From: Pontixanthobacter aquaemixtae
GTDB taxonomy: Bacteria; Pseudomonadota; Alphaproteobacteria; Sphingomonadales; Sphingomonadaceae
Length of the DNA: 64,000 nt
Direction of reading: 5' to 3'
Assembly: GCF_009827395.1 (NCBI RefSeq)
Contig: NZ_WTYX01000001.1
Span: forward strand, 708,001-772,000
Below are positions 1-64,000 of the stretch, in pieces; the first letter of the stretch is position 1, and each line of letters starts with the position of its first letter. A program made the translations under genes and the position numbers. The notes beneath the pieces were generated by a model. It ran no database searches and was not told where the DNA came from. It saw only the letters and a list, made by a program, of their open reading frames with translations.

Positions 1-1
1 G

Positions 2-2638
2 GGCCGCGAACGGACGCTGGTGCTGATGAACGGACGGCGCTTCTTCAACGAGCCGGGGGACGGCGCATCGGATACCAACCTGATCCCGCTATTTGCTCTT
101 GAACGTGTGGAGGTGCTCAAAGACGGCGCGTCAACAACCTATGGTTCTGATGCAATCGCCGGGGTCGCCAACTTCGTAACCCGCAAGAATTTTTCCGGTA
201 TCGAAGTCGGCGGCAACTATCAGTTTGTCGATGGCTCTGACGGCAATTGGCAGGCCAGCATCCTTGCCGGTCAAGACTTTGGCGATGCAAACATCATGGT
301 TGGGTTCGGCTATCAGAAGCGGAGCGAACTCGACACTCTGGAGCGCAGCTTCACCCAGCGACCTTACGAAGTTAACCCATCGGGCTGGTCGTTCCTGTCC
401 GATGCCGGCACCTACATTCCGAAGCTCGGCCCGATCACGCTTGGCCCTGCGGGGACTTCGCTTGGGCTGGGGGTCGACGGCCAGCTTGATGGTGCTTGCG
501 AAGCCGTCGGCGGCCTCGCGGGCGTATTCCCGTCGGGTGCATCGAGCTTTCCGGTGTGCCGTTACACCTACATTCCCTTTGTGAACCTGATCGAGGAAGA
601 AAACCGCTATCAGGCTTTCGCGCAACTGGATGTCGATCTGTCCGACAGTTTGCGGTTCGTCGCCGATGCGCTCTATTCGCATACGGATGTGCCGCAGCTG
701 GGCTATTCGCCCAGCTATCCACCAACATCGGGCCCGCGCGGTCCGGGTACTGCGCAGGCATTCTTTGTGCCCCGGTCCAATCCGGGCTTCGATACGTTTC
801 TTACGCAGACATTCCCGACCGGTTCGCCTGCTTTTTTCGCCAGCTACGCGAGCATACTGTTTAGCCGCCCATTTGCGCTGACGGGCAACCCGCTGGACGA
901 TCAAGGTTCGGGTGAGGGCGCCGCATTTAACGATGCATGGCGCGTTACTGCCGGTTTCGAGAAGGAATTCGGCGGGAACTTCAAGGGCGAGCTATACACC
1001 ACCTATCTGCGCAGCGCCCGTGAAGCCTATTCCTTCGACATCATCGGCGACCGCCTCCAGCGCGCCTTGAACGGGCTGGGCGGGCCGAATTGTACCGGCA
1101 CGACACCGGGTGCAAATGGATGCCTGTACTTCAACCCGTTCCTTAACTCGCGCCCCGGAAATCCGGCGCTTGGTCTCGATAATCCCAGCTATGTGCCGGG
1201 CAACGAGAACAATCCCGACGTGATCGAATGGTTCAGAGCCAGAAACGGCACGGCTGCGCGGGAAGAGCTGTTTGTAACCGATCTGGTTTTCAGCGGTGAA
1301 TTCGAATTGGGTATTCCGGTCTCATACGCATTTGGTGGTCAGTACCGGAAAAGCACCTTTGTCACCCGTCCACTCAATGATTTCAGCGATCCGGATGCTT
1401 ATCCGTGCGCGCTGGAGGGCGACACGAGCTGTCTTGATGATCCCAATGACAACAACTTCCCGACCGGTGCGTTCATCTTCCTTGGCCAATATCCTGCGGC
1501 CAACCTGTCGCAAGACGTATACGCCTTGTTCGCAGAGGTTCAGGCCGAACCGATTGAAGGATTGGAACTCAACGCGGCAATCCGGTTCGAAGATTACGGC
1601 GGCAGCGTGGGATCGACGATCAATCCGAAATTCACCGCGCGCTGGCAACTGACCGATTGGCTCGCCCTGCGCGGATCGATTGGTGACACTTTCCGCGGTC
1701 CGTTGCCGGGGGACCTGACCCCTGTCGGCGCAAGCGCGGTTGCAGGTATCGATGTTCTGGGCAACAACTTCAAGGCAACAGATTCAGGCGGCAACCCGAA
1801 CCTGAAACCGGAAACGGCCCTTACTTACAATGTCGGCGCGATCATCCAGAGCAGTGGTTTCACGCTGACAGCGGACTTCTGGAACTATGAATTCGAAGGC
1901 CGGTTTACCGACCTTCCGATCCAGGCAATCGCGGCGCAAGTCGCACCCGGCGGAACCGATGGCCAGCAATCTGTAAACTGCGCCAGCCCGTTTACGCAGT
2001 TCGTAGTCTTCCAAGGCGGGGTGTGCGATGCCAACACGATTGGTCTCGATATCTCGCGTATCAGGACTCAAACGGTCAATGGCCCGGACACGACGCTGCG
2101 CGGTATCGATATTGGCATCAGCTACGGCACCGATCTGGGAACAGTAACACTGGATGTGGGGGCAAATGCGACTCACATTCTGGAGTACCAGTTCTCGGAC
2201 TTCGTGTATGAAGGCCTGACTTTCAGCCAAGGCTATGACGCGGTCGGCTTTGCCAATTACAACCGCGCTCCGGGCACGGTCTCGCCATGGCGCGGCAATG
2301 CCTATGCATCGCTCGGCTTTGGTGCGGTCACTGCGACTTACAACTTCCAATACATTGATGGTGTGACGGACAACCGCTGCACCCCGGGTGTTGCATGCGC
2401 CAGCACTCCTGAATTCGGCGATACCGATTTCGGCCGCGAGGTGGGAAGTTATTCGCAGCACGACCTGCTGGTGTCCGCAGATATCGACACCGCCGGGGTC
2501 GATTTCACGATCACTGCTGGCATCGAGAATATCTTCGATACCGACCCGCCAGCGGCTCGTCTCGAATATGGCTATGATCCGTTTATCGGCAGCGCGCTGG
2601 GGCGGACATTCAAGCTTGGAACAAAGGTTCGCTTCTAA
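2..2638 (+). CDS. TonB-dependent receptor, 5' end outside window
   Basis: Outer-membrane TonB-dependent receptor for energised uptake of a ligand that cannot be named. The reading frame is open to the left edge (GRERTL precedes the first possible start codon), so the signal peptide, TonB box and start of the plug are missing. The remaining plug shows LMNGRR and VEVLKDGASTTYGSDA, typical of the sphingomonad receptors. About 700 residues of beta-barrel follow, with a C-terminal plug/barrel motif NPNLKPETALTYNVG and a last strand ending KLGTKVRF with terminal Phe, the outer-membrane assembly signature. It is clearly paralogous to the receptor at 4468-7473 (shared ALNGLGGPNC and FNPFLNS type segments and the same C-terminus). 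A hairpin terminator follows 50 bp after the stop. Family call is secure; substrate unknown. Confidence 0.93.
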   Translation, partial: GRERTLVLMNGRRFFNEPGDGASDTNLIPLFALERVEVLKDGASTTYGSDAIAGVANFVTRKNFSGIEVGGNYQFVDGSDGNWQASILAGQDFGDANIMVGFGYQKRSELDTLERSFTQRPYEVNPSGWSFLSDAGTYIPKLGPITLGPAGTSLGLGVDGQLDGACEAVGGLAGVFPSGASSFPVCRYTYIPFVNLIEEENRYQAFAQLDVDLSDSLRFVADALYSHTDVPQLGYSPSYPPTSGPRGPGTAQAFFVPRSNPGFDTFLTQTFPTGSPAFFASYASILFSRPFALTGNPLDDQGSGEGAAFNDAWRVTAGFEKEFGGNFKGELYTTYLRSAREAYSFDIIGDRLQRALNGLGGPNCTGTTPGANGCLYFNPFLNSRPGNPALGLDNPSYVPGNENNPDVIEWFRARNGTAAREELFVTDLVFSGEFELGIPVSYAFGGQYRKSTFVTRPLNDFSDPDAYPCALEGDTSCLDDPNDNNFPTGAFIFLGQYPAANLSQDVYALFAEVQAEPIEGLELNAAIRFEDYGGSVGSTINPKFTARWQLTDWLALRGSIGDTFRGPLPGDLTPVGASAVAGIDVLGNNFKATDSGGNPNLKPETALTYNVGAIIQSSGFTLTADFWNYEFEGRFTDLPIQAIAAQVAPGGTDGQQSVNCASPFTQFVVFQGGVCDANTIGLDISRIRTQTVNGPDTTLRGIDIGISYGTDLGTVTLDVGANATHILEYQFSDFVYEGLTFSQGYDAVGFANYNRAPGTVSPWRGNAYASLGFGAVTATYNFQYIDGVTDNRCTPGVACASTPEFGDTDFGREVGSYSQHDLLVSADIDTAGVDFTITAGIENIFDTDPPAARLEYGYDPFIGSALGRTFKLGTKVRF

Positions 2639-2690
2639 CTCTCCCAGGGGCGAATGGGGTGGACGGCAATGACGGTCCGACCCTACAGTG

Positions 2691-2735
2691 AAAAGGGGGC
2701 CAGCATCCCTGTGACCGGGACGCTAGCCCCTTTTT
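2691..2735 (+). terminator. Rho-independent terminator after TonB receptor
   Basis: Imperfect stem: the arm AAAAGGGGGC at 2691-2700 pairs with GCCCCTTTTT at 2726-2735, and inner segments AGC/GCT and TCCC/GGGA pair around a TGTGACC loop. The T tract follows the GC stem directly. It lies between the receptor stop (2638) and the esterase start (2764), so it should end the receptor transcript. Confidence 0.8.
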
Positions 2736-2763
2736 CCAGATGGGATGATGGAGGATATCTGGC

Positions 2764-4365
2764 ATGCGAATTTCGAAGAATTTGAGGGCCGTTGCAGCTA
2801 TTGCCCTGCTCACCTCATCGGCGGCGGCAGTGGCCCAAACTGCAACGCCTGTGATCGAGACCGAAAATGGCAAAGTCCAAGGTCTTGAAGATGATGGGAT
2901 CGATGCGTTTTTGGGCGTTCGATATGCGAAGCCGCCCATCGGCGATTTGCGCTTCAAACCTCCCGAGGCCGCTGACGATTGGACCGGCATCGCGGATGCG
3001 ACCGGTATGGGCGCCCCGTGCATGCAGCTTTACACGGCCAGTGGCCCGAACGAGAGCGATCTGACCCGCGGGATCCAGGGCATTTTCCCAACCGCAACCG
3101 AAGCAAAAACCGACAATGAGGATTGCCTGTTCCTCAACGTCTGGACGCCAGCGGCGGGTGACGGGAAGAAACGACCGGTCATGGTCTGGTTCCATGGCGG
3201 CGGTTACGCCTATGGCTCGGGCGGTTGGCCGGCCTATAATGGCCGCAACCTCGCCGCCAAAGGCGACGTTGTGGTGGTAACTGTTAATCATCGCCTCAAT
3301 GCATTTGGCTATCTCAATCTTGCCGAAAAATTCGGCGAAGAATTTGCCGCATCGGGCAATGTCGGCAATCTTGACCTTGTCCGCTCGCTAAAGTGGGTGC
3401 GCGATAATATCGCGGCCTTTGGCGGCGATCCGGCCAATGTCACTATCATGGGTGAAAGCGGGGGCGGCTCCAAAGTCAGCCACCTGATGGCGATGCCCTC
3501 AGCCGATGGTCTTTTCCATAAGGCAGTGATCCAGTCCGGTCCCGGTGTAAGCAGCGGCAAACCACAAGACGCCGCCGACTATGCAGGCAAGATCTTGGAC
3601 CAAGCCGGCGTGGAAACGGTCGATGACCTTGTCACCGTTCGGGCTGACGAGATTGTCGATGCTGTCAGAAAGGCGACGCCGGCATCGGCGGGAATGGGGC
3701 GGGGGCCTCAATTCGGGCCAATCGCAGACGGCACTATCATCCCGCGCGACCCGTTTCTGCCCCGGGCACCCGAGCAATCTTCGGATATTCCGGTGCTGAT
3801 CGGGTACAACAAGACTGAAATGACTTTGTTCGTCGCATCGCAGCCTTGGTTTGGCCGCATAGACGAAGCTGGCGTGACGGGCATGGCCGCGATGATGGGC
3901 GAGGACGCTGTCGCTGCCGTCGATGCATATCGGGCGATGTATCCCGAATACTCGCCAACGCACATCGCCAGCTTGGCCTTGGGAACCCGGTTTGTGCGCG
4001 GGACGTATCTGCTCGCCGATCAGCAAGCCCGCACGGCCAGTGCCCCGGTCTATGTGTATCGCCTGACCTGGGAGACACCGGTTGGCGGGGGCATTCTTCG
4101 CTCGCCGCACACGCTCGACATTCCTTTCATGTTTAACAACACCAAGGAAAGCGCGGCATTGGTCGGAACCGGGAAAGAAGCGGAAACAATGGGTGACATG
4201 ATGAGCGATGCATGGCTCAGCTTTGCCAAAACCGGCACGCCGTCCAGCGATCTGCTGCCCGAATGGCAAGCTTATACGCCTGAAAGTCGCATGGTGATGG
4301 AACTCGACGTCAAGCCGCGCATGGTTGACGATCCTGAAAGGACCATCCGCCAAATCGGCCAGTAA
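2764..4365 (+). CDS. secreted type-B carboxylesterase
   Basis: Carboxylesterase of the type-B (para-nitrobenzyl esterase/cholinesterase) alpha/beta-hydrolase family, 533 aa, predicted to cleave carboxyl esters in the periplasm or outside the cell. Residues 1-25 form a signal peptide (basic start, hydrophobic core, AAAVAQ cleavage region). The oxyanion segment WFHGGGYAYGSGGW and the nucleophile elbow GESGGGS are present, with Ser232 as nucleophile; the usual GESAGG has Gly for Ala. The family His lies in SPHTLDIPF. A GGAGG ribosome site precedes ATG 2764. It stands alone between two terminators and between two paralogous TonB receptors, which suggests it processes the ligand they import. Family call is firm; the ester substrate is not known. 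Confidence 0.92.
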   Translation: MRISKNLRAVAAIALLTSSAAAVAQTATPVIETENGKVQGLEDDGIDAFLGVRYAKPPIGDLRFKPPEAADDWTGIADATGMGAPCMQLYTASGPNESDLTRGIQGIFPTATEAKTDNEDCLFLNVWTPAAGDGKKRPVMVWFHGGGYAYGSGGWPAYNGRNLAAKGDVVVVTVNHRLNAFGYLNLAEKFGEEFAASGNVGNLDLVRSLKWVRDNIAAFGGDPANVTIMGESGGGSKVSHLMAMPSADGLFHKAVIQSGPGVSSGKPQDAADYAGKILDQAGVETVDDLVTVRADEIVDAVRKATPASAGMGRGPQFGPIADGTIIPRDPFLPRAPEQSSDIPVLIGYNKTEMTLFVASQPWFGRIDEAGVTGMAAMMGEDAVAAVDAYRAMYPEYSPTHIASLALGTRFVRGTYLLADQQARTASAPVYVYRLTWETPVGGGILRSPHTLDIPFMFNNTKESAALVGTGKEAETMGDMMSDAWLSFAKTGTPSSDLLPEWQAYTPESRMVMELDVKPRMVDDPERTIRQIGQ

Positions 4366-4412
4366 CCAGCGGTTTCATCGTGTTCCTGCAAGGACGCGAT
4401 GAACATTCAAAG

Positions 4413-4450
4413 AAAAATGCCCGGCGCCTTTCGACGCCGGGCATTTTTTT
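4413..4450. terminator. bidirectional Rho-independent terminator
   Basis: Perfect 11-bp stem AATGCCCGGCG (4416-4426) / CGCCGGGCATT (4435-4445) with an 8-base loop. A run of A precedes it and a run of T follows, so it works in both directions. It separates the convergent esterase (ends 4365) and TonB receptor (ends 4468). Confidence 0.93.
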
Positions 4451-4467
4451 TGAGGTAGGCTTCCAGA

Positions 4468-7400
4468 TTAGAAGCGGACTTTGGCACCAAGCCGGAATGT
4501 CCGGCCAATCGCATTGCCAAGGAACGGGTTGTAGCCCAGTTCCAGACGGGCAATCGGTGGATCTTCGTCGAAGATGTTGCTCACCGAGCCTTGCAGCTGA
4601 ACATCCAGGCCGTCGAATGGCAGGTCATAGAGGATGGTCAGATCGCTCTGCGTGAAGTCACCAGATTCGCGTGCGTAGAACGACTGCTGGGCCGTCCGCG
4701 GCACGGTTGCGAATGTTGGCGAGTCATACCGGTCATCATACACTCCGCTCGCATATCGGAAGGTGTAACGAGCGTTCAGCCCGCCAACATTGAAGTTGGC
4801 GTACAGGTTCGCTCTGAGATCGGAGATTGCAGGTGCAGTACGGTCAAAGTTGCCGAAGCCAACGGCGCCAAATGCGGGTTGGATTTCGACATTTTGCGCT
4901 GCGAAACTTTCGACATCATAGCTGAGGACCCAGGTGCCGTTGGTACCCAAGCGCAGCGTAGCATTGCTGCCGATGTCGAAGTCATAGCTGGCGTCGAAAT
5001 CGATACCTGTGGTGGTGATCGGCGGGCCATTCACAAAGTTGGTGATGACGCGGCTGATATCGCCACCGACCGTTGTGCCCTGTACACAGCCGCCCTGGAA
5101 GACGATCTGCGAAGCCAGCGGACTGGAACAATCAGCCAGACCATTGGGTGTCGGTACGACCACGTTGGCAATCGCGTTTGAATCCTCGACCACGATCTGA
5201 TCTTCGAACTCATAGCTCCAATAGTCGAGCGAAGCCCGGAACCCGCCGCTCTGGACAACAGCGCCCAGATTGTAGGTGAAAGCACTTTCAGGCGTCAGGT
5301 TCGGATTGCCGAGCACATCAACCGAAAGGAAACCGCCACCGGCAGCATCGATTGGCTGAAGCGCGGTAACCCGCGATTGGCTGACCTGGCCGGGCAGCGG
5401 TGCACGGAAGGTTGTGCCAACCGAACCGCGCAGGACCAGCCAGTCATTCGGCTCCCAGCGGAAGCTTGCTTTGGGATCGAGCGTCGAACCGATGGGATCG
5501 CCGTAATCCTCAAAGCGCAGTGCGAATGACATTTCGAAACGCGGTGAGAAAGGCACGAGCACTTCGCCAAACAGGGCGTAAACGTCCTGCTCGACTGCGA
5601 TATCGCGTGCCTGACCAAGGAACGAGAACGGTCCTTGCTGGATTGTACAGCTGGTATCACCTGGAACCGCACAAGGGTTCAGCGCGAGGCTGTTCAATGC
5701 GTTGCGCGGCATGCTCTCGAAATTCGAAGAGCGGTATTGCGCACCGACACCAAATGCGAGCGCGCCACCACCGAAATCCGCGTCAGCCACTTCACCGCTG
5801 ATCAGGAAATCTGCGATAAACTGCTTTTCGTTCTGCAGCGTTCCGGTGTCGCCATAGAGGTAATCGACAACGTCATCACGGTTGGCCAATGCGGCGTTGT
5901 AGTTGGGGTTGTCGATACCTTGCGCAGGATTGCGCTGCACCGAGTTGAAGAACGGATTGAAATAGTAACAGCTACCCTGACCAGGCGTACCCGTTGCAAC
6001 ATCGCAATCCGGCCCGCCGAGCCCATCAAGCGCCTGTTGGATACGCAGGGGCAGGACATCGGGAACCTTTGAACGCGACTTGGCATTCACATAGGTTCCC
6101 TGAAGCGACATGACCAAGTCTGGTGTCAGATCATATTCAAAGCCGGCAGAGATGCGGAAACTCTCGTTGATAGAGAAGCTCTCATCCTGACCGAACGGAG
6201 ACCCTTCCGCCAGCGGATATCCGCCCAGCGAGAACGGACGGAATACCAGCGCTTGTGCACCTGTCACCGGCAGCGGAGCAGTGGTTGGATCGCCATCGGT
6301 ATCGATCGAAGTCGGGAAGCCAACGCGCGCTGCGAAATCGGCAAATGCCGGGTTGGTGAACGGGATATAATACTGGAATGTCGCACCCGGACCGGCAAGG
6401 CCCTGCGTTGTTGGATAGGATGGTGACAGCGCTGTATCGATCCGGCTGTAAGCATAAAGCCCGTCAGCGTTGAAACGCAGCTTGTCGCTGAGATCCGCCG
6501 TTACCTGCAGGAAGCCCTGATAATAATCCTGATCTTCGACCAGATTGTTATAGTCAGTAAACTGATAGCCGCAGAAAATGCTGATCGGCAGACCGCCTAC
6601 ATCATCACAATCGGGATCCACGCCCCCGGGAACGCCAGCCAGCAATGTGCCGCGATACGAAGCTGCCCCAAGGCTTGCCGGTGCAGGTGTCTCGCGAACC
6701 GGCCCGGAAACACGCAGCGCCGGATACCATGCGTTGGTCACCGTGGTAGAGAAGCCCGATGGATTGGTGAAATAGTCTTGGTTGGAAATCTCACGGTCAA
6801 CAGCCGCAAGCTTCGAACGGTGGCGATAGCCAAAGCCCGCCATGATGTTGACGTCTGGCGTGATGTTGTAACCGGCCAGGATGCTGGCCGTGTAATCACC
6901 ATCGCTGTCCCTTACAAAGGTATGGTCGCCTTGGAGCTCGATACCTTCGAAATTGGTGCGGGTGATGAAGTTGGCAACGCCTGCAACAGCGTCAGAACCA
7001 TAAGTCACCGCTGCACCGTCTTTCAGCAATTCGACCCTTTGAAGGGCGAACAGCGGAAGCAGGTTTGTGTCTGAAACGCCGTCACCCGGTGATACCAATG
7101 TGCGCCGGCCGTTGAGCAGAACCAGAGTTCTGGTTGCGCCAAGGTTACGCAAGTTGATTGTCCCGACCCCGCCGAGGCCTTGTGCTGCGGAAGAGAATTG
7201 GTTGGAATCGCCTAGGACGGCGCCAACCGAAGGAATGTCCTTGATGAAATCGAGCGGGTTGGTTTGACCCTCAGCGGCGAGTTCCTCGGTCGAAATAACG
7301 TCGACCGGAAGCGAACTGTCTTCCGGAGTCCCGCGAATGAGCGAACCCGTAATGACAATTTCTTCGTTTGGTTGCTCGGCCTGTTCGGCCTCCTGAGCAA

Positions 7401-7473
7401 AAGCAGGCGTCGTTGTGATGCCCGCCGCAAGCGCCATAAAGGCGCAGCTGCGTCGCAGCTGTAATTTCATCAT
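4468..7473 (-). CDS. TonB-dependent receptor
   Basis: Complete TonB-dependent outer-membrane receptor, 1001 aa. The start is ATG 7473: a GGAGAGGAG ribosome site sits 6-8 bases upstream, and the longer TTG frame would translate through it. Signal peptide residues 1-27 (RRSCAFMALAAGITTTPAFA) are followed by EEIVITGSLIRG, the TonB-box-like start of the mature protein. Plug: LRNLGATRTLVLLNGRR and VELLKDGAAVTYGSDA. The barrel carries NPNLTPESAFTYNLG and ends RLGAKVRF with terminal Phe. It is a paralog of the truncated receptor at the left edge, in convergent orientation around the esterase. Upstream lies a 330-bp gene-free stretch with an inverted repeat. Substrate unknown. Confidence 0.95.
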   Translation of the reverse strand: MMKLQLRRSCAFMALAAGITTTPAFAQEAEQAEQPNEEIVITGSLIRGTPEDSSLPVDVISTEELAAEGQTNPLDFIKDIPSVGAVLGDSNQFSSAAQGLGGVGTINLRNLGATRTLVLLNGRRTLVSPGDGVSDTNLLPLFALQRVELLKDGAAVTYGSDAVAGVANFITRTNFEGIELQGDHTFVRDSDGDYTASILAGYNITPDVNIMAGFGYRHRSKLAAVDREISNQDYFTNPSGFSTTVTNAWYPALRVSGPVRETPAPASLGAASYRGTLLAGVPGGVDPDCDDVGGLPISIFCGYQFTDYNNLVEDQDYYQGFLQVTADLSDKLRFNADGLYAYSRIDTALSPSYPTTQGLAGPGATFQYYIPFTNPAFADFAARVGFPTSIDTDGDPTTAPLPVTGAQALVFRPFSLGGYPLAEGSPFGQDESFSINESFRISAGFEYDLTPDLVMSLQGTYVNAKSRSKVPDVLPLRIQQALDGLGGPDCDVATGTPGQGSCYYFNPFFNSVQRNPAQGIDNPNYNAALANRDDVVDYLYGDTGTLQNEKQFIADFLISGEVADADFGGGALAFGVGAQYRSSNFESMPRNALNSLALNPCAVPGDTSCTIQQGPFSFLGQARDIAVEQDVYALFGEVLVPFSPRFEMSFALRFEDYGDPIGSTLDPKASFRWEPNDWLVLRGSVGTTFRAPLPGQVSQSRVTALQPIDAAGGGFLSVDVLGNPNLTPESAFTYNLGAVVQSGGFRASLDYWSYEFEDQIVVEDSNAIANVVVPTPNGLADCSSPLASQIVFQGGCVQGTTVGGDISRVITNFVNGPPITTTGIDFDASYDFDIGSNATLRLGTNGTWVLSYDVESFAAQNVEIQPAFGAVGFGNFDRTAPAISDLRANLYANFNVGGLNARYTFRYASGVYDDRYDSPTFATVPRTAQQSFYARESGDFTQSDLTILYDLPFDGLDVQLQGSVSNIFDEDPPIARLELGYNPFLGNAIGRTFRLGAKVRF

Positions 7474-7805
7474 TATACTCTCCTCTCCCAATGGGCCTCC
7501 CTCATTCGGGGACCGTACCCATTCGTCGAAAATGACGGATTGAGACTGATTATGTCAAGTTGCTTTTGTCATTTATTCAAATATTTCGCCAGTGTGTGAC
7601 ATGCATATCTTGGCGGAATAGGAGCAATCTCCCGCGATGAAGGGTGTTTTGTTGTGTAGTTTCCAGGCTATGCGCAACAAAAAACGGCCAGAAGTGCGGC
7701 TTCATACCGAGGTTTCAGATTGCAACTCTTTCGCCGACGAGCAGGTATGAGCCAGCCCGATTGGTGAGCGGGACTGATGGCGTTTCGGCAAGACGCTCGT
7801 TGCAG
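7474..7805. other. gene-free leader region of TonB receptor
   Basis: A 332-bp stretch between two minus-strand genes without a convincing gene; short frames here lack ribosome sites and family features. The part next to 7473 is AT-rich (around 7545-7605), as expected for a promoter, and holds the inverted repeat listed separately. I see no clear terminator for the transporter gene that ends at 7806. Confidence 0.6.
7582..7620. promoter_or_regulatory. inverted repeat, possible operator
   Basis: Arms TATTTCGCCA (7582-7591) and TGGCGGAATA (7611-7620) match at 9 of 10 positions and are separated by 19 bases that contain the palindrome ATGCAT. The element is about 110 bases upstream of the TonB receptor start. 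The spacing suits a dimeric regulator; a long hairpin leader is the alternative. Confidence 0.35.
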
Positions 7806-9098
7806 CTAGGCTTGGACGCGATTGCGCAGCGCGACTGATGCTCGCCAATAACAAAAGATCGCTAGTGGCGTGAACGACGCGATCACCAGCAGTGCGTATC
7901 GCAGCGACTGCTCGCCATATTGCGGGACGAGCATGTCCGATATCACGCCGACCATGGTCGGCCCGATTCCAAGGCCGATCAAATTGATGATGAGCAATGT
8001 CACCGCGGCCCAGACTGCGCGCATTTTCACCGGCGCCAATGTCTGGATCATCGCAAAGGTGGGGCCGAGATAGCAGGACTGGAAGAACAGCGCGACAAAG
8101 TACACGCCCACTGCCATCCAAGCGCTTTCGACCAAGTAGAACGCGATCAGGAAAGGCAGGGCAAGAGTCTTCAGCCCCGCAACCATCAAAGATTGTGCAT
8201 GCATGCCGTATTTCTCTGACAGCCTGTTGGCCAGCCAGCCGCTGCCCAGTCCGCTCGCAACCCCGGCAATCGCGAGCAAAGGCGCGACAATATTGCCGAT
8301 CTGCAAAGTGGACAATTCATAGGACCGGATCAGGTAGGCGGGGGTCCATCCCGTCAGCGCGTAACCGATCATTGAAGTGATCGTGACGGCCGCAACCAGC
8401 CACATGGCGGCACGATTGGACAGGATTGTTTGCAGGCCTTCCCACACAGACGGTTGGTCCTCGCTCTCGACTGCTCCGGGCTCTGCGCGTCTTTCGGGTT
8501 CGGTGGCAAACAGCTTCACAATCACCGCCAGCACCACGCCCGGCAAGCCAATGGCGATGAAGGCAGTGCGCCAGTCGAAGAAATAGGTCAGATTGCCGCC
8601 GAAAATCTGGCCTGCAGCAGCGCCCAGCGTCACGCCCAGGGAATAGATCGATAGCGCCAGCGCCCGCTTCTCCGCTGGATACATGTCTGCGATGATCGAA
8701 TGGCTTGGCGGGCTGGAACCCGCTTCACCGATCCCGACGCCAATCCTTGCCAGCAGCAGATGGACGAAATTTTGCGCCAATCCGCAAACAGCAGTCATTG
8801 CGCTCCACAATGCGAGCGCGATGGAGATGATGTTGACCCGGTTCACCCGGTCGGCAAGCGCGGCAACCGGGATACCAAGAGTGGCGTAGAATATCGCGAA
8901 AGCGAAACCCGAAAGCAGACCAAGTTGGGTGTCGGTCAGCAGCAGATCGGCTTTGATGTCCTCCAGAAGGATCGCCAGGATCTGCCGATCCATATAGCTG
9001 AAAAAATACGTCGCGGTGAGCAGAAACAGCGTAGTTTTGCGCGCCCGATCTGAGATTTCAGACGGGTTTGTTGCGGGCGCGGCGGCCTCGGTCTGCAT
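7806..9098 (-). CDS. MFS transporter, spinster-like
   Basis: Inner-membrane major facilitator with about 12 membrane segments, 430 aa. The N-terminus has YFFSYMDRQILAILLEDIK, then GFAFAIFYATLGIPVAALADR and ARIGVGIGEAGSSPPSHS, all typical of the spinster-like branch (YMDR after helix 1, D-R loop after helix 2, GxGEAG motif). Start ATG 9098 has GGGAGAAT upstream; an in-frame TTG at 9113 would include that ribosome site. It is the last gene of a minus-strand group after the serine hydrolase and FadB-like enzyme, 64 bp from the latter. Such transporters often accompany sphingomonad degradation genes. Direction of transport and substrate are unknown. Confidence 0.88.
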   Translation of the reverse strand: MQTEAAAPATNPSEISDRARKTTLFLLTATYFFSYMDRQILAILLEDIKADLLLTDTQLGLLSGFAFAIFYATLGIPVAALADRVNRVNIISIALALWSAMTAVCGLAQNFVHLLLARIGVGIGEAGSSPPSHSIIADMYPAEKRALALSIYSLGVTLGAAAGQIFGGNLTYFFDWRTAFIAIGLPGVVLAVIVKLFATEPERRAEPGAVESEDQPSVWEGLQTILSNRAAMWLVAAVTITSMIGYALTGWTPAYLIRSYELSTLQIGNIVAPLLAIAGVASGLGSGWLANRLSEKYGMHAQSLMVAGLKTLALPFLIAFYLVESAWMAVGVYFVALFFQSCYLGPTFAMIQTLAPVKMRAVWAAVTLLIINLIGLGIGPTMVGVISDMLVPQYGEQSLRYALLVIASFTPLAIFCYWRASVALRNRVQA

Positions 9099-9118
9099 TG
9101 AATATTCTCCCAAAGGCG

Positions 9119-9139
9119 GCGCTCCTTATGCTGGAGCGC
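9119..9139 (-). promoter_or_regulatory. intergenic hairpin within operon
   Basis: Perfect 7-bp stem GCGCTCC/GGAGCGC with loop TTATGCT, between the FadB-like gene stop (9163) and the MFS start (9098). No T tract follows on the minus strand, so it looks like an RNA-processing or stability element rather than a strong terminator. Confidence 0.35.
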
Positions 9140-9162
9140 TCACCGTGACATCGTCTTGTGGA

Positions 9163-11199
9163 TCAGTTGAAACCGTTGCCCGCTTCGGCCTTGCCGCGCA
9201 GGTAATCGGAGACCGGCAGGCCATGCTTTTCCAAACCGGCGATTACCGTGTCCAAGCCGATTTGCGATGCCCAGAACATCGGGCCACCGGTATAGAGCGG
9301 CCAGCCATAGCCGTTGATCCAGACGACATCGATGTCGCTGGCGCGCTGGGCCATGCCTTCCTCAAGGATCTTGGCTCCTTCATTGACCATGGGGTATAGA
9401 AGCCGCTCGCGAATTTCGTCTTTCGAAATCTCGCGCTGCTCGGTGCCTTCCTTGGTCGCGAAATCGGCGATGATCTGTTTTACTTCATCCGACGGAGTGC
9501 GATTGCGCGATTCGTCGTAATCGTAGAAACCCTTGCCGGCTTTCTGGCCGAAACGACCGGCGGTACACAAGGCCTCGCGCACGGTTGTGACCTTTTGCGG
9601 ATCGCGGTGCCAGCCGATATCGATACCGGCGAGATCGCCCATCTGGAACGGCCCCATCGGGAAACCGAATTCGAGCAGGACGTCATCGACGTCCCAGTAA
9701 TTCGCGCCTTCCATGATCAGCTGGTTGGCCTGTTGCTGGCGCGGAGAGAGCATACGGTTGCCGATAAAGCCCGGGCATACTCCCGAAACAGCGGCGATCT
9801 TACCGATCTTCTTGGCCAGCTTCATCGATGTGGCAAGAACATCATCGCGCGTCTTTTCCCCGCGCACCACTTCCAGCAGTTTCATGACGTTTGCCGGTGA
9901 GAAGAAGTGCAGGCCGATCACATGGCCGGGGCGCTGCGTGGCGGTCGCGATTTCGTCAATGTCGAGATAGCTGGTGTTCGAAGCCAGAATGGCGCCGTCC
10001 TTCACCACTTCGTCTAGCTTCGCGAAGACTTCCTTCTTCACGTCCATATTCTCGTACACGGCCTCGATCACGAGGTCGCAATCGGCGAGATCGCCGTAGT
10101 CGAGCGTCGGGGTCAGAATGCCCATCGCCTGTTCGACCTGCTCCATTGTCATGCGGCCGCGCTTTGCGGTGTTTTCGTAATTCTTGCGCATTACCCCTGT
10201 TCCGCGGTCCAGCGCATCCTGCTTCATTTCGAGGATCGTGACAGGGATCCCTGCAGAAAGGAAATTCATCGCGATGCCGCCGCCCATTGTGCCTGCACCG
10301 ACGATGCCGACTTTATTGACCGGCAAGATCGGCGTGTCGGCTGGCACATCGTCGATCTTGTTGGCGGCGCGCTCGGCAAAGAAGTAATGGCGCATCGCTT
10401 GCGATTGCGATCCGGTCATCAGCGCTGTGAACAGCTCGCGCTCCTTCTTCACCCCATCTGCGTAAGACAGCTCACCTGCTGCCTTGACCGCTTTGATCGC
10501 CGCATTGGGCGCGTCAAACCCGCGCATCTTGCGCCCGTTCTTCGCGCGGAATTCGTCGAAGATATCGGGGTTCTTGATCCCGTCTTCATTGGCGGTGCCT
10601 TCGCTGGAGCGGGGAACGGGCTGTCCCACTTTGGACTTGGCGAAAGCGATTGCCTGTCCCGCCAGATCGTCTTCGTTCACAACGTCATCCAGCAGGCCGA
10701 TATCCTTGGCCTTTTTCGCCGAAATGGGATTACCGATCGCGACGAGCGGAAGGGCGGCTTCCGCCCCGACAAGGCGCGGCAAACGCTGAGTCCCCGCAGC
10801 GCCGGGGATCAGGCCCAGCTTGACTTCCGGCAGACCGAGTTTGGCACTCGGCACCGCGAGACGATAATGGCATGCAAGCGCGACTTCGCAGCCGCCGCCA
10901 AGCGCGGTTCCGTGAATGGCCGCAACAACCGGCTTGTCGCTGGCTTCCAACCGGTCAAGCGCGTCGGGAAGGCTTGGTCCGACAGGCGGTTTGCCGAATT
11001 CGGTGATGTCGGCGCCGGCAAAGAAAGTGCGCCCGTCACAGCGGACAACAACCGCCTCCACGGCGTCGTCCGAAAGCGCTTCCTCAATTCCTTCGACAAG
11101 GCCCGCGCGAACAGCTTGGCCCAGCGCGTTCACCGGTGGATTATCAGAGATGATGACCAGAACATTATCATGGCGTTCGGTGCGAATGGGAGATGTCAT
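9163..11199 (-). CDS. bifunctional enoyl-CoA hydratase / 3-hydroxyacyl-CoA dehydrogenase
   Basis: FadB/FadJ-type beta-oxidation enzyme, 678 aa. The hydratase (crotonase) domain covers about residues 1-190 with oxyanion region GTALGGGCE and both acid/base glutamates: Glu105 (GGGCE) and Glu125 (GLPEVKLG). The dehydrogenase domain starts near 293 with [11 protein letters not shown], the NAD-binding GxGxxG. The catalytic His lies in [15 protein letters not shown]. The C-terminal 3HCDH domains follow, ending with the typical [15 protein letters not shown] segment. It hydrates trans-2-enoyl-CoA and oxidises the 3-hydroxyacyl-CoA to 3-ketoacyl-CoA, the step before thiolase; a thiolase gene lies divergently at 12645. 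It begins 15 bp after the serine hydrolase gene, so the two are probably cotranscribed. Confidence 0.95.
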
Positions 11200-11214
11200 G
11201 GAAGTCAGGCTCCT

Positions 11215-12447
11215 TCAGGAATAGCTTTTGGTGAGTGCCGAATAGATCATCGTCTTAAGCTGTCGGCGAATGGGGTAGGTGGAAGACGGATAAAGCTGCG
11301 TCATGAAAACCATCGTTATGCGTTCGACGGGGTCAACAAAGAACGCAGTCGAATAGGCGCCGCCCCAATAAAACTCGCCCATGCTGGCGGGCATCAAAGT
11401 GCGCGCGGGGTCAACCACGACAGCAAAGCCGAGGCCGAAGCCCGTGCCGGCATTGTTGGCCTCGCTAAACAGGCTCTGGCTCATCTCGGTCAGGTCGGCC
11501 CCACCTGGCAGATGGTTTGCGGTCATCAGATCCAGTGTCTTGGGTGCGATGATCTGTCCGCCTTCAAACTGTCCCTTGTTCAACAGCATGGTGCAGAAAC
11601 GATTATAGTCAGAAGCTGTCGAGATGAGACCGCCGCCGCCGGAGTGAAATTTTGCGGTTTCGGAAAGCCGGCTTTCCGCCGCTTTGTCGATCAATTGCGG
11701 CCCATTGCCGGGTCGGTATCCATAGCAATCAGCGAGCCTGTCTTGCTTGGCTGGATCAAGATCAAAGCCGGTGTCCTGCATCCCGAGCGGTTCGAAAATA
11801 TGCCGTTTGAAATACTTGCCCAGCTTCATGCCTGAAAGTCGCTCGACACAAATGCCAAGCACATCGGTGCTCACCGAATAATTCCAGCGCGAACCCGGCT
11901 CGAACTCAAGCGGAATGCGCGATAGGGTCTCGATATACTCATCCGACGAAATTGCACCGCGCGAAAGGTCCAGCTCGGCCTTGCGATAGGCGGCATCAAT
12001 GCTCGACCGGTTCTGGAAACCGTAAGTCAGGCCCGACATGTGGGTCATCAAATCGACGAACCGCATCGGCCTGCCGCGCGCCATAGGTGCGAAGGGAACC
12101 GATCCGCCGCCACCTGCATAAGCGCCCAGATTCGCAAATTCCGGCAATACGCGAGAGACCGGATCGTCCAGCGCGACCTTGCATTGTTCAACCAGTTGCA
12201 TGAACGCGATCGAAGTGACGGGTTTGGTCATGCTGGCGATGCGGAACAGCGCGTCTTCGCGCATGGGCGTGCCATCGTCACGCAAACTGCCGCCATGATA
12301 ATAATATGCTGGCTTGCCATCGCGCGACACCAGCAGTTGGACGTTTTTCAACTTTGAATTGGCGAGATAGTTCTCATCCAGAAACTGTTCCAAGCGCCCG
12401 AGTCGATCCGCATCGAAACCCAGCGAAGCCGCGCCATTTACGTCCAT
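11215..12447 (-). CDS. serine hydrolase, class C beta-lactamase-like esterase
   Basis: Beta-lactamase-fold serine hydrolase of the EstB/class C type, 410 aa. The SxxK motif is Ser72-Met-Thr-Lys75 (ASMTKPVTS) and the second motif is Tyr190-Ser-Val (RWNYSVS), more like the esterase branch than the YAN of true beta-lactamases. There is no signal peptide, so it is probably cytoplasmic and acts on an ester, not on cell wall. Start ATG 12447 has GGGAGGAT upstream. It is the first gene of the minus-strand group followed by the FadB-like enzyme and an MFS transporter, which places it in catabolism. The exact substrate cannot be read from sequence. Confidence 0.87.
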   Translation of the reverse strand: MDVNGAASLGFDADRLGRLEQFLDENYLANSKLKNVQLLVSRDGKPAYYYHGGSLRDDGTPMREDALFRIASMTKPVTSIAFMQLVEQCKVALDDPVSRVLPEFANLGAYAGGGGSVPFAPMARGRPMRFVDLMTHMSGLTYGFQNRSSIDAAYRKAELDLSRGAISSDEYIETLSRIPLEFEPGSRWNYSVSTDVLGICVERLSGMKLGKYFKRHIFEPLGMQDTGFDLDPAKQDRLADCYGYRPGNGPQLIDKAAESRLSETAKFHSGGGGLISTASDYNRFCTMLLNKGQFEGGQIIAPKTLDLMTANHLPGGADLTEMSQSLFSEANNAGTGFGLGFAVVVDPARTLMPASMGEFYWGGAYSTAFFVDPVERITMVFMTQLYPSSTYPIRRQLKTMIYSALTKSYS

Positions 12448-12464
12448 CTAAATCCTCCCGAGGC

Positions 12465-12481
12465 ATGGATGGTTGATCCAT
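12465..12481. promoter_or_regulatory. palindrome in divergent promoter region
   Basis: ATGGAT (12465-12470) and ATCCAT (12476-12481) form a 6-bp inverted repeat with a 5-base spacer, just upstream of the serine hydrolase and opposite the thiolase. The rest of 12482-12560 is AT-rich, as for divergent promoters. A candidate operator for the tandem TetR regulator at 15643; short arms make this weak. Confidence 0.25.
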
Positions 12482-12644
12482 ACCTTTTGTTTATTCGACT
12501 TCCACTACACAAAAATTTTACACTGATAAAGATCATACCCAAAATTCAAAAATGTTTCACATCCCTTGCTAGAGCGTGCAATCGCGGTTTAGATTGAAGC
12601 AAACGCCGATCAACGAATCGGTGAATGGGAAAGGAAATTCGAAG

Positions 12645-13823
12645 ATGCGTGACGCCGTCATTGTGTCCACTGCCAGGACACCTCTTGCCAAATCGATCCG
12701 CGGGGCATTCAACAAAACTCACCCGGTCAGGTTGGGCGCCTGTTCTGTAGAAGCGGCGGTCGAGCGGGCCAAGCTGGACGGCGCAGAAATTGAAGACGTC
12801 GTGATCGGGGCGGCAAGCCAGGGCGGGGCACAAGGCTTCAATATGGGGCGCCAGATTGCGCTGCGTGCAGGGCTGCCGATTGATGTGGCCGGGATGACTA
12901 TCGACCGTCAGTGTTCGAGCGGCCTCATGGCCATTGCGACTGCGGCCAAGCAGATCATTGTCGACCGGATGGATATCTGCGTCGCGGGCGGCGTCGAATC
13001 GATAACGGCCATCCGCAACAATGTCGGCAAGCCCGAACGCGACGAGGAACTGCTGAAGATGCACCCTGACATCTTCATGCCGATGATCGGAACCGCGGAA
13101 GTAGTGGCCAAACGTTATGGCATTTCGCGCGAGGAACAGGATGCCTATTCGCTCCAGTCGCAGCAGCGCACAGCGGCGGCGCAGCAGGCCGGGAAATTCG
13201 CTGATGAACTCATCGAAGTTTCGACCGTGATGGAGGTGAAAGACCGCGAGACCGGTGAGGTTTCCAGCAAAGAGGTCACCATCGACATGGACGACTGCAA
13301 CCGGCCCGGCACCACCGCCGAAGGGCTGGCCAAACTCGATCCGGTTATGGGCGAAGGCTATTCAATCACCGCAGGCAATGCCAGCCAGCTTGCAGACGGT
13401 TCGTCGGCCAGTGTGCTGATGGAAGCAGAGATCGCAAAAGCACGCGGGCTTGAACCGTTGGGCCGATATGTCGGGATGGCGGTTGCCGGAACCAAGCCTG
13501 ACGAAATGGGCATTGGGCCCGTATTCGCGATCCCCAAGCTGCTGAAGCGGTTTGATCTGTCGATCGACGACATCGGGCTGTGGGAATTGAACGAGGCTTT
13601 CGCGGTGCAGGTCCTCTATTGCCGCGACAAGCTGGGGCTTCCCGACGACAGGCTCAACGTAAACGGTGGCTCGATCTCTATCGGTCACCCATTCGGAATG
13701 ACCGGCGCGCGCTGCGTCGGCCATGCTTTGCTAGAGGGGCGGCGGCGCGGCGTGAAATATGTCGTTGTCACCATGTGTGTCGGTGGCGGGATGGGCGCCG
13801 CTGGCCTGTTCGAGGTTCTGTAA
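12645..13823 (+). CDS. thiolase (acetyl-CoA acyltransferase)
   Basis: Thiolase of the degradative FadA/acetyl-CoA acetyltransferase type, 392 aa: cleaves 3-ketoacyl-CoA with CoA to acetyl-CoA (or propionyl-CoA) and a shortened acyl-CoA. The nucleophilic Cys90 lies in DRQCSSGL, His348 in GHPFGMTG and the second acid/base Cys378 in [11 protein letters not shown], so the active site is complete. I chose ATG 12645, where the family start [13 protein letters not shown] begins and AAGGAA lies upstream; a longer in-frame start at 12576 adds residues with no thiolase similarity. The last base of the stop overlaps the start of the acyl-CoA synthetase, so the two are translationally coupled. Confidence 0.95.
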
Positions 13824-15574
13824 TGGCCAGCGCATCACAGACTGCGAATCTCGCATCGGCAATCGGCTGGACACCGCCTGAGGGCTGGCCTGCCATCAGC
13901 CGCGACAAATGCCGCGAAATCCTGACCGCCCCGGGCGAACGCTTCGAAATGGAAGAGGTCGACATCCGCGGGGTTACCTTGCGCACGTGGAAAAACGCCC
14001 CGCCAAATCTGCGCGCTATCGCACTCCTCGGCCAGTCGCACGGTCAGCGCGAATTCGTGATCTATGAAGATGATCGCGTCACTTACGATGCCTGGTTCAG
14101 GGCAGTCGCCACGCTCGCGCACGAGTTCAAATCGCGCGGAGTTGAGAAAGGTGACAGGGTCGCTTTGGCCATGCGCAATTTGCCGGAATGGCCGGTCGTC
14201 TTTTTCGCAGCGGTAACGGTCGGCGCGATCTGCGTGCCGCTAAACGCATGGTGGACGGGGCCGGAGCTTGCTTACGGCCTTGAAAATTCGGGCACGAAAT
14301 TGCTGGTTTGCGATGAAGAGCGGTGGGAACGAATTGCGGAATATCGTGATCAGTGCCCAGCTCTGGAGACGGTGTTCGTTGCCCGAGCCGAGGCTGCGCA
14401 CGAAGGCGTTGCAGCTCTTGAGTCGGTAATCGGACAGCCTCTGACCTATGCGGATTTGCCTTCGCGTGAATTGCCGGATGTCGATATCGCACCGGATGAT
14501 GATGCAACGATATTCTACACCAGCGGCACCACGGGTAAGCCCAAGGGCGCACTCGGCACGCATCGCAACCTATGCACAAATATCCTGTCCAGCGGCTACA
14601 ATGCCGGTTGTGCCGTCCTGCGGCGCGGCGAGACCATTCCTGAGCCTGTGCCGAAAACGGGCCTTACCGTTATCCCTCTGTTCCATGTAACCGCCTGTTC
14701 GGCGGGCCTGATGGGCAACATCGTGGCCGGCAACACGCTGGTGTTCATGCACAAATGGGATCCGGTCGAAGCATTCAAGATTATCGAGCGCGAGAAAGTC
14801 AATTCGACCGGCGGTGTTCCAACGATTGCGTGGCAATTGCTCGAACATCCCGAGCGCAAGAATTATGATCTCTCCAGCATCGAAGCGATTGCTTATGGCG
14901 GGGCGCCAGCTGCGCCCGAGCTGGTGCGCAAGATCCGTGAAGAGTTCGGCGCGCTGCCGGGAAATGGTTGGGGCATGACCGAAACCATGGCCACAGTGAC
15001 CGGCCATTCTTCGGAAGACTATCTCAACCGCCCCGACAGCTGCGGCCCGCCAGTCGCGGTGGCCGATCTCAAGATCATGAGCGAGGATGGTTCGCGCGAG
15101 CTTCCTGTTGGGGAAATCGGTGAATTATGGGCGCGCGGACCGATGGTGGTGAAGGGTTATTGGAAGAACCCGGAAGCCACGAGCGAGACTTTCGTCGATG
15201 GCTGGGTCAAAACCGGCGATCTTGCGCGGCTCGATGAGGAAGGGTGGTGCTATATCGCCGATCGGGCGAAGGACATGATCATCCGCGGGGGCGAGAATAT
15301 CTATTCCTCCGAGGTTGAGAATGTTCTTTATGATCATCCGGCGGTAACCGATGCTGCGCTTGTCGGTTTGCCGCATCAACAGCTCGGGGAAGAACCCGCG
15401 GCGGTGGTGCATCTGGCGCCTGGAACAGAGGCGAGCGAAGCCGAATTGCAGGAATGGGTCGCGGATCGCCTTGCGCGGTTCAAAGTGCCCGTCCGCATCG
15501 TATTTTCGAAAGAGACACTGCCGAGAAACGCAAACGGGAAAATACTCAAGAAGGAACTGGCAAGTTTCTTCTGA
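13823..15574 (+). CDS. acyl-CoA synthetase (AMP-forming)
   Basis: Adenylate-forming acyl-CoA ligase, 583 aa; activates a carboxylic acid with ATP and CoA. Core motifs are complete: P-loop-like FYTSGTTGKPKGA, then GWGMTETMATVTGHS, GELWARGPMVVKGYW, the hinge Asp in VKTGDLARLDEEGW, and DMIIRGGENIYSSEVE. The terminal Lys is in LPRNANGKILKKEL. The start ATG 13823 overlaps the thiolase stop (TAATG), so the long upstream extension of the frame is discarded. It forms a plus-strand operon with the thiolase and probably the tandem TetR regulator that follows 68 bp later. The acid activated is unknown; its length and motifs fit fatty-acid or alicyclic-acid ligases. Confidence 0.94.
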   Translation: MASASQTANLASAIGWTPPEGWPAISRDKCREILTAPGERFEMEEVDIRGVTLRTWKNAPPNLRAIALLGQSHGQREFVIYEDDRVTYDAWFRAVATLAHEFKSRGVEKGDRVALAMRNLPEWPVVFFAAVTVGAICVPLNAWWTGPELAYGLENSGTKLLVCDEERWERIAEYRDQCPALETVFVARAEAAHEGVAALESVIGQPLTYADLPSRELPDVDIAPDDDATIFYTSGTTGKPKGALGTHRNLCTNILSSGYNAGCAVLRRGETIPEPVPKTGLTVIPLFHVTACSAGLMGNIVAGNTLVFMHKWDPVEAFKIIEREKVNSTGGVPTIAWQLLEHPERKNYDLSSIEAIAYGGAPAAPELVRKIREEFGALPGNGWGMTETMATVTGHSSEDYLNRPDSCGPPVAVADLKIMSEDGSRELPVGEIGELWARGPMVVKGYWKNPEATSETFVDGWVKTGDLARLDEEGWCYIADRAKDMIIRGGENIYSSEVENVLYDHPAVTDAALVGLPHQQLGEEPAAVVHLAPGTEASEAELQEWVADRLARFKVPVRIVFSKETLPRNANGKILKKELASFF

Positions 15575-15642
15575 GGATAGATTTTCGCATTTTGTTGGCG
15601 GGGATGGCAACGTGATGTAGGTTCGCTGGATTGGGGAGACGG

Positions 15643-16875
15643 ATGGCCACTAAATCCGACGTGACGACCAAATACGGCGAAAAGCGCAGCGCGATCGTTC
15701 ACGCGGCTTCCGTGTTGATTAACGAGACGGGGGTGAAGGCAACCACCCTCACCAAAGTCGCGCGCGCGATCGGGCTGAATGCGACCAGCGTAACCTATTA
15801 CTTCCCTCGCAAGGACGAGCTGATCGTCACGGTCTATGAAGAGACTATTGCGCTGATGAAAGCGACCGCCGAGGCAGCCTTGGCGGAAGACACGGTCGAA
15901 AAGCGGATAGCAAAGTTCGTTTCGTTGCACGTTGCCTTGCGCGAACGCATCCGCCGCGGCGAACGCGGCCTGATCACCGCGCTTTCGGAAATCCGCTCGC
16001 TCGATCAGGAATATCAGGATGATTTGCTGCTGAAATACCGCGCAGTCGTGAACGATGTGCGCGCCTTTTTTGGTGATCCCGATGCTGAGGCCACTCGCGC
16101 GCTTTTTTCGGCGCGCGCGCACATCCTGATCGAAGCCATATTGTGGTGGCCGGTCTGGTCCTTGCGCTATTCCTATCTCGATTTTCCGCGGGTCGAGAAG
16201 AAGATCGTCGAAATATTGTGCCACGGCATTCCTGCGAAGTCAGGTGATTGGGCACCGCTGGAGCTTGGCGAGGGGCCATGGCGGAGCAACAGCGATATGC
16301 CGGTCCAGCAGAATGACGAATTCCTGCGTGCGGCGACGTTGATGATTAACGAGCGCGGCTATCGCGGGGCTTCGGTCAACCGGATCGCCGAAGCGCTGAG
16401 TGTGACCAAGGGAAGCTTTTACCACCATCACGACGCGAAAGACGATCTGGTGATGGAGTGCTTCCAGCGGTCTTACGACCGTCTATCAAAAGTGCAGATG
16501 GCTGGACTGGAACTCGAAGGGTCATACTGGACACGGCTTTCGAGTGTTCTCAACGAACTGATTGATGTGCAGTTTTTCGACGCCATGCCCTTGCTCCGCA
16601 CGACTGCGTTGCAGGCTCTTGATAGCGCGCACAAAACCGATGTTGTGATGCGATCAAACCGTTTGGCGCGGAGATTTGCCGGGTTCCTTATCGATGGCAT
16701 TGTCGATGGTTCGGTCAAGCCGGTCGATCCGCTCGTTGCCAGCCAGATCATCATGTCGACGCTGAACGGCGCTTACGAAGCCCGCCGCTGGGCTGCGCGC
16801 TTCGATCAGCCGGAGACGGCGATCAAGACATATCTGTCAGTGCTGAGCAGGGGCATGCTGGCCGACCCTGATTGA
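15643..16875 (+). CDS. fused tandem TetR-family regulator (two HTH units)
   Basis: Transcriptional regulator of 410 aa containing two complete TetR units in one chain. Unit 1 (about 1-210) has the helix-turn-helix TTLTKVARAIGLNATSVTYY followed by FPRKDEL. Unit 2 (about 223-410) has ASVNRIAEALSVTKGSFYHH followed by HDAKDDL. Each is followed by its own roughly 150-residue ligand-binding region; a normal TetR protein is about 200 aa. Start ATG 15643 is preceded by GGGGAGACGG; an in-frame TTG at 15631 would span this site. It follows the acyl-CoA synthetase and ends 5 bp from the convergent MFS gene. Likely a repressor of the surrounding beta-oxidation genes responding to an acyl-CoA (inferred). 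Confidence 0.9.
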   Translation: MATKSDVTTKYGEKRSAIVHAASVLINETGVKATTLTKVARAIGLNATSVTYYFPRKDELIVTVYEETIALMKATAEAALAEDTVEKRIAKFVSLHVALRERIRRGERGLITALSEIRSLDQEYQDDLLLKYRAVVNDVRAFFGDPDAEATRALFSARAHILIEAILWWPVWSLRYSYLDFPRVEKKIVEILCHGIPAKSGDWAPLELGEGPWRSNSDMPVQQNDEFLRAATLMINERGYRGASVNRIAEALSVTKGSFYHHHDAKDDLVMECFQRSYDRLSKVQMAGLELEGSYWTRLSSVLNELIDVQFFDAMPLLRTTALQALDSAHKTDVVMRSNRLARRFAGFLIDGIVDGSVKPVDPLVASQIIMSTLNGAYEARRWAARFDQPETAIKTYLSVLSRGMLADPD

Positions 16876-16880
16876 GTCAA

Positions 16881-18188
16881 TCAAGCGGGCCGGTTACGAG
16901 GTTCGCGGACCTTGAACAGCAGCAGCAACAGTGCTGCGATCAGCGCGCTCAGAACAATCGCGAATAGCGGCACGAAACCCTGCGCTGCGATAAGTATACC
17001 CGCCACAATTGGTCCGGCAGCGGCAATTGCGCCTTCCAGAGTGGTGACGAAAGCGAGGCGCATTGGCGTGTCCTCCGTTTGGCCGAATTCCAGCACCATG
17101 GTGGTTGATGCCAGCATCCAACCCGAGCCCCCGATGCCGAGGAGAACGAAGGCCGCGTAGACCGGGAGTTCGGTCTCACCGACCAAAAGCAGGCCCACCC
17201 CGGCAATCGAAGAGATCAGCGACAGAACATAGATGAGCTTGAAACCCCAGCGGTCTCCCATCGGCCCCCAAAGCACATTGGATATCGTGTCGGAACCGAG
17301 GAACAGGAAGCTTAGGCCGCCAATCAGTGCGCCGTCCAGCCCCAGCTGCATGCCCGCATAGACTGTCCAGAATGGCGCGCCTACGCGTGCCATGGTGGAG
17401 AAACACTGGACGACCAGAAACCACGCAAAATCGCGGTCCTGCAACAGCTCGGGAAACTGTTTGATCCGCTCCAGCATCGGCAATTGCGGGCGCGAGACAG
17501 GCGCTGCCGGTTCGCGGATCATTGTCTTCAGAACCACCAAGCCCGCGCTTGTTAGGATGAAGGCAAACAGAAACGTTGTTGCATAGCCGTTGCCGAGCCA
17601 TTCGTCCGCGATCAGGTAATTGCCGGCGACCCAGGCGAGCACCGCCGCGATCAACCCGCCAGCGAAATTGCGGTACCCCTGCAGCCGCCCGCGCTGCCGG
17701 ATGGGGATAAGCTTGCTCATCAGCATCTGGAAAGCGACCCGCTGCGCGCCGGTAAAAAAGCCGAGCAGCAGGAAACAGGCTAAGGTCGCGTAAAGAAGCG
17801 ACTGACCGGTCAGGAAGAAACCGGCCAGTGCCAGCCCCAGGATCATCAGCCGCATCATTGATCCCACGCGGATGGCATAGGGAAGGATGTGGCTGCGGTG
17901 TTCTATTCGTGAACCGCTGGCAATTGGGCTGATCGTTGCGCCAAGCTGGAGCAGGGCGGCCCCCAGACCGACGGCTGCCGTGCTTCCGGTCAGAAGCAAG
18001 AGATAGGCGGGAATGATGGTCGGGGCGTAAATCAGGCGAAAACCCGTCATCCCCAACACACCATGAATGAAGTTGGCGCGGTAATTCGGCTTCAGATTTT
18101 CATCTACAAAACGCGCATGCTCCGCCAGCGCGCGGTGCTGCGCGCTGGCGGGCGTGTCCAAGCCGTCAGGATCTTCTAGCGAATCCAA
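16881..18188 (-). CDS. MFS transporter
   Basis: Major facilitator of 435 aa with about 12 hydrophobic helices and an unusually long hydrophilic N-terminus of about 45 residues before helix 1 (MTGFRLIYAPTIIPAYLLLL). The central loop holds a charged stretch around residue 220. The best start is TTG 18188, two bases after a GAGGGA ribosome-site-like sequence; the spacing is short, so the start is uncertain. It begins 4 bp after the stop of the acyl-CoA dehydrogenase beta-type gene, so it is the last gene of the minus-strand operon running from 24799. The transported compound is unknown, probably the substrate or a product of this pathway. Confidence 0.82.
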   Translation of the reverse strand: MDSLEDPDGLDTPASAQHRALAEHARFVDENLKPNYRANFIHGVLGMTGFRLIYAPTIIPAYLLLLTGSTAAVGLGAALLQLGATISPIASGSRIEHRSHILPYAIRVGSMMRLMILGLALAGFFLTGQSLLYATLACFLLLGFFTGAQRVAFQMLMSKLIPIRQRGRLQGYRNFAGGLIAAVLAWVAGNYLIADEWLGNGYATTFLFAFILTSAGLVVLKTMIREPAAPVSRPQLPMLERIKQFPELLQDRDFAWFLVVQCFSTMARVGAPFWTVYAGMQLGLDGALIGGLSFLFLGSDTISNVLWGPMGDRWGFKLIYVLSLISSIAGVGLLLVGETELPVYAAFVLLGIGGSGWMLASTTMVLEFGQTEDTPMRLAFVTTLEGAIAAAGPIVAGILIAAQGFVPLFAIVLSALIAALLLLLFKVREPRNRPA

Positions 18189-18192
18189 TCCC

Positions 18193-19263
18193 TCAATAAT
18201 CGCTCAGCCTGGCGTAGCGGTCCTTCAGGAAACCGGTGCTGCCGAAGCTGGATTCCAGCACGCGCGCCCGTTTGAGGTAGAAGCCGACATCATATTCGTC
18301 GGTCATTCCGATACCGCCGTGCAATTGGATGCCTTCGCGGCTGAGCTGATGCAGCACCCGGTTGGCTTCCGCTTTGGCAATCGTCGCAGCCTGACTGGTG
18401 AGAAAGCCTGCGTCTATGGCCTGCAAGCCGCCTTCAACCGCAGATCGCATGAGCGCGAGATCGGCGAACAGATCGGCCATCCGGTGTTGCAATGCCTGAA
18501 AGGTCGACAGGACCTGACTGAATTGCACGCGCTGCTTCAAGTAATCGAGCGTGGTATCGAAAACCTGCTGCGCCATGCCCAGCATTTCGCAAGCCGTCAG
18601 AACGCGCGCACGGTCAAGAACCTGGTCGAGCAAATCGTCACCGCCGTCGGTCAGCTTGTCGGCTGCAGCGCCCGCAAATTCGACATCTGCGTGATTGCGC
18701 ATGTCGGCAAGTTTGCGATCGTGCAGGGTAACGCCGTCACCCGATGGAACGAGATAGAGCCCGTCCTTTGCGGCCACGACAAACAGATGCGCGCCATGCG
18801 CCTCGTGCACGAACTTCTTGGTTCCCGAAATTGTGCCGCCTGACACGGTCGTTTCGATCTTGGAGGGCGCGTGACGGGGGCTTTCGTCCACCGCCAGCGT
18901 CGCTACGACTTCGCCCGATGCAATCTTTGGCAACCATTCTGCCTTCTGCGCGTCGCTGCCGCCCAAAACGATTGCCGATGCAGCAATTGTCGTTGCGATC
19001 AGCGGACTGGCGGTGAGCGTTTTGCCTAACTCTTCCACCACGAGGCCAGCGGAGAGCCAGCCGAAGTCGGAACCGCCATGCTCTTCAGGAATGATTATTC
19101 CGGCCCAGCCCATTTCCGCCATGGTCGCATAGACTGATGCGTCCCAAGCCTGCGGATCGCCCGAAGCGCGCACTTTGCGCCACTCGGTCACTGGGCTCTC
19201 ATTGGTGGTCCATTCGCGCGCCATGTCGCGCAGCATTGTTTGTTCTTCGTTGAGAACTGCCAT
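18193..19263 (-). CDS. acyl-CoA dehydrogenase, small/beta-type subunit
   Basis: Acyl-CoA dehydrogenase family protein, 356 aa. It has the fold landmarks (EEHGGSDFGWLSAGLVVEEL, FSQVLSTFQALQHRMADLF, LHGGIGMTDEYDVGFYLKRA), but the usual YEGT(S/E)IQ catalytic region is replaced by SSFGSTGFLKDR, so no obvious catalytic Glu is left. Such chains normally pair with a catalytic partner in two-subunit acyl-CoA dehydrogenases, as in mycobacterial steroid side-chain degradation. The partner is the gene 19 bp upstream (19283-20494). Start ATG 19263 has GGGAG upstream; a longer frame to 19398 overlaps the partner coding region and is rejected. Role: dehydrogenation of a bulky acyl-CoA (inferred from the pairing). 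Confidence 0.9.
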   Translation of the reverse strand: MAVLNEEQTMLRDMAREWTTNESPVTEWRKVRASGDPQAWDASVYATMAEMGWAGIIIPEEHGGSDFGWLSAGLVVEELGKTLTASPLIATTIAASAIVLGGSDAQKAEWLPKIASGEVVATLAVDESPRHAPSKIETTVSGGTISGTKKFVHEAHGAHLFVVAAKDGLYLVPSGDGVTLHDRKLADMRNHADVEFAGAAADKLTDGGDDLLDQVLDRARVLTACEMLGMAQQVFDTTLDYLKQRVQFSQVLSTFQALQHRMADLFADLALMRSAVEGGLQAIDAGFLTSQAATIAKAEANRVLHQLSREGIQLHGGIGMTDEYDVGFYLKRARVLESSFGSTGFLKDRYARLSDY

Positions 19264-19282
19264 TTCTGATGCTCCCGCTTGT

Positions 19283-20494
19283 TTATTGGTGGTCGAGCAT
19301 GCCGAGCACACGCTTGGCGATGATGTTGTTCTGGATTTCGGTTGAGCCACCATAAATCGTGGTCGCCTTGCCGAAGAGCCAGCCGCGAACGCCGGCAAGC
19401 TCAGCTTGGGTGAAGCCTTCGCCTTCCCAGCCGAGCCCCTGCAGCCCCATGATCTCGATGGTCAGTTCGGCCCGTTCCTGACCCAGCTTGGTGCCCACTT
19501 TCTTAAGGACAGAGCTGATCTCGGACACGCCGCCCTGCGCCTTGCTTTCCTGTGCAGCGCGCCGCGCGGTGAGGAGGAAAGCGTTCCAGCGGATTTCGAA
19601 ATCGGCGATCCGGTCGCGCAAAACCGCGTCCGCGATCCGCCCGTCGCTGTCTGTCTCGACATAGCGTTTGGCGATGTCGGCAAGGCTTGCGCCCATCATC
19701 CGGGCCATGCTTCCGCCGCCGGACAGATTGGTGCGTTCATGCTGCAGCAGGCGTTTGCCGATGGTCCAGCCCTGGCCTTCTTCACCGACAAGGTTCTCCT
19801 TCGGCACTTTCACATCGTCGAAGAAGGTTTCGCAAAACGGGCTCATCCCGCTGATCATCTGGATTGGCCGGACTTCAACGCCCGGAGAATCCATGTCGAT
19901 CAAAAGGAAGCTGATGCCCTTGTGCTTGTCCGACCGATCGGTGCGGACGAGGCAAAAGCATTTGTCCGCCCATTGGCCGCCGCTGGTCCAGGTCTTCTGG
20001 CCATTGACGAGATAATGATCGCCCTTGTCCTCAGCCATGGTCTGCAGGTTGGCGAGGTCGGAGCCTGCGTTCGGCTCACTATAGCCCTGACACCAGCGGA
20101 TCTCCCCGCGGCAGATCGGCGGGATATGTTCGCGCTTCTGCTCCTCGCTGCCATATTCCAGCAGGGTCGGGCCGAACATCATAACGCCCATGCCGCCGAT
20201 AGGATTGTGAGCCTTGGCCTTGGCAAGTTCTTCATTGAGGATCGCCGCGTGCTTGCGGGACAGCCCGCCACCGCCATATTCGGCGGGCCATGTCGGAGTG
20301 CCCCATCCGCGAGAGCCCATCGCTTCCCGCCATGATTTCTGCGCGGCGGTTTCGGTCGCGGGGCCTTCTACCGCTGCCAGCGCATTTCCTTTGGATTTGA
20401 GTTCATCAGGAAAGTTTTCGGCGATAAATTGCCGTACTTCCTGCCGGAATGTCTCCGGGTCGCTTGTGCGATCAATATCTTTCTGGCTTGCCAT
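19283..20494 (-). CDS. acyl-CoA dehydrogenase, large/alpha-type subunit
   Basis: Acyl-CoA dehydrogenase, 403 aa, FAD-dependent alpha,beta-dehydrogenation of acyl-CoA. Motifs: WCQGYSEPNAGSDLANLQT (FAD/substrate loop), VNGQKTWTSGGQWAD, LFGKATTIYGGSTEIQNNI. At the usual MCAD catalytic position the Glu is Gly (IYGGST instead of IYEGT). A Glu at the alternative position used by isovaleryl-CoA dehydrogenase is present in LLQHERTNLSG, so activity is likely kept. Start ATG 20494 has AAGGAGA upstream. With the gene at 18193 it forms a likely alpha2beta2 enzyme. It lies in the operon with two GPH transporters and another acyl-CoA dehydrogenase. Confidence 0.93.
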   Translation of the reverse strand: MASQKDIDRTSDPETFRQEVRQFIAENFPDELKSKGNALAAVEGPATETAAQKSWREAMGSRGWGTPTWPAEYGGGGLSRKHAAILNEELAKAKAHNPIGGMGVMMFGPTLLEYGSEEQKREHIPPICRGEIRWCQGYSEPNAGSDLANLQTMAEDKGDHYLVNGQKTWTSGGQWADKCFCLVRTDRSDKHKGISFLLIDMDSPGVEVRPIQMISGMSPFCETFFDDVKVPKENLVGEEGQGWTIGKRLLQHERTNLSGGGSMARMMGASLADIAKRYVETDSDGRIADAVLRDRIADFEIRWNAFLLTARRAAQESKAQGGVSEISSVLKKVGTKLGQERAELTIEIMGLQGLGWEGEGFTQAELAGVRGWLFGKATTIYGGSTEIQNNIIAKRVLGMLDHQ

Positions 20495-20518
20495 CGTGTT
20501 CTCCTTAAAGTCGTCAGG

Positions 20519-22015
20519 CTATGGCTTGATTGGATGTGGTTGGGTTTCTGGATCAGCGATGCCATCCGCGCCGTCGGCGGATGCGCGCTCTCGTTCCTCA
20601 AGTTCAGCGACGCTGGCTTGGTGGCTTTCCCGGTTGATGCGGTAAGCAAACAGAAAGCCAGCCCCACCGATATAAAGCACCACCAGCAACGGCACATAAG
20701 CCGCGGCAAGCGCACGCGGTAAGGCCGGATCGATTGTCGATGGATCAAGGCCCGGAACGATACCGACGAATGAAACCAGAATGCCGGCCGCAAACACGCC
20801 AAGGCCCGATGTGCTTTTCTGCATCAGCGTGTTGGCGGCGTAGAACAAACCTTCGCTGCGGCGCCCGGTTACAAGCTGGCTTTCCTCGACCACATCACCG
20901 ACCATCGCATGGGTCAAAACGGCTGAGGAAACACCGCATAATTGGAAGATGGTCGAAAACAGGAAGATCGCCGGCACCAGCAGCGGATCGCCATTGTCGA
21001 AGAAGTTGCCCGTGAGGCGCAAAATATAGGGCGTGCTGGCGAAAACCACAGCAATCACAGCAAGGCCGAGCGCGGCATTGCGCTTGCCAAACTTGCGTGA
21101 CGCCCACGGCGCGACAAACAACGCCAGAAACGCGCCGGTGAGCGAGTCAATCGTCAGCACCGCGAGCTGCGCCGAGTTCAAGCCCCACAGATATGTGCCA
21201 AAATAGATGTTCAGCGCAGAGGTCATCCCGACGGAGGTGTATTTGAGCGTACCGAAGGCCAAAATCGCCAGAAATCCGCGATGCGCGAAAGTGCTTTTCA
21301 TCTGGCCAAGTGTTTTCAGCGGCCCCAATTTCTCGGGCTGCGGAGGCATCCGAAAATACTTTACCCGGTGTATCGTGCCGAGGCTGGAAATCAGGATTGC
21401 CGCGAACATGACCGCCGCACCGACAATCGCGAATGTCTCGTAGCCTGCCGGGTTTAACTGGCCGACCGGGTACTCATCTGTAGGTGCCAGGAACACAAGC
21501 AACGTAATGAACGCCATGCCAATCCCGCCGAGATAGGCGAAGAAATAGCGGTAGCTGGCGACCGATGTACGCTCGTCATAATCGCTGGTCAGTTCGGGGG
21601 CGAGGGCGCTGCTCGGGATCTCGAAGAATGTGATAAATGTCCGCACGCAGCAGCCGACGATCAAGATGTACCAGAATGTCTGCGCCTCGCTCATCCCGGC
21701 TGGCGGGAAGAACAGGAACAAAAGGCTGGCCGATGCCGGGACCGCGCTCAGAAACATGAACGGGTGACGGCGGCCCCATTTGGTGCGCAATGTATCGGAC
21801 CATTGGCCGACGATGGGATCGGAAATCGCGTCAACGCAAAGGGCGACGAGAATGGCGAAAGACACCAGATCGGCGCGAATGCCGATCACCTGATTGTAAT
21901 AGAGCAAAAGGAAGGACCGGAAGGCTACATCCTTGACCCCGTATCCGACAGAACCAAAGCCATAGAACAGCTTGGTTGGGATCCCCAGTTTGGGGGCTTG
22001 CGGGTCGGAAACCAT
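20519..22015 (-). CDS. GPH-family (MelB-like) cation symporter, copy 2
   Basis: Glycoside-pentoside-hexuronide/cation symporter family MFS protein, 498 aa, about 12 membrane helices. Diagnostic residues: YNQVIGIRADLVSFA, LCVDAISDPIVGQWSD (the DxxxDPxxGxxSD signature of MelB) and KWGRRHPFMF. I placed the start at ATG 22015, 7 bp after the stop of the upstream paralog; the longer open frame to 22162 lies inside that paralog. Despite the family name, members in degradation clusters may carry non-sugar substrates. Together with the next gene it forms a tandem pair, either two transporters with different ligands or one heteromeric unit (the latter is speculation). Confidence 0.9.
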   Translation of the reverse strand: MVSDPQAPKLGIPTKLFYGFGSVGYGVKDVAFRSFLLLYYNQVIGIRADLVSFAILVALCVDAISDPIVGQWSDTLRTKWGRRHPFMFLSAVPASASLLFLFFPPAGMSEAQTFWYILIVGCCVRTFITFFEIPSSALAPELTSDYDERTSVASYRYFFAYLGGIGMAFITLLVFLAPTDEYPVGQLNPAGYETFAIVGAAVMFAAILISSLGTIHRVKYFRMPPQPEKLGPLKTLGQMKSTFAHRGFLAILAFGTLKYTSVGMTSALNIYFGTYLWGLNSAQLAVLTIDSLTGAFLALFVAPWASRKFGKRNAALGLAVIAVVFASTPYILRLTGNFFDNGDPLLVPAIFLFSTIFQLCGVSSAVLTHAMVGDVVEESQLVTGRRSEGLFYAANTLMQKSTSGLGVFAAGILVSFVGIVPGLDPSTIDPALPRALAAAYVPLLVVLYIGGAGFLFAYRINRESHQASVAELEERERASADGADGIADPETQPHPIKP

Positions 22016-22022
22016 CGGGCTC

Positions 22023-23498
22023 TTACCTGGCTGGCGAGCCAAACGCGCCATCGCGAATGACCTGCTCACGAGCTTGCGCTTCGCGCGACCGCAGCCGTTC
22101 GACATTCTCGCGATGTTTGGCCTCTGTGATAGGATAGAAGAACAGCAAGAGCGCCCCGACAATCCACAGTCCAGCCGATGCAGGAATGTAGTGGATCAGG
22201 AGGCTTTTCTCCATTCCGCGAGTGACCTCTGACACAGCCACCTGGGTAGGAAACTTCGACAGTTCGAGCACAATCCCGGCGACCAGAATGCCCAGCCCGG
22301 CCGAGCATTGCTGCATGAAACTGGAAGCGGCGAAGAATACGCCGGCAGTATGCTGGCCTGTCGTTACCGCGTGATCTTCCACCACATCGGCCAGCATTGA
22401 TGATGTGTTGATCAGTGATATCGCAATCATCGCGCCATAGACCGCGCCGATGACAAACAACGTTGGCACCAGCATCGGGTCGCCGGGCTTAAAAAAGAGA
22501 TCGAAATAGGTGAGGATGAGCGGCGAAAGGCCCAACGTTATTCCGCCAATCGCCATCGCCATCGATGTTCTTCGCTTGCCGAGCCAAGCCGAAAATTTGG
22601 GCGCGAGCGGTGCGGCGATAGTCGCCGCGACAAGGCTGTCAAAGGTTAGGAGCGCAAGCTGGTCGGCTTCCAGTTTGAATATGTAGGTGCCGAAATACAG
22701 CGTCGTCGCGGCATAGAGGCCGATGGCCGTATATTTCAGGACACCAAATCCGAAGATAGCCAAAAATCCCCGGTTTCCGAACGCAGCGAACATTTCCTTC
22801 AAGTGCGAGGGCGGGGTTGCCCCTTCGCCAATCTCGTCGCGCTGGCGCAGGTGCGGTACGCGCTTGAGCGTCCCGATACCGCACACAAGAATAGCCACCA
22901 GAATGAGTGCACCGCCAAGCCAGGCAAACTTCTCATATCCCGCCGGATTGAGCTGGCCGCGCTCATACTCGGGTGTGGCGACAAAAAATACGGCCAGCGA
23001 AAAGGCGGTAAAGCCAAAAGTCCCGACATAGCCGAACCAATAGCGCAATCCGAACAGCTTGGTGCGTTCGGCGTAATTCTCGGTCAGCTCGGGCGTCATT
23101 GCACTGGAAGGGATTTCGAAAGCGCTAATCGAAATTCGCGTCAACGAAGCGAGGGCGAAGATCCAGATACCCATCTGAAAGTCGGTCAGGCCCGTTGGAG
23201 GGAACCATGCCAGGACGAAGAAAAAGGCAGTGGGGAGGGCAGACCCCAATATGAAAGGATGCCGGCGGCCGATACGCGAGCGGGTCATATCGGACCAGCG
23301 CCCGATGAATGGGTCGGCAAAAGCGTCTACCAAGAGAGTAAGAGCAATCGCAGTCGATACGATTGCCGCCGGAACACCAAGGACCTGATTGTAGAACAGC
23401 AGCAGATAGGTGGAAAATGCAGCGTTCTTCACGCCATTCGCGACAGCGCCAAAGCCGTAGCTCAGGCGTTGGCCTCGGCTCATGGCCGGAATCGCCAC
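22023..23498 (-). CDS. GPH-family (MelB-like) cation symporter, copy 1
   Basis: GPH-type MFS transporter of 491 aa, paralogous to the neighbour at 20519-22015. It has LSYGFGAVANGVKN at the start, YNQVLGVPAAIVSTA, LLVDAFADPFIGRWSD and RIGRRHPFIL. A GTG at 23498 with GGAG eight bases upstream is the probable start; ATG 23483, five codons later, is the alternative. It starts 5 bp after the stop of the ACAD10/11-like gene and is followed within 7 bp by the second transporter, so all are cotranscribed. Substrate unknown; the operon suggests a hydrophobic acid, its CoA precursor or a conjugate. Confidence 0.9.
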   Translation of the reverse strand: MAIPAMSRGQRLSYGFGAVANGVKNAAFSTYLLLFYNQVLGVPAAIVSTAIALTLLVDAFADPFIGRWSDMTRSRIGRRHPFILGSALPTAFFFVLAWFPPTGLTDFQMGIWIFALASLTRISISAFEIPSSAMTPELTENYAERTKLFGLRYWFGYVGTFGFTAFSLAVFFVATPEYERGQLNPAGYEKFAWLGGALILVAILVCGIGTLKRVPHLRQRDEIGEGATPPSHLKEMFAAFGNRGFLAIFGFGVLKYTAIGLYAATTLYFGTYIFKLEADQLALLTFDSLVAATIAAPLAPKFSAWLGKRRTSMAMAIGGITLGLSPLILTYFDLFFKPGDPMLVPTLFVIGAVYGAMIAISLINTSSMLADVVEDHAVTTGQHTAGVFFAASSFMQQCSAGLGILVAGIVLELSKFPTQVAVSEVTRGMEKSLLIHYIPASAGLWIVGALLLFFYPITEAKHRENVERLRSREAQAREQVIRDGAFGSPAR

Positions 23499-23503
23499 GC
23501 GGC

Positions 23504-24799
23504 TTACTCCGCCGCCTCCACAATTTCCTCGACCGGGTCGTACATTTCCTTCGCGCGCGCACGGCGTTCGAGCAGCGAGTATTCGGGGAATATCGGGTCC
23601 GCGACATCGCGATAGGCGCGCAGGTGCTGTTTCGCGACAGTCACCTTATGCACTTCGGTCGGCCCATCGGCGATGCCCATCACCATTGACCCGATCAGGC
23701 TGCCGACAAAAGGCATCTCGTTCGAAACGCCCAGCGAACCGTGAATATGGATGCAGCGGTGCGCAATGTCGTGATAGACCTTGGGCATCAGCGCCTTGAT
23801 CGCGGCGATGTCCTTGCGAACCTTGCGATAGTCCTGATATTTATCGATCATCCATGCGGTTTTGAGGACAAACAGCTTGAACTGTTCCAGCTCGATATAG
23901 CTATCGGCGATCTGCATCTGGACGGCCTGATAATCGGCGATGGTACCGGTCCGTGTCTTCCGGCTGACCGCGCGGCGGCTCATCGCGTCGAGCAAGCGCT
24001 TGCAATTGCCGACCGTGCGCATTGCATGGTGGACTCGGCCGCCGCCCAGCCGGGTCTGCGAAATCGCAAAGGCGCCGCCTTGCTTGCCCAGCAGATGATC
24101 GGCGGGGACGCGCACATCGGTATAACGGACGTAACTTTCCGAACCGTTGTCCTGGCCATAGACTCCGACATTGCGGACAATCTCCACGCCGGGCGTATCG
24201 ACCGGAACAATGAACATGCTCATCCGCTCGTGACGCGGCGCATCGGGATCGGTCACCGCCATTACAATCAGGAAATCGGCCCATTTCCCGTTGGTCGAGA
24301 ACCATTTCTCGCCATTGATCTTCCAGTGGTTTCCATCGATTTCGGCGCGGGTGACGAAATTGGTAGGGTCGGAGCCCCCTTGCGGCTCGGTCATGGAGAA
24401 GGCCGAAACGATCTCGTTATTGAGCAGCGGTTCCAGATACCGTGTTTTCTGTTCCGCTGTCCCGTAATGCGCAATAATCTCTGCATTTCCGGTATCCGGC
24501 GCCTGGCAACCGAACACGATCGGCGCGAATGTGGCTCCGCCGAGAATCTCGTTCATAAGGCCCAGCTTTACCTGACCATAGCCTTGTCCGCCGAGCTCGG
24601 GCCCGAGGTGACACGCCCACAGTCCTTTTTCCTTCACTTCCTCTTGAAGAGGCCGGACAAGTTCGTTTCTCTTGGGATTTTTTACGTCGTATGGGTGGAT
24701 GCCCAGCAGGCCGAGAGGCTCGACTTTGTCGCGAACGAATTCGTCCATCCAATCGAGTTTTTCCTGAAATTCAGAATCGGTTTCGAAATCCCATGCCAT
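23504..24799 (-). CDS. acyl-CoA dehydrogenase, ACAD10/11-like
   Basis: Acyl-CoA dehydrogenase of 431 aa, resembling the ACAD10/11 branch. Motifs: FSMTEPQGGSDPTNFVTRA, INGEKWFSTNGKWADF, RLGGGRVHHAMRTVG, HIHGSLGVSNEMPF and, at the C-terminal FAD/substrate site, GIADGPTEVHKVTVAK. In that branch the GPTEVH segment replaces YEGTSEIQ. Start ATG 24799 follows GGAGAGAG; the open frame to 24922 has no better site. It is the first gene of the minus-strand operon (ACAD, two GPH symporters, two-subunit ACAD, MFS). ACAD10/11 relatives handle long or hydroxylated acyl chains, but the substrate here cannot be assigned. Confidence 0.92.
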   Translation of the reverse strand: MAWDFETDSEFQEKLDWMDEFVRDKVEPLGLLGIHPYDVKNPKRNELVRPLQEEVKEKGLWACHLGPELGGQGYGQVKLGLMNEILGGATFAPIVFGCQAPDTGNAEIIAHYGTAEQKTRYLEPLLNNEIVSAFSMTEPQGGSDPTNFVTRAEIDGNHWKINGEKWFSTNGKWADFLIVMAVTDPDAPRHERMSMFIVPVDTPGVEIVRNVGVYGQDNGSESYVRYTDVRVPADHLLGKQGGAFAISQTRLGGGRVHHAMRTVGNCKRLLDAMSRRAVSRKTRTGTIADYQAVQMQIADSYIELEQFKLFVLKTAWMIDKYQDYRKVRKDIAAIKALMPKVYHDIAHRCIHIHGSLGVSNEMPFVGSLIGSMVMGIADGPTEVHKVTVAKQHLRAYRDVADPIFPEYSLLERRARAKEMYDPVEEIVEAAE

Positions 24800-25047
24800 C
24801 GCTATCTCTCTCCACATAGGCACCTTTTCGGCGCTCATCAGGTGAGCATACCGAGATTTCAGATATGAGCAAGAGAGGACTTTCTGCGCGCGCCAATTGG
24901 CGCATGCATCTTGGCCCGGCACATCGATCTATCGAAGCGCTGGGGTGCGAGACTGCCTGCGAATTCCGCAACAGATTATGCTCGGGCCGAAGGCGTACTT
25001 GTCTTCTTGAAAATGCGAACGAGCCGGGGAGGGGGGGCCCGGTTGCT

Positions 25048-26379
25048 TTAGGTCAGCAATTCATTGATCGTGCGGTTTGTTTCCATCGACAGATGGCCCC
25101 AGCGTTCAACCGGCACGCCCATCACTTGCTGAACGGTCAGGCCAACCCGTGAAATGGGATCGCCCCCTCCGGCCATGTGGAATCCGGTGCGAACTTTTCC
25201 GCCTGCATTGCCCGCAATCATCACCGGAATGCCTTCAACTGCATGCGATTTGGCGATTGAGCAGTCCGAATGGGCGAGTACCAGACAATTGTCGAGCAAG
25301 GTGCCGTCGCCCTCTGGAATCGCCGACAAAGCATCCAGAAAATCGCGCCAGCCGAGCATGCTTTGCGTAACGAACTGGCTGTGCTGTTTCTGATAGCCCA
25401 ACTGGCGATCGTCTGGTTCCTCGTGAGTAAGCGTGTGGTGCGTAGTGGTTTCGCCGGGCAGTCGCAGATTCGATGTGGTGTCAGAGAAGAGCATATTGAA
25501 AACTCTTGTCTGGTTGCTCTGCAACGCGCGCGCTAACAGCCCTGCCATGAGGCGATGCGTCTTGAGGACGTCGCCAATTTCTGATCCGGCGCCTTGCGAA
25601 TCCGGGGCATCGGGGCGGGAGAAATTTTCTACCGGGGCAGGCGGCTGAAGCTGTAGCTCAAGCTGCTGCTCGATTTGCCGGATCGAGGTAAAATATTCGT
25701 CTAGCCGATGTTTGTCTGCGGCCCCAACTTCGCGCATCAAACGCTGCCGATCTTCGGAAACAGCCGAAAGCACGCTTTTGCGTGTCATGACTTCTACATC
25801 CGGCTCGAACGTTCCCGAGTTGGGGTCGACAAATCCGGCGCCGAAAATCCGTTTGTAAAGTTCTGCAGGAGAAGTCTCGCTCGGGTTGGGGGAACCGGCG
25901 GAAAAATAGGAATAGGAATTTTCGAGACCGCAGCTGCTGATTTCGAGCGAACGAAAACGCGTTTCACCTCCGATAATCTGACTGATCAGAACATCGAGAG
26001 TGGGCGCTTTCACATTTGTGTCGGGCACGGGGATCCCCGTTCGCATCCCAAGGCAGCCTGTAATATGGGGTTTGTTGGCGACCCCATCGAGTTCGACATC
26101 AAATCCGCTAAGGATCGCCATCTTGTCCTTGTAAGGGGCAAGCGGTTCCAAATCCGCGGGGAGTGCAAAATTTGACCCCGTGGCGGAAGGTATCCATTTC
26201 TCCGGAATAAAGCCGCAGCCCCAGATCCATGTTCCAAACCGTGTCGGGATACGTTGTCCGGTCGCTGCAAGAGCCTGACCGTTATTGTCGAGCATGTAGT
26301 CCAGAAACGGGAGCGAAACGCCCACCGCCGCGCCGCCAACGGCACCGCGCAAAATTGTCCGCCGTGTAAGACTTTTCAT
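25048..26379 (-). CDS. DUF1552 domain protein, Tat-type signal
   Basis: DUF1552 protein, 443 aa, predicted to be exported. The N-terminus MKSLTRRTILRGAVGGAAVG carries a twin-arginine pair followed by a moderate hydrophobic stretch, resembling a Tat signal. The mature part shows features of the family: RFGTWIWGCGFIPEKW, LAPYKDKMAILSGFDVE, GCLGMRTG, TDTLDVL-like segment around 125-140, FSDTTSNLRLPGETTTHH and LVLAHSDCSIAKSHAVEG. DUF1552 is known mainly from Planctomycetes and myxobacteria next to DUF1592-type proteins, with no established function. Here the start overlaps the upstream DUF1592-type gene by 4 bp (ATGA), as expected for a functional pair. Confidence 0.88.
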   Translation of the reverse strand: MKSLTRRTILRGAVGGAAVGVSLPFLDYMLDNNGQALAATGQRIPTRFGTWIWGCGFIPEKWIPSATGSNFALPADLEPLAPYKDKMAILSGFDVELDGVANKPHITGCLGMRTGIPVPDTNVKAPTLDVLISQIIGGETRFRSLEISSCGLENSYSYFSAGSPNPSETSPAELYKRIFGAGFVDPNSGTFEPDVEVMTRKSVLSAVSEDRQRLMREVGAADKHRLDEYFTSIRQIEQQLELQLQPPAPVENFSRPDAPDSQGAGSEIGDVLKTHRLMAGLLARALQSNQTRVFNMLFSDTTSNLRLPGETTTHHTLTHEEPDDRQLGYQKQHSQFVTQSMLGWRDFLDALSAIPEGDGTLLDNCLVLAHSDCSIAKSHAVEGIPVMIAGNAGGKVRTGFHMAGGGDPISRVGLTVQQVMGVPVERWGHLSMETNRTINELLT

Positions 26380-28085
26380 TGCCCGTCTCCATTTGCGGCA
26401 TTGTTTTTCGCCACGCGCCTTGCTGGCTGATCCATAGGACGGACCACAGCAAAGAAATTGTCGCTGGTTGCTATTCGCTCCATGAGCGATGGGACTTGAT
26501 AATCGTCATCTGCAAACCCTTCGATCAACCAATCGAGATAGTAGCGTTCCTTCCAGGTGATATCCCTGCCGACAGCAGAGGTGTACATCCGCTGCGCAAG
26601 GCAACGCGGTGTTTCGGGATGGTTTCGCAATGCTTCTGCAAGATCGTTTGTCGACGCGAAGGCCTGACCGTCAAGATCGCCCGAAAGGTCGATCAAAGAG
26701 CCGTTTTCGTGAGTCCGGTGAGAACCTGCACCGTCATAGGCTTCGAGCGCAAAGCCAATCGGATCCATCACCTTGTGGCAGCCAGCACAGGATGGCTCGG
26801 TGGAGTGGATGTCCAACCGGTCGCGGGCGGTGACATTGGCCTTGTCGACATGTTCTTCGATCGCGGTGAAGTTCACGCTCGCCGGTGGGTCAGGTACTTC
26901 CTGGCACAGGAATATCTTGCGCATGGCATATCCGCGTAGCGTGGGAGAAGATCGGCCCGGATGCGAATGCAAGGCAAGAAATGCGACATGCGATTGAATG
27001 CCGGCGCGATTGGCGTCAGGCTGGAATCGGACGGCTTGCCAACCTTCCCGCTTGGGTATCGGGGTTTTGTATATCACCCCGAGCGATCGGGTAAGGAAAG
27101 TGTCGCGGAGCGTGAACAGATCGCGATAGTCACCGCGATTTTCCAGCAGGTGATCCTCGATTGTTTTCAGAGTTTGCTCTTGCGCTTCGCCAGCCACAAC
27201 CGAGTTGAATGCCGGGTAGATTTGCGGGTCTTTGCTGGTCTCGCCGAAGTCATCAAATTCAAGCATGTCAGCAAAGAAACTGCGCACCGCCTCGGGATAA
27301 CGCTCTGAATCCATCAGCCGCGAAACCTGGCGGCTTACTCCCCAGCTGCCGTCTAGACTGCCGCTCGCCGCCGCATCGAGCAGTTCGGCATCAGGCGGCG
27401 CATTTGTAAGAAAGAAGCTCAGCCGTTCGGCCTTTGAATAGGCGTCGAGTTCCACAATTGCGCCGTCATTCCCTGCCGCCACACGTTCGATGCGGAACAG
27501 GAAGTCTGGCGCGATCAGCATTGAGTACAGGCCCAGTTCGAGCCCGGCATAAAAGCTCCCCAATTGACCGGTGGCGCTTCGCGACAGCCCGACAAATCCG
27601 GAAAGTTCGTCCTGCGAAAGCGGGCGCCTGAACAACAACCGGCCCGTTTCGCCGAGGAATTTCTGCGCGCATGCGGCATCAAATTCGGTTTCGTTCTTTG
27701 GGCCGCAATCAAGGAAAGCGGCGCGGCGTTTCTTCGAAAGGACGCTGGCTGCGATGCCTCTGGCGCTTACTTCATACTGCTCGACAGCGAAGGGCGAGAT
27801 ACCGGCGGCTCCGGTGCCAACAGCAACAAGACCATGCGAACGGAATGGTCGTTCAAACCGTCCGGTGATCTCGGTTTCCGGGCCAAAAATATCGGCGATC
27901 GCATTGCGATATTGTTCCTCGGTCAATCTGCGCACCGTAGGCGGACCGCCCTCCGGGTCAGGTTCGTCGCTGCTGAAAAGCATGACAGCGGCAAACGCCA
28001 ACATCAGGCCCATGATGGCAAACACCACAAATTGCCGCGCCGGTATGGGCATATTGGCCATCAAGGATGAAACGCGATTTGCCAT
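26376..28085 (-). CDS. DUF1587/1595/1592/1588/1585 multidomain protein with haem c motif
   Basis: Exported or membrane-anchored protein of 569 aa with an N-terminal hydrophobic segment (FVVFAIMGLMLAFAAVMLF). The domain order is that of planctomycete-type cytochrome-associated proteins: DUF1587 near 48-110 (VRRLTEEQYRNAIADIFG), DUF1595 near 150-210 (LLFRRPLSQDELSGFV), DUF1592 near 215-345 (AERLSFFLTNAPPD), DUF1588 near 355-460 (HPGRSSPTLRGYAMRKIFLC) and DUF1585 near 480-550. A covalent-haem motif Cys433-Ala-Gly-Cys436-His437 lies in DUF1588. It is preceded by a membrane-anchored unknown protein (1-bp overlap) and followed by DUF1552 (4-bp overlap). Function unknown; the haem motif and a triheme cytochrome next door suggest a periplasmic redox role. 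Confidence 0.9.
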   Translation of the reverse strand: MANRVSSLMANMPIPARQFVVFAIMGLMLAFAAVMLFSSDEPDPEGGPPTVRRLTEEQYRNAIADIFGPETEITGRFERPFRSHGLVAVGTGAAGISPFAVEQYEVSARGIAASVLSKKRRAAFLDCGPKNETEFDAACAQKFLGETGRLLFRRPLSQDELSGFVGLSRSATGQLGSFYAGLELGLYSMLIAPDFLFRIERVAAGNDGAIVELDAYSKAERLSFFLTNAPPDAELLDAAASGSLDGSWGVSRQVSRLMDSERYPEAVRSFFADMLEFDDFGETSKDPQIYPAFNSVVAGEAQEQTLKTIEDHLLENRGDYRDLFTLRDTFLTRSLGVIYKTPIPKREGWQAVRFQPDANRAGIQSHVAFLALHSHPGRSSPTLRGYAMRKIFLCQEVPDPPASVNFTAIEEHVDKANVTARDRLDIHSTEPSCAGCHKVMDPIGFALEAYDGAGSHRTHENGSLIDLSGDLDGQAFASTNDLAEALRNHPETPRCLAQRMYTSAVGRDITWKERYYLDWLIEGFADDDYQVPSLMERIATSDNFFAVVRPMDQPARRVAKNNAANGDGQ

Positions 28086-29299
28086 TACTTGGTCTGCTTT
28101 GCGTTCTTGCCCGATTGCTCCACAACGAAAGCGGGGCGGGCTTCAAATTTGTATTGCGTAGAAATGCTGGTGAACTTTCCGCTCTTGTCCGGGTGACCAT
28201 CGGCCAGTTTGTGCAAGGATTGCCACATGCCCTGGCAAGTATGGCCAAGAACCCGCGCTGCGCCATTGGCCGAGCCAACCCGCCGCGCCTCGTCCGAAGG
28301 CTTCCCTTCGGCGTCCTTCCCTGTGCGATAGCCGAACTGGAAGTCATAGAGCTCAACCACATCGGTATAGCCGGCCAAATAGCCATCCATCACGCCATCA
28401 GCTGACAATCTGGCGCGGATCCGCGCTTCGCGTAGAGGCCGTTCAAGATACATTCCGTTGACGACATAATGAAAGCGGACATCGACCGGTTCTGAAACAA
28501 GAACGCCATTCTCGATCCGACCGCTGGTCTGGCCGCGAAACCGGGGCTCGCGGTCGCGCGAATAGGTCCCATAATCCAGCGCTTCGCGCGAAGGGCTGAG
28601 CATCATTGGGTCGGCATTGGCGGAGATTGTGATATCGACGTCGCTGTCATTTTCCAGATCGTCAACGCCGCTCAGCGAGATCAATATACCCCATTCGCCG
28701 ACATACATCCCCTCTTCAAACCCGCGCGAAGGGCCGTCTTGCTGGTAGGAACGGTTGCATCCGACAGCGCGCCAGAATTGGTTGTCCACGCCGGTGGTTC
28801 CGTCAGCGGCAGCGAAATCGAGCCGGCCGCTGGTAAGGTCTGACTTCGACCGGGAATTCTTGCCATCAAGGTCAATCCCGCCCGCTTGCGCTTTGGGATC
28901 CAGCATAATTTGGGTGTTAGGATCAAGAGGAGCGATTTCCGGGTTTACGCAGAAATTGCGGCCGTCCGGCGCGTTTGAAATTGCGCGTCCTCCTGCCTCG
29001 ATCCGCTCGCCATAGGCTTCGTCCGTTTCGCCCGCACGCCGTTTGCCATTGGCGGTTTCCGAAAAGATTTCAGCCACGTTTTTTGAAGGACCATTTGGGC
29101 AGCTGTCGGTGCCAACCGCATCAGGCCCCAACGCATAAGCAAATTTCGTAACGATAAAGCTGGCGTTCCCATCGCGAATGAGACCGCCCGATTCGGCCGA
29201 AATCCTGTCATCCGGCCACCACCACCATGCCGCCATTCCCCCCGCCGCGATTGCAATCGCGGACAGCCATAGGCGGGATGATGCAGTTTTGTGCGCCAT
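28085..29299 (-). CDS. unrecognised membrane-anchored periplasmic protein
   Basis: Protein of 404 aa that I do not recognise. Residues 10-27 form a signal anchor (LWLSAIAIAAGGMAAWWWW), and the rest is soluble and acidic, so it should sit in the periplasm. It contains several cysteines (near 62, 116, 174 and in GHTCQGMWQSL) that could form disulfides; there is no CxxCH. Features include a segment DADITISANADP-like around 225 and a repeated mix of beta-rich sequence. It is the first gene of the DUF1592/DUF1552 operon and overlaps the next gene by 1 bp. No strong ribosome site precedes ATG 29299. Its tight linkage suggests it is part of the same complex. Confidence 0.8.
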   Translation of the reverse strand: MAHKTASSRLWLSAIAIAAGGMAAWWWWPDDRISAESGGLIRDGNASFIVTKFAYALGPDAVGTDSCPNGPSKNVAEIFSETANGKRRAGETDEAYGERIEAGGRAISNAPDGRNFCVNPEIAPLDPNTQIMLDPKAQAGGIDLDGKNSRSKSDLTSGRLDFAAADGTTGVDNQFWRAVGCNRSYQQDGPSRGFEEGMYVGEWGILISLSGVDDLENDSDVDITISANADPMMLSPSREALDYGTYSRDREPRFRGQTSGRIENGVLVSEPVDVRFHYVVNGMYLERPLREARIRARLSADGVMDGYLAGYTDVVELYDFQFGYRTGKDAEGKPSDEARRVGSANGAARVLGHTCQGMWQSLHKLADGHPDKSGKFTSISTQYKFEARPAFVVEQSGKNAKQTK

Positions 29300-29330
29300 G
29301 TCGGAGAACCGGATAATCTATTTCTAACAC

Positions 29331-29347
29331 CCCTGTTACTAACAGGG
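29331..29347. promoter_or_regulatory. 17-bp perfect palindrome, probable TetR operator
   Basis: CCCTGTTA-C-TAACAGGG is a perfect 8-bp inverted repeat around one base. It lies 32 bp upstream of the 29299 start codon and 81 bp upstream of the TetR start at 29428, in the only divergent gap of this locus. Size and symmetry fit a TetR dimer site overlapping the promoter of the DUF operon. Confidence 0.65.
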
Positions 29348-29427
29348 TTGCAAGAAACTGCAAGCCGCAATAGTAAGGGGCGCAATTTGGGGCGGCACAC
29401 CGCCGTCTGATGTTGACAGGAATGCTT

Positions 29428-30009
29428 ATGGCACGCCCGATTTCAGTCACTGACGAAGCCATTCTTCTGGCAGCCGACGAGGTCATGGCCGAACAGGGAA
29501 TTCTGGATTTCTCTGTGTCGGAAGTTTCGCGCCGGGTGGGCTTGTCTCGCGCGGCTGTAACGCTGCGTTTTGATAGCCCGGCCGCACTAAAATGCGCGGT
29601 CTATGATCGGGCGACCAAACGCATGGCAGGGTATATTGCCAGCTGGGACATCACGCCCGGGGGGGAGGGTTTGCTGGAAATTGCGGGTCAGATCGGACGG
29701 CTGGTTGGCGGCAAGTCCAAGCTCGGCATGTTTATGATGCGTCTGAGTGAAAATATCGAAGATCCGGCAGCGCGCGAGATGGAGCTGGAACGCGGCCGCT
29801 TGGTCCGCGATGCGGTGGCCAAGGCAATGCCCGAGACTTCCGTCAATCGGGATGATGCTGTCAATGCATTCATGGCGCAGGTCACTGGTTCCTTGATTGC
29901 GTGGCGATCTTCGACGGAATCCGATGCAGAGGCATTTCTGGTCAGCAGAATCAAGGTCTGGCTCGCCCTGACGGGCATTTGCGTGGCGGAAGGGGCAGAA
30001 GGAGCGTGA
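29428..30009 (+). CDS. TetR family regulator
   Basis: TetR-type transcriptional regulator, 193 aa from ATG 29428, which has AGGA six bases upstream; ATGs at 29410 and 29422 are in frame but have worse sites. The N-terminal helix-turn-helix is FSVSEVSRRVGLSRAAVTLR followed by the family F(D)SPAALK segment. The C-terminal two thirds are helical and would bind the effector. It overlaps the triheme cytochrome gene by 4 bp (GTGA), so both are translated together, and it lies divergent to the DUF1592/DUF1552 operon with a perfect palindrome between. The likely role is repression of both transcripts until a ligand is bound (inferred). Confidence 0.9.
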   Translation: MARPISVTDEAILLAADEVMAEQGILDFSVSEVSRRVGLSRAAVTLRFDSPAALKCAVYDRATKRMAGYIASWDITPGGEGLLEIAGQIGRLVGGKSKLGMFMMRLSENIEDPAAREMELERGRLVRDAVAKAMPETSVNRDDAVNAFMAQVTGSLIAWRSSTESDAEAFLVSRIKVWLALTGICVAEGAEGA

Positions 30010-31295
30010 GCAAGAAGGTTCGCTTTGCAAGGCCCAGCTGGCGCCGGATTGGCTTTGCCGCGTTGCTGCTCGCGGTGCTTGCCGGCGGGGTCGCTGCGTA
30101 TTTCTTCTGCCCGCTGCCATATGATCGTGCCCCAGCGCTGGCATCTCTCGACGGGGATCCCGTTCGCGGAGAATATATTGCCACAATCGGGAACTGTGCG
30201 GCATGCCATACGGTGCCTGGCGGGGCGCCCTATGCCGGCGGCGTCAAGTTTGTCACTGATTTCGGGACGATTTACTCCACCAACATTACATCCGATGACG
30301 CAAACGGTATTGGTGGCTGGAGCTTTGCGGCTTTCCATCGCGCGTTGAAGCATGGCATCGGGGACGGGGGCGAACATCTCTATCCAGCGTTTCCCTACAC
30401 CTCGTTCTCACGAATGACCGATGACGATATCGCTTCGTTATATCTCTATTTCCAGACTGTGGAGCCGGTGGCGGAAGGCAACCGCGAAAACGAGATGTCA
30501 TTCCCGTTCGGCTATCGCGATTTGCTGCACTTCTGGAAACGAATGTTTCATTCGCCGCGGCCGTTCACGAACAGCCCTGCGCTTAGCAGTGAAGGCAATG
30601 AGGGGGCATATCTGGTCGAGGCTGTGGCGCATTGTGCGGAATGCCACACACCGCGCGGGATGTTGGGCAATGCGAACCGGAGCCGCATGTTTCAGGGCGG
30701 GACTTATGTCGATGCAACGCGGAGGGGAACTTACCGCCAATGGGCTGCAGTGGACCTGACTCCCGGCGCGCACGGCCTGCCGACATGGACCGAGCAGGAC
30801 ATGGACCAATATCTGGCGACCGGCATCAATCGCCATGCGGTTGTGCATGGACCGATGAACGAAGTGATTGAAGCGACCCGGCAATTGAAACCAGCCGACC
30901 GGAAAGCCATTTCACGCTATTTTTCGGAGTTAAAACCGAGCCCGACGCGGTGGGATTTGTCACTGCCGTCTTGGGGCGTTGACGATGGAGAGGTGGTCTA
31001 CACTGTCCATTGCGGGACATGTCACCTTCCGGAAGGTGATGGCGATCCTACGTTGGGCGTTTCATTACAACAAAACCCCATCATCCAGGCCGAAGACCCC
31101 AGCTCTTTGATCAATGTCATACTCTACGGTCCCGATTTGCCGCCGCCACCGTTTTCGGTGGACCGGTCGCAGATGAAGCCGTTCGGACGCCGGCTTTCTG
31201 ATGAAGATATTGCTGCCCTTGCGACTTATCTCAGAAGCAATTTCGGCAACAATGCGTCGTCGGTCTCTGCCTCGCAGGTTGTGCGTCAGCGATAG
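30006..31295 (+). CDS. triheme membrane-anchored cytochrome c
   Basis: Membrane-anchored c-type cytochrome, 429 aa, with three haem-binding motifs: Cys64-AA-Cys67-His68, Cys210-AE-Cys213-His214 and Cys336-GT-Cys339-His340. This spacing is that of the cytochrome subunits of alcohol/gluconate dehydrogenases (three cytochrome c domains of about 130 residues). Residues 14-35 form the N-terminal membrane anchor (IGFAALLLAVLAGGVAAYFF). The start is GTG 30006 with AAGGAG upstream, overlapping the TetR stop by 4 bp. No partner dehydrogenase gene is adjacent; the neighbours are the DUF1592/DUF1552 genes, so it may carry electrons from or to that system instead. Confidence 0.92.
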   Translation: MSKKVRFARPSWRRIGFAALLLAVLAGGVAAYFFCPLPYDRAPALASLDGDPVRGEYIATIGNCAACHTVPGGAPYAGGVKFVTDFGTIYSTNITSDDANGIGGWSFAAFHRALKHGIGDGGEHLYPAFPYTSFSRMTDDDIASLYLYFQTVEPVAEGNRENEMSFPFGYRDLLHFWKRMFHSPRPFTNSPALSSEGNEGAYLVEAVAHCAECHTPRGMLGNANRSRMFQGGTYVDATRRGTYRQWAAVDLTPGAHGLPTWTEQDMDQYLATGINRHAVVHGPMNEVIEATRQLKPADRKAISRYFSELKPSPTRWDLSLPSWGVDDGEVVYTVHCGTCHLPEGDGDPTLGVSLQQNPIIQAEDPSSLINVILYGPDLPPPPFSVDRSQMKPFGRRLSDEDIAALATYLRSNFGNNASSVSASQVVRQR

Positions 31296-31311
31296 AACAA
31301 AGTACGGCTCG

Positions 31312-32103
31312 CTATCCTGCTAGCGGCGTGTTGAGGCCCAGATTCATCAAACCGCACACGGCGTAATTTTGGCCAGTGATGAACTTTCCTTCGTCAGATG
31401 CGAGCAAAGCAACAAGGTTGGCGATGTCCTCGGGCTCACCAAAATCGCCCAATCCAGTCGAGTCGACCAATTGCCGGAAGGCTAGATTGTCGCGCATTTC
31501 CGGCGGAATGTCCCGAATGGCATCGCTCTTTATCGGCCCGGGGGATACGCAATTGACGCGTACTCCGCGCGATGCGGTTTCCTTCGCCAATGCTTGGGTA
31601 AAGGCGATAACCGCACCTTTCGAAGCCGAATAGTCGACTTGGCTCGCAAGTCCGATCATCCCTGCAACCGAGCCAATATTGATAATTGCACCTTCTCCGC
31701 GTTCCTGCATGTGATTGATTACCGATCGGCAGGCGTAAAACACTCCCATCATGTTGGTATCGAGGACATGCCGCCAAGTTTCTTCCTCTGAATCGCAGAA
31801 CAGGCTCATTTTACCGCGGGCGCTGCCGCCAGCATTGTTGACGAGGATGTCGACCCTTCCAAACGTGTTGATTGTCTGTTCGACCGTTTGCTTCACGCTG
31901 CCAAAATCAGTCACGTCGGTTTGCATAGCGATGGCTTCACCACCAGCTGCATTGATCGCTCCAGTGGCTTCCTCTGCCACATCCAATGTGGTCGCCGCAA
32001 TTACGATGCGTGCGCCTTCCTTGGCGAGTTTTTCGGATATCGCTTTACCGATGCCGCGGCTGCCACCTGTGACGATCGCGACACGCCCGGTCAATTTGCC
32101 CAT
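31312..32103 (-). CDS. short-chain dehydrogenase/reductase
   Basis: Classical SDR, 263 aa, FabG-like NAD(P)-dependent oxidoreductase. Cofactor motif VTGGSRGIGKA, NNAG, and active site IGSVAGMIGLASQVDYSASK with Tyr and Lys in place. The C-terminal YAVCG segment is slightly unlike FabG (usually NVDGG). ATG 32103 is used; an in-frame TTG at 32118 is possible. It follows the UGSC-partner gene by 23 bp and is the third gene of that operon, so its substrate is probably a ketone or alcohol linked to that unknown system. It converges with the triheme cytochrome gene with 16 bp between. Confidence 0.92.
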   Translation of the reverse strand: MGKLTGRVAIVTGGSRGIGKAISEKLAKEGARIVIAATTLDVAEEATGAINAAGGEAIAMQTDVTDFGSVKQTVEQTINTFGRVDILVNNAGGSARGKMSLFCDSEEETWRHVLDTNMMGVFYACRSVINHMQERGEGAIINIGSVAGMIGLASQVDYSASKGAVIAFTQALAKETASRGVRVNCVSPGPIKSDAIRDIPPEMRDNLAFRQLVDSTGLGDFGEPEDIANLVALLASDEGKFITGQNYAVCGLMNLGLNTPLAG

Positions 32104-32126
32104 CTGCTTAGTTTCCAAACTGACCG

Positions 32127-33284
32127 CTACGCAGCTTGCGTAGCCTTTGCGTCGACCGTAGCCAGCGCACGGGTTTGTGCAAGCGAACTGCCAAAACTGT
32201 GCAGACCGAGAGCATGCAGCCCGCCAAGGCCACCAGCAACAAACAGGATGATGTCCTTGGGCTCCGGCGTCGCGTAGATAAAGCCGTCCTCGCGAATCCG
32301 GCCCTGTGCTTCGACTTGAACGCGGTGATGTTCCTGAAGCCAGTCACCGGGAAGCTTGGCGAATTTCCAGATTGCTTCCTGTACGTCTTCTATATTCGAA
32401 ATCTCGCGCGCAATCAGATCGGCACAGATCGGATTAATCCCGATATACATTTCCGAATATTCCATCGCGGGGGAGAAGCAATTCGCAGCCGGGTAGGCGA
32501 CCGATTTTCCGATCATCTCGATGAAGGCCATCGCGCCCGTCGAAGTGGTGTCGAGAATGTTCATAGTACCCATCGTGTTCATGGCCGTTACGGCATTGCC
32601 GCTCACGCCCCTACGTTCGGCAAGCGGCGCCCATGGGGAACGTTCTTCGAACTCACCCATCACGATACTTGCCAAACGTCCCGGAGAACCAAAGGTCGTC
32701 TGCGAAGTGACCCCTGCAACTTGTCCTGCAACATTGCGCATTACCAACCGGATCGCCCGGCCAATGGCGTTGGCCTGCGTTGCGACGCCGCCCGCGCAGC
32801 CATAGCTGCAGGGGATATCCAGTTCCTTGCGGATGGGCCCATTCACTACAAATGCCGGGTATACCGACGCGGTTGTTGCGTTGACGCCGTAAAGTTCGAA
32901 ATCGGGCTGAGTCACACCTTCAAGTGCTGCAATAATCAGCTCGAGCGACTCTGGCCGTGCACCCGCCATGACGGCGTTCACCACGATCTTTTCAACCGTG
33001 CATTCTGTGCTGTCCGGCATCCGTCCGATAACTTTGTCAGGATATCTGTGGTTTTCGGAAAGAAATGCACGAACCCTGTTTTCGGTCGGTGGAACCAAAG
33101 GCAGGCCATCTCCCCATCCTTGCTCCAGCGAGAGGGAGGTGAAGGCCGAGATGTCATCATCGACTTCGACTCGGTCGCTGACCAGCCAGTCAATTTCGCA
33201 TGCTTCTGGGCCGCAATCGTGGCTAACCAGCGTGTGCGGCACATTGGCAGGGCGACCGGATGGGCGGATCTTATGAATGGTCAT
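32127..33284 (-). CDS. UGSC-associated partner protein
   Basis: Protein of 385 aa without a catalytic family that I can name. The segment LEQGWGDGLPLVPPTENRV resembles one found in proteins fused to, or encoded next to, UGSC-motif (seleno)proteins. Other conspicuous features are Gly/Ala-rich SYGCAGGVATQANAIGRAIR, FGSPGRLASIV, and several Cys residues. No signal peptide is seen, so it is probably cytoplasmic. It overlaps the UGSC gene by 4 bp (ATGA) and precedes the SDR. The linkage suggests a two-protein enzyme. Family recognition is from memory of the GW(G/T)DGLP motif, so function is left open. Confidence 0.8.
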   Translation of the reverse strand: MTIHKIRPSGRPANVPHTLVSHDCGPEACEIDWLVSDRVEVDDDISAFTSLSLEQGWGDGLPLVPPTENRVRAFLSENHRYPDKVIGRMPDSTECTVEKIVVNAVMAGARPESLELIIAALEGVTQPDFELYGVNATTASVYPAFVVNGPIRKELDIPCSYGCAGGVATQANAIGRAIRLVMRNVAGQVAGVTSQTTFGSPGRLASIVMGEFEERSPWAPLAERRGVSGNAVTAMNTMGTMNILDTTSTGAMAFIEMIGKSVAYPAANCFSPAMEYSEMYIGINPICADLIAREISNIEDVQEAIWKFAKLPGDWLQEHHRVQVEAQGRIREDGFIYATPEPKDIILFVAGGLGGLHALGLHSFGSSLAQTRALATVDAKATQAA

Positions 33285-33841
33285 GCCGCCGCCTTCTGCT
33301 CGCCAATGCTTGCGCCCATGACTTTGATCAACCCGTCAAAATACTCCTCCGCAACCGGATCGACTTCTGCGCGTGAAAGCTCATTGAGCGGGTAGGGGAG
33401 CACGTGCACCCGCATTCCCGATCGTCCACCACGCTCGGAAAGCTCGTGAGCAAATTCCTCAAAATTCTGGGTGGCGACGACTGTGGTTGGCAGCCCTGCA
33501 TTTGCCGAAGCGATGGCATCGTGCACTGTCCAGCCCGTGCAGGAGCCGCAATTGGCGAGGCCAAAGATCGCGCAATCAAGCGTATCGAGCCATTCGACAA
33601 GCGAGCGCAGCTGTTCTTCGCCTTCCTCCCCTGACCGGTTGGTTGACCGCCAATAGGATACTTCGGCGCCGGCTGCGCGGAACTTTGCTTCCCAATTCTC
33701 GCTGATCCAGTCCCAGCAACGCCAAATCTGGTCGACGCGGATTCCAATCTTTTTGCCTGCAAGAGGGCCGGCATCGGGTCCGGGGCTGGCATTGTCGCTT
33801 TGCCGATTGGCTGTTGGATCGAGAACTTTGATGCTGCTCAT
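33281..33841 (-). CDS. UGSC-family protein, cysteine form
   Basis: Small protein of 186 aa matching the UGSC family, named after a Sec-Gly-Ser-Cys motif found in metagenomic selenoproteins. Here the motif is Cys98-Gly-Ser-Cys101 in ANCGSCTGWTVHDA; both codons are TGC, so no selenocysteine is needed. The CxxC-like pair suggests a redox-active centre. Around it lie KKIGIRVDQIWRCWDW near residue 30 and LPTTVVATQNFEEFA after the motif. ATG 33841 has GGAAAGG upstream. It is the first gene of an operon with its partner protein and an SDR, opposite a LysR regulator. Reaction unknown. Confidence 0.83.
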   Translation of the reverse strand: MSSIKVLDPTANRQSDNASPGPDAGPLAGKKIGIRVDQIWRCWDWISENWEAKFRAAGAEVSYWRSTNRSGEEGEEQLRSLVEWLDTLDCAIFGLANCGSCTGWTVHDAIASANAGLPTTVVATQNFEEFAHELSERGGRSGMRVHVLPYPLNELSRAEVDPVAEEYFDGLIKVMGASIGEQKAAA

Positions 33842-33935
33842 GGTTTTGCCTTTCCCGTGACGGTTGATCGCGATGCGGAACGGCAGCCAATGTCTCTCGC
33901 TTCCCTTATGATGTCCAATGCATTATGTTGATTAA

Positions 33936-33945
33936 ACTTATAAGT
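33936..33945. promoter_or_regulatory. palindrome in LysR/UGSC divergent promoter
   Basis: ACTTATAAGT is a perfect 10-bp palindrome 12 bp before the LysR start (33957), in an AT-rich stretch of the 115-bp gap to the UGSC operon. LysR regulators usually bind such sites upstream of both their own gene and the divergent target. Confidence 0.4.
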
Positions 33946-33956
33946 GCGAGGAATAC

Positions 33957-34835
33957 ATGATTGACCTGCGCAATCTGCGCCATCTTTCGGTTCTGGCAAG
34001 GCAGCTCAATTTCAGTCGCGCCGCCGAGGAGCTTGGCATAACCCAGCCGGCGCTTTCGCGTTCGATCCAGGCATTGGAGGACCGGCTCGGATTGCTGCTG
34101 TTCGATCGTGACCGCGGCAAAGTCTCGCTGACGCCGGCTGGCGCCAAATTGGCGGAAAGGGCGGGCTATCTGCTCAACGATATCGTGCATATCGAAAGAG
34201 AAGTCCGGGACGAGGCGCTGGGAGAGGCGGGGGCAATACGTTTCGGAATAGCGCCCATGCCAGCGCGGGCTCTTTTGGCACCGGTATTGACGGCGCGCAT
34301 AGGATCAGCACCGCGAGTAGCAAATGGGGTGGTAGTGCGCGATGTCCCCGCGCTAAGGCGGCAATTGCTTGCCGGAGAAATCGAATTTTTCATTTCGCAG
34401 GAAATCGAATTCGAAGTCGGGCAAGAGATCAAATCTGCGCCGCTCGGCGAATTTCCCTTCAGCGCTATCATCCGATCTGGGCACCCTTTGTGCGGCGATC
34501 CAAAGACGACCGAGCGCTTCCCGTTGCTCCGGTCGAGTTGGGCGGGAATGCCTGTACCGCAGGCAATCAAGGCAAGTGTTTTTGAAACGCCCAATGTGGT
34601 CGAAGACTTTGCCGCTTTGGCTGAAATGGTCCAGCACACAGATGCGATCTGGCTATCATCCGCCTATTCCATCCAGCCTTTGATCAAGGCCGGTACTCTG
34701 GTCGAACATTATCCCTCGCGCCGTAGGATCGCGATCAACACCTATTCGCTAAGGCGCCGCAGCCAAACCGCTTTGGCTAAGGGTGTGTTGGCGGAATTTC
34801 ATGCGGCGATGAAGTCGATCATAGCTGCACAGTAG
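33957..34835 (+). CDS. LysR family transcriptional regulator
   Basis: LysR-type regulator, 292 aa. Residues 3-62 hold the winged helix-turn-helix: LRHLSVLARQLNFSRAAEEL, then ITQPALSRSIQALEDRLGLL and LFDRDRGKVSLTPAG, a textbook match. Residues from about 90 on form the periplasmic-binding-like effector domain (IRFGIAPMPARALL). It is transcribed away from the UGSC operon, the usual arrangement for a LysR activator and its target, and a palindrome lies between them. Start ATG 33957 follows CGAGGAAT. The effector is probably a substrate or product of the UGSC system (inferred). Confidence 0.93.
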   Translation: MIDLRNLRHLSVLARQLNFSRAAEELGITQPALSRSIQALEDRLGLLLFDRDRGKVSLTPAGAKLAERAGYLLNDIVHIEREVRDEALGEAGAIRFGIAPMPARALLAPVLTARIGSAPRVANGVVVRDVPALRRQLLAGEIEFFISQEIEFEVGQEIKSAPLGEFPFSAIIRSGHPLCGDPKTTERFPLLRSSWAGMPVPQAIKASVFETPNVVEDFAALAEMVQHTDAIWLSSAYSIQPLIKAGTLVEHYPSRRRIAINTYSLRRRSQTALAKGVLAEFHAAMKSIIAAQ

Positions 34836-34977
34836 AGGGCATCGGCTGCCCTCGATGCGATCCCCTCCAAGTGATCGAAATCGTTGCATCGCGCTCGCGA
34901 TATCGGCGTGGCTGACCTGTTCGAAAGCGGCCGGGAGCGACATGAAGGGCGCAGGCCTAATCCAATGGTGAGCTATC

Positions 34978-37119
34978 TTGCGCATTTTTGCCCGGACACA
35001 ATCAACCAGGTTTTTCCTGATCGCACTCGCCGTGATACCCCTTGAATCCTGCGCCAACCGTCAGCTTGATTCTGGATTTCCTGTTGAGCAGGCTCGTATC
35101 GCTGAACGTGGATATGTCGCCGAGGATATTGGGTTTTCCAAGCCGTTTATAGACCAACAGGAATGGCGCGATTCACCGGTGCGCCATTATTACGTGCATG
35201 GCGGCTTTGCCGGAACACAGACCCGCTTCTCTTACTATTTCCCACCCGAAGACGGTTTCGAAAATCGTTTCTTCCAGCACGCCACGCCAATCCCGCTGAG
35301 CGAAAATTTGGCGCAGCAGGTTGCGCCGGGCCCATACAACAAGATCGGGTTTTCGCTCTCCAGTGGAGCCTACTTTGTTGAAACGAACGGAGGCGGCAAA
35401 ATTGATCTCGGGCAGGGGCCGCGCGGGATGCAGAACCCTGAAATCACCGCCTTCCGGGCCAATGCCGCCGCCGCACAGTTTTCGCGCTTTGTCGCGCAGC
35501 AATTCTATCAAACAAGCGATCGCCCTTTTGGCTATCTTTACGGGGGATCAGGCGGTGCATTTCGAACCATTGGCAGTCTGGAGCGGACTGAAGGTGTTTG
35601 GGACGGGGGCGTGCCCTATGTGAATGGGTCGACGCTGGCCATACCCAATATGTTTTCGGTGCGGATGCAGGCATTGCGGGTTTTGCGCGGCAAGTTTCCC
35701 CAAATCGTCGACGCAGTTGAACCGGGCGGGAACGGCAACCCCTATGCCGGCTTGACCGAACACGAGGCATCGGTCCTTCGCGAAGTCGAAAAAATGGGCT
35801 TTCCCATGGAAAGCTGGACCGGCTGGCAAGATATGGGCTTGCATGGCTTTGCTGCGCTCTATGGCGGCGTTGCGCAGGCTGATCCGACGTATTTCGCCGA
35901 TTTCTGGGAAAAGCCGGGCTATCTGGGACATGACCGGCCCGAACTTTTCGTAAAGGACCGCGTGCAGCATGCCAGCAAGATAACGCATTTGCTCTCGGCA
36001 TCCGACGCCGCGCGATTGGGTATCGGTGTCGACAGATTTGCGGAAGCCAATCGCGGCGGAGTCGACAACGCATTTCGTGAGGGCGCAGGGCAACATGTCG
36101 TCGGCATCAAGCTATCGGTGCCACCAGCGCCGGACTATTTCCTTGGCGGTGAATTGATCATCAAGAGCGGTGCGCTGGCGGGAAACCGACTGATGGTCGA
36201 CAAGATTGTGGACGGGGTGGTCGTGTTTGGCGTGGCCGATCCGCGGAGCATCAGGCAGCTCAAAGTCGGTGACGAAGTTGTTGTCGACAATTCGAACTTC
36301 CTGGCGATGGAATCCTATCACCGGCATCAGGTTCCGCCCGAAGGCTTTCCCGTGTGGGATCAGTTTCGCGATAAAGAAGGTAACCCTGTCTATCCGCAGC
36401 GCCCGATGCTTATCGGCCCTTTGTTCGTCCGGAATACCGCGGGCAGCTTGTTGACAGGAAATGTCGGTAGCGAGAAGGTCATTCTCGCCGCTTCTTTATG
36501 GGATCGTGAAGCCATGCCTTGGCAGGCGGACTGGTACAGACGCCGCGTAGAGGCGCAATCAGGCGCCGATGCGGTTCGCCTTTATTACACTGACCACGCG
36601 GTGCACGGCGACGGCCCGGTCGTTGAAGATCCGTCGCGCATCGTTTCCTACGAAGGAACTCTGCAACAATCGCTGCGCTTGCTGGCAGCATGGGTGGAAG
36701 AAGACGTTCTACCACCAGAAAGCACACAATATCGCGTCGCAGACGGTCAGGTGATCGTACCCACAGCTGTGGAAGATAGAAAAGGGTTGCAACCGGTCGT
36801 GGCATTGACTGTCGGCGGGAACAAAAGCGTGACGATTGCTGCAGGCCAACAGGTCCGTCTGCATGGCGCATTTGGCATCCCACCTGCTAGTGGAAAGGTC
36901 TCCAGCGTAGAATTTGACTTCGACGGCGACGGGATATTCGATCCAATTGATCTGGCCGCGCAAGCGCAAGAAATTTCCGTGACACACCTCTACGATACGC
37001 CCGGAACTTATTTCGCCGGCTTGCGCGTGACCGCCCAGCCAGAAGCGGCGCTGGGAACCCCATACGCGCAATTGTCCAATATCGATCGCGTCAGGATCGT
37101 GGTCAAACAGGCGGAGTAG
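34978..37119 (+). CDS. exported alpha/beta-hydrolase-like protein with PKD-like C-terminus
   Basis: Large protein of 713 aa that I cannot place in a named family. The N-terminus is hydrophobic (STRFFLIALAVIPLESC), a signal peptide with a possible lipoprotein Cys25. A nucleophile-elbow-like motif lies in GYLYGGSGGAFRTIGS with Ser191, so an esterase or tannase-like hydrolase is plausible. Near 650-705 a PKD-like domain appears (VEFDFDGDGIFDPID and LYDTPGTYFAGLRV). The start is TTG 34978 with GGTGAG upstream; no ATG start fits. The ThDP enzyme follows 15 bp later, so the two share an operon. It could process an ester or polyester before uptake; this is inferred from fold hints only. Confidence 0.72.
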   Translation: MRIFARTQSTRFFLIALAVIPLESCANRQLDSGFPVEQARIAERGYVAEDIGFSKPFIDQQEWRDSPVRHYYVHGGFAGTQTRFSYYFPPEDGFENRFFQHATPIPLSENLAQQVAPGPYNKIGFSLSSGAYFVETNGGGKIDLGQGPRGMQNPEITAFRANAAAAQFSRFVAQQFYQTSDRPFGYLYGGSGGAFRTIGSLERTEGVWDGGVPYVNGSTLAIPNMFSVRMQALRVLRGKFPQIVDAVEPGGNGNPYAGLTEHEASVLREVEKMGFPMESWTGWQDMGLHGFAALYGGVAQADPTYFADFWEKPGYLGHDRPELFVKDRVQHASKITHLLSASDAARLGIGVDRFAEANRGGVDNAFREGAGQHVVGIKLSVPPAPDYFLGGELIIKSGALAGNRLMVDKIVDGVVVFGVADPRSIRQLKVGDEVVVDNSNFLAMESYHRHQVPPEGFPVWDQFRDKEGNPVYPQRPMLIGPLFVRNTAGSLLTGNVGSEKVILAASLWDREAMPWQADWYRRRVEAQSGADAVRLYYTDHAVHGDGPVVEDPSRIVSYEGTLQQSLRLLAAWVEEDVLPPESTQYRVADGQVIVPTAVEDRKGLQPVVALTVGGNKSVTIAAGQQVRLHGAFGIPPASGKVSSVEFDFDGDGIFDPIDLAAQAQEISVTHLYDTPGTYFAGLRVTAQPEAALGTPYAQLSNIDRVRIVVKQAE

Positions 37120-37134
37120 AGCAGGGAAGTTCCA

Positions 37135-38829
37135 ATGACCGAACAATCACCAGTCTATCTGCGAGTTCTAGAGCTTCTGGAAATGGAAGGGATCAAAACG
37201 CTGTTCGGGATTCCCGATCCGGGGTTTGTCCATATGGCTGCAACTGCCGAGGGAAGGGGGTGGCAGGTCGTTGCTCCTCACCATGAACAGGCTGGTTGCT
37301 TCATGGCCGACGCGTGGGGCCGCATGACCGGCAAATCGGGCGTGGTTTTCGGAACAATGGGGCCGGGGGTGGCGAATCTCGCTGCTGCCGCGATCGTCGC
37401 TCATAAAGAAAACTCGCCGACTATTTTCCTTGCCGGAAATCGCGCGCGCGAGGCGGACCAACGCGTGAAACGCGGCCGCATCCAGTACATCTCGCAGCCA
37501 AAGCATTTCGAGGCGGCGATGAAGTACACAGGGGTAATCGAATACGCGCACCAGACGGATGACATTATCCGCGAGGCGATCCGCGTCGCCAATTCAGGCA
37601 AGCCCGGTCCAGTCTATGTCGAAATCCCGATGCATGTGCTGCACGAAACGCCCGATTGGGGGCCTCTTGACCCACCAGAGGATTACCGCCTCACTTCGCT
37701 TTCGGCCAGCGCCCCGATGATCGAAAAGGCTGCAGAGGCGATTGCAAAGGCGCATTCACCCATCATACTCGCTGGACACGGCATCTTCACTGCCAGAGCG
37801 CAATCTCAGGTTGCTGAACTGGCGCGTAAGCTTGGCTGCCCGCTCATCCAGACTTCGGGTGGGACCTCGTTTTTCCCGGGCGTCGAGGATCGGACTTTCG
37901 CCTATGGGTTCTCCCAACCGGCCATCGAAGCTGTCGAGCAAAGCGATCTTGTGCTCGCGATCGGTACCGAGCTTGGCGAACCCGTGCACTATGGCAAGCA
38001 CCGGCACTGGGAAAGCGGGGACACAAACCGGAAATGGATTTATGTCGAACGCGATCCTCTCTCGATAGGCGTCAACCGCAAGATTGACGTCCCATTGGTG
38101 GGCGATCTGCGTGATATCGTGCCGCAATTATTGAACGCAGTCGAAGCGCGCGCCGATCACCCCAATCTTTCCGGCTGGATTGCATCGCAGGCGGACCATC
38201 GCGCCAAGCTCGCTGCCTCCGCACCCAATGACATGACGCCGGTCCACACAGCGAAACTGGTTGTCGAAGCGACCAGGCATTTTCCTGAAAACGGGATCAT
38301 GGTTCGGGACGGCGGTTCGATTACGATCTTCACCTGGACCTATTCGCAAGCAACCCCGCATGATGTCGTTTGGAACCAGAATCTGGGTCATCTTGGCACC
38401 GGGCTTCCTTACGCCATCGGTGCGTGCTTGGCCGCGCCCGGCAGACCGGCGATGCTCATCACCGGAGACAGCTCATTTCTCTTTCACGTGTCCGAGCTCG
38501 AGACCGCTGTTCGGAAGAAACTGCCTATCATCGTCATCGTCAGCAGCGATTATGCCTGGGGGTTGGAGGTGGGCGTTTATCGCCGCACGCTAGGCGCGCA
38601 ATCACCCGAAACCGAGGCTCATTGGGGCAAGAATGTCAGGTTCGATAAGCTTGCCGAGGCGCTCGGTGCTCGCGGTGAATTCGTCGAGGACGCAGCTGAA
38701 ATCGGTCCTGCTATCGAGCGCGCGCTCGAAAGCGGCCAGCCGACTGTGATTCAGGTGCCGGTTGATCCCGATGTAAATGCAACCGAAGCGCCGAATTACG
38801 AGGAATACGCAACATGGGGAGCATATTGA
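37135..38829 (+). CDS. thiamine diphosphate-dependent enzyme (acetolactate synthase-like)
   Basis: ThDP-dependent decarboxylase/lyase family protein, 564 aa, in the acetolactate synthase/oxalyl-CoA decarboxylase/benzoylformate decarboxylase group. The catalytic Glu51 lies in APHHEQAG. The diphosphate/metal motif departs from the usual GDG...NN: it reads TGDSSFLFHVSEL and then VSSDYAWG, so Gly is Ser and the Asn pair is Ser-Asp. The three-domain layout (N-terminal PYR, central, C-terminal PP) is complete. Start ATG 37135 has AGGGAAG upstream. It lies between the hydrolase-like gene and an SDR on the plus strand. A C-C lyase or decarboxylase step is likely, but the substrate cannot be assigned. 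Confidence 0.88.
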   Translation: MTEQSPVYLRVLELLEMEGIKTLFGIPDPGFVHMAATAEGRGWQVVAPHHEQAGCFMADAWGRMTGKSGVVFGTMGPGVANLAAAAIVAHKENSPTIFLAGNRAREADQRVKRGRIQYISQPKHFEAAMKYTGVIEYAHQTDDIIREAIRVANSGKPGPVYVEIPMHVLHETPDWGPLDPPEDYRLTSLSASAPMIEKAAEAIAKAHSPIILAGHGIFTARAQSQVAELARKLGCPLIQTSGGTSFFPGVEDRTFAYGFSQPAIEAVEQSDLVLAIGTELGEPVHYGKHRHWESGDTNRKWIYVERDPLSIGVNRKIDVPLVGDLRDIVPQLLNAVEARADHPNLSGWIASQADHRAKLAASAPNDMTPVHTAKLVVEATRHFPENGIMVRDGGSITIFTWTYSQATPHDVVWNQNLGHLGTGLPYAIGACLAAPGRPAMLITGDSSFLFHVSELETAVRKKLPIIVIVSSDYAWGLEVGVYRRTLGAQSPETEAHWGKNVRFDKLAEALGARGEFVEDAAEIGPAIERALESGQPTVIQVPVDPDVNATEAPNYEEYATWGAY

Positions 38830-38854
38830 TGCCTACATTCAAGGGGGCGCGCAA

Positions 38855-39700
38855 ATGACGGGTAAAGTGGCCGTTGTAACCGGTGCCAGTCGCGGGCTTG
38901 GACGCGGCATTGCTCGCGGGCTCGGATCCAAGGGCATGACAGTCTATCTGACGGGCCGCGATCACGCACAATTGCAAGACGCGGCGAGAGAGTTGGAGGA
39001 AGCCGGAGGGAAGGGCATTCCTGTTGCTTGCGACCATGCCGATGATGATCAGGTGGCGGCTCTATTCCGGCAAGTAGAATCCGAACAGGGCCGGCTGGAT
39101 TTGCTGGTGAACAATGCCGCCGCGGTGCATCCTCAAGAACTGTCTAGGCCCGGCCCCTTCTGGGAAAAAGACCTCGGTCTGGCCCAGATGATCGATGTTG
39201 GTCTGCGCTCGAATTATGTCGCTGCCTATCATGCCGCGCCGCTTATGCTGAAAAGCGAGGCGGCGCTAGTTGCTAACATCTCGTTTTATGGTGCGTCAGG
39301 ATATTTTCACGGTCCGGCCTATGGTGCGGCCAAGGCCGGCACCGACAAGATGACATTCGACATGGGCATCGACTTTGCCGAAACACCGGTTTCGGTCGTT
39401 TCGATCTGGCCCGGATTTATTCTGACCGACATGGTCAAAGCCATTCCGGAAGAGCAGTTTCCGCCTGAAATGAGAGCGATGTTGCCCGAATGGGAGCATC
39501 CCGAATTTACCGGTCTTGTGCTGGCGGCGATGTTGGAAGACCCGAATTTGAAATCGCTATCTGGGCGCACGGTCATCGGCGCACAGATGGGTGAAAAATA
39601 CGGCGTTCAGGATATCGACGGAAAGCAGCCTCGAGACTGGACTGATCGAATGGGTGAACCGCTCAAATTCTACCTTCCGCCACAGGGGAAAACGTCATGA
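38855..39700 (+). CDS. short-chain dehydrogenase, DHRS1-like
   Basis: SDR of 281 aa, NAD(P)-dependent. Motifs: VTGASRGLGRG, VACDHADDDQVAALF (longer than usual before NNAA), LLVNNAAA, and active site ISFYGASGYFHGPAYGAAK with catalytic Tyr and Lys. The C-terminal part has LSGRTVIGAQMGEKYGVQDI, similar to the DHRS1 branch and to the SDR at 42343-43239. Start ATG 38855 has AAGGGGG upstream; the longer frame from 38777 lies in the ThDP gene. The stop overlaps the next gene by 4 bp (ATGA). It probably acts on a product of the ThDP enzyme (inferred from the operon). Confidence 0.92.
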   Translation: MTGKVAVVTGASRGLGRGIARGLGSKGMTVYLTGRDHAQLQDAARELEEAGGKGIPVACDHADDDQVAALFRQVESEQGRLDLLVNNAAAVHPQELSRPGPFWEKDLGLAQMIDVGLRSNYVAAYHAAPLMLKSEAALVANISFYGASGYFHGPAYGAAKAGTDKMTFDMGIDFAETPVSVVSIWPGFILTDMVKAIPEEQFPPEMRAMLPEWEHPEFTGLVLAAMLEDPNLKSLSGRTVIGAQMGEKYGVQDIDGKQPRDWTDRMGEPLKFYLPPQGKTS

Positions 39701-40482
39701 TAGAATCGCTTCTTGTTGTTCTGACCAATGCCGCCGAAGGGCGCGATGCCGACTTCAACGATTGGTACACCAATATCCACGCGCGCGATACAATGCGCAT
39801 GCGCGGCGTGTTCGGTCAGCAGCGCTTTGCTTTTTCGGATGAGCAGCTTCAGGACTATCCCGAAGGTTTCCCTTCGCAGTATCTCGCTCTCTACGAGGTG
39901 TTTGATCGCAAGTGGTTCACGCAGGAGCACATCGATCGGGCTGGAACGCCATTTATGATTGTCGAAGATTCGCTCGACATGAGCAGGCTAGATGATTTCT
40001 ATTATTCCCCTCTCCAGTTTCGCGACAAAGCGCCACGTAGCTTTGAACGATGCGGTGTTGTGTTGGAGCAAATGCAGTCCATACCCGGCGAGGAGGAAGA
40101 CCTGCGCGCGTGGTTCAACGACATGTACTTTTCGCAGCGCTTTGGCGAGGACGGGATTGTGACCGGGGCGTTCCTGTCGTTTGAGGAATATGGGCAGATG
40201 ATGCCTTTCCCGCCGGCCCATAACCACATTGCCATTTGGCGGATCGAAGATCAGGCAGCCAGAAACAACTGGCGCAAATCCAATCCGCTCGCCGACTGCC
40301 CCCATATCGATCAAGGCACGTTGGCGATTTCTTGCTGGGACGTTTGTTCTGACCGGCTCATTCGCGATGATGTTCAATACCCCACCGCAGAAGCCCTGGC
40401 TCGCGAAGAGGCCGCGCGGGCGCGGATCGCACAGCAGGACTCTGTGATTAAAGCTGCGACAGGCCGCATTAAGTCGGGCTGA
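39697..40482 (+). CDS. EthD/dimeric ferredoxin-like-fold protein, unrecognised
   Basis: Protein of 261 aa, predicted cytoplasmic. Two halves look alike: the first begins ESLLVVLTNAAEGRDADFND with WYTNIHARD, the second CGVVLEQMQSIPGEEEDLRA with WFNDMYFSQR. Each resembles the dimeric alpha-beta-barrel (EthD-like) fold, whose members carry out small degradative steps or bind haem. This reading comes from motif pattern only. It overlaps the DHRS1-like SDR by 4 bp and has AGGGGAAA before ATG 39697, so it is a firm member of this operon. Function unknown; an auxiliary degradation enzyme is plausible. Confidence 0.78.
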   Translation: MIESLLVVLTNAAEGRDADFNDWYTNIHARDTMRMRGVFGQQRFAFSDEQLQDYPEGFPSQYLALYEVFDRKWFTQEHIDRAGTPFMIVEDSLDMSRLDDFYYSPLQFRDKAPRSFERCGVVLEQMQSIPGEEEDLRAWFNDMYFSQRFGEDGIVTGAFLSFEEYGQMMPFPPAHNHIAIWRIEDQAARNNWRKSNPLADCPHIDQGTLAISCWDVCSDRLIRDDVQYPTAEALAREEAARARIAQQDSVIKAATGRIKSG

Positions 40483-40511
40483 TTCCCTGCAAGCAATAAA
40501 GAGCCAGCAGG

Positions 40512-41753
40512 CTATCGCTCCGGCGCGTCGGGATAGCGGCCTATCGACAGGAACAGCATAGAGGCAACTGCAAGCGCAGGCACGAGGCCCCACAAGACAG
40601 GGTCGTAACTTCCGGTGATGTCATAGACAGCATTGGCGACGATGGGTGAGACACCTGCGCCAAATCCGGTCAGGCCGCTGATCAGGCCGAAAAGCGTGCC
40701 GAAATTGCGTTTGTCGAAGTGGCGTGTAGCGAGATACGCGCACGCGTCATACTCCGCTCCACCAGCGACACCGAGCGAGAAACAGGCAGCCGAAGCAGCC
40801 AGCGCACTTTGGTCAAATGCGAGCAGAATGGACACAGCGATGATCGCGCCCAGACCGCACAGGATGGCGACATAGCGCGCATCCATCCGGTCGAGCAGCA
40901 AGCCGCCCAGCAACCGCCCGCAGATTGTCCCTACGCCAATCAAGCCGGCAATCTCAGCGGCACGGATCAGCTCGAACCCATCGGCCATCAATACCGGAAC
41001 CGTATTGACCGCAAGCATTGTCACCGCCGCTGAATAGGTGAAAGCCGCGAGGGCCAGTTTGTTGAATTTGCACCGGAATAGTTCCTTTGGCGGAGCGCCG
41101 GAGACTGTCTCTGTCGCGGCCTTGCTCGCCTCTTTCTTATCCTCCGGAGAGGTTTTATCGAACAGCGCGAAGACAAAGGGATAAACCACCACGAAGCACA
41201 AAATGCCCAGCCCGACATAAACGCCGCGCCACCCGAATTCTTCAAGCAACCCTGCGGCAACGCGCGGAACAATTGCCGAAGTCAAACCGGTTCCGGAAAG
41301 GGTAATTGCCAAGGCCATGCCGCGGTTTTTGACAAATCGCATCGCAATGGCGGCCGTCCAAACCGTGGGGTAAACCAGGACCGTCGCAAAGGAGAGCAGC
41401 AGGTAGAGTGCGTACCAGCTAAGGATATTTGAGTTGGCCAAAGACAGCATTGCAATGGCACCGGAAAAAGCAGGGACGCCGATCAATGCAATTTTGCGCG
41501 GGCCGTAACGGTCCACCGCGCGGCCGCCGAATGGAGCCAGAAACAGCAATGCGGTGGAGGTGACAAGCGAAGCGGCTGATATTTCCGAACGGGTCCAGCC
41601 GAATTCCTCTTCCAGCGGAGCAATAACCACTCCGAGCGTGTAAACATACAGCGCGACCAGCATCATGCCGAGCACGCAGGGTATCAGGATCAGCCCGTAG
41701 CGGCGCCATTCCTCCTTATCGAATACCGGATTACCTTGCGCTGTTTCTTCCAT
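40512..41753 (-). CDS. MFS transporter, OFA/monocarboxylate-like
   Basis: Major facilitator of 413 aa with about 12 membrane helices. EEEFGWTRSEISAASLV after helix 1, RAVDRYGPRKIALIG between helices 2 and 3, and YLATRHFDKRNFGTLFG in the second half are typical of the oxalate/formate and monocarboxylate (OFA/MCT) group. It is paralogous to the transporter at 59605-60846. Start ATG 41753 has AGGAA upstream. It is the last gene of the minus-strand Rieske operon, 33 bp after the SnoaL-like gene. It likely moves a carboxylic acid substrate or product of that operon. Confidence 0.9.
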   Translation of the reverse strand: MEETAQGNPVFDKEEWRRYGLILIPCVLGMMLVALYVYTLGVVIAPLEEEFGWTRSEISAASLVTSTALLFLAPFGGRAVDRYGPRKIALIGVPAFSGAIAMLSLANSNILSWYALYLLLSFATVLVYPTVWTAAIAMRFVKNRGMALAITLSGTGLTSAIVPRVAAGLLEEFGWRGVYVGLGILCFVVVYPFVFALFDKTSPEDKKEASKAATETVSGAPPKELFRCKFNKLALAAFTYSAAVTMLAVNTVPVLMADGFELIRAAEIAGLIGVGTICGRLLGGLLLDRMDARYVAILCGLGAIIAVSILLAFDQSALAASAACFSLGVAGGAEYDACAYLATRHFDKRNFGTLFGLISGLTGFGAGVSPIVANAVYDITGSYDPVLWGLVPALAVASMLFLSIGRYPDAPER

Positions 41754-41786
41754 CGGTTCCTGTCCCTGTTTTCTTATTATGTGCTT

Positions 41787-42353
41787 TTACACGCTGGCCG
41801 GGTTGGATTTGCTGCGGCGATTGACCAACGGCCTCTGATAGGACGGATCGGTGAGATCGCGCGATGGCAGGCCGTTCTTCTTGGCATCCTCAATATCCGA
41901 AAACGGCACGGGTATTTCCTGCGGCATGCAAGCCCACTCGATCAGGTTTGTGCGCAGGATGATACGCCAGCTTTCGCCCCGCTTCTCCAGACGATCGACA
42001 TAACGGCCACCTGCCAAGACGAGCGTTTCATCGCGGTTCCGCGCCACAAACTGGTAATAGGTCTCGCAATGGGCGCTATCGCCATCGACCTCGATATTGG
42101 ATTGGAACAACGCATGCTGGGTGAGCGACTGTCCTTCTTCGTGCATCGGAACTGCCCAATCCCAGCAATCGGCAGGTGAACCGACAAACGGGCCCGCTGC
42201 TATCGTTGCGTCGTCCCAGAAAGCTGCAAGGAACGCATCGCGGTCAAACCGGTCCATTCCCTTGCTGAAGGTTTCCAGAGCTTCGCGGATTTGCTGTTTT
42301 GCAAGCAGTGCATCGATGGCGTTGCCGCGTGCATCGTCAGAGTTAGCGCCCAT
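41787..42353 (-). CDS. SnoaL/NTF2-like protein
   Basis: Protein of 188 aa with the NTF2-like (SnoaL_4) fold: LAKQQIREALETFSKGMDRF near the start, then FWDDATIAAGPFVGSPADCW and SAHCETYYQFVARNR and a strand ending GESWRIILRTNLIEW. The fold is used by ketosteroid isomerase, polyketide cyclases and dehydratases, but also by ring-hydroxylase beta subunits. It overlaps the end of the SDR gene by 11 bp (ATG 42353, SDR stop at 42343), so translation is coupled. It is one of two SnoaL-like proteins in this operon. Isomerase or hydratase activity is possible; no catalytic residues can be asserted. Confidence 0.85.
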   Translation of the reverse strand: MGANSDDARGNAIDALLAKQQIREALETFSKGMDRFDRDAFLAAFWDDATIAAGPFVGSPADCWDWAVPMHEEGQSLTQHALFQSNIEVDGDSAHCETYYQFVARNRDETLVLAGGRYVDRLEKRGESWRIILRTNLIEWACMPQEIPVPFSDIEDAKKNGLPSRDLTDPSYQRPLVNRRSKSNPASV

Positions 42354-43239
42354 GATAATTGTTCTCCCGGATTGGTCCCCAAAGCGGGCCACCACGCTTC
42401 TCTCTCGCGCTTTCGATACGGCTGCCGTCGATATCGGTTACGCCGTATTCGTCACCGATTTCGGCGGTAATGTAGGTTCCGCCGGAACGGTCCATAATTG
42501 CCGGATCTTGTGCCAGCGCGGCAATGACGCGTCCGGGATGCTCCACGCTGCTTCCCTTTTGCCCGGCCACAGAATTGGTCATCTTGTCGGCCATCTTGGC
42601 AAGATTGTCGCGGGCCTTTTCGGTCAGTGTCAGACCTTGCCAAAGTGAAATGGTCGCCACGTCATAGGGCTCAAGTTCGATGGCCATATCGCGGGCGATC
42701 CGATCGACCGTAGACTTCGTCGCACTGAACAAAACGCCATATGTGTAGGTCACGCCGGTATAGCCGCTGATCATCACGATCAGGCCCGATTTCTGCTTAG
42801 CCATCATCCGCGCGGCATGCCACGAACAAACATAGTAGGACCGCATTCCGACGTCCCACATTTCAAGATTGGACAGCGGTTTTTCGAAGAATGGCTTGGG
42901 TTCCAGGAGATCGTCCGACAATTGGGTTGCCGAGTTGACCAATATGTCGAGCCGCCCTTGTTCTCTTTCAATCTGCTCGAACAGCTCCGCCACTGCCTGA
43001 TCGTCATTGTGATCGCATGCAACTGCGATGCCGCTTCCGCCGCTCTCGCGCCCGCGCGCGTCGCATTCAGCGGCAGTCCCGCCGACAGTTCCGGGGAGGT
43101 AGTAGTCGCCCTCTTTCACGGTTCGTCCGGTGACATAGACACAAGCGCCCTGTTCCGCGAGGACGAGCGCGATGCCTTTGCCGATACCCCGGCTTGCGCC
43201 GGTTACCAGCGCCACTTCTCCGTGAAGCGGCCCGCTCAC
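42343..43239 (-). CDS. SDR-fold protein with catalytic Tyr replaced by Phe
   Basis: SDR of 298 aa, DHRS1-like, related to the SDR at 38855. The cofactor motif VTGASRGIGKG is intact and Ser158 is in MISGY, but the catalytic motif reads LFSATKS: Phe171 stands where Tyr is needed, with Lys175 kept. The codon is TTC. The NNAG motif is also altered (VNSAT). It may therefore be inactive as a normal dehydrogenase, or use another proton donor. The start is GTG 43239, overlapping the upstream SnoaL-like stop by 4 bp. It lies between the two SnoaL-like genes, which suggests a conserved set. Confidence 0.87.
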   Translation of the reverse strand: MSGPLHGEVALVTGASRGIGKGIALVLAEQGACVYVTGRTVKEGDYYLPGTVGGTAAECDARGRESGGSGIAVACDHNDDQAVAELFEQIEREQGRLDILVNSATQLSDDLLEPKPFFEKPLSNLEMWDVGMRSYYVCSWHAARMMAKQKSGLIVMISGYTGVTYTYGVLFSATKSTVDRIARDMAIELEPYDVATISLWQGLTLTEKARDNLAKMADKMTNSVAGQKGSSVEHPGRVIAALAQDPAIMDRSGGTYITAEIGDEYGVTDIDGSRIESAREKRGGPLWGPIRENNYHGR

Positions 43240-43766
43240 CCTTTTCGGTCCCCGAAGAATTTCTCGCTGTGATCGCCCACTGCGCGGCCCGAAAAATGGT
43301 CAGCGGTCAACGGCATCCCCATCAGGCCTTGCGACCAGTCGATCGCGTCACCCCATTCGGTTGACCAATCATACAGCATCGTCCGCGAAGCCAATCGCCA
43401 TTCCCCGTCGCGCTTTTCAAACAGGTCGAGATATCGTGCTCCAATACAAGTGTCTTGATCGCCTTCACCCATATCCACGCGGTGATAAGAGACGAGGTGG
43501 GTTTCGGCTTTGGCGGTGTTGCCCGACAATTCGATATAGCTTTGGCCGAGAATATGCTGGGTGTTCTTGATCGCATCCGCGCCAGGCACGACCCAAGCCA
43601 GATACTCGTCAAAGCTCCCGCCCTGAACACCATAGTCATAGGTGGCGTCAGGCCACCAACTTGCCTGCAGCAGATCCGCATTTCGGCGGTCTTCGCCGCG
43701 CGCGATCCGCTCGATGCAATGCCGGATTGCTGTGCGATCGACGAGTTCTGTCAATGAAGAGTCCAT
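43236..43766 (-). CDS. SnoaL/NTF2-like protein
   Basis: NTF2-like (SnoaL) protein of 176 aa: LVDRTAIRHCIERIARGEDR then SWWPDATYDYGVQGGS, and SYIELSGNTAKAETHLVSYH with DGEWRLASRTMLYDW at the end. It is a distant paralog of the protein at 41787-42353. ATG 43766 has AGGGGAGCG upstream; the start lies 1 bp after the stop of the crotonase gene, so the genes are coupled. The fold often forms isomerase, dehydratase or cyclase sites for ketosteroid-like or polyketide substrates, which fits the alicyclic pathway proposed here, but the exact reaction is unknown. Confidence 0.85.
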   Translation of the reverse strand: MDSSLTELVDRTAIRHCIERIARGEDRRNADLLQASWWPDATYDYGVQGGSFDEYLAWVVPGADAIKNTQHILGQSYIELSGNTAKAETHLVSYHRVDMGEGDQDTCIGARYLDLFEKRDGEWRLASRTMLYDWSTEWGDAIDWSQGLMGMPLTADHFSGRAVGDHSEKFFGDRKG

Positions 43767-43767
43767 T

Positions 43768-44553
43768 TCAACGCTCCCCTTCTGCACTTTCCATAAAGGC
43801 GGGCGCCGTGACGGAGGCCAAAGCCTCGTGCGCGAGCCCGCTACCTAGGCCGTTCATCATGCGGCAGCGCAGATCGTGAACCAATACCTGGCGCGTGTAG
43901 CGCAGAACAGGCAAGGGCAATTGGGCAAGCTGTGTGGCCAATTCGCGCGCGCGCGGAAGCAGCCCGTCTGCGGCAAGAACTTCACCCACCACACCAAGCT
44001 GTTTGGCTTCCTCTGCGGCAATGCGTTCGCCTGTCAGCAGGAAATAGCGCCCGCGATTGGGGCCAAGCAGCATTGGCCAGATCACATGCACTCCGTCACC
44101 GGGGACAGTGCGGCCCGGGACATGCGCAAAGTCCGCGAATTCCGCGTGCTCAGCAGCCAGAACAATGTCTGACAGCACCAGCAATTCCGCGTGAATGAAT
44201 GCCGGACCGTTGACCGCACCAATTACGGGTACGGGGATGGCGAGCAGGTTGTTGAGAAGGCCAACGCCTTCCTCATAGATGCGCGGCCACATCTTTGCCT
44301 GCCCTTCTTGCGACATGTCATCCATATCGAAATTGGTAATGAAGCTGTCGCCAGTTCCGGTCAGAATAACCACTCGGTTCTCAGGGTCGCGCGCCACGTC
44401 CAAAAACGCGTCGGGCAAGTCTGCGTGCAGGCTTTTCCCGGTAGTGCCCCATTTTGGCGGCCCTCCCTTGGTGTGCATCGCGAGTTCGATCACACCGTCA
44501 TTGCGAGTGATGTTGATGCTGCCATATTTGTCTTTGTAGTCTTCCAGTTTCAC
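43768..44553 (-). CDS. crotonase-superfamily hydrolase, 6-oxocamphor hydrolase-like
   Basis: Crotonase-fold protein of 261 aa. It lacks the second Glu of true hydratases, but resembles 6-oxocamphor hydrolase (a retro-Claisen beta-diketone hydrolase): VVILTGTGDSF, NNLLAIPVPVIGAVNGPA, VPGDGVHVIWPMLLGPNRG and SGLAHEALA. The residues known from that enzyme (His122, His145, Asp154) have counterparts at His121, His144 and Asp153, a constant shift of one. So it probably cleaves a C-C bond of a cyclic 1,3-diketone. The start is GTG 44553, with GGAGGAGG upstream. It sits in the Rieske operon, 22 bp after the SDR at 44576. The comparison is from memory of the family, not from an alignment. Confidence 0.85.
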   Translation of the reverse strand: MKLEDYKDKYGSINITRNDGVIELAMHTKGGPPKWGTTGKSLHADLPDAFLDVARDPENRVVILTGTGDSFITNFDMDDMSQEGQAKMWPRIYEEGVGLLNNLLAIPVPVIGAVNGPAFIHAELLVLSDIVLAAEHAEFADFAHVPGRTVPGDGVHVIWPMLLGPNRGRYFLLTGERIAAEEAKQLGVVGEVLAADGLLPRARELATQLAQLPLPVLRYTRQVLVHDLRCRMMNGLGSGLAHEALASVTAPAFMESAEGER

Positions 44554-44575
44554 CGCTGGCCTCCTCCATTGTGTC

Positions 44576-45364
44576 CTAGGATCGCATGATCCACCCGCCA
44601 TCGACGTTGATTGTCTGGCCGGTAATCCATTTGCCCGCGTCCGAGCAAAGCAAGAGCAAAGTCCCGACGAGCTCGTCCGGCTGGCCCTGCGCCTTGGTTG
44701 CAACGACATTTTCAAGAAACTGCAGGAAGGGCGAGCCATCCGGGGCCAGCATCTTGCCTGCATCGGAGGCAACATTGCCCGGTGCAATCGCATTGCACGT
44801 GATGTTGTCCTTGCCAAACTGTTTGGCGAGCGACGTGGTGAGGCCCACCAATGCGAGCTTGGTCACGCCGTAAAGGCCGCTTGCCGGAAATGCTCCGCCC
44901 GATGTCTGATTGACGATTGCCCCGCCACCGCGCTCGCGCATCGAGGGCACAACTGCGCGGCTGCAAAGCAATGCGCCATCGAGGTTGACGGAAAAGGCTT
45001 TACGCCACTCCTCCATCCCGACAGTTTCTAGGCTGTCATAGCTGATATCCACCATCAAGGCGGCATTGTTGACGAGGATGTCGACACCGCCAAACGCTTC
45101 CGTGGCAGCGGCGGCCATGGCTTTGGTGGAAGCTTCCTCCGCGACATCCACCGCAACCGCGATTGCTGATCCGCCAGATGATGTGATTTCGTCGGCCACC
45201 GCATTTGCGCCTTCAAGATTGAGGTCGGCGACCACCACTGAAGCCCCGGCAGAAGCCAATCCTTTGGCGTAGGCCCGGCCGATCGAATTGCCGCGTCCGC
45301 CAGCGCCGGTGACGACCGCCACTTTGCCGCCCAGGCTGAATTGTTCGAGAGAGAATTCGGTCAT
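44576..45364 (-). CDS. short-chain dehydrogenase/reductase
   Basis: Classical SDR, 262 aa, NAD(P)-dependent. The cofactor motif is extended (VTGAGGRGNSIGRAYAKGL), with VADLNLEG after beta-2 (Asp favours NAD), VDILVNNAAL, and a catalytic segment NQTSGGAFPASGLYGVTK with Tyr and Lys present. The C-terminal TGQTINVDGGW is typical. AAGGACC precedes ATG 45364. It lies between the flavoprotein and the 6-oxocamphor-hydrolase-like gene, so it may oxidise a ring alcohol to the ketone used in cleavage (inferred). Other SDR roles cannot be excluded. Confidence 0.93.
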   Translation of the reverse strand: MTEFSLEQFSLGGKVAVVTGAGGRGNSIGRAYAKGLASAGASVVVADLNLEGANAVADEITSSGGSAIAVAVDVAEEASTKAMAAAATEAFGGVDILVNNAALMVDISYDSLETVGMEEWRKAFSVNLDGALLCSRAVVPSMRERGGGAIVNQTSGGAFPASGLYGVTKLALVGLTTSLAKQFGKDNITCNAIAPGNVASDAGKMLAPDGSPFLQFLENVVATKAQGQPDELVGTLLLLCSDAGKWITGQTINVDGGWIMRS

Positions 45365-45425
45365 TGGATGGTCCTTTGAAACGGTAATATTGGCGAGTGG
45401 GTGAGGGAGGTCGATGCTCCCCGCG

Positions 45426-47135
45426 TCAGATCAGTGCAGCTGAACCCCCATTGCCCCTGATGGCTTCGGCTGCGCGCATCCCGGAAAATACACAGTCACC
45501 CAGCGACAGCCCGCTGACATAGTAGTGCGAGCAAATTCCAACTGCGGTGCGCCCGGCGGCGTAAAGGCCGCCAATCGGCGCACCGTCGGTGTTGCTAACC
45601 TGTCCGGTTTCCTCTTCGACAACCAGACCGCCCATGGTCAGGGCAGGGATGGGCGAGACCTTGAGCGATCCCCCAATGTCGGTCGCATAAAACGGGCCGC
45701 TTTCGATTTTGCGGCGATATTTCTCCGACTTTCCAAGCGGATCGGGTTCGCCTCGCTCGATATATCCATTGTATTCGGCAATTGTCGCTTCAAGCTCGCT
45801 GGCCGGTACATCCAGCAATTCCGCCAGAGCGGGAAGGGTCGGGGCGCTCACTGTGTAATCCTTGAGCGTCGCGCGGAACTGGATTTTCTGGAACAGCATC
45901 TTTTTCATGCTGCCAATTTCTTCAACCACAAGCTGCTGCAGTGGCTCGTCGAGGATCATCCATCCGCGCCCACCAGCTTTGCCGAAAACGGCTTCACCGG
46001 TGCGCGCTCCGTAATATTCTTCTCCGACAAGGCGCTTGCCGTCGGGGCCGATGGCACAACTCTTCACCCAGTTTTCCGGCTGGTACAGAAACTTCCATGC
46101 TGAAATGCGATCCAGGTGGTCGGTCTTCGCGCCAACGCTCATGCCTAGTTTGATACCCGATCCGTCGTCAGCAATGGTGCCGAGCGGGTGTGATTTAAGA
46201 TAATCGGGCGCGGTCTTCGCCATCATTTCGCGATTATAGGTGAAACCACCAGCAGACAGCACGACACCTTTGCGGACGCGAATACGTTTTGTTTCAACGT
46301 GTTCCTGCTCAGCCTTTATGATCGTGCCGTAAATTTTGCCCGTCAGACCCAGCGTTGCGGCGATGATATTGTTGGCCAGCCCCCATGCTTTGCCATGCTT
46401 CCACGAAGCAAAACCGGGTTTGATCTGTTTGAGCTCCACCCCGATGACATTGCCATTTGCATCGGCGATCAGACGTGTCGCGCGGGCTTGCCGCAGCACC
46501 TTTGCATTTGCCGCACGATCAAGTGACGCGAGCAATGGCGGCAACAGATATTCGCCGGATAGCTTGGTTGGTTCGCCGCCCTCGGGCGGTTTTGCCCTAT
46601 GGCCACGCGGCGCAGGGGTCGCGCGTTCGCGGCCCGGCACAGTCAATTCATTGCCCGAATAATAGAGCGAGTGCGAATTGGGGTAAGACGTCTTTTCATC
46701 CGTTGCCGGACCGCCGAACCGCGCGCCGTATTTCTCGAGCCAATCCTGAAAATGAGCGCTCGCTTTGGCAAAGCGGCTGACCGTTTCGGGCGAAACAATG
46801 TCGCCGGTTTCGAAAGAAAGATATCGCGCCATGTTGTCCGGGGCATCCTCGACCCCAGCTTCGCGCTGCGCTTTGGTCCCGCCGCCCATGTAGATCACGC
46901 CGCCCGACAGTTTGCTGGCTCCACCGCCCGGGCCGCGGTCGATTGCGATCACCGAAAGGTCCGGATCCTCGGCAGCGCGCAAGGCAGCGCAAACCCCGGC
47001 CATTCCCACCCCGACAACGAGAACATCGCATTCATCATCCCAGGATGCTGCATCTGGATCAGCAACAATATCAGCCGGTTCAACGCGGGTCGAGGTGGGG
47101 GTCAGGTCTTCAATAAATGTGTGGTCAGGTTTCAA
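45426..47135 (-). CDS. FAD-dependent oxidoreductase, KstD/fumarate-reductase-like
   Basis: Flavoprotein of 569 aa in the FAD_binding_2 family that includes 3-ketosteroid delta-1-dehydrogenase and fumarate reductase. The dinucleotide motif is DVLVVGVGMAGVCAALRAA (Gly42, 44, 47) and GGASKLSGGVIYMGGGT follows. The FAD C-terminal motif is GGLYAAGRTAVGICSHYY, then SGLSLGDCVFSGMRAAEAI. The start is TTG 47135 with GGAGAG upstream. It could introduce a double bond next to a ketone. It lies downstream of the CoA ligase and Rieske oxygenase in one operon. A KstD-like role is a family-level guess; the catalytic Tyr residues of KstD were not verified. Confidence 0.87.
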   Translation of the reverse strand: MKPDHTFIEDLTPTSTRVEPADIVADPDAASWDDECDVLVVGVGMAGVCAALRAAEDPDLSVIAIDRGPGGGASKLSGGVIYMGGGTKAQREAGVEDAPDNMARYLSFETGDIVSPETVSRFAKASAHFQDWLEKYGARFGGPATDEKTSYPNSHSLYYSGNELTVPGRERATPAPRGHRAKPPEGGEPTKLSGEYLLPPLLASLDRAANAKVLRQARATRLIADANGNVIGVELKQIKPGFASWKHGKAWGLANNIIAATLGLTGKIYGTIIKAEQEHVETKRIRVRKGVVLSAGGFTYNREMMAKTAPDYLKSHPLGTIADDGSGIKLGMSVGAKTDHLDRISAWKFLYQPENWVKSCAIGPDGKRLVGEEYYGARTGEAVFGKAGGRGWMILDEPLQQLVVEEIGSMKKMLFQKIQFRATLKDYTVSAPTLPALAELLDVPASELEATIAEYNGYIERGEPDPLGKSEKYRRKIESGPFYATDIGGSLKVSPIPALTMGGLVVEEETGQVSNTDGAPIGGLYAAGRTAVGICSHYYVSGLSLGDCVFSGMRAAEAIRGNGGSAALI

Positions 47136-47153
47136 ATGGTCTCTCCAGCCGGT

Positions 47154-48644
47154 CTATTCTGATGCGACATCGTCGAACAAAGCGGTCAGGGCGGGTCTAT
47201 CGACCTTGAACGAAAGTGTTTTCGGAAGGGCATCGACAAACCGCCAATGCACTGGAATATGTGTCGCCATCACATGCTCGCGCAGATGTGTCTCGATGTC
47301 TTGCGCGCTCGGTGCATCCTGATCCGGCTTGAACTGGATCGCTGCGCCGGGGACTTCACCCAGACGGCGGTCTTTAACCGCGACCACGCCTGCCGCAGAA
47401 ATTGCCGGGTGAAGGATCAAGGCGCGCTCGATAGTTTCCGGCAACACTTTGAACCCGCCACGCATGATCGCCCCATCCGCGCGCCCGCGATGGAACAGGA
47501 AGCCGTCTTCATCGATGACAGCCAGATCCGACGTACGAATCCAGTCCGAACCTATACGAGGCGAAACCACTTCCAGCAGACCTTCGCTTCCCGCGGGTAA
47601 TTCTTTTTCTGTTTCCGGGTCGATCACACGCAGCTGTGCCCCACCTATCGGGCGCCCGACGGTTCCCATTTTCGAAGTTCCGAATTCCTCGACATCTTTC
47701 AGACTCATCGAAGTGACCGGCCCGCCAAATTCGGTGGCGCCGTAAGAAATCAGGATTGGAATTCCATATTGCTTTTCAAAGGCGCTTTGCACTGTCGGAT
47801 CCAGTGGCGCAGCGCCGCTGCCGATCGCCATCAATCCTGCGAGTTCCTCTTTGGGCACACCTGCATCGATAACCATTTGGACACCCGCTGGCGGGAGGCC
47901 GGCGATTTTCGGCTTGTAAGTAGCGAGATACTCGCGCCACTTGTCGAGGTTGAACCGGTCATGCAGAACCGCGCGGCTGCCACGCAAAACGGTGGGTATC
48001 GTCGAATAGATACCCGAGATGTTGCCAATCGGCATATACAGCAGCAGCGGCGGCTGGCTGGCCGGATCGGCCGCTTGCTGATTGCCGCTTGTGCCACCAG
48101 CCAACAGACCGGCGATCATCGCATATTCAACCGGGAATTGCTTTGGCGGGCCGGTGGTTCCGCTGGTGAGAATTTCGACCTTGGGGCGATCTGCAGGTGA
48201 AAATTTTCCCTGATGATCGAACTTTTCGAGGCCTTCGACCAGATTTGCATCCAGATCTTCCAAAGCGATGCCAACACGCCCCGCCGCGCGCATTTCTTCT
48301 TCAAGCTCGGCGGAAAATTCCTCAACACCAGCAATGACTATGCCCGAATTGAGTTTTGCGACATTCTTGGCAATCGCCGCCGGAGATTGAAACGCATAGA
48401 CCATTCGTACGGTCCGTCCCTGCGCCAGCAATTTGATCAGAGCCGCGATAGCCCATGGCCGGTTGCGTGGTATGAAAGTTACGGGCGCATCATCCGGTGC
48501 ACCGCTCTGGCTGATCAGTGTTGCTACACCGTTTGCAACGGTGCGCAGTTCACCCCAGTCAAACCAGCGGCCTTCAAATTCGATAACTTGCGATCCGCCG
48601 GGGCGGGCAAGGGCTTCTTCACAAAGGGAAGAAAGCTCGTTCAT
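47154..48644 (-). CDS. AMP-dependent acyl-CoA ligase
   Basis: Adenylate-forming enzyme, 496 aa. The AMP motif is EILTSGTTGPPKQFP; other core segments are PILISYGATEFGGPVTSM, DWIRTSDLAVIDEDG, HRGRADGAIMRGGFKVLPET and the terminal Lys region LPKTLSFKVDRPAL. The P-loop (SGTTGPPKQ) matches the family although the downstream Gly is Gln. Relative to the synthetase at 13823 it is shorter and divergent. ATG 48644 has GAGGAAGG upstream and overlaps the Rieske gene stop by 4 bp, so it is coupled to it. It probably activates a carboxylic acid intermediate for beta-oxidation. Confidence 0.9.
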   Translation of the reverse strand: MNELSSLCEEALARPGGSQVIEFEGRWFDWGELRTVANGVATLISQSGAPDDAPVTFIPRNRPWAIAALIKLLAQGRTVRMVYAFQSPAAIAKNVAKLNSGIVIAGVEEFSAELEEEMRAAGRVGIALEDLDANLVEGLEKFDHQGKFSPADRPKVEILTSGTTGPPKQFPVEYAMIAGLLAGGTSGNQQAADPASQPPLLLYMPIGNISGIYSTIPTVLRGSRAVLHDRFNLDKWREYLATYKPKIAGLPPAGVQMVIDAGVPKEELAGLMAIGSGAAPLDPTVQSAFEKQYGIPILISYGATEFGGPVTSMSLKDVEEFGTSKMGTVGRPIGGAQLRVIDPETEKELPAGSEGLLEVVSPRIGSDWIRTSDLAVIDEDGFLFHRGRADGAIMRGGFKVLPETIERALILHPAISAAGVVAVKDRRLGEVPGAAIQFKPDQDAPSAQDIETHLREHVMATHIPVHWRFVDALPKTLSFKVDRPALTALFDDVASE

Positions 48645-50296
48645 TCGCCTTCCTCAAGGCCGAGCAGTTTTTCATATTTGTCGTGCCATGCCCGGATGAT
48701 GGATTCCTGATAGGCGGAATAGATGACGCGGGGCGGGTTTTTGGTCCGCAGCCCCTGATAGACCTGCGTAACATTTGCACTGTCCTGATCCAGAATACGC
48801 GCCAAAGTCCCCATCTCTTCCGCATCGACCCAGTGCTGATCCGGATCCAGCATCTTCATCGGGGCAGCAGGCGGCTTCGGTTTGTCCTTCGGCCACGGCG
48901 CGAGCAGCATAATGTCGGCAATGCATTCGTCATGCCGGTCACCATTGGGCCGGAAGCGATAGACGATCCGCGCCATACCGCCCCATGGATGGAAATTGGG
49001 GAACAGATTGTTGAAGCTCTGCTCCACCAATTCGTGATCCGAATATTCGTCGACTTCATCGCCGATCAATCCGCGCAAATATTGCCCCATCATGTCGGCA
49101 ACCATGCGGAACGTTTCGAGCGTGCGTTCTTTGGGAACGACAATGCCCCGCTGCACGCTGGAGCCTGGTGCGCTGGCATGTCCAAGCCGGCTCCAATTGC
49201 CAAAGACATCATATCGCGTTTCAGCCAGATCACCGCCTGAAAGCAGCAATTGCGGGTGCGTGGCGACCGAATGGTAAGCTTCGAGGAAAGCTTCCATCAT
49301 CAACTTCCAGTTGGTTTTCACGACCTTCGCGACGTGGACCATTTTGAAACGGTCCTCGAGCCGAAGCTTCTCGTAATGCGCGAGCATGTCCGGCCCGGCA
49401 TATTCCTCGAAAGAGATCGCATCATCGTCGGGATTGATGAAAACGAACCCGCCCCATCGCGCGGTCTTCAGTTCGGTCAGGCCGCCGACCTCTTGCCGTA
49501 CTTTGGGAAAATCCCATTCGCAGGTCAGGTCATGCAGTTTGCCGTCAATGCCGAAACTCCACCCGTGGAATGGGCAGCGGAAACCCTCGGCGCGTTTGCC
49601 GTTATGTTCGCAAATTCGCCGGCCGCGATGCGGGCATGCATTGACGAATGCCTTGATCTCATCCTCGGCGCTGCGGGTGACGATATATTCGAGATGCGCG
49701 ATCTTGTAGAGAACGTGGTCACCAACTTCGGGAATATCATCTTCCCGGCAAGCCATCTGCCAGCTCTTCTTCCACAAATGCTCGACTTCGAGATCGTGGA
49801 ATTTCTTGGTCGTAAACCTGTCGACATGGACCTGCTTCGGCCCTCCTGGATAGGGCGCTTCCTTCTTGTAAACTTCGGGCAAAAGATCCGGCTTGCGTTC
49901 GTTCTCAATGAAGAATTGCTGGGGAATATAGGCAGAAGAACGCATTCCTTCTTCGGTCTTCACACCGGGATCGGCTTTGTAAGGCGCGATGATTTTCGGG
50001 CGTTGTTGCTTGTCTTTGTCCGCGCCCCCGCGAGCGAGATTTTCCTTGAACATGGCATTGGCGAGTTCGGGAGTCGGCGGCAGGACATTCCAGAAAATGT
50101 CTTTTGATTCGTCCATAACCGGACCGCCGATATAGCGCAGCATATGGGGGTCAGCCTGGGTCAGATCGCCTTCCACATATTCGCCGTCCCACTTGAAAAG
50201 CCCGGCTTTGCCTGCCTGCTTGTCTTCAACGCGGACCATGCCATCTTCGAGCTCTTGATAGATCGCCCCGGTAAAAGGATGGGGTTCGCAGCGCAT
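48641..50296 (-). CDS. Rieske non-haem iron oxygenase alpha subunit with long N-terminal extension
   Basis: Rieske-type ring-hydroxylating oxygenase large subunit, 551 aa. The 2Fe-2S site is Cys221-Pro-His223 and Cys241-x-x-His244 (CPHRGRRIC, CPFHGWSFG). The mononuclear iron ligands are His342 and His347 (EAYHSVATHPQ), with an acidic residue expected further on. The Rieske domain starts near residue 175, so about 170 residues precede it; most alpha subunits have about 40. The extension (YQELEDGMVRVEDKQAGKAG, HMLRYIGGP) has no domain that I recognise. ATG 50296 follows AGGAGAGG; the open frame to 50599 is discarded. First gene of the operon; no ferredoxin or reductase gene is adjacent. Confidence 0.92.
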   Translation of the reverse strand: MRCEPHPFTGAIYQELEDGMVRVEDKQAGKAGLFKWDGEYVEGDLTQADPHMLRYIGGPVMDESKDIFWNVLPPTPELANAMFKENLARGGADKDKQQRPKIIAPYKADPGVKTEEGMRSSAYIPQQFFIENERKPDLLPEVYKKEAPYPGGPKQVHVDRFTTKKFHDLEVEHLWKKSWQMACREDDIPEVGDHVLYKIAHLEYIVTRSAEDEIKAFVNACPHRGRRICEHNGKRAEGFRCPFHGWSFGIDGKLHDLTCEWDFPKVRQEVGGLTELKTARWGGFVFINPDDDAISFEEYAGPDMLAHYEKLRLEDRFKMVHVAKVVKTNWKLMMEAFLEAYHSVATHPQLLLSGGDLAETRYDVFGNWSRLGHASAPGSSVQRGIVVPKERTLETFRMVADMMGQYLRGLIGDEVDEYSDHELVEQSFNNLFPNFHPWGGMARIVYRFRPNGDRHDECIADIMLLAPWPKDKPKPPAAPMKMLDPDQHWVDAEEMGTLARILDQDSANVTQVYQGLRTKNPPRVIYSAYQESIIRAWHDKYEKLLGLEEGE

Positions 50297-50440
50297 CTGC
50301 CTCTCCTGTTGATTCACGTCGGCCATTGGCACGAAGTCCATGACCGGCAATTTTCCGATCAAAGAAGAGCCTGTGTTGAGGCCGCACGCAAGCCAATTCC
50401 ACGCCCAAGCGCGAGAGAACGCGGCGGCGATATGCTGCGG

Positions 50441-50450
50441 TCGTGCACGA
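50441..50450. promoter_or_regulatory. 10-bp palindrome in divergent promoter region
   Basis: TCGTGCACGA is a perfect palindrome in the 254-bp gap between the Rieske operon (start 50296) and the DUF1214 gene (start 50551). The gap otherwise has no gene. It is 13 bp from a longer near-palindrome, so both may form one operator region. Confidence 0.35.
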
Positions 50451-50462
50451 GCGCCACGCCAA

Positions 50463-50484
50463 GCAAATCGCCCCGGCGAATTGC
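50463..50484. promoter_or_regulatory. 22-bp near-palindrome, possible operator
   Basis: GCAAATCGCC (50463-50472) and GGCGAATTGC (50475-50484) are inverted repeats matching at 9 of 10 positions with CC between. Position between the Rieske operon and the DUF1214 gene makes it a candidate binding site for a regulator of both. No regulator gene is adjacent. Confidence 0.45.
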
Positions 50485-50550
50485 GCGCCCTGATGCTTGC
50501 GACGCCGTATGGAACGGTGCAATCAGCATGGCTCGATAGGGAGCAAGAGA

Positions 50551-51855
50551 TTGCATGTGTGGCCAGCCTTTGCGTTTTTTCTCGCCGTGGCGGGCGCACC
50601 GGGCGCGGCGTTGGCCAACGAGCCCAATCAGGAGACCGGACAGGACATGAGCAACGAGCAAGCGGAAAATGACACGCAACCCCTTACGCTGGAGGATTGG
50701 TCCGCATTCATTGAAAATGTCCGTGCTTTGCCGCAGCAAATGTTGGAAAAGCTGCCCGAGGACCAGCGCAGTGATCCCCGCATACAGGAAGAAGTCACCC
50801 GATTGGCTTTCCAGTCGCTCATTTCGGTTGGACTCGACACTCTCGGTGGGGATCCCGATTTCCCGCAATTTCTGCCAACCATTTCTGAAGTGATGAACGT
50901 TGGTCAACCCAACGCTGATACCATCTACCGTGCAGCGCGTATCGCGCCTGATGGCACATACCGGCTGACCGGACTGCGCGGGTCGCTTAATCAGGCGGTG
51001 GTCAGCCAGGTCGTTCCGCGAAACGCGGAAACCGGCAAAGGGCGCGCGCATCTGGACCTGAACGAGATCTCTGTCGATGCTGATGGCCGCTTCGATGTAT
51101 TGATTAGCGCAAGCAAGCCGGAAGGGTTTGCGGGAGATTGGTGGGAATTGCGGCCTGCCGCGAACCGCCTTCTGGTGCGTTTGGTAAGTTCAAATTGGGC
51201 AGAAGAACGGTCGCCAACACTATCGCTTGAAAGGCTCGATTTGCCCATGGGGCAGGGGCGCGAGGAAGCGGGAGCATTTGCGCAAAAACTCAAGGCTGCT
51301 CCGGTTGCCATGGATTTCCTTGGCGGGATGTTTGTAGATCGCGTGCAGGCGCTAGCGGAAGAGGGATTTGTCCATCGTTTCAAGCCCTTTGACATCACCT
51401 CTGCAGGTGGGTTGCAGGGGCAATTTTACTACGAAACAGTCTATCAGCTGGAAGACGATGAAGCGCTCGTTATCGAGACCGAAATCCCCCTTGAGTGCCC
51501 CTATCGCTCGTTGATCCTGACCAATCATCTGTATCAAACGACCAATTGGTACAACAACCACTCCAGCCTCAACGGCGATCAATCACCTCCCGACAGCGAT
51601 GGCAAATGGCGGGTTGTGGTCAGCAATGTTGATCCGGGGGTCCGTAACTGGCTGGACCCCGCTGGGTTCAAGCGCGGTATCATCCAAGGGCGCTGGACCA
51701 ATTGCAGCGATACACCGGTTCCGCAAATCGAGCTGGTAAAGCTTGCGGAACTTGATGCGCACCTTCCTGGCGACGTCGCTCGTGTCACCGCCGAAGAACG
51801 CGATGCAATTATCCGTAATCGGCGCGCTGCGCAGCTGCAGCGGCCGCATTGGTAA
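50551..51855 (+). CDS. DUF1214 domain protein, exported
   Basis: Protein of 434 aa with the DUF1214 region: NVGQPNADTIYRAARIAPDG near the middle and FYYETVYQLE followed by ECPYRSLILTNHLYQTTNWY near the C-terminus. The start is uncertain: TTG 50551 has AGGGAG about seven bases upstream and gives the signal peptide HVWPAFAFFLAVAGAPGAAL. ATG 50647 would remove this leader, and ATG 50509 would lengthen it. I chose 50551 because the leader is a convincing signal sequence. It is the first gene of a short plus-strand operon with a SnoaL-like protein and a class II aldolase, divergent from the Rieske operon. Function of DUF1214 is unsettled. Confidence 0.82.
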   Translation: MHVWPAFAFFLAVAGAPGAALANEPNQETGQDMSNEQAENDTQPLTLEDWSAFIENVRALPQQMLEKLPEDQRSDPRIQEEVTRLAFQSLISVGLDTLGGDPDFPQFLPTISEVMNVGQPNADTIYRAARIAPDGTYRLTGLRGSLNQAVVSQVVPRNAETGKGRAHLDLNEISVDADGRFDVLISASKPEGFAGDWWELRPAANRLLVRLVSSNWAEERSPTLSLERLDLPMGQGREEAGAFAQKLKAAPVAMDFLGGMFVDRVQALAEEGFVHRFKPFDITSAGGLQGQFYYETVYQLEDDEALVIETEIPLECPYRSLILTNHLYQTTNWYNNHSSLNGDQSPPDSDGKWRVVVSNVDPGVRNWLDPAGFKRGIIQGRWTNCSDTPVPQIELVKLAELDAHLPGDVARVTAEERDAIIRNRRAAQLQRPHW

Positions 51856-51872
51856 AAGGAAACGCAACTGAA

Positions 51873-52217
51873 ATGACCGCTGAAAATCTCGCTCGCGCCT
51901 ATTATCGGCGGATCAATGCTAAAGATCTCGATGGGTTGCTAAGCCTGTTTGACGATAATGCTGTTTTCAACCTGCCCGATGGCCGGGTCGTCGAAGGAAA
52001 GGATGCATTGCGCGGTATGTACGAGCATGTGTTCGCCGCCGGTGGCCCTCAGCCCCAGCCGGTAAAGATTGTGGCTACCGCGACCGATGCAGCCGCGGAA
52101 GTGGAGGTCACTCTCGCCAATGGGGAAGTCCTCCACATGGCCAGCTTCTTTTCGATGGGCGTCGGAGAAACCTTTGCAAGCGTAGGCGTCTATCAAAGAG
52201 GGCGCCGCGAGTCCTGA
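51873..52217 (+). CDS. SnoaL/NTF2-like small protein
   Basis: NTF2-like protein of 114 aa: ENLARAYYRRINAKDLDGLL then SLFDDNAVFNLPDGRVVEGK and VEVTLANGEVLHMASFF. The pattern is the SnoaL/ketosteroid-isomerase type (YYxxxN(A)KDxDxL and DDA). ATG 51873 follows AAAAGGAAA by about 11 bases. A TTG start at 51849 is in frame but in an unlikely position. It lies 17 bp after the DUF1214 stop and 23 bp before the aldolase gene. It is the third SnoaL-like gene of the window. Isomerase, hydratase or accessory role cannot be separated. Confidence 0.84.
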   Translation: MTAENLARAYYRRINAKDLDGLLSLFDDNAVFNLPDGRVVEGKDALRGMYEHVFAAGGPQPQPVKIVATATDAAAEVEVTLANGEVLHMASFFSMGVGETFASVGVYQRGRRES

Positions 52218-52240
52218 GTCGATCCAAGGCAGGAGGTGAC

Positions 52241-52978
52241 ATGCAAGATTGCGAGATCCAGATACGCCGCGAACTTGCCGCTGCTTATCGCCTGATCGCC
52301 CATTTCGGGTGGGATGATCATGTGGCCACGCATCTGTCGGCGCGATTGCCCGACGGTTCGTTCCTTATCAACCAGTTTGGCCAGCTGTTTGACGAAGTCA
52401 CCGCGGCCAATCTCGTTCGGGTTTCGATGCAGGGTGAAGTAATTTCGCCCGCGGAATCGGTACTGAACCCTGCAGGTTTCAATATCCACGCAGGGATTTA
52501 CGATGCGCGGGCCGACACCGGAAGCGTGATGCACCTGCACACGCATGCGGGGGTGGCTGTCTCTGCCCTTGAAGACGGGCTTTTGCCGCTCAGTCAAACG
52601 GCGATGATCATCTTGCCCGATGTCGCCTATCATGAATTTGAAGGCATTGCCGACCGCGAGCAGGAGCGCGAAAGTCTGGCACGGGACCTTGGCACAAAAA
52701 ACCTGCTGATCCTGCGCAACCATGGCACGCTAAGCGTGGGGGAAACAATAGCCGACGCGTTCTACCGGCTCTACTGCCTCGAATGGAGCTGCATTACTCA
52801 AATGAGCACGCTGTCGGCAGGGCGATCGGTACATCTGCCCGATCCCGTTGCTGCTGCCGAGGTCGGGAATGCAATCGATTGGTCCAACCCAAAGCGGTTT
52901 TCGGTTCGCGCCTTCTGGCCCGCGATGCTGCGCAAGGCCTATCGGATCGACAGCACTTTTGACGATCTGACCGGCTGA
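52241..52978 (+). CDS. class II aldolase/adducin family protein
   Basis: Class II aldolase/adducin-type protein, 245 aa. Zinc ligands expected in MHLHTHAG (two His, third nearby) and a third in LILRNHGTLSVGE; the N-terminal HFGWDDHVATHLSARLPDG is the family start. A strong GGAGGTGA site precedes ATG 52241. Members act as zinc-dependent aldolases, epimerases, dehydratases or decarboxylases; the exact reaction is unclear. It follows the SnoaL-like gene closely, which points to retro-aldol cleavage or decarboxylation of a pathway intermediate (inferred). Confidence 0.9.
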   Translation: MQDCEIQIRRELAAAYRLIAHFGWDDHVATHLSARLPDGSFLINQFGQLFDEVTAANLVRVSMQGEVISPAESVLNPAGFNIHAGIYDARADTGSVMHLHTHAGVAVSALEDGLLPLSQTAMIILPDVAYHEFEGIADREQERESLARDLGTKNLLILRNHGTLSVGETIADAFYRLYCLEWSCITQMSTLSAGRSVHLPDPVAAAEVGNAIDWSNPKRFSVRAFWPAMLRKAYRIDSTFDDLTG

Positions 52979-52989
52979 AACCGAACGAT

Positions 52990-53841
52990 CTATTTTCCTG
53001 CCAACTCGCTCGCTGCTTGGTCCATGCGCCGGAGCAGAACATGACAGGCGTTTTGCAAAGCCGACATTGCGGGGTCCTCTGCGGCGACCAGATCGCGCGA
53101 CAAATAGACATCTTTAGCCAAGAGGTCGCGCAGGTCTGCGACCCCTTCCGCAGTCGAATTTTCACGCCAGCCGACCATGCCGGGGACGACTTGAAGTGCA
53201 AAACTTTGCGCAGATCCGCGTTGCAATGCCTCGCGCAATTGCTCGCGATCAAAGTCAAGCGCTACGCCAATATCGAGGATCGAAGCGGCAAGGCCATAAT
53301 TGGCGATACAGGCGAGATTGTTGAGCAGCTTTCCTTGAAGGCCGCGGCCGACAGGGCCGAGATGCGAAATCGTGCCAATCGCTTCCAGCCATTCACGAGC
53401 GCGCGCAATTGTTTCGTCATCGCCGCCCACGAACAAGGACAGTTTTCCCTCAAGCGCATAGTGATGCCCGCCAGATACACCGACATCGATCACGCTGACC
53501 CCATAGGGCCGGGCAATTTCCTCTAGCTCTTGGGCCAGTCCGGGCGCGACGGTGGATGTAATGATGAAAATGCCGCCATCGCCTTGCGCTTCGAAAATCC
53601 GCCCATCGCCCGCAAGGTTTCGCAATTGATCATCAGTCCTGACACAAATGCCAACAAAGTCTTTACCCCGTGCGGCCTCGATCGGATCGGCTGCGCGCGC
53701 GGTTCCCTCTTCGTCAAAGGCCTCCAGAGTCGGGCCGTGAATATCGCAACCGGTTACCGCAAACCCCTGTCTGGCCAGACGGCGAGCGATGGGGTTGCCC
53801 ATCAGGCCCAAGCCAATGAAACCGACACTTGTATTCGACAT
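52990..53841 (-). CDS. 3-hydroxyisobutyrate dehydrogenase-like NAD(P) oxidoreductase
   Basis: Beta-hydroxyacid dehydrogenase, 283 aa. The Rossmann motif is VGFIGLGLMGNPIARRL, the catalytic Lys lies in GRGLQGKLLNNLA, and VSGGHHYALEGKLSLFVGG takes the place of the usual SGGxxGAxxGTL substrate-binding motif, so the pocket may differ. It oxidises a 3-hydroxyacid or related alcohol with NAD(P). Start ATG 53841 follows AGGAAGAGG; the longer frame to 53907 adds unlikely residues. It converges with the class II aldolase gene 11 bp away, and lies 120 bp downstream of the DUF3604 gene on the same strand. Confidence 0.9.
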   Translation of the reverse strand: MSNTSVGFIGLGLMGNPIARRLARQGFAVTGCDIHGPTLEAFDEEGTARAADPIEAARGKDFVGICVRTDDQLRNLAGDGRIFEAQGDGGIFIITSTVAPGLAQELEEIARPYGVSVIDVGVSGGHHYALEGKLSLFVGGDDETIARAREWLEAIGTISHLGPVGRGLQGKLLNNLACIANYGLAASILDIGVALDFDREQLREALQRGSAQSFALQVVPGMVGWRENSTAEGVADLRDLLAKDVYLSRDLVAAEDPAMSALQNACHVLLRRMDQAASELAGK

Positions 53842-53961
53842 GTCCAACCTCTTCCTTGGCGGTTCAGGATCGCCATACTTGTTTGCCTTAACGGCATAGA
53901 CTTTCAAAGCGGGGCCTCAAGCGCCTCTGCCCAAATATCGGTGTGGCGGTTTGCCCGCCAA

Positions 53962-55881
53962 TCAGGAACCAGTTGGCCGGTACCAGATTGGGGAGCTATA
54001 AGCGCGTTCTTGCAAGAATTCCGGCGCGCCGGTGGCGATTGGCACATTATAAAATGCGGCGTCGTAAGTCGTCCAGCGCGGTGTCGGTATCTCGAGAACG
54101 CGCACATAGTAGAATGCGGGCTGGTTGGGGTCGAATTCCGGATCGCGCCACCAAGTCATTAATTCGGGATCGCCGATCGAATTGCTATATCTTGCATTGG
54201 CCACATCGACGGTATTTCCCACCGGCTCGATGCCACCGTTCTTATCGGGTTTTCGGCTATCGGATAGCGCCACGTCAAACAGCTTCTCGCGCGGCGTTCC
54301 GGAATTGTCGATCCAACCTTTGACGATCTGGATCCGGTCCAGATTGGCGGCATCAGGGTCTTTGATGGCGTGAAGAAAGAAGACCGGGCTTTCACCGCTG
54401 CCGCCGTCCGCCAATTCGCTTCCCATTGGAACGCCCCGTTCATATCCGATCCTGGCGTAATCAGCGTAGTTCAGTTCTTCCTTGGTAAAGTCCCACCCGC
54501 CAAAAAAGCGCAGGCGAATACGCGTTCCCGTGGTGGCATAAACTTCGCGCCTTTTGAGCGCATCGAACAATGCTTCGCGCGTGTTTTCCGGTGCCCAGAT
54601 TGCGGTCAGGCCGGACGCGCCCAGCTGCCAATTATTCTGCGGTTGGCCCGCCGATTTGTCGCGCATTCGATCAGGGGAAGGACCGCCATTGGCGAATTTT
54701 CCGAAGAAATTGTCTTCCGCAGTTGTTGCCAAGCCTGTGTGGCTATCGCTGCCGCCAATCATGCCAAACTGGAACGGGTTGGCGCCAAGCTCCTGCTCCA
54801 GCTTCAAGCCATCAATCAACGCTTGCCGCGCATACTCATATCGCAGCATCCAAGGCTCTTTGGCGGTTGAGCCTGCAACATTGTATCGATCCCAAGTCTC
54901 GAAATCAGCGAAAGGGTCGTCGGGTGACAGCGATGGGTGGGTTTCGCCATCACCTTTGACTTGGGTCGCCTCGTAAACGGGCTCCCAGCGCTGGCGCTGT
55001 TCGGCGTAGCGTGCGTCAATCGCTTGGCCGCTTACGGTCTTGGGAGAAAACATCCGGCCATTTGAAACATTGCCGTTGTGCGCGATGGCCAAGCCTTGGC
55101 CGCCGCTGGCCTCATAGCTCTCAAGCGCTTGCCAAAGGTCTTCCGGATCGTTGCCGAGCGCCGCGTTGAAAGGCAGCGTTTTCCCGGCCTGATCAGCACC
55201 ATCGCGGTAGAGAACAACGCGGTGCAAATTGTCTCCTTTGATCATGCCGGTCCACTCATATCCGATCACCGTCGTGAAATGACCCGGGCGATTATATTGG
55301 TCAGCGATCCTGGCGGATTTTGCCCATTCGTCGCGCACAAATTTCTCGGGAAGTTCCGGCATCGGGCCATTGGCACGTATCACCGAGCCAAACGCGGCGC
55401 GAAGCCCCTTTTCAGCCGCTATCGATTGAACCGAGCGCCAGCGTTGCTCCAGTTCGGTTCCGGCAAGCGCGGGATGACCGGCATCGAGCCCGGGATAAAG
55501 TCCATAGTTCTCGGCGTGGTCTGTCACAGCCAGAAAGTCGAGCGGGCGCTTGAGGCGTGCGGGCATGCCGCTGTCGGTCTGCACGGTTTGTCCCATCGCA
55601 AAGCGGTATGCATCGGCCTGTGAGGTGGCCACCGTTCCCTGCAAGTAAGCGTCAGTGGAAATGTTGGTGTGGAGATGAAGGTCTCCGAAATAGACATTGT
55701 TGGTACGGGGCGCCCGCAATGGCGGCGAATATTGCCTTTCGCCTGCCGCCTTGGGAAGAAGCGATGCCGGTTCTCCGGTTTGTGCCTTGCCGAGAGGTAC
55801 GGCTACAGCGACGCCATATGTGAGCAAGGCCAGCGAAGCGGTGCAGAACAGAGTTTTTGTAGATCCGACGAGCCGAGTCAC
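53962..55881 (-). CDS. DUF3604 domain protein, exported
   Basis: Exported protein of 639 aa with DUF3604, a PHP-like metal-dependent hydrolase fold. The signature is NVYFGDLHLHTNISTDAYL with two His that should bind metal; FLAVTDHAENYGLYPGLDAG, IAHNGNVSNGRMF and GSDSHTGLATTAEDNFFG follow. A signal peptide covers about 1-33 (LFCTASLALLTYGVAVAVPL). The start GTG 55881 has AGGGAGA upstream. The family has no settled substrate; a phosphoesterase or other hydrolase role is possible. It lies upstream of the hydroxyisobutyrate dehydrogenase-like gene. A 155-bp divergent gap separates it from the acyl-CoA dehydrogenase at 56038. Confidence 0.9.
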   Translation of the reverse strand: MTRLVGSTKTLFCTASLALLTYGVAVAVPLGKAQTGEPASLLPKAAGERQYSPPLRAPRTNNVYFGDLHLHTNISTDAYLQGTVATSQADAYRFAMGQTVQTDSGMPARLKRPLDFLAVTDHAENYGLYPGLDAGHPALAGTELEQRWRSVQSIAAEKGLRAAFGSVIRANGPMPELPEKFVRDEWAKSARIADQYNRPGHFTTVIGYEWTGMIKGDNLHRVVLYRDGADQAGKTLPFNAALGNDPEDLWQALESYEASGGQGLAIAHNGNVSNGRMFSPKTVSGQAIDARYAEQRQRWEPVYEATQVKGDGETHPSLSPDDPFADFETWDRYNVAGSTAKEPWMLRYEYARQALIDGLKLEQELGANPFQFGMIGGSDSHTGLATTAEDNFFGKFANGGPSPDRMRDKSAGQPQNNWQLGASGLTAIWAPENTREALFDALKRREVYATTGTRIRLRFFGGWDFTKEELNYADYARIGYERGVPMGSELADGGSGESPVFFLHAIKDPDAANLDRIQIVKGWIDNSGTPREKLFDVALSDSRKPDKNGGIEPVGNTVDVANARYSNSIGDPELMTWWRDPEFDPNQPAFYYVRVLEIPTPRWTTYDAAFYNVPIATGAPEFLQERAYSSPIWYRPTGS

Positions 55882-56037
55882 TTCCGGGTCTCCCTATGCT
55901 TTGCGCCCCTGATACCACAGATTCCTGATCGAAAGAGCGGGGCGCCATAGTATCACCGTGGCGTTGTCTGGCTTTGTGCTCTTTATTCGATTGCGCGTAT
56001 GCCTAAGAGTGAGAGAGGCATTCAACGCGAGGCTTCG

Positions 56038-57183
56038 ATGGATTTCAAATGGACTGACGAAGAGCAGGCATTCCGAGAGCGGTTGTTGGCTTTTCTGGAG
56101 AAAACTCTTCCAGATGATTGGGAGCGGTTTTCACAGCACGGCCCGGCCTCACCGGAACTGACCCGTTACGCAGAGGAATTCTGCGGCAAGCTGGCCGATG
56201 AGAAACTGCTAACCCCGCATTGGGCCAAGGAAATCGGGGGCGAGGGTCTCGACCCCTGGCATCAGACAATCCTCGCCGAAGTAATGTGGATAGCCGGCGA
56301 ACCGCGCGGCGGCCAGTACATGAATGTCAACTGGATCGGCCCCACATTGATGAAATACGGCTCTGCGCTGCAGCAGGAGCAATATCTGCCCGAAATCGTC
56401 GAGGGCAAGGCACTGTGGTGTCAGGGATTTTCAGAGCCTGGTTCGGGCTCTGATCTGGCGTCGCTACGTACCCGCGCCGAGCTTGTTGGCGAAGAATATG
56501 TCGTCAATGGCCAGAAGATCTGGACGAGCTATGCGGGCCTCGCCGGAACCTGTTTTCTGCTCTGCCGCACCAGCGATGATCGAAAGCGTGGGATCACGAT
56601 CCTGCTTATCCCGATGGACACGCCCGGCATTACGGTCCGGCAAATCCCCTCGCTGATCGGCGAAGGCGATATTCACGAGGTTTTCTTCGATGATGTTCGC
56701 GTGCCCGCTTCGGCAAGGCTGGGTGACGAAGGTCAGGCATGGGAAATTATCGGCTATTCACTGACCAATGAACGCTTGGGAATTCCGCGCTATAGCCTGG
56801 CGCGCGCGGCTCTCGACAGGGCGGTATCGATCCTCGAGGATGCAGGCGATTTTGATGATCCCGGCGTCCGCATCGAAGCCGGGCATGCCGCAGCTCTGTG
56901 CGAGGCATCGCGGATGGCAAGCTACGCGATCGTCAGCAAACGCGCGCAAGGCGAGAAGATCGGGGCGGAAGCCTCTTCGGCGCGCTTCGCAACGATCATG
57001 GCGGAACGCCGCGTGGCAGAATTCGTATCGGAATATCTGCCGGAAGCGCTCTGCGATGCGCATCCCTATCTCAAAATGCACCACCAGCGCGGAATTGTTG
57101 CCGGGATCGCCGCCGGAGCTGCTGAAATCCAGCTCAATATCATCGCCAGCGATGTTCTGGGCCTGCCAAGGGAGCCGCGCTGA
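56038..57183 (+). CDS. acyl-CoA dehydrogenase, large subunit
   Basis: Acyl-CoA dehydrogenase, 381 aa. Motifs: WCQGFSEPGSGSDLASLRT, VNGQKIWTSYAGLAG, IHEVFFDDVRVPASARLGDE, and a Glu in SLTNERLGIPRYSLAR at the alternative (isovaleryl-CoA dehydrogenase-like) catalytic position. The C-terminal GAAEIQLNIIASDVLGLPR lacks the usual YEGT Glu. Start ATG 56038 follows CGAGG; the open frame from 55999 has no better site. The stop overlaps the next gene by 1 bp (TGATG), so with it this is a second likely two-subunit acyl-CoA dehydrogenase. Confidence 0.92.
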   Translation: MDFKWTDEEQAFRERLLAFLEKTLPDDWERFSQHGPASPELTRYAEEFCGKLADEKLLTPHWAKEIGGEGLDPWHQTILAEVMWIAGEPRGGQYMNVNWIGPTLMKYGSALQQEQYLPEIVEGKALWCQGFSEPGSGSDLASLRTRAELVGEEYVVNGQKIWTSYAGLAGTCFLLCRTSDDRKRGITILLIPMDTPGITVRQIPSLIGEGDIHEVFFDDVRVPASARLGDEGQAWEIIGYSLTNERLGIPRYSLARAALDRAVSILEDAGDFDDPGVRIEAGHAAALCEASRMASYAIVSKRAQGEKIGAEASSARFATIMAERRVAEFVSEYLPEALCDAHPYLKMHHQRGIVAGIAAGAAEIQLNIIASDVLGLPREPR

Positions 57184-58100
57184 TGCATCTCGATTTTACT
57201 GACGACCAGCGCGCAATTCTTGATGCGCTTGATAGCCTTGCCAAACCTTTCGAAAGCGCGCCGATCCACGATGCGCCGCTGGCTGCGACCAGCGCTGAAC
57301 TGAATTCGGCGATTGTCGAAGGGGGATTTCTCGATGTTGCGCAAGATCCCGATCTGGGAACTACCACCGCAGCGATTGTGATCGAGAGGCTCGCGCGGCT
57401 TCCTTTTGCCGTGGAGGCCGGGGCGAGTGCAATGTTCCGCCCGCTGCTGAGCGATCCTTCCTCGCAACCGGTCTGTCTGGTTGACGAGCGACACCTTGCA
57501 CGCCCGGTCCGTTTTCTTGGCGAAGGCGCAACTATCATTGTTGTTGGAGATTCCGTGCGCAAATTTGGCGCGGAAGCGGGTGTAGTGCACAGCGAGCCAG
57601 AGGCGCTTTTTGCCTATCCGATGGCCATGTTGAGCGGCGTTCCTGACGATGCGGAAAAGCTCAATATTCCGGTGGGTGAGGCCAAAGTTCGCTGGCAAGT
57701 TGCGATTGCCGCCGAAATTGCCGGATTGCTCGCCGCAGCTTTGAAAAGCACGTGTGAGCATACGACTGATCGAAACCAGTTTGGGCGGCCGCTGGCGACA
57801 TTTCAGGCGCTACGTCACCGCCTGGCTGAGGCGCAGGTGCGCACCAACGGGGTCTACTGGCTGGCAATGAAAGCTGCCTCTACGCTCGATCCCGCTGACG
57901 CGGCAATGGCTGCGCTTCACGCACAGGAATCGGCGAAGAACTGTGTCTATGATTTCCATCAATTTCTGGGCGCGATGGGCATGACGCTGGAGCATCCGCT
58001 GCATCTCTGGACCTATCGACTTAAGGCATTGATTGGTGAACTCGGTGGGCGGGGAGCGCAGGCGCAGTGTGTCGCTGACAAACTTTGGCCGGCGCGGTAA
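57183..58100 (+). CDS. acyl-CoA dehydrogenase, small subunit
   Basis: Short acyl-CoA dehydrogenase family protein, 305 aa; typical members are about 380 aa. It has LDFTDDQRAILDALDSLAKP at the start, FGRPLATFQALRHRLAEAQV and FLGAMGMTLEHPLHLWTYRL, but the middle beta-domain is reduced and the catalytic Glu region is absent. Such chains are the non-catalytic partners in two-subunit acyl-CoA dehydrogenases of steroid degradation. The start (ATG 57183) overlaps the large-subunit stop. It is not truncated: the length and the full C-terminus fit a beta-type subunit. The aldehyde dehydrogenase follows 31 bp later. Confidence 0.9.
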   Translation: MHLDFTDDQRAILDALDSLAKPFESAPIHDAPLAATSAELNSAIVEGGFLDVAQDPDLGTTTAAIVIERLARLPFAVEAGASAMFRPLLSDPSSQPVCLVDERHLARPVRFLGEGATIIVVGDSVRKFGAEAGVVHSEPEALFAYPMAMLSGVPDDAEKLNIPVGEAKVRWQVAIAAEIAGLLAAALKSTCEHTTDRNQFGRPLATFQALRHRLAEAQVRTNGVYWLAMKAASTLDPADAAMAALHAQESAKNCVYDFHQFLGAMGMTLEHPLHLWTYRLKALIGELGGRGAQAQCVADKLWPAR

Positions 58101-58131
58101 TCCGATCCCCGGCGCGCGGTATTGCAGGAAT

Positions 58132-59586
58132 ATGACAGACACTATGGATGCCACCGACTTTATAAGAGATAAATGCCTGATTGATGGCAAGTGGATCGGC
58201 GCAGACGATGGATCGTCGTTCGAAGTCACCAACCCTGCCACAAGTGAAGTCCTGACCTCGGTTCCCAAGATGGGTGCAGCAGAGACCGATCGTGCAATCG
58301 AAGCGGCGCGCAAAGCGCTGCCAGCATGGAGCAGTCTCGCCGCCGGAGAACGCGCGCAAATGTTGCGCAGGCTGTTTGATTTGATGATCGAGCACAAGGA
58401 CGCGCTTGGCCGGTTGTTGACGCTAGAGCAGGGGAAGCCGCTTTCCGAAGGGGTGGGTGAAATTTCCTACTCGGCCAGCTTCATTGAATGGTTCGCCGAA
58501 GAATCCAAGCGGGCGTATGGTGAGGTGATCCCAGGCCATGCCGTTGATCGCCGAATTGTTACGCTGCGCCAGCCGATCGGGGTGGTCGGAGCCATCACGC
58601 CATGGAATTTCCCTTCGGCAATGATTGGCCGAAAACTTGGCCCTGCACTGGCGGCGGGTTGCACAGTTGTGCTGAAACCCGCATCGCAAACGCCGCTTTC
58701 CGCGCTCGCCATCGGGGTTCTTGCGGAAAGAGCGGGCATTCCTGCGGGAGTGATTAACATCGTCACTGGCAGCGCGTCTGCAATTGGAGGAGCACTGACC
58801 GCTAGCCCCGTTGTTCGCAAGATCAGCTTTACCGGATCGACCGAGGTCGGGCGCGAGTTGATGCGCCAGAGCGCCGATACGATCAAGAAGCTCTCGCTCG
58901 AGCTCGGCGGAAACGCGCCGTTTATCGTGTTTGATGATGCGGATGTCGATGCGGCGGTTGAAGGGGCGTTGGTTTCAAAGTTTCGTAATGGCGGGCAGAC
59001 TTGTGTGTGCACCAACCGCTTTTATATCCAACAGGGGGTTTACGCGGAATTCGCCGAGAAATTGGCCGAACGCGTCGGGCAGATGCAGCTGGGGGACGGC
59101 ACCGCAGAAGGGACCCAGATCGGGCCGCTTATCGACGACGCAGCGGTCGAAAAGGTTGAAGAACATTTAGCGGACGCAACCGGATCGGGCGCGAAAATAC
59201 TAACTGGCGGGCGTCGCAGCGATTTGGGGCGGACATGGTTTGAACCCACTGTGCTTGTCGATGTTGATCAGTCCATGCTGGTTTCGCGCGAGGAAACATT
59301 CGGGCCATTGGCGGCTCTCATACCCTTTGCGAATGAATCAGAAGCGATTGCCATGGCGAACGATACCGAATTCGGGCTTGCCAGCTATTTTTACGCCAGC
59401 GATCTTGGCCGTGTCTGGCGCGTAGCGGAAGCGCTCGAAAGCGGAATAGTCGGCATCAATACCGGTCTGATTTCCACCGAAGTTGCCCCTTTTGGCGGGG
59501 TAAAGCAATCGGGCCTCGGCCGCGAAGGTTCGCGACACGGTCTGGATGATTATATGGAAATCAAGTATTTGTGCATGGGCATCTAA
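58132..59586 (+). CDS. NAD(P)-dependent aldehyde dehydrogenase, GabD-like
   Basis: Aldehyde dehydrogenase superfamily enzyme, 484 aa, close to succinate-semialdehyde dehydrogenase (GabD). The catalytic Cys lies in FRNGGQTCVCTNRFYIQ and the general base Glu in LSLELGGNAPF. Cofactor segment ITPWNFPSAMIGRKLGPALA and VFDDADVDAAVEGALVSKF are typical. The C-terminus PFGGVKQSGLGREGSRHGLD is complete. Start ATG 58132 follows GCAGGAAT. It oxidises an aldehyde to the acid for the acyl-CoA branch, possibly a semialdehyde released after ring cleavage (inferred). It is the last gene of the plus-strand acyl-CoA dehydrogenase group. Confidence 0.92.
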   Translation: MTDTMDATDFIRDKCLIDGKWIGADDGSSFEVTNPATSEVLTSVPKMGAAETDRAIEAARKALPAWSSLAAGERAQMLRRLFDLMIEHKDALGRLLTLEQGKPLSEGVGEISYSASFIEWFAEESKRAYGEVIPGHAVDRRIVTLRQPIGVVGAITPWNFPSAMIGRKLGPALAAGCTVVLKPASQTPLSALAIGVLAERAGIPAGVINIVTGSASAIGGALTASPVVRKISFTGSTEVGRELMRQSADTIKKLSLELGGNAPFIVFDDADVDAAVEGALVSKFRNGGQTCVCTNRFYIQQGVYAEFAEKLAERVGQMQLGDGTAEGTQIGPLIDDAAVEKVEEHLADATGSGAKILTGGRRSDLGRTWFEPTVLVDVDQSMLVSREETFGPLAALIPFANESEAIAMANDTEFGLASYFYASDLGRVWRVAEALESGIVGINTGLISTEVAPFGGVKQSGLGREGSRHGLDDYMEIKYLCMGI

Positions 59587-59604
59587 ACCATCAGGCCCCG
59601 TTGC

Positions 59605-60846
59605 CTATTTTTCCGCACCGAATGCCGGGCGGGGTAACGTCGCCAGACAGATAACACTTACCGCCATGCAGCCGATCGAGATCCAGAAGAATTGGTCGTA
59701 ATTGCCGGTATTGTCGAAGATGCTTGAGGCATAGAGCGGACCGGTTGCGGTTCCAATCGAGAGTGCAACGAGCAGACCACCGTAAAGCGCACCAAAGGCT
59801 TTGAGGCCGAAGTGCCGCGTTGCCAGATAAACGATCACGTCCACTTCAGCGCCCACCGTCAACCCGATCAGTGCGGCCGATAGAAACGCCGCATCGGTCC
59901 CAAGATAAAGAAAGCTGATGCAGGCAAGAATGGGTAAGCAGAATATCGCTGCACCCACATAATTTCCGGGCAAGCGATCCAACAGGAAACCTGTTCCAAG
60001 CCGGCCAATAATGGCGAAGATTCCGATCCAGAAGGCGAGGGCGCCTGCCTGCGTCGGCTCCATTCCGCTGTCGGTTTGTATCGGGATGAAGTTCACCACC
60101 AGCGCCAGAGCTACAAATGTGAAAAGCACACTGGCTACCAGCAAACGGACATAGACCGTGCTTTTCAGGCCTTCCAGAAACGAGAACCCGGTTGCCTGGC
60201 CGGGCGTAGCAGCGGCGGCGATTTCTTCGCCTTCGTGCGCTTGGGCCTTTACGTCGCGTGCGCCGCGGAAAAACAGAATAATGACCGGGAGGGCAATTGC
60301 AGCCCAGATCGCCCCTTGGAATATCATCGCTTGTTGCCAGCCATAGGCGGCAATCAATGTGGTCCCGAGCCACGGAAACAGCGCCTGGGCAGTCGATGCG
60401 CCGCACAGGGTTATCGCAAACGCCAGACCGCGCGATGCCTCGAACCTGGTGGCAACCGCGGCCGTCCAGATGGTGGCCTGCACGGGAAGGGTGGCGAAGG
60501 CCAGAACGGCCCAGAGCAGATACCAGTTCCACTCGTCACCGGTGGCGGCAAAGCCGATCAGCGCGAAGGCGCCGGACAGTAGGGCAACCCCGGCAATGCC
60601 GATGGGCCTTGGACCTACACGGTCGACCAGCATGCCGATAGGCACGGCAAACAGGCCCGAAATCAATGTCGCAATGGTAATTCCGAAAGTGACGGTCGTG
60701 CGCGGCCAATCGAACGCCTCACTGATCGGTACAACGAACGGGCCAAGGCCGTAAATATGGATGACGCTGGTCGCATAGCCAAGCGCTGCTGCGATGGGGA
60801 GTGTCCAGTATTTTCCCCATTCCGATCTTGCCCCGATTGCCGTCAT
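59605..60846 (-). CDS. MFS transporter, OFA/monocarboxylate-like
   Basis: Major facilitator of 413 aa, paralogous to the transporter at 40512-41753 (shared ATRHF(G/D) segment and MCT-type features). IYGLGPFVVPISEAFDWPRT follows helix 1, GMLVDRVGPRPIGIAG is the helix 2-3 loop. Start ATG 60846 follows AGGGAGAGAG; the longer frame to 60882 overlaps the CoA-transferase. It lies 22 bp after the class III CoA-transferase stop, so the two share a transcript. It probably transports a carboxylic acid used or made by the CoA-transferase branch. Confidence 0.9.
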   Translation of the reverse strand: MTAIGARSEWGKYWTLPIAAALGYATSVIHIYGLGPFVVPISEAFDWPRTTVTFGITIATLISGLFAVPIGMLVDRVGPRPIGIAGVALLSGAFALIGFAATGDEWNWYLLWAVLAFATLPVQATIWTAAVATRFEASRGLAFAITLCGASTAQALFPWLGTTLIAAYGWQQAMIFQGAIWAAIALPVIILFFRGARDVKAQAHEGEEIAAAATPGQATGFSFLEGLKSTVYVRLLVASVLFTFVALALVVNFIPIQTDSGMEPTQAGALAFWIGIFAIIGRLGTGFLLDRLPGNYVGAAIFCLPILACISFLYLGTDAAFLSAALIGLTVGAEVDVIVYLATRHFGLKAFGALYGGLLVALSIGTATGPLYASSIFDNTGNYDQFFWISIGCMAVSVICLATLPRPAFGAEK

Positions 60847-60868
60847 TCTCTCTCCCTTCGTGCCGTCC

Positions 60869-62002
60869 TTACTGACGATCATCTGTTTTATATTCGGCGT
60901 TATGTTCGCCCAAATGCGGGGTAGGCCCCGCTACTTTGCCCGGTGTGCGGGAAAACCAGGTTGGAACGCCCGGATAGCGGATGGTTCCTTCTTTGCTTTC
61001 TACATTTTCGAAGAAGCCTATCGCATTAAGATGAGGGTCGTCGAACAGATCGTCAGTCGATTTCACCCGCGCGCAGGGTATCTGGAGAGGCTCGAGGAAA
61101 TCGAGCCATTCCTGTGTCGTGCGTTCAGCGAATGTCTCCCCTAACAAGCCATAAATTCGGTCGATATGCTTGGCGCGTTTTTTGAGAGTATCGAATTCTT
61201 CGCTTTGCCATGCGGGTTGCAGCGACTTCATGAACGCATCCCAATGTTTGTCGTTATAAATGAGCGCGGCGACGTAGCCGTCCCGTGTCTTGTAGGGACG
61301 GCGGTTGGGAGAGACGGCCCGGTGATAATGGGCCGGGCCCAGCGGAGGATCGAACAGCTTGCCACTCGCATGTTCGACCAGCATGAAACTGCTCATCGCT
61401 TCGAACATTCCGATTTCGACTTCCTGCCCTTCGCCCGTCCGCGCGCGATGAAACAGAGCAGCCAATGTGGCATACAGGGCGTGAAGCCCGGCGACTTTGT
61501 CCGCCATGATCGTCGCCGCGAAACCTGGCTCCCCGTTCATCAGCCCCTGCACGTGCGGAATGCCGCACTCAGCCTGAATGGTGTCATCATAGGCAGGCTT
61601 GTCTCCGTCTGGCCCACGTCGGGAATAGCCATAGCAATTGGTATAGATGATATCGGGCTTGATCGCGCTGACCGACGGATAGTCGAAGCCCAGCTTTGCA
61701 ATTGCCTTACCGCGCATGGAATGGATGAACACGTCGGCGTCGGCGATCAGATTTTTGAGTACCTCGCAATGCGCAGGATCACGCAAATCGAGTTCGATGC
61801 TCTTCTTGCCGCGATTGATATTGGTGAACACCCCGCCAAGGTCTTCGCTCGGCCCCGCATTGATGAAACGCGTTGCATCGCCGCCGGGCGGTTCGATTTT
61901 GATCACGTCTGCGCCGAGGTCAGCAAGGATCTGGGTCGCATAGGGCCCGAATACCATGCTTGTCAGATCGACGACGCGTACATCTTTGAGTGGTCCAGCC
62001 AA
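60869..62002 (-). CDS. class III CoA-transferase (CaiB/BaiF family)
   Basis: CaiB/BaiF (family III) CoA-transferase, 377 aa: moves CoA from one acyl-CoA to a free acid. The N-terminus is PLKDVRVVDLTSMVFGPYAT, with DLGADVIKIEPPGGDATR and NRGKKSIELDLRD. The catalytic Asp should be in PAYDDTIQAECG. GFFENVESKEGTIRYPGVP is the usual C-terminal part. Start TTG 62002 has AGGTCG close upstream; no ATG fits, so the start is moderately sure. It lies 166 bp from the divergent acyl-CoA dehydrogenase at 62169. It probably activates the acid substrate of this branch without ATP cost. Confidence 0.91.
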   Translation of the reverse strand: MAGPLKDVRVVDLTSMVFGPYATQILADLGADVIKIEPPGGDATRFINAGPSEDLGGVFTNINRGKKSIELDLRDPAHCEVLKNLIADADVFIHSMRGKAIAKLGFDYPSVSAIKPDIIYTNCYGYSRRGPDGDKPAYDDTIQAECGIPHVQGLMNGEPGFAATIMADKVAGLHALYATLAALFHRARTGEGQEVEIGMFEAMSSFMLVEHASGKLFDPPLGPAHYHRAVSPNRRPYKTRDGYVAALIYNDKHWDAFMKSLQPAWQSEEFDTLKKRAKHIDRIYGLLGETFAERTTQEWLDFLEPLQIPCARVKSTDDLFDDPHLNAIGFFENVESKEGTIRYPGVPTWFSRTPGKVAGPTPHLGEHNAEYKTDDRQ

Positions 62003-62168
62003 TTCGACCTCATAGGTTGGTTGTTGTTGCCAGCCAACGGCTAGAACATGAGCGTAACAATTCCAATGCGATTGAACTTCGCCACACCGATATCGTGTTG
62101 CGCGCCGATTGTGGGCCTTTTAAGCCGCTGCTACCGCAAGCCACCCAAACCAATGAGGTGCGCGTGCA

Positions 62169-63335
62169 GTGGATTACGCCTTGAACGAAGAACAGCAAGA
62201 GCTACGCGAGGCGGTCTTAAGGCTGTGCAGCGATTTCACCGATGAATATTGGCTGGATCGCGATGAAAGCGGTGAATTCCCCTTTGAATTCCACCGGACT
62301 CTGGCCGAAGCAGGCTGGCTAGGCATTGCGATGCCGGAATCGGTTGGGGGTTCGGGACTGGGCATAACCGAAGCCGCGATCATGATGCAGGCGGTTGCGG
62401 AATCCGGCGGCGGAATGACGGCCGCATCGAGCATTCATGGCCCCGTTTTCAGTCTGGAGCCAATTGCCCGCTTCGGCACGGAAGAGCAGCAACAACGCAT
62501 GATCCCGCCGGTCCTCTCCGGCGAGGAGAAGATGTGCTTCGGTGTGACCGAACCCAATGTCGGTCTCGACACCACCAGGCTCAAGACGTTGGCCGTTCGC
62601 GAAGAGGGCGGGTATCGCGTCAACGGTGAAAAGATCTGGATCACCAATGCGCATGTCGCCGACAAGATTATGCTGCTCGCGCGTACGACACCGCTAGAGG
62701 ACGTAGAGAAGAAAACGCAGGGCCTATCCCTGTTCTATACCAGTCTCGACAAGTCCAAGGTGGAAACCCGCCTGATCCCTAAAATGGGACGACACGCAGT
62801 CGGGTCGAACATGCTGTTCATCAATGATCTTTGGATCCCCGAGGAAGACAGGATTGGCGCCGAAGGTGACGGGTTCAAGATCATCCTTCAAGGCCTGAAT
62901 CCGGAGCGGATTCTCCTTGGAGCCGAAGCGGTTGGGCTGGGCAGGGTGGCGATCAAACGCGCTGCGCAATATGCGCGGGAGCGGGTGGTTTTCGATCGCC
63001 CGATCGGAATGAATCAGGGCATCCAGCACCCGCTCGCCAAATGTTGGGCGCAGGTTGAAGCGGCCAATCTCATGGTCATGCAAGGGGCGGCCAAATTCGA
63101 TGCGAACGAGGAATGCGGAGTAGAGGCGAATGCGGGCAAATACCTTGCTGCTGAAGCCGGATTTGAAGCCTGTCACACCGCCATGCTAACGCTTGGCGGG
63201 ATGGGTTATGCGAAGGAATATCACCTTGAACGCTATCTGCGCGAAGTGCTGATTCCGCGAACTGCCCCAATCAGTCCGCATATGATCCTCAACTACCTCG
63301 CCGAGCGCGTGCTCGAGCTGCCTAAATCATACTGA
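62169..63335 (+). CDS. acyl-CoA dehydrogenase
   Basis: Acyl-CoA dehydrogenase of 388 aa, single-chain type. Motifs: MCFGVTEPNVGLDTTRLKT, VNGEKIWITNAHVADKIML, and LNPERILLGAEAVGLGRV with a Glu at the alternative catalytic position. The C-terminus has LGGMGYAKEYHLERYLREVL followed by IPRTAPISPHMI, a variant of the usual YEGTSEIQ segment. GTG 62169 is the start, with GAGG upstream. It lies opposite the CoA-transferase and 14 bp before the CitE-like gene on the same strand, so it likely acts on the acyl-CoA made by the CoA-transferase. Confidence 0.91.
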   Translation: MDYALNEEQQELREAVLRLCSDFTDEYWLDRDESGEFPFEFHRTLAEAGWLGIAMPESVGGSGLGITEAAIMMQAVAESGGGMTAASSIHGPVFSLEPIARFGTEEQQQRMIPPVLSGEEKMCFGVTEPNVGLDTTRLKTLAVREEGGYRVNGEKIWITNAHVADKIMLLARTTPLEDVEKKTQGLSLFYTSLDKSKVETRLIPKMGRHAVGSNMLFINDLWIPEEDRIGAEGDGFKIILQGLNPERILLGAEAVGLGRVAIKRAAQYARERVVFDRPIGMNQGIQHPLAKCWAQVEAANLMVMQGAAKFDANEECGVEANAGKYLAAEAGFEACHTAMLTLGGMGYAKEYHLERYLREVLIPRTAPISPHMILNYLAERVLELPKSY

Positions 63336-63349
63336 GGGAGCCAGATCTG

Positions 63350-64000
63350 ATGCCGCAGGACCAATCCTTGCCAATGCGCTCCTGGCTGTTTTCGCCGGGC
63401 GACAGCGAAAAGAAGATGACCAAGGCCGCACAAGGCGCTGCCGATATCGTGATCTTCGATCTGGAAGATGCCGTTGCAACCGAGAACAAGCCGATGGCTC
63501 GCCAGATGGTGCATGATTTTCTCGTGTCGCACGCACAAGAGCGGCAACGTCTTTGGGTGCGGGTCAATCCGCTCGATGGGCCTTACACGCTAGGCGATCT
63601 TGCTGCGATAATGCCGGGAAAGCCGGGCGGGATCATGCTGCCCAAAGTGTATGGCCGGCAGGATGCAGAGGCTCTCGATCATTATTTGTCCGCGCTCGAA
63701 GTTGCCAATGGCATAGAAGAAGGCACAACGCCGGTGATCGTGCTTGTTACCGAAACGTCTGAAAGCATGTTTCACGCAGGCGATTTCAAGGGCGTGCGCC
63801 GATTGATCGCAATGACATGGGGCGCCGAAGACCTTGCGGACTCGATCGGTGCAAGCTCCAACGTCAATGAGGACGGAAGCTATTCGTTCACTTATGAATT
63901 GGCGCGCAGCATGTGTTTGCTCGGCGCTTCGAAAGCCGGAGTGGCGCCGATAGAGACTATTCAGGGCGATTTTCGCGATCTGGAAAAGCTGCGCAAACGG
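63350..64000 (+). CDS. CitE/HpcH-HpaI family lyase, 3' end outside window
   Basis: N-terminal 217 codons of a HpcH/HpaI aldolase/citrate lyase beta-subunit-like (CitE) protein; the frame is open at the right edge. Motifs: RSWLFSPGDSEKKMTKAA, VIFDLEDAVAT, RLWVRVNPLDGPYTLGDL, GGIMLPKV and WGAEDLADSIGAS, with the metal-binding Asp/Glu pattern of the family. A GAGGGAG site precedes ATG 63350. Members cleave 3-hydroxyacyl-CoA or citramalyl/malyl-CoA type esters. It follows the acyl-CoA dehydrogenase by 14 bp and probably works with it, after dehydrogenation and hydration. Confidence 0.9.
   Translation, partial: MPQDQSLPMRSWLFSPGDSEKKMTKAAQGAADIVIFDLEDAVATENKPMARQMVHDFLVSHAQERQRLWVRVNPLDGPYTLGDLAAIMPGKPGGIMLPKVYGRQDAEALDHYLSALEVANGIEEGTTPVIVLVTETSESMFHAGDFKGVRRLIAMTWGAEDLADSIGASSNVNEDGSYSFTYELARSMCLLGASKAGVAPIETIQGDFRDLEKLRKR

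Follow-up and report, generated by a model that had tools for sequence, protein, structure and literature searches.

Organization of the Locus

The locus described here occupies positions 25048–31295 of the window, by which we mean the whole 64,000-nt stretch of Pontixanthobacter aquaemixtae DNA that was analyzed (GCF_009827395.1, NZ_WTYX01000001.1, 708,001–772,000). It holds five genes, termed A to E. Three of them run on the minus strand in the order C, B, A, namely an ORF of 404 aa without Pfam or NCBIfam match (C, 28085–29299), a gene for a 569 aa protein with five PSCyt3/PSD domains by Pfam and one CxxCH motif (B, 26376–28085), and one for a 443 aa DUF1552 protein (A, 25048–26379; Pfam PF07586). 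The reading frames overlap by 1 base between B and C and by 4 bases (ATGA) between A and B. Divergent from these on the plus strand is a gene for a TetR-family regulator of 199 aa (D, 29410–30009), whose Pfam TetR_N match is weak but above the cut-off (29.7 bits vs. 24), followed on the same strand by a gene for a triheme cytochrome c of a dehydrogenase subunit family (E, 30006–31295). The ORF of E is listed from 29901, and we chose the GTG at 30006 as its likely start, giving a protein of 429 aa and a 4-base GTGA overlap with the stop of the TetR gene.

The 110-base gap separating C from D contains a perfect 8-1-8 palindrome, CCCTGTTA-C-TAACAGGG (29331–29347), extended by imperfect arms of 18 nt (29321–29357), which is a candidate TetR operator. 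Perfect 8-base arms arose in 6 of 2000 dinucleotide shuffles of this gap when the spacer was at most 1 base, and in 31 of 2000 when it was at most 10 bases. A genome-wide scan found no second site with fewer than three mismatches, and the two sites with three mismatches are within the level of the reversed control (9 per strand). Sigma-70-like promoters were not found by a scan of the region, a scan that says little for this bacterial group. The five genes and the coordinates of the locus, the overlapping three-gene operon, the TetR/cytochrome overlap and the perfect palindrome had all been described in an initial annotation of the window and all hold. Its proposal that the system is inducible is plausible, given the divergent TetR gene, the genome-unique palindrome and a further genome (G486) in which a TetR gene is likewise divergent from its own C-B-A operon, with D as the putative regulator.

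The next gene in the minus-strand run after A encodes an acyl-CoA dehydrogenase (23504–24922, minus strand) and may share a transcription unit with C-B-A; ACAD-like genes are present in five others of the 24 loci read (see below). Neighbors in the window further include acyl-CoA enzymes, transporters, a Rieske oxygenase and a flavoprotein, and an SDR gene also adjoins E. At 32127–33841 of the window, a UGSC-family protein overlaps a 385 aa protein without Pfam or NCBIfam match, and the catabolic island of the window carries two long ORFs (34978–37119, 713 aa; 50497–51855, 452 aa) that match neither database at the thresholds used.

Features of Proteins A, B, and C

Protein A matches PF07586 (DUF1552, HXXSHH) with 186.7 bits against a cut-off of 30. 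It lacks the HxxSHH motif, as taken from the Pfam name, and has HTLTHE in its place, in which the first two histidines (315 and 319) are kept and the last is replaced. Among 23 sequences of the clade to which A belongs, position 320 is Glu in 22 and Asp in one, while His105, His315, His319, Glu321, and His379 are invariant in all 23. The N-terminus of A is of the twin-arginine type, as judged by a simple pattern rather than a signal-peptide program, and the pattern is found in 20 of the 23 clade members.

A structural model of A (pLDDT 76, pTM 0.75) gave 43 matches to PDB chains with E ≤ 0.001, the best at 1.6e-6, though TM-scores were only about 0.3–0.45. Among the 50 best matches, those down to E 0.001 are sulfatases, lipoteichoic acid synthases and related enzymes, and a sulfatase/alkaline-phosphatase-type fold is predicted for A. 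These enzymes and their kin make up the alkaline-phosphatase superfamily, which has a Ser/Thr/Cys nucleophile and an Asp/His metal site. A may resemble the superfamily in its predicted fold and differs from it in having no sequence match and in its His-rich conserved positions. From topology, His315-x3-His319 would match the spacing of the Asp-x3-His metal ligands in alkaline phosphatase, and His105 would sit at a helix start that may correspond to the nucleophile position. Attempts to link A by sequence to solved structures were unsuccessful (best E-values 0.28 and 0.36), as was a comparison with one sulfatase by hhalign, the alignment of which was confined to the signal region.

Protein B matches PF07626, PF07637, PF07631, PF07627, and PF07624, all above cut-off, in the domain order DUF1587-1595-1592-1588-1585 (residues 52–115, 139–200, 213–339, 360–460, and 472–544). 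It has the PSCyt3/PSD architecture, including a CxxCH within DUF1588 (CAGCH, C433–H437). The N-terminus bears a hydrophobic segment, in place of which some relatives have a lipobox-like site. In all 24 sequences aligned, the CxxCH, His427, and His375 are invariant, Met440 is not conserved, and His427 is a candidate for the second heme ligand. The best PDB match to the model of B (pLDDT 82.6, pTM 0.82) had an E-value of 0.97, against a threshold of 0.001, and sequence comparison linked B to no solved structure up to an E-value of 1. Protein C has an N-terminal hydrophobic segment and drew no Pfam or NCBIfam hit at E 0.01; a profile comparison with PDB structures gave nothing better than E 0.2.

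Distribution and Phylogeny of the Three-Gene Unit

PF07586 was found in 23 of 396 Sphingomonadales genomes, so that the initial description of DUF1552/DUF1592 as occurring mainly in Planctomycetes and myxobacteria was too narrow. Eight of the 23 hold an A of the window type, the seven others being 41–83% identical to that of the window, and the remaining 15 hold only another DUF1552 type (24–30% identity). In a second search of the same 396-genome draw, a profile of C gave matches in exactly the eight genomes with window-type A and in none of the 388 others, including the 15 with only the other type. Counting the genome of the window in each case, the family sample yielded C in 11 of 328 genomes and the phylum sample in 2 of 398; it was found in none of seven genus mates. 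C usually precedes B (21 of 24 loci), the exceptions being G001, G046, and G192, where it lies downstream of A. Genome G001 has a second C, around which 10.5 kb was read and neither A nor B was found, and G192 has a second copy in the same stretch.

The recurring unit is therefore the three genes C-B-A and not all five, as the combination of TetR, E, and C-B-A occurs only here among the 24 loci; the idea that all five genes are conserved as a unit was rejected. Trees of A (30 sequences) and B (31 sequences) each separate the clade of the window from the other type with support of 100/100, the A tree carrying a long-branch warning on its outgroup, and the two trees agree on the main groups of the clade. 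Window-type A and B are clades distinct from other DUF1552 and DUF1592 proteins. The clade also takes in a Myxococcota bin (L028) and an unplaced bin (L027).

Matches to C also occur on Sphingobium and Novosphingobium plasmids (13 records, of which one is typed as conjugative). Horizontal origin, which had been suggested for the locus, is consistent with these sphingomonad megaplasmid copies and with the patchy distribution, whereas recent transfer was rejected on base composition, which is ordinary (57.0% for 25048–31295 against a mean of 58.2% in 65 windows from 13 stretches, z −0.96).

Two C-matching places are present on 10 of 11 plasmids of the Tom-series Sphingobium isolates, and the one such plasmid read (L111) carries C-B-A, cytochrome c′ and b561. 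According to PMC10653915, these isolates come from tomatine-treated soil, and the words “cytochrome” and “DUF” are absent from its main text. On plasmid pMSHV of Sphingobium herbicidovorans MH the C region (L112:12662-14007) is annotated as two overlapping hypothetical proteins, and C may be split or frame-shifted there; this strain carries C-B-A with c′/b561 where the window has E. In G298, the nearest relative by A (83% identity), C is reduced to its last third (L104:17124-17594), and an aldehyde-dehydrogenase-looking ORF on the opposite strand runs into this remnant, reflecting either a rearrangement or an assembly fault. A VOC/glyoxalase-fold protein is encoded directly downstream of A in L065, L066, L156, and L028 and one gene further downstream in L102 and L069. 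The set is repeatedly accompanied by matches to PF03640-type secreted repeats (Lipoprotein_15), namely in L027, L065, L068, L070, L071, L154, and L156.

Pairs of PSCyt3/PSD and DUF1552 genes in Planctomycetes, Verrucomicrobia, Acidobacteria, and others share the order of a B-type gene followed by an A-type gene, with L029, where A precedes B, as the sole exception among the loci read with both genes. The clade of the window differs from these pairs in its separate position in the trees (100/100, with 22–32% identity), in possessing C and neighboring electron carriers, and in having HxxTHEE for HxxSHH. PSCyt/PSD proteins are described in passages of PMC5615132 as lying beside two uncharacterized gene families and as being of unknown function, and the DUF names are merely listed in passages of PMC7789669 and PMC6004670. 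Among open-licence articles in PMC, we found five that mention any of six of the DUF names, no paper with both DUF1552 and DUF1592 and none on the C-B-A set.

Electron-Carrier Genes Near the Unit

Electron-carrier genes were sought with phmmer queries in stretches of 8–30 kb around 24 loci, comprising 10 from the eight genomes with window-type A, G409, G486, seven further genomes of the family sample, L027, L028, and 3 of the 13 plasmid records with C. Carriers were found near 18 of these, with cytochrome c′ at 14, b561 at 11, HiPIP-like proteins at 10, and E-like cytochromes at three. Selected hits for HiPIP, c′, b561, and the PF03640 secreted repeat were borne out by Pfam, although one HiPIP-like protein fell just below cut-off. 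The six carrier-free loci are G298, which is near a contig end on the A side, L027 and L028, which are short contigs, G269 copy 1, and G117 copy 1 and G192, each of which has a PQQ-type dehydrogenase gene. E-like genes and c′/b561 do not coincide (0 of 3 E loci have the latter vs. 14 of 21 others), numbers too few to establish mutual exclusion.

The queries for c′, b561, and HiPIP gave no match in 14 control stretches of the window's own genome, which are blind to carriers that this genome may lack, nor in seven stretches around E homologs in other Sphingomonadales, a fairer but small control. Cytochrome c′ and b561 also lie beside 7 of 11 loci of the other B-A type of Sphingomonadales, which is deeply diverged from that of the window; these 11 come from the 15 genomes with only that type, leaving aside G146, G382, G023, and G101. 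No carrier was found near B-A in 34 loci on contigs whose titles name no sphingomonad, two of which show neither A nor B at the threshold used, several others being short. The presence of the same carriers beside both deep B-A types is the best argument for an exchange of electrons between B-A and the quinone pool, though the two types may have this arrangement through shared ancestry. The neighborhoods did not point to a common substrate, as the other loci differ from the window and none emerged.

Cytochrome E and Its Relatives

Cytochrome E is homologous over most of its length (271–399 residues) to the cytochrome subunits of glucose, alcohol, fructose, and aldehyde dehydrogenases, with E-values down to 1.6e-72, and its closest solved relatives are 8hdd_B, 8gy2_B, 7w2j_C, and 8gy3_A. 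Triheme subunits of this kind pass electrons to ubiquinone. E is like them in sequence and in its three CxxCH motifs, and differs in being adjoined by C-B-A and by no dehydrogenase: its neighbors are the TetR gene, C-B-A, and the SDR gene, with no gene for a flavin, PQQ, or molybdenum dehydrogenase beside it.

The two best non-self matches of E in the 396 genomes (G001 and G046) both lie beside B-A and reach 330 bits, against 253 for the next. The three B-A-adjoining E proteins form a clade with support of 99/98 in a 23-sequence tree and 99/96 in a 28-sequence tree; the E of the window sits on a long branch. Of 30 candidate loci, 7 with matches shorter than 330 residues were left out of the E trees. 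In the tree of A the two E-bearing lineages are not sisters, so that E was either ancestral and then exchanged, or has moved. The two nearest relatives showed no E-like gene beside them; these are G117 copy 1 and G298, where the stretch read extends 17 kb on the side of C and about 0.5 kb on that of A.

Elsewhere, homologs of E usually adjoin a dehydrogenase. This is the case for all seven other Sphingomonadales loci read, each beside a molybdopterin dehydrogenase (seven of the eight highest-scoring other matches, G186 being left out). Of 508 plasmid records with an E homolog, five were read: in two the homolog adjoins a GMC dehydrogenase, in a third it falls within what is annotated as a molybdopterin protein, in a fourth an FAD oxidoreductase follows three genes away, and the fifth carries no annotation. 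In the window, C-B-A holds the place of the dehydrogenase.

The contrary possibility, that the cytochrome is tied to a dehydrogenase outside the locus, has been excluded only in part. E is the sole match of its kind in its genome, which also encodes a 761 aa molybdopterin protein (PF20256; G000:C1:32323-34608, L189:6324-8609) about 700 kb from the locus. The gene of this protein sits between those of a NUBPL-type ATPase and a ferrochelatase, with no directly adjoining 2Fe-2S small-subunit gene and no CxxCH ORF of at least 90 aa in the surrounding 16 kb read. The genome further has one GMC protein of 528 aa, in whose 3.4-kb locus CxxCH does not occur, and a 768 aa PQQ protein with a heme motif of its own.

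Proposed Function of C-B-A

Taken together, these data suggest that three co-traveling genes make an unrecognized redox enzyme outside the inner membrane. We consider the chances about evenly balanced that C-B-A is the core of an inducible, membrane-attached periplasmic oxidoreductase feeding the quinone pool. A would be exported folded via Tat and would probably be the active-site protein, its sulfatase-like fold housing a metal site rich in histidines. B would be anchored in the membrane, bear one c-type heme, receive electrons from A and hand them to a replaceable carrier, in this case E, while C might help with the substrate or with assembly. Electrons would thus run from substrate to A, to the heme of B, to E, and to ubiquinone, a path of which we infer every step, together with the metal, the regulation and the substrate class. 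D, bound at the 17-base palindrome, would keep both divergent gene groups repressed until it met a compound consumed or formed by the acyl-CoA catabolic island around the locus.

This reading is supported by the strict tracking of window-type A by C (8/8 vs. 0/388), by the carriers near 18 of 24 loci, against 0/14 and 0/7 control stretches with c′, b561, or HiPIP, by c′ and b561 beside the other B-A type, by the twin-arginine start and invariant histidines of A, and by the invariant CxxCH and His427 of B. It also draws on the kinship of E to dehydrogenase subunits, the clade of B-A-adjoining E proteins, and the position of C-B-A where dehydrogenases otherwise lie. The initial proposal that the genes form a periplasmic redox system equipped with a dedicated cytochrome is supported by the family of E, its uniqueness in the genome and the recurrent carriers. 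Against this reading stand the six carrier-free loci, the 34 contigs without carriers, the opposite strands of E and the operon, the occurrence of E-like genes at only 3 of 24 loci, and the molybdopterin enzyme, which could use E in trans, besides the PQQ protein. The sulfatase-like fold of A, which is usually hydrolytic, also weighs against it, as do the low TM-scores and the failed sulfatase comparison.

The direction of flow might also be the reverse, with electrons passing from quinol through c′/b561 or E to B, and A and oxygen attacking the substrate in an oxygenase-type reaction, which we regard as unlikely. Cytochrome b561 is commonly quinol-linked and can deliver electrons from quinol, which speaks for this direction and against one that feeds the quinone pool. 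In solved complexes, however, E-type subunits are parts of dehydrogenases, and we know of no monooxygenase with a sulfatase/alkaline-phosphatase-type fold. A comparable scheme has been put forward in Cellvibrio for a lytic polysaccharide monooxygenase and its possible donor, the heme protein Cbp2D. In excerpts of PMC8981238 and PMC12542752, Cbp2D of Cellvibrio japonicus is a redox protein with DUF1587 and c-type heme domains that is essential for growth on insoluble cellulose and was studied as a monooxygenase electron donor, and its X183 domain could start monooxygenase reduction. Cbp2D differs from B in its CBM, FN3, and YceI-like domains, and no DUF1552 partner is described in these excerpts. 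Against the reverse flow, a section heading of PMC10916295 states that the X183 domains of Teredinibacter do not donate electrons to its AA10 enzyme.

That A is instead a hydrolase or transferase of the alkaline-phosphatase superfamily, with B as a heme-binding or sensing partner and the carriers serving other enzymes, seems quite unlikely. In its favor, the model matches listed down to E 0.001 are sulfatases, lipoteichoic acid synthases and their relatives; on our reading of the topology, however, His105 takes the place expected of the Ser/Thr/Cys nucleophile, and c′/b561 adjoin B-A pairs of both deep types in Sphingomonadales. We hold it very unlikely that E is the orphan quinone-reducing subunit of the distant molybdopterin enzyme and lies beside C-B-A by chance. 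That enzyme lacks an adjoining cytochrome gene, and molybdopterin enzymes flank the E homologs at all seven Sphingomonadales loci read, but the closest homologs of E in the 396 genomes adjoin B-A and share its clade, TetR-E is divergent from C-B-A around a single palindrome, and the molybdopterin gene lies between ATPase and ferrochelatase genes with no 2Fe-2S small-subunit gene directly adjoining it.

The C-B-A gene set is real, specific and apparently undescribed, and there is a good case for it encoding a periplasmic redox enzyme. More tentatively, and with the balance somewhat against it, C-B-A could represent a new class of periplasmic oxidoreductase that combines an active-site protein of sulfatase/phosphatase fold with a monoheme partner of unsolved fold and is served by several respiratory carriers; by the same token, the many orphan PSCyt/DUF1552 pairs of Planctomycetes and their kin would be redox enzymes too. 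The alphaproteobacterial version is tied to well-understood quinone-reducing cytochromes and to a candidate operator, and so offers a handle on the inducer, substrate, and reaction. If the oxidoreductase reading is true, it would add a new enzyme type to bacterial respiration and the breakdown of organic compounds.
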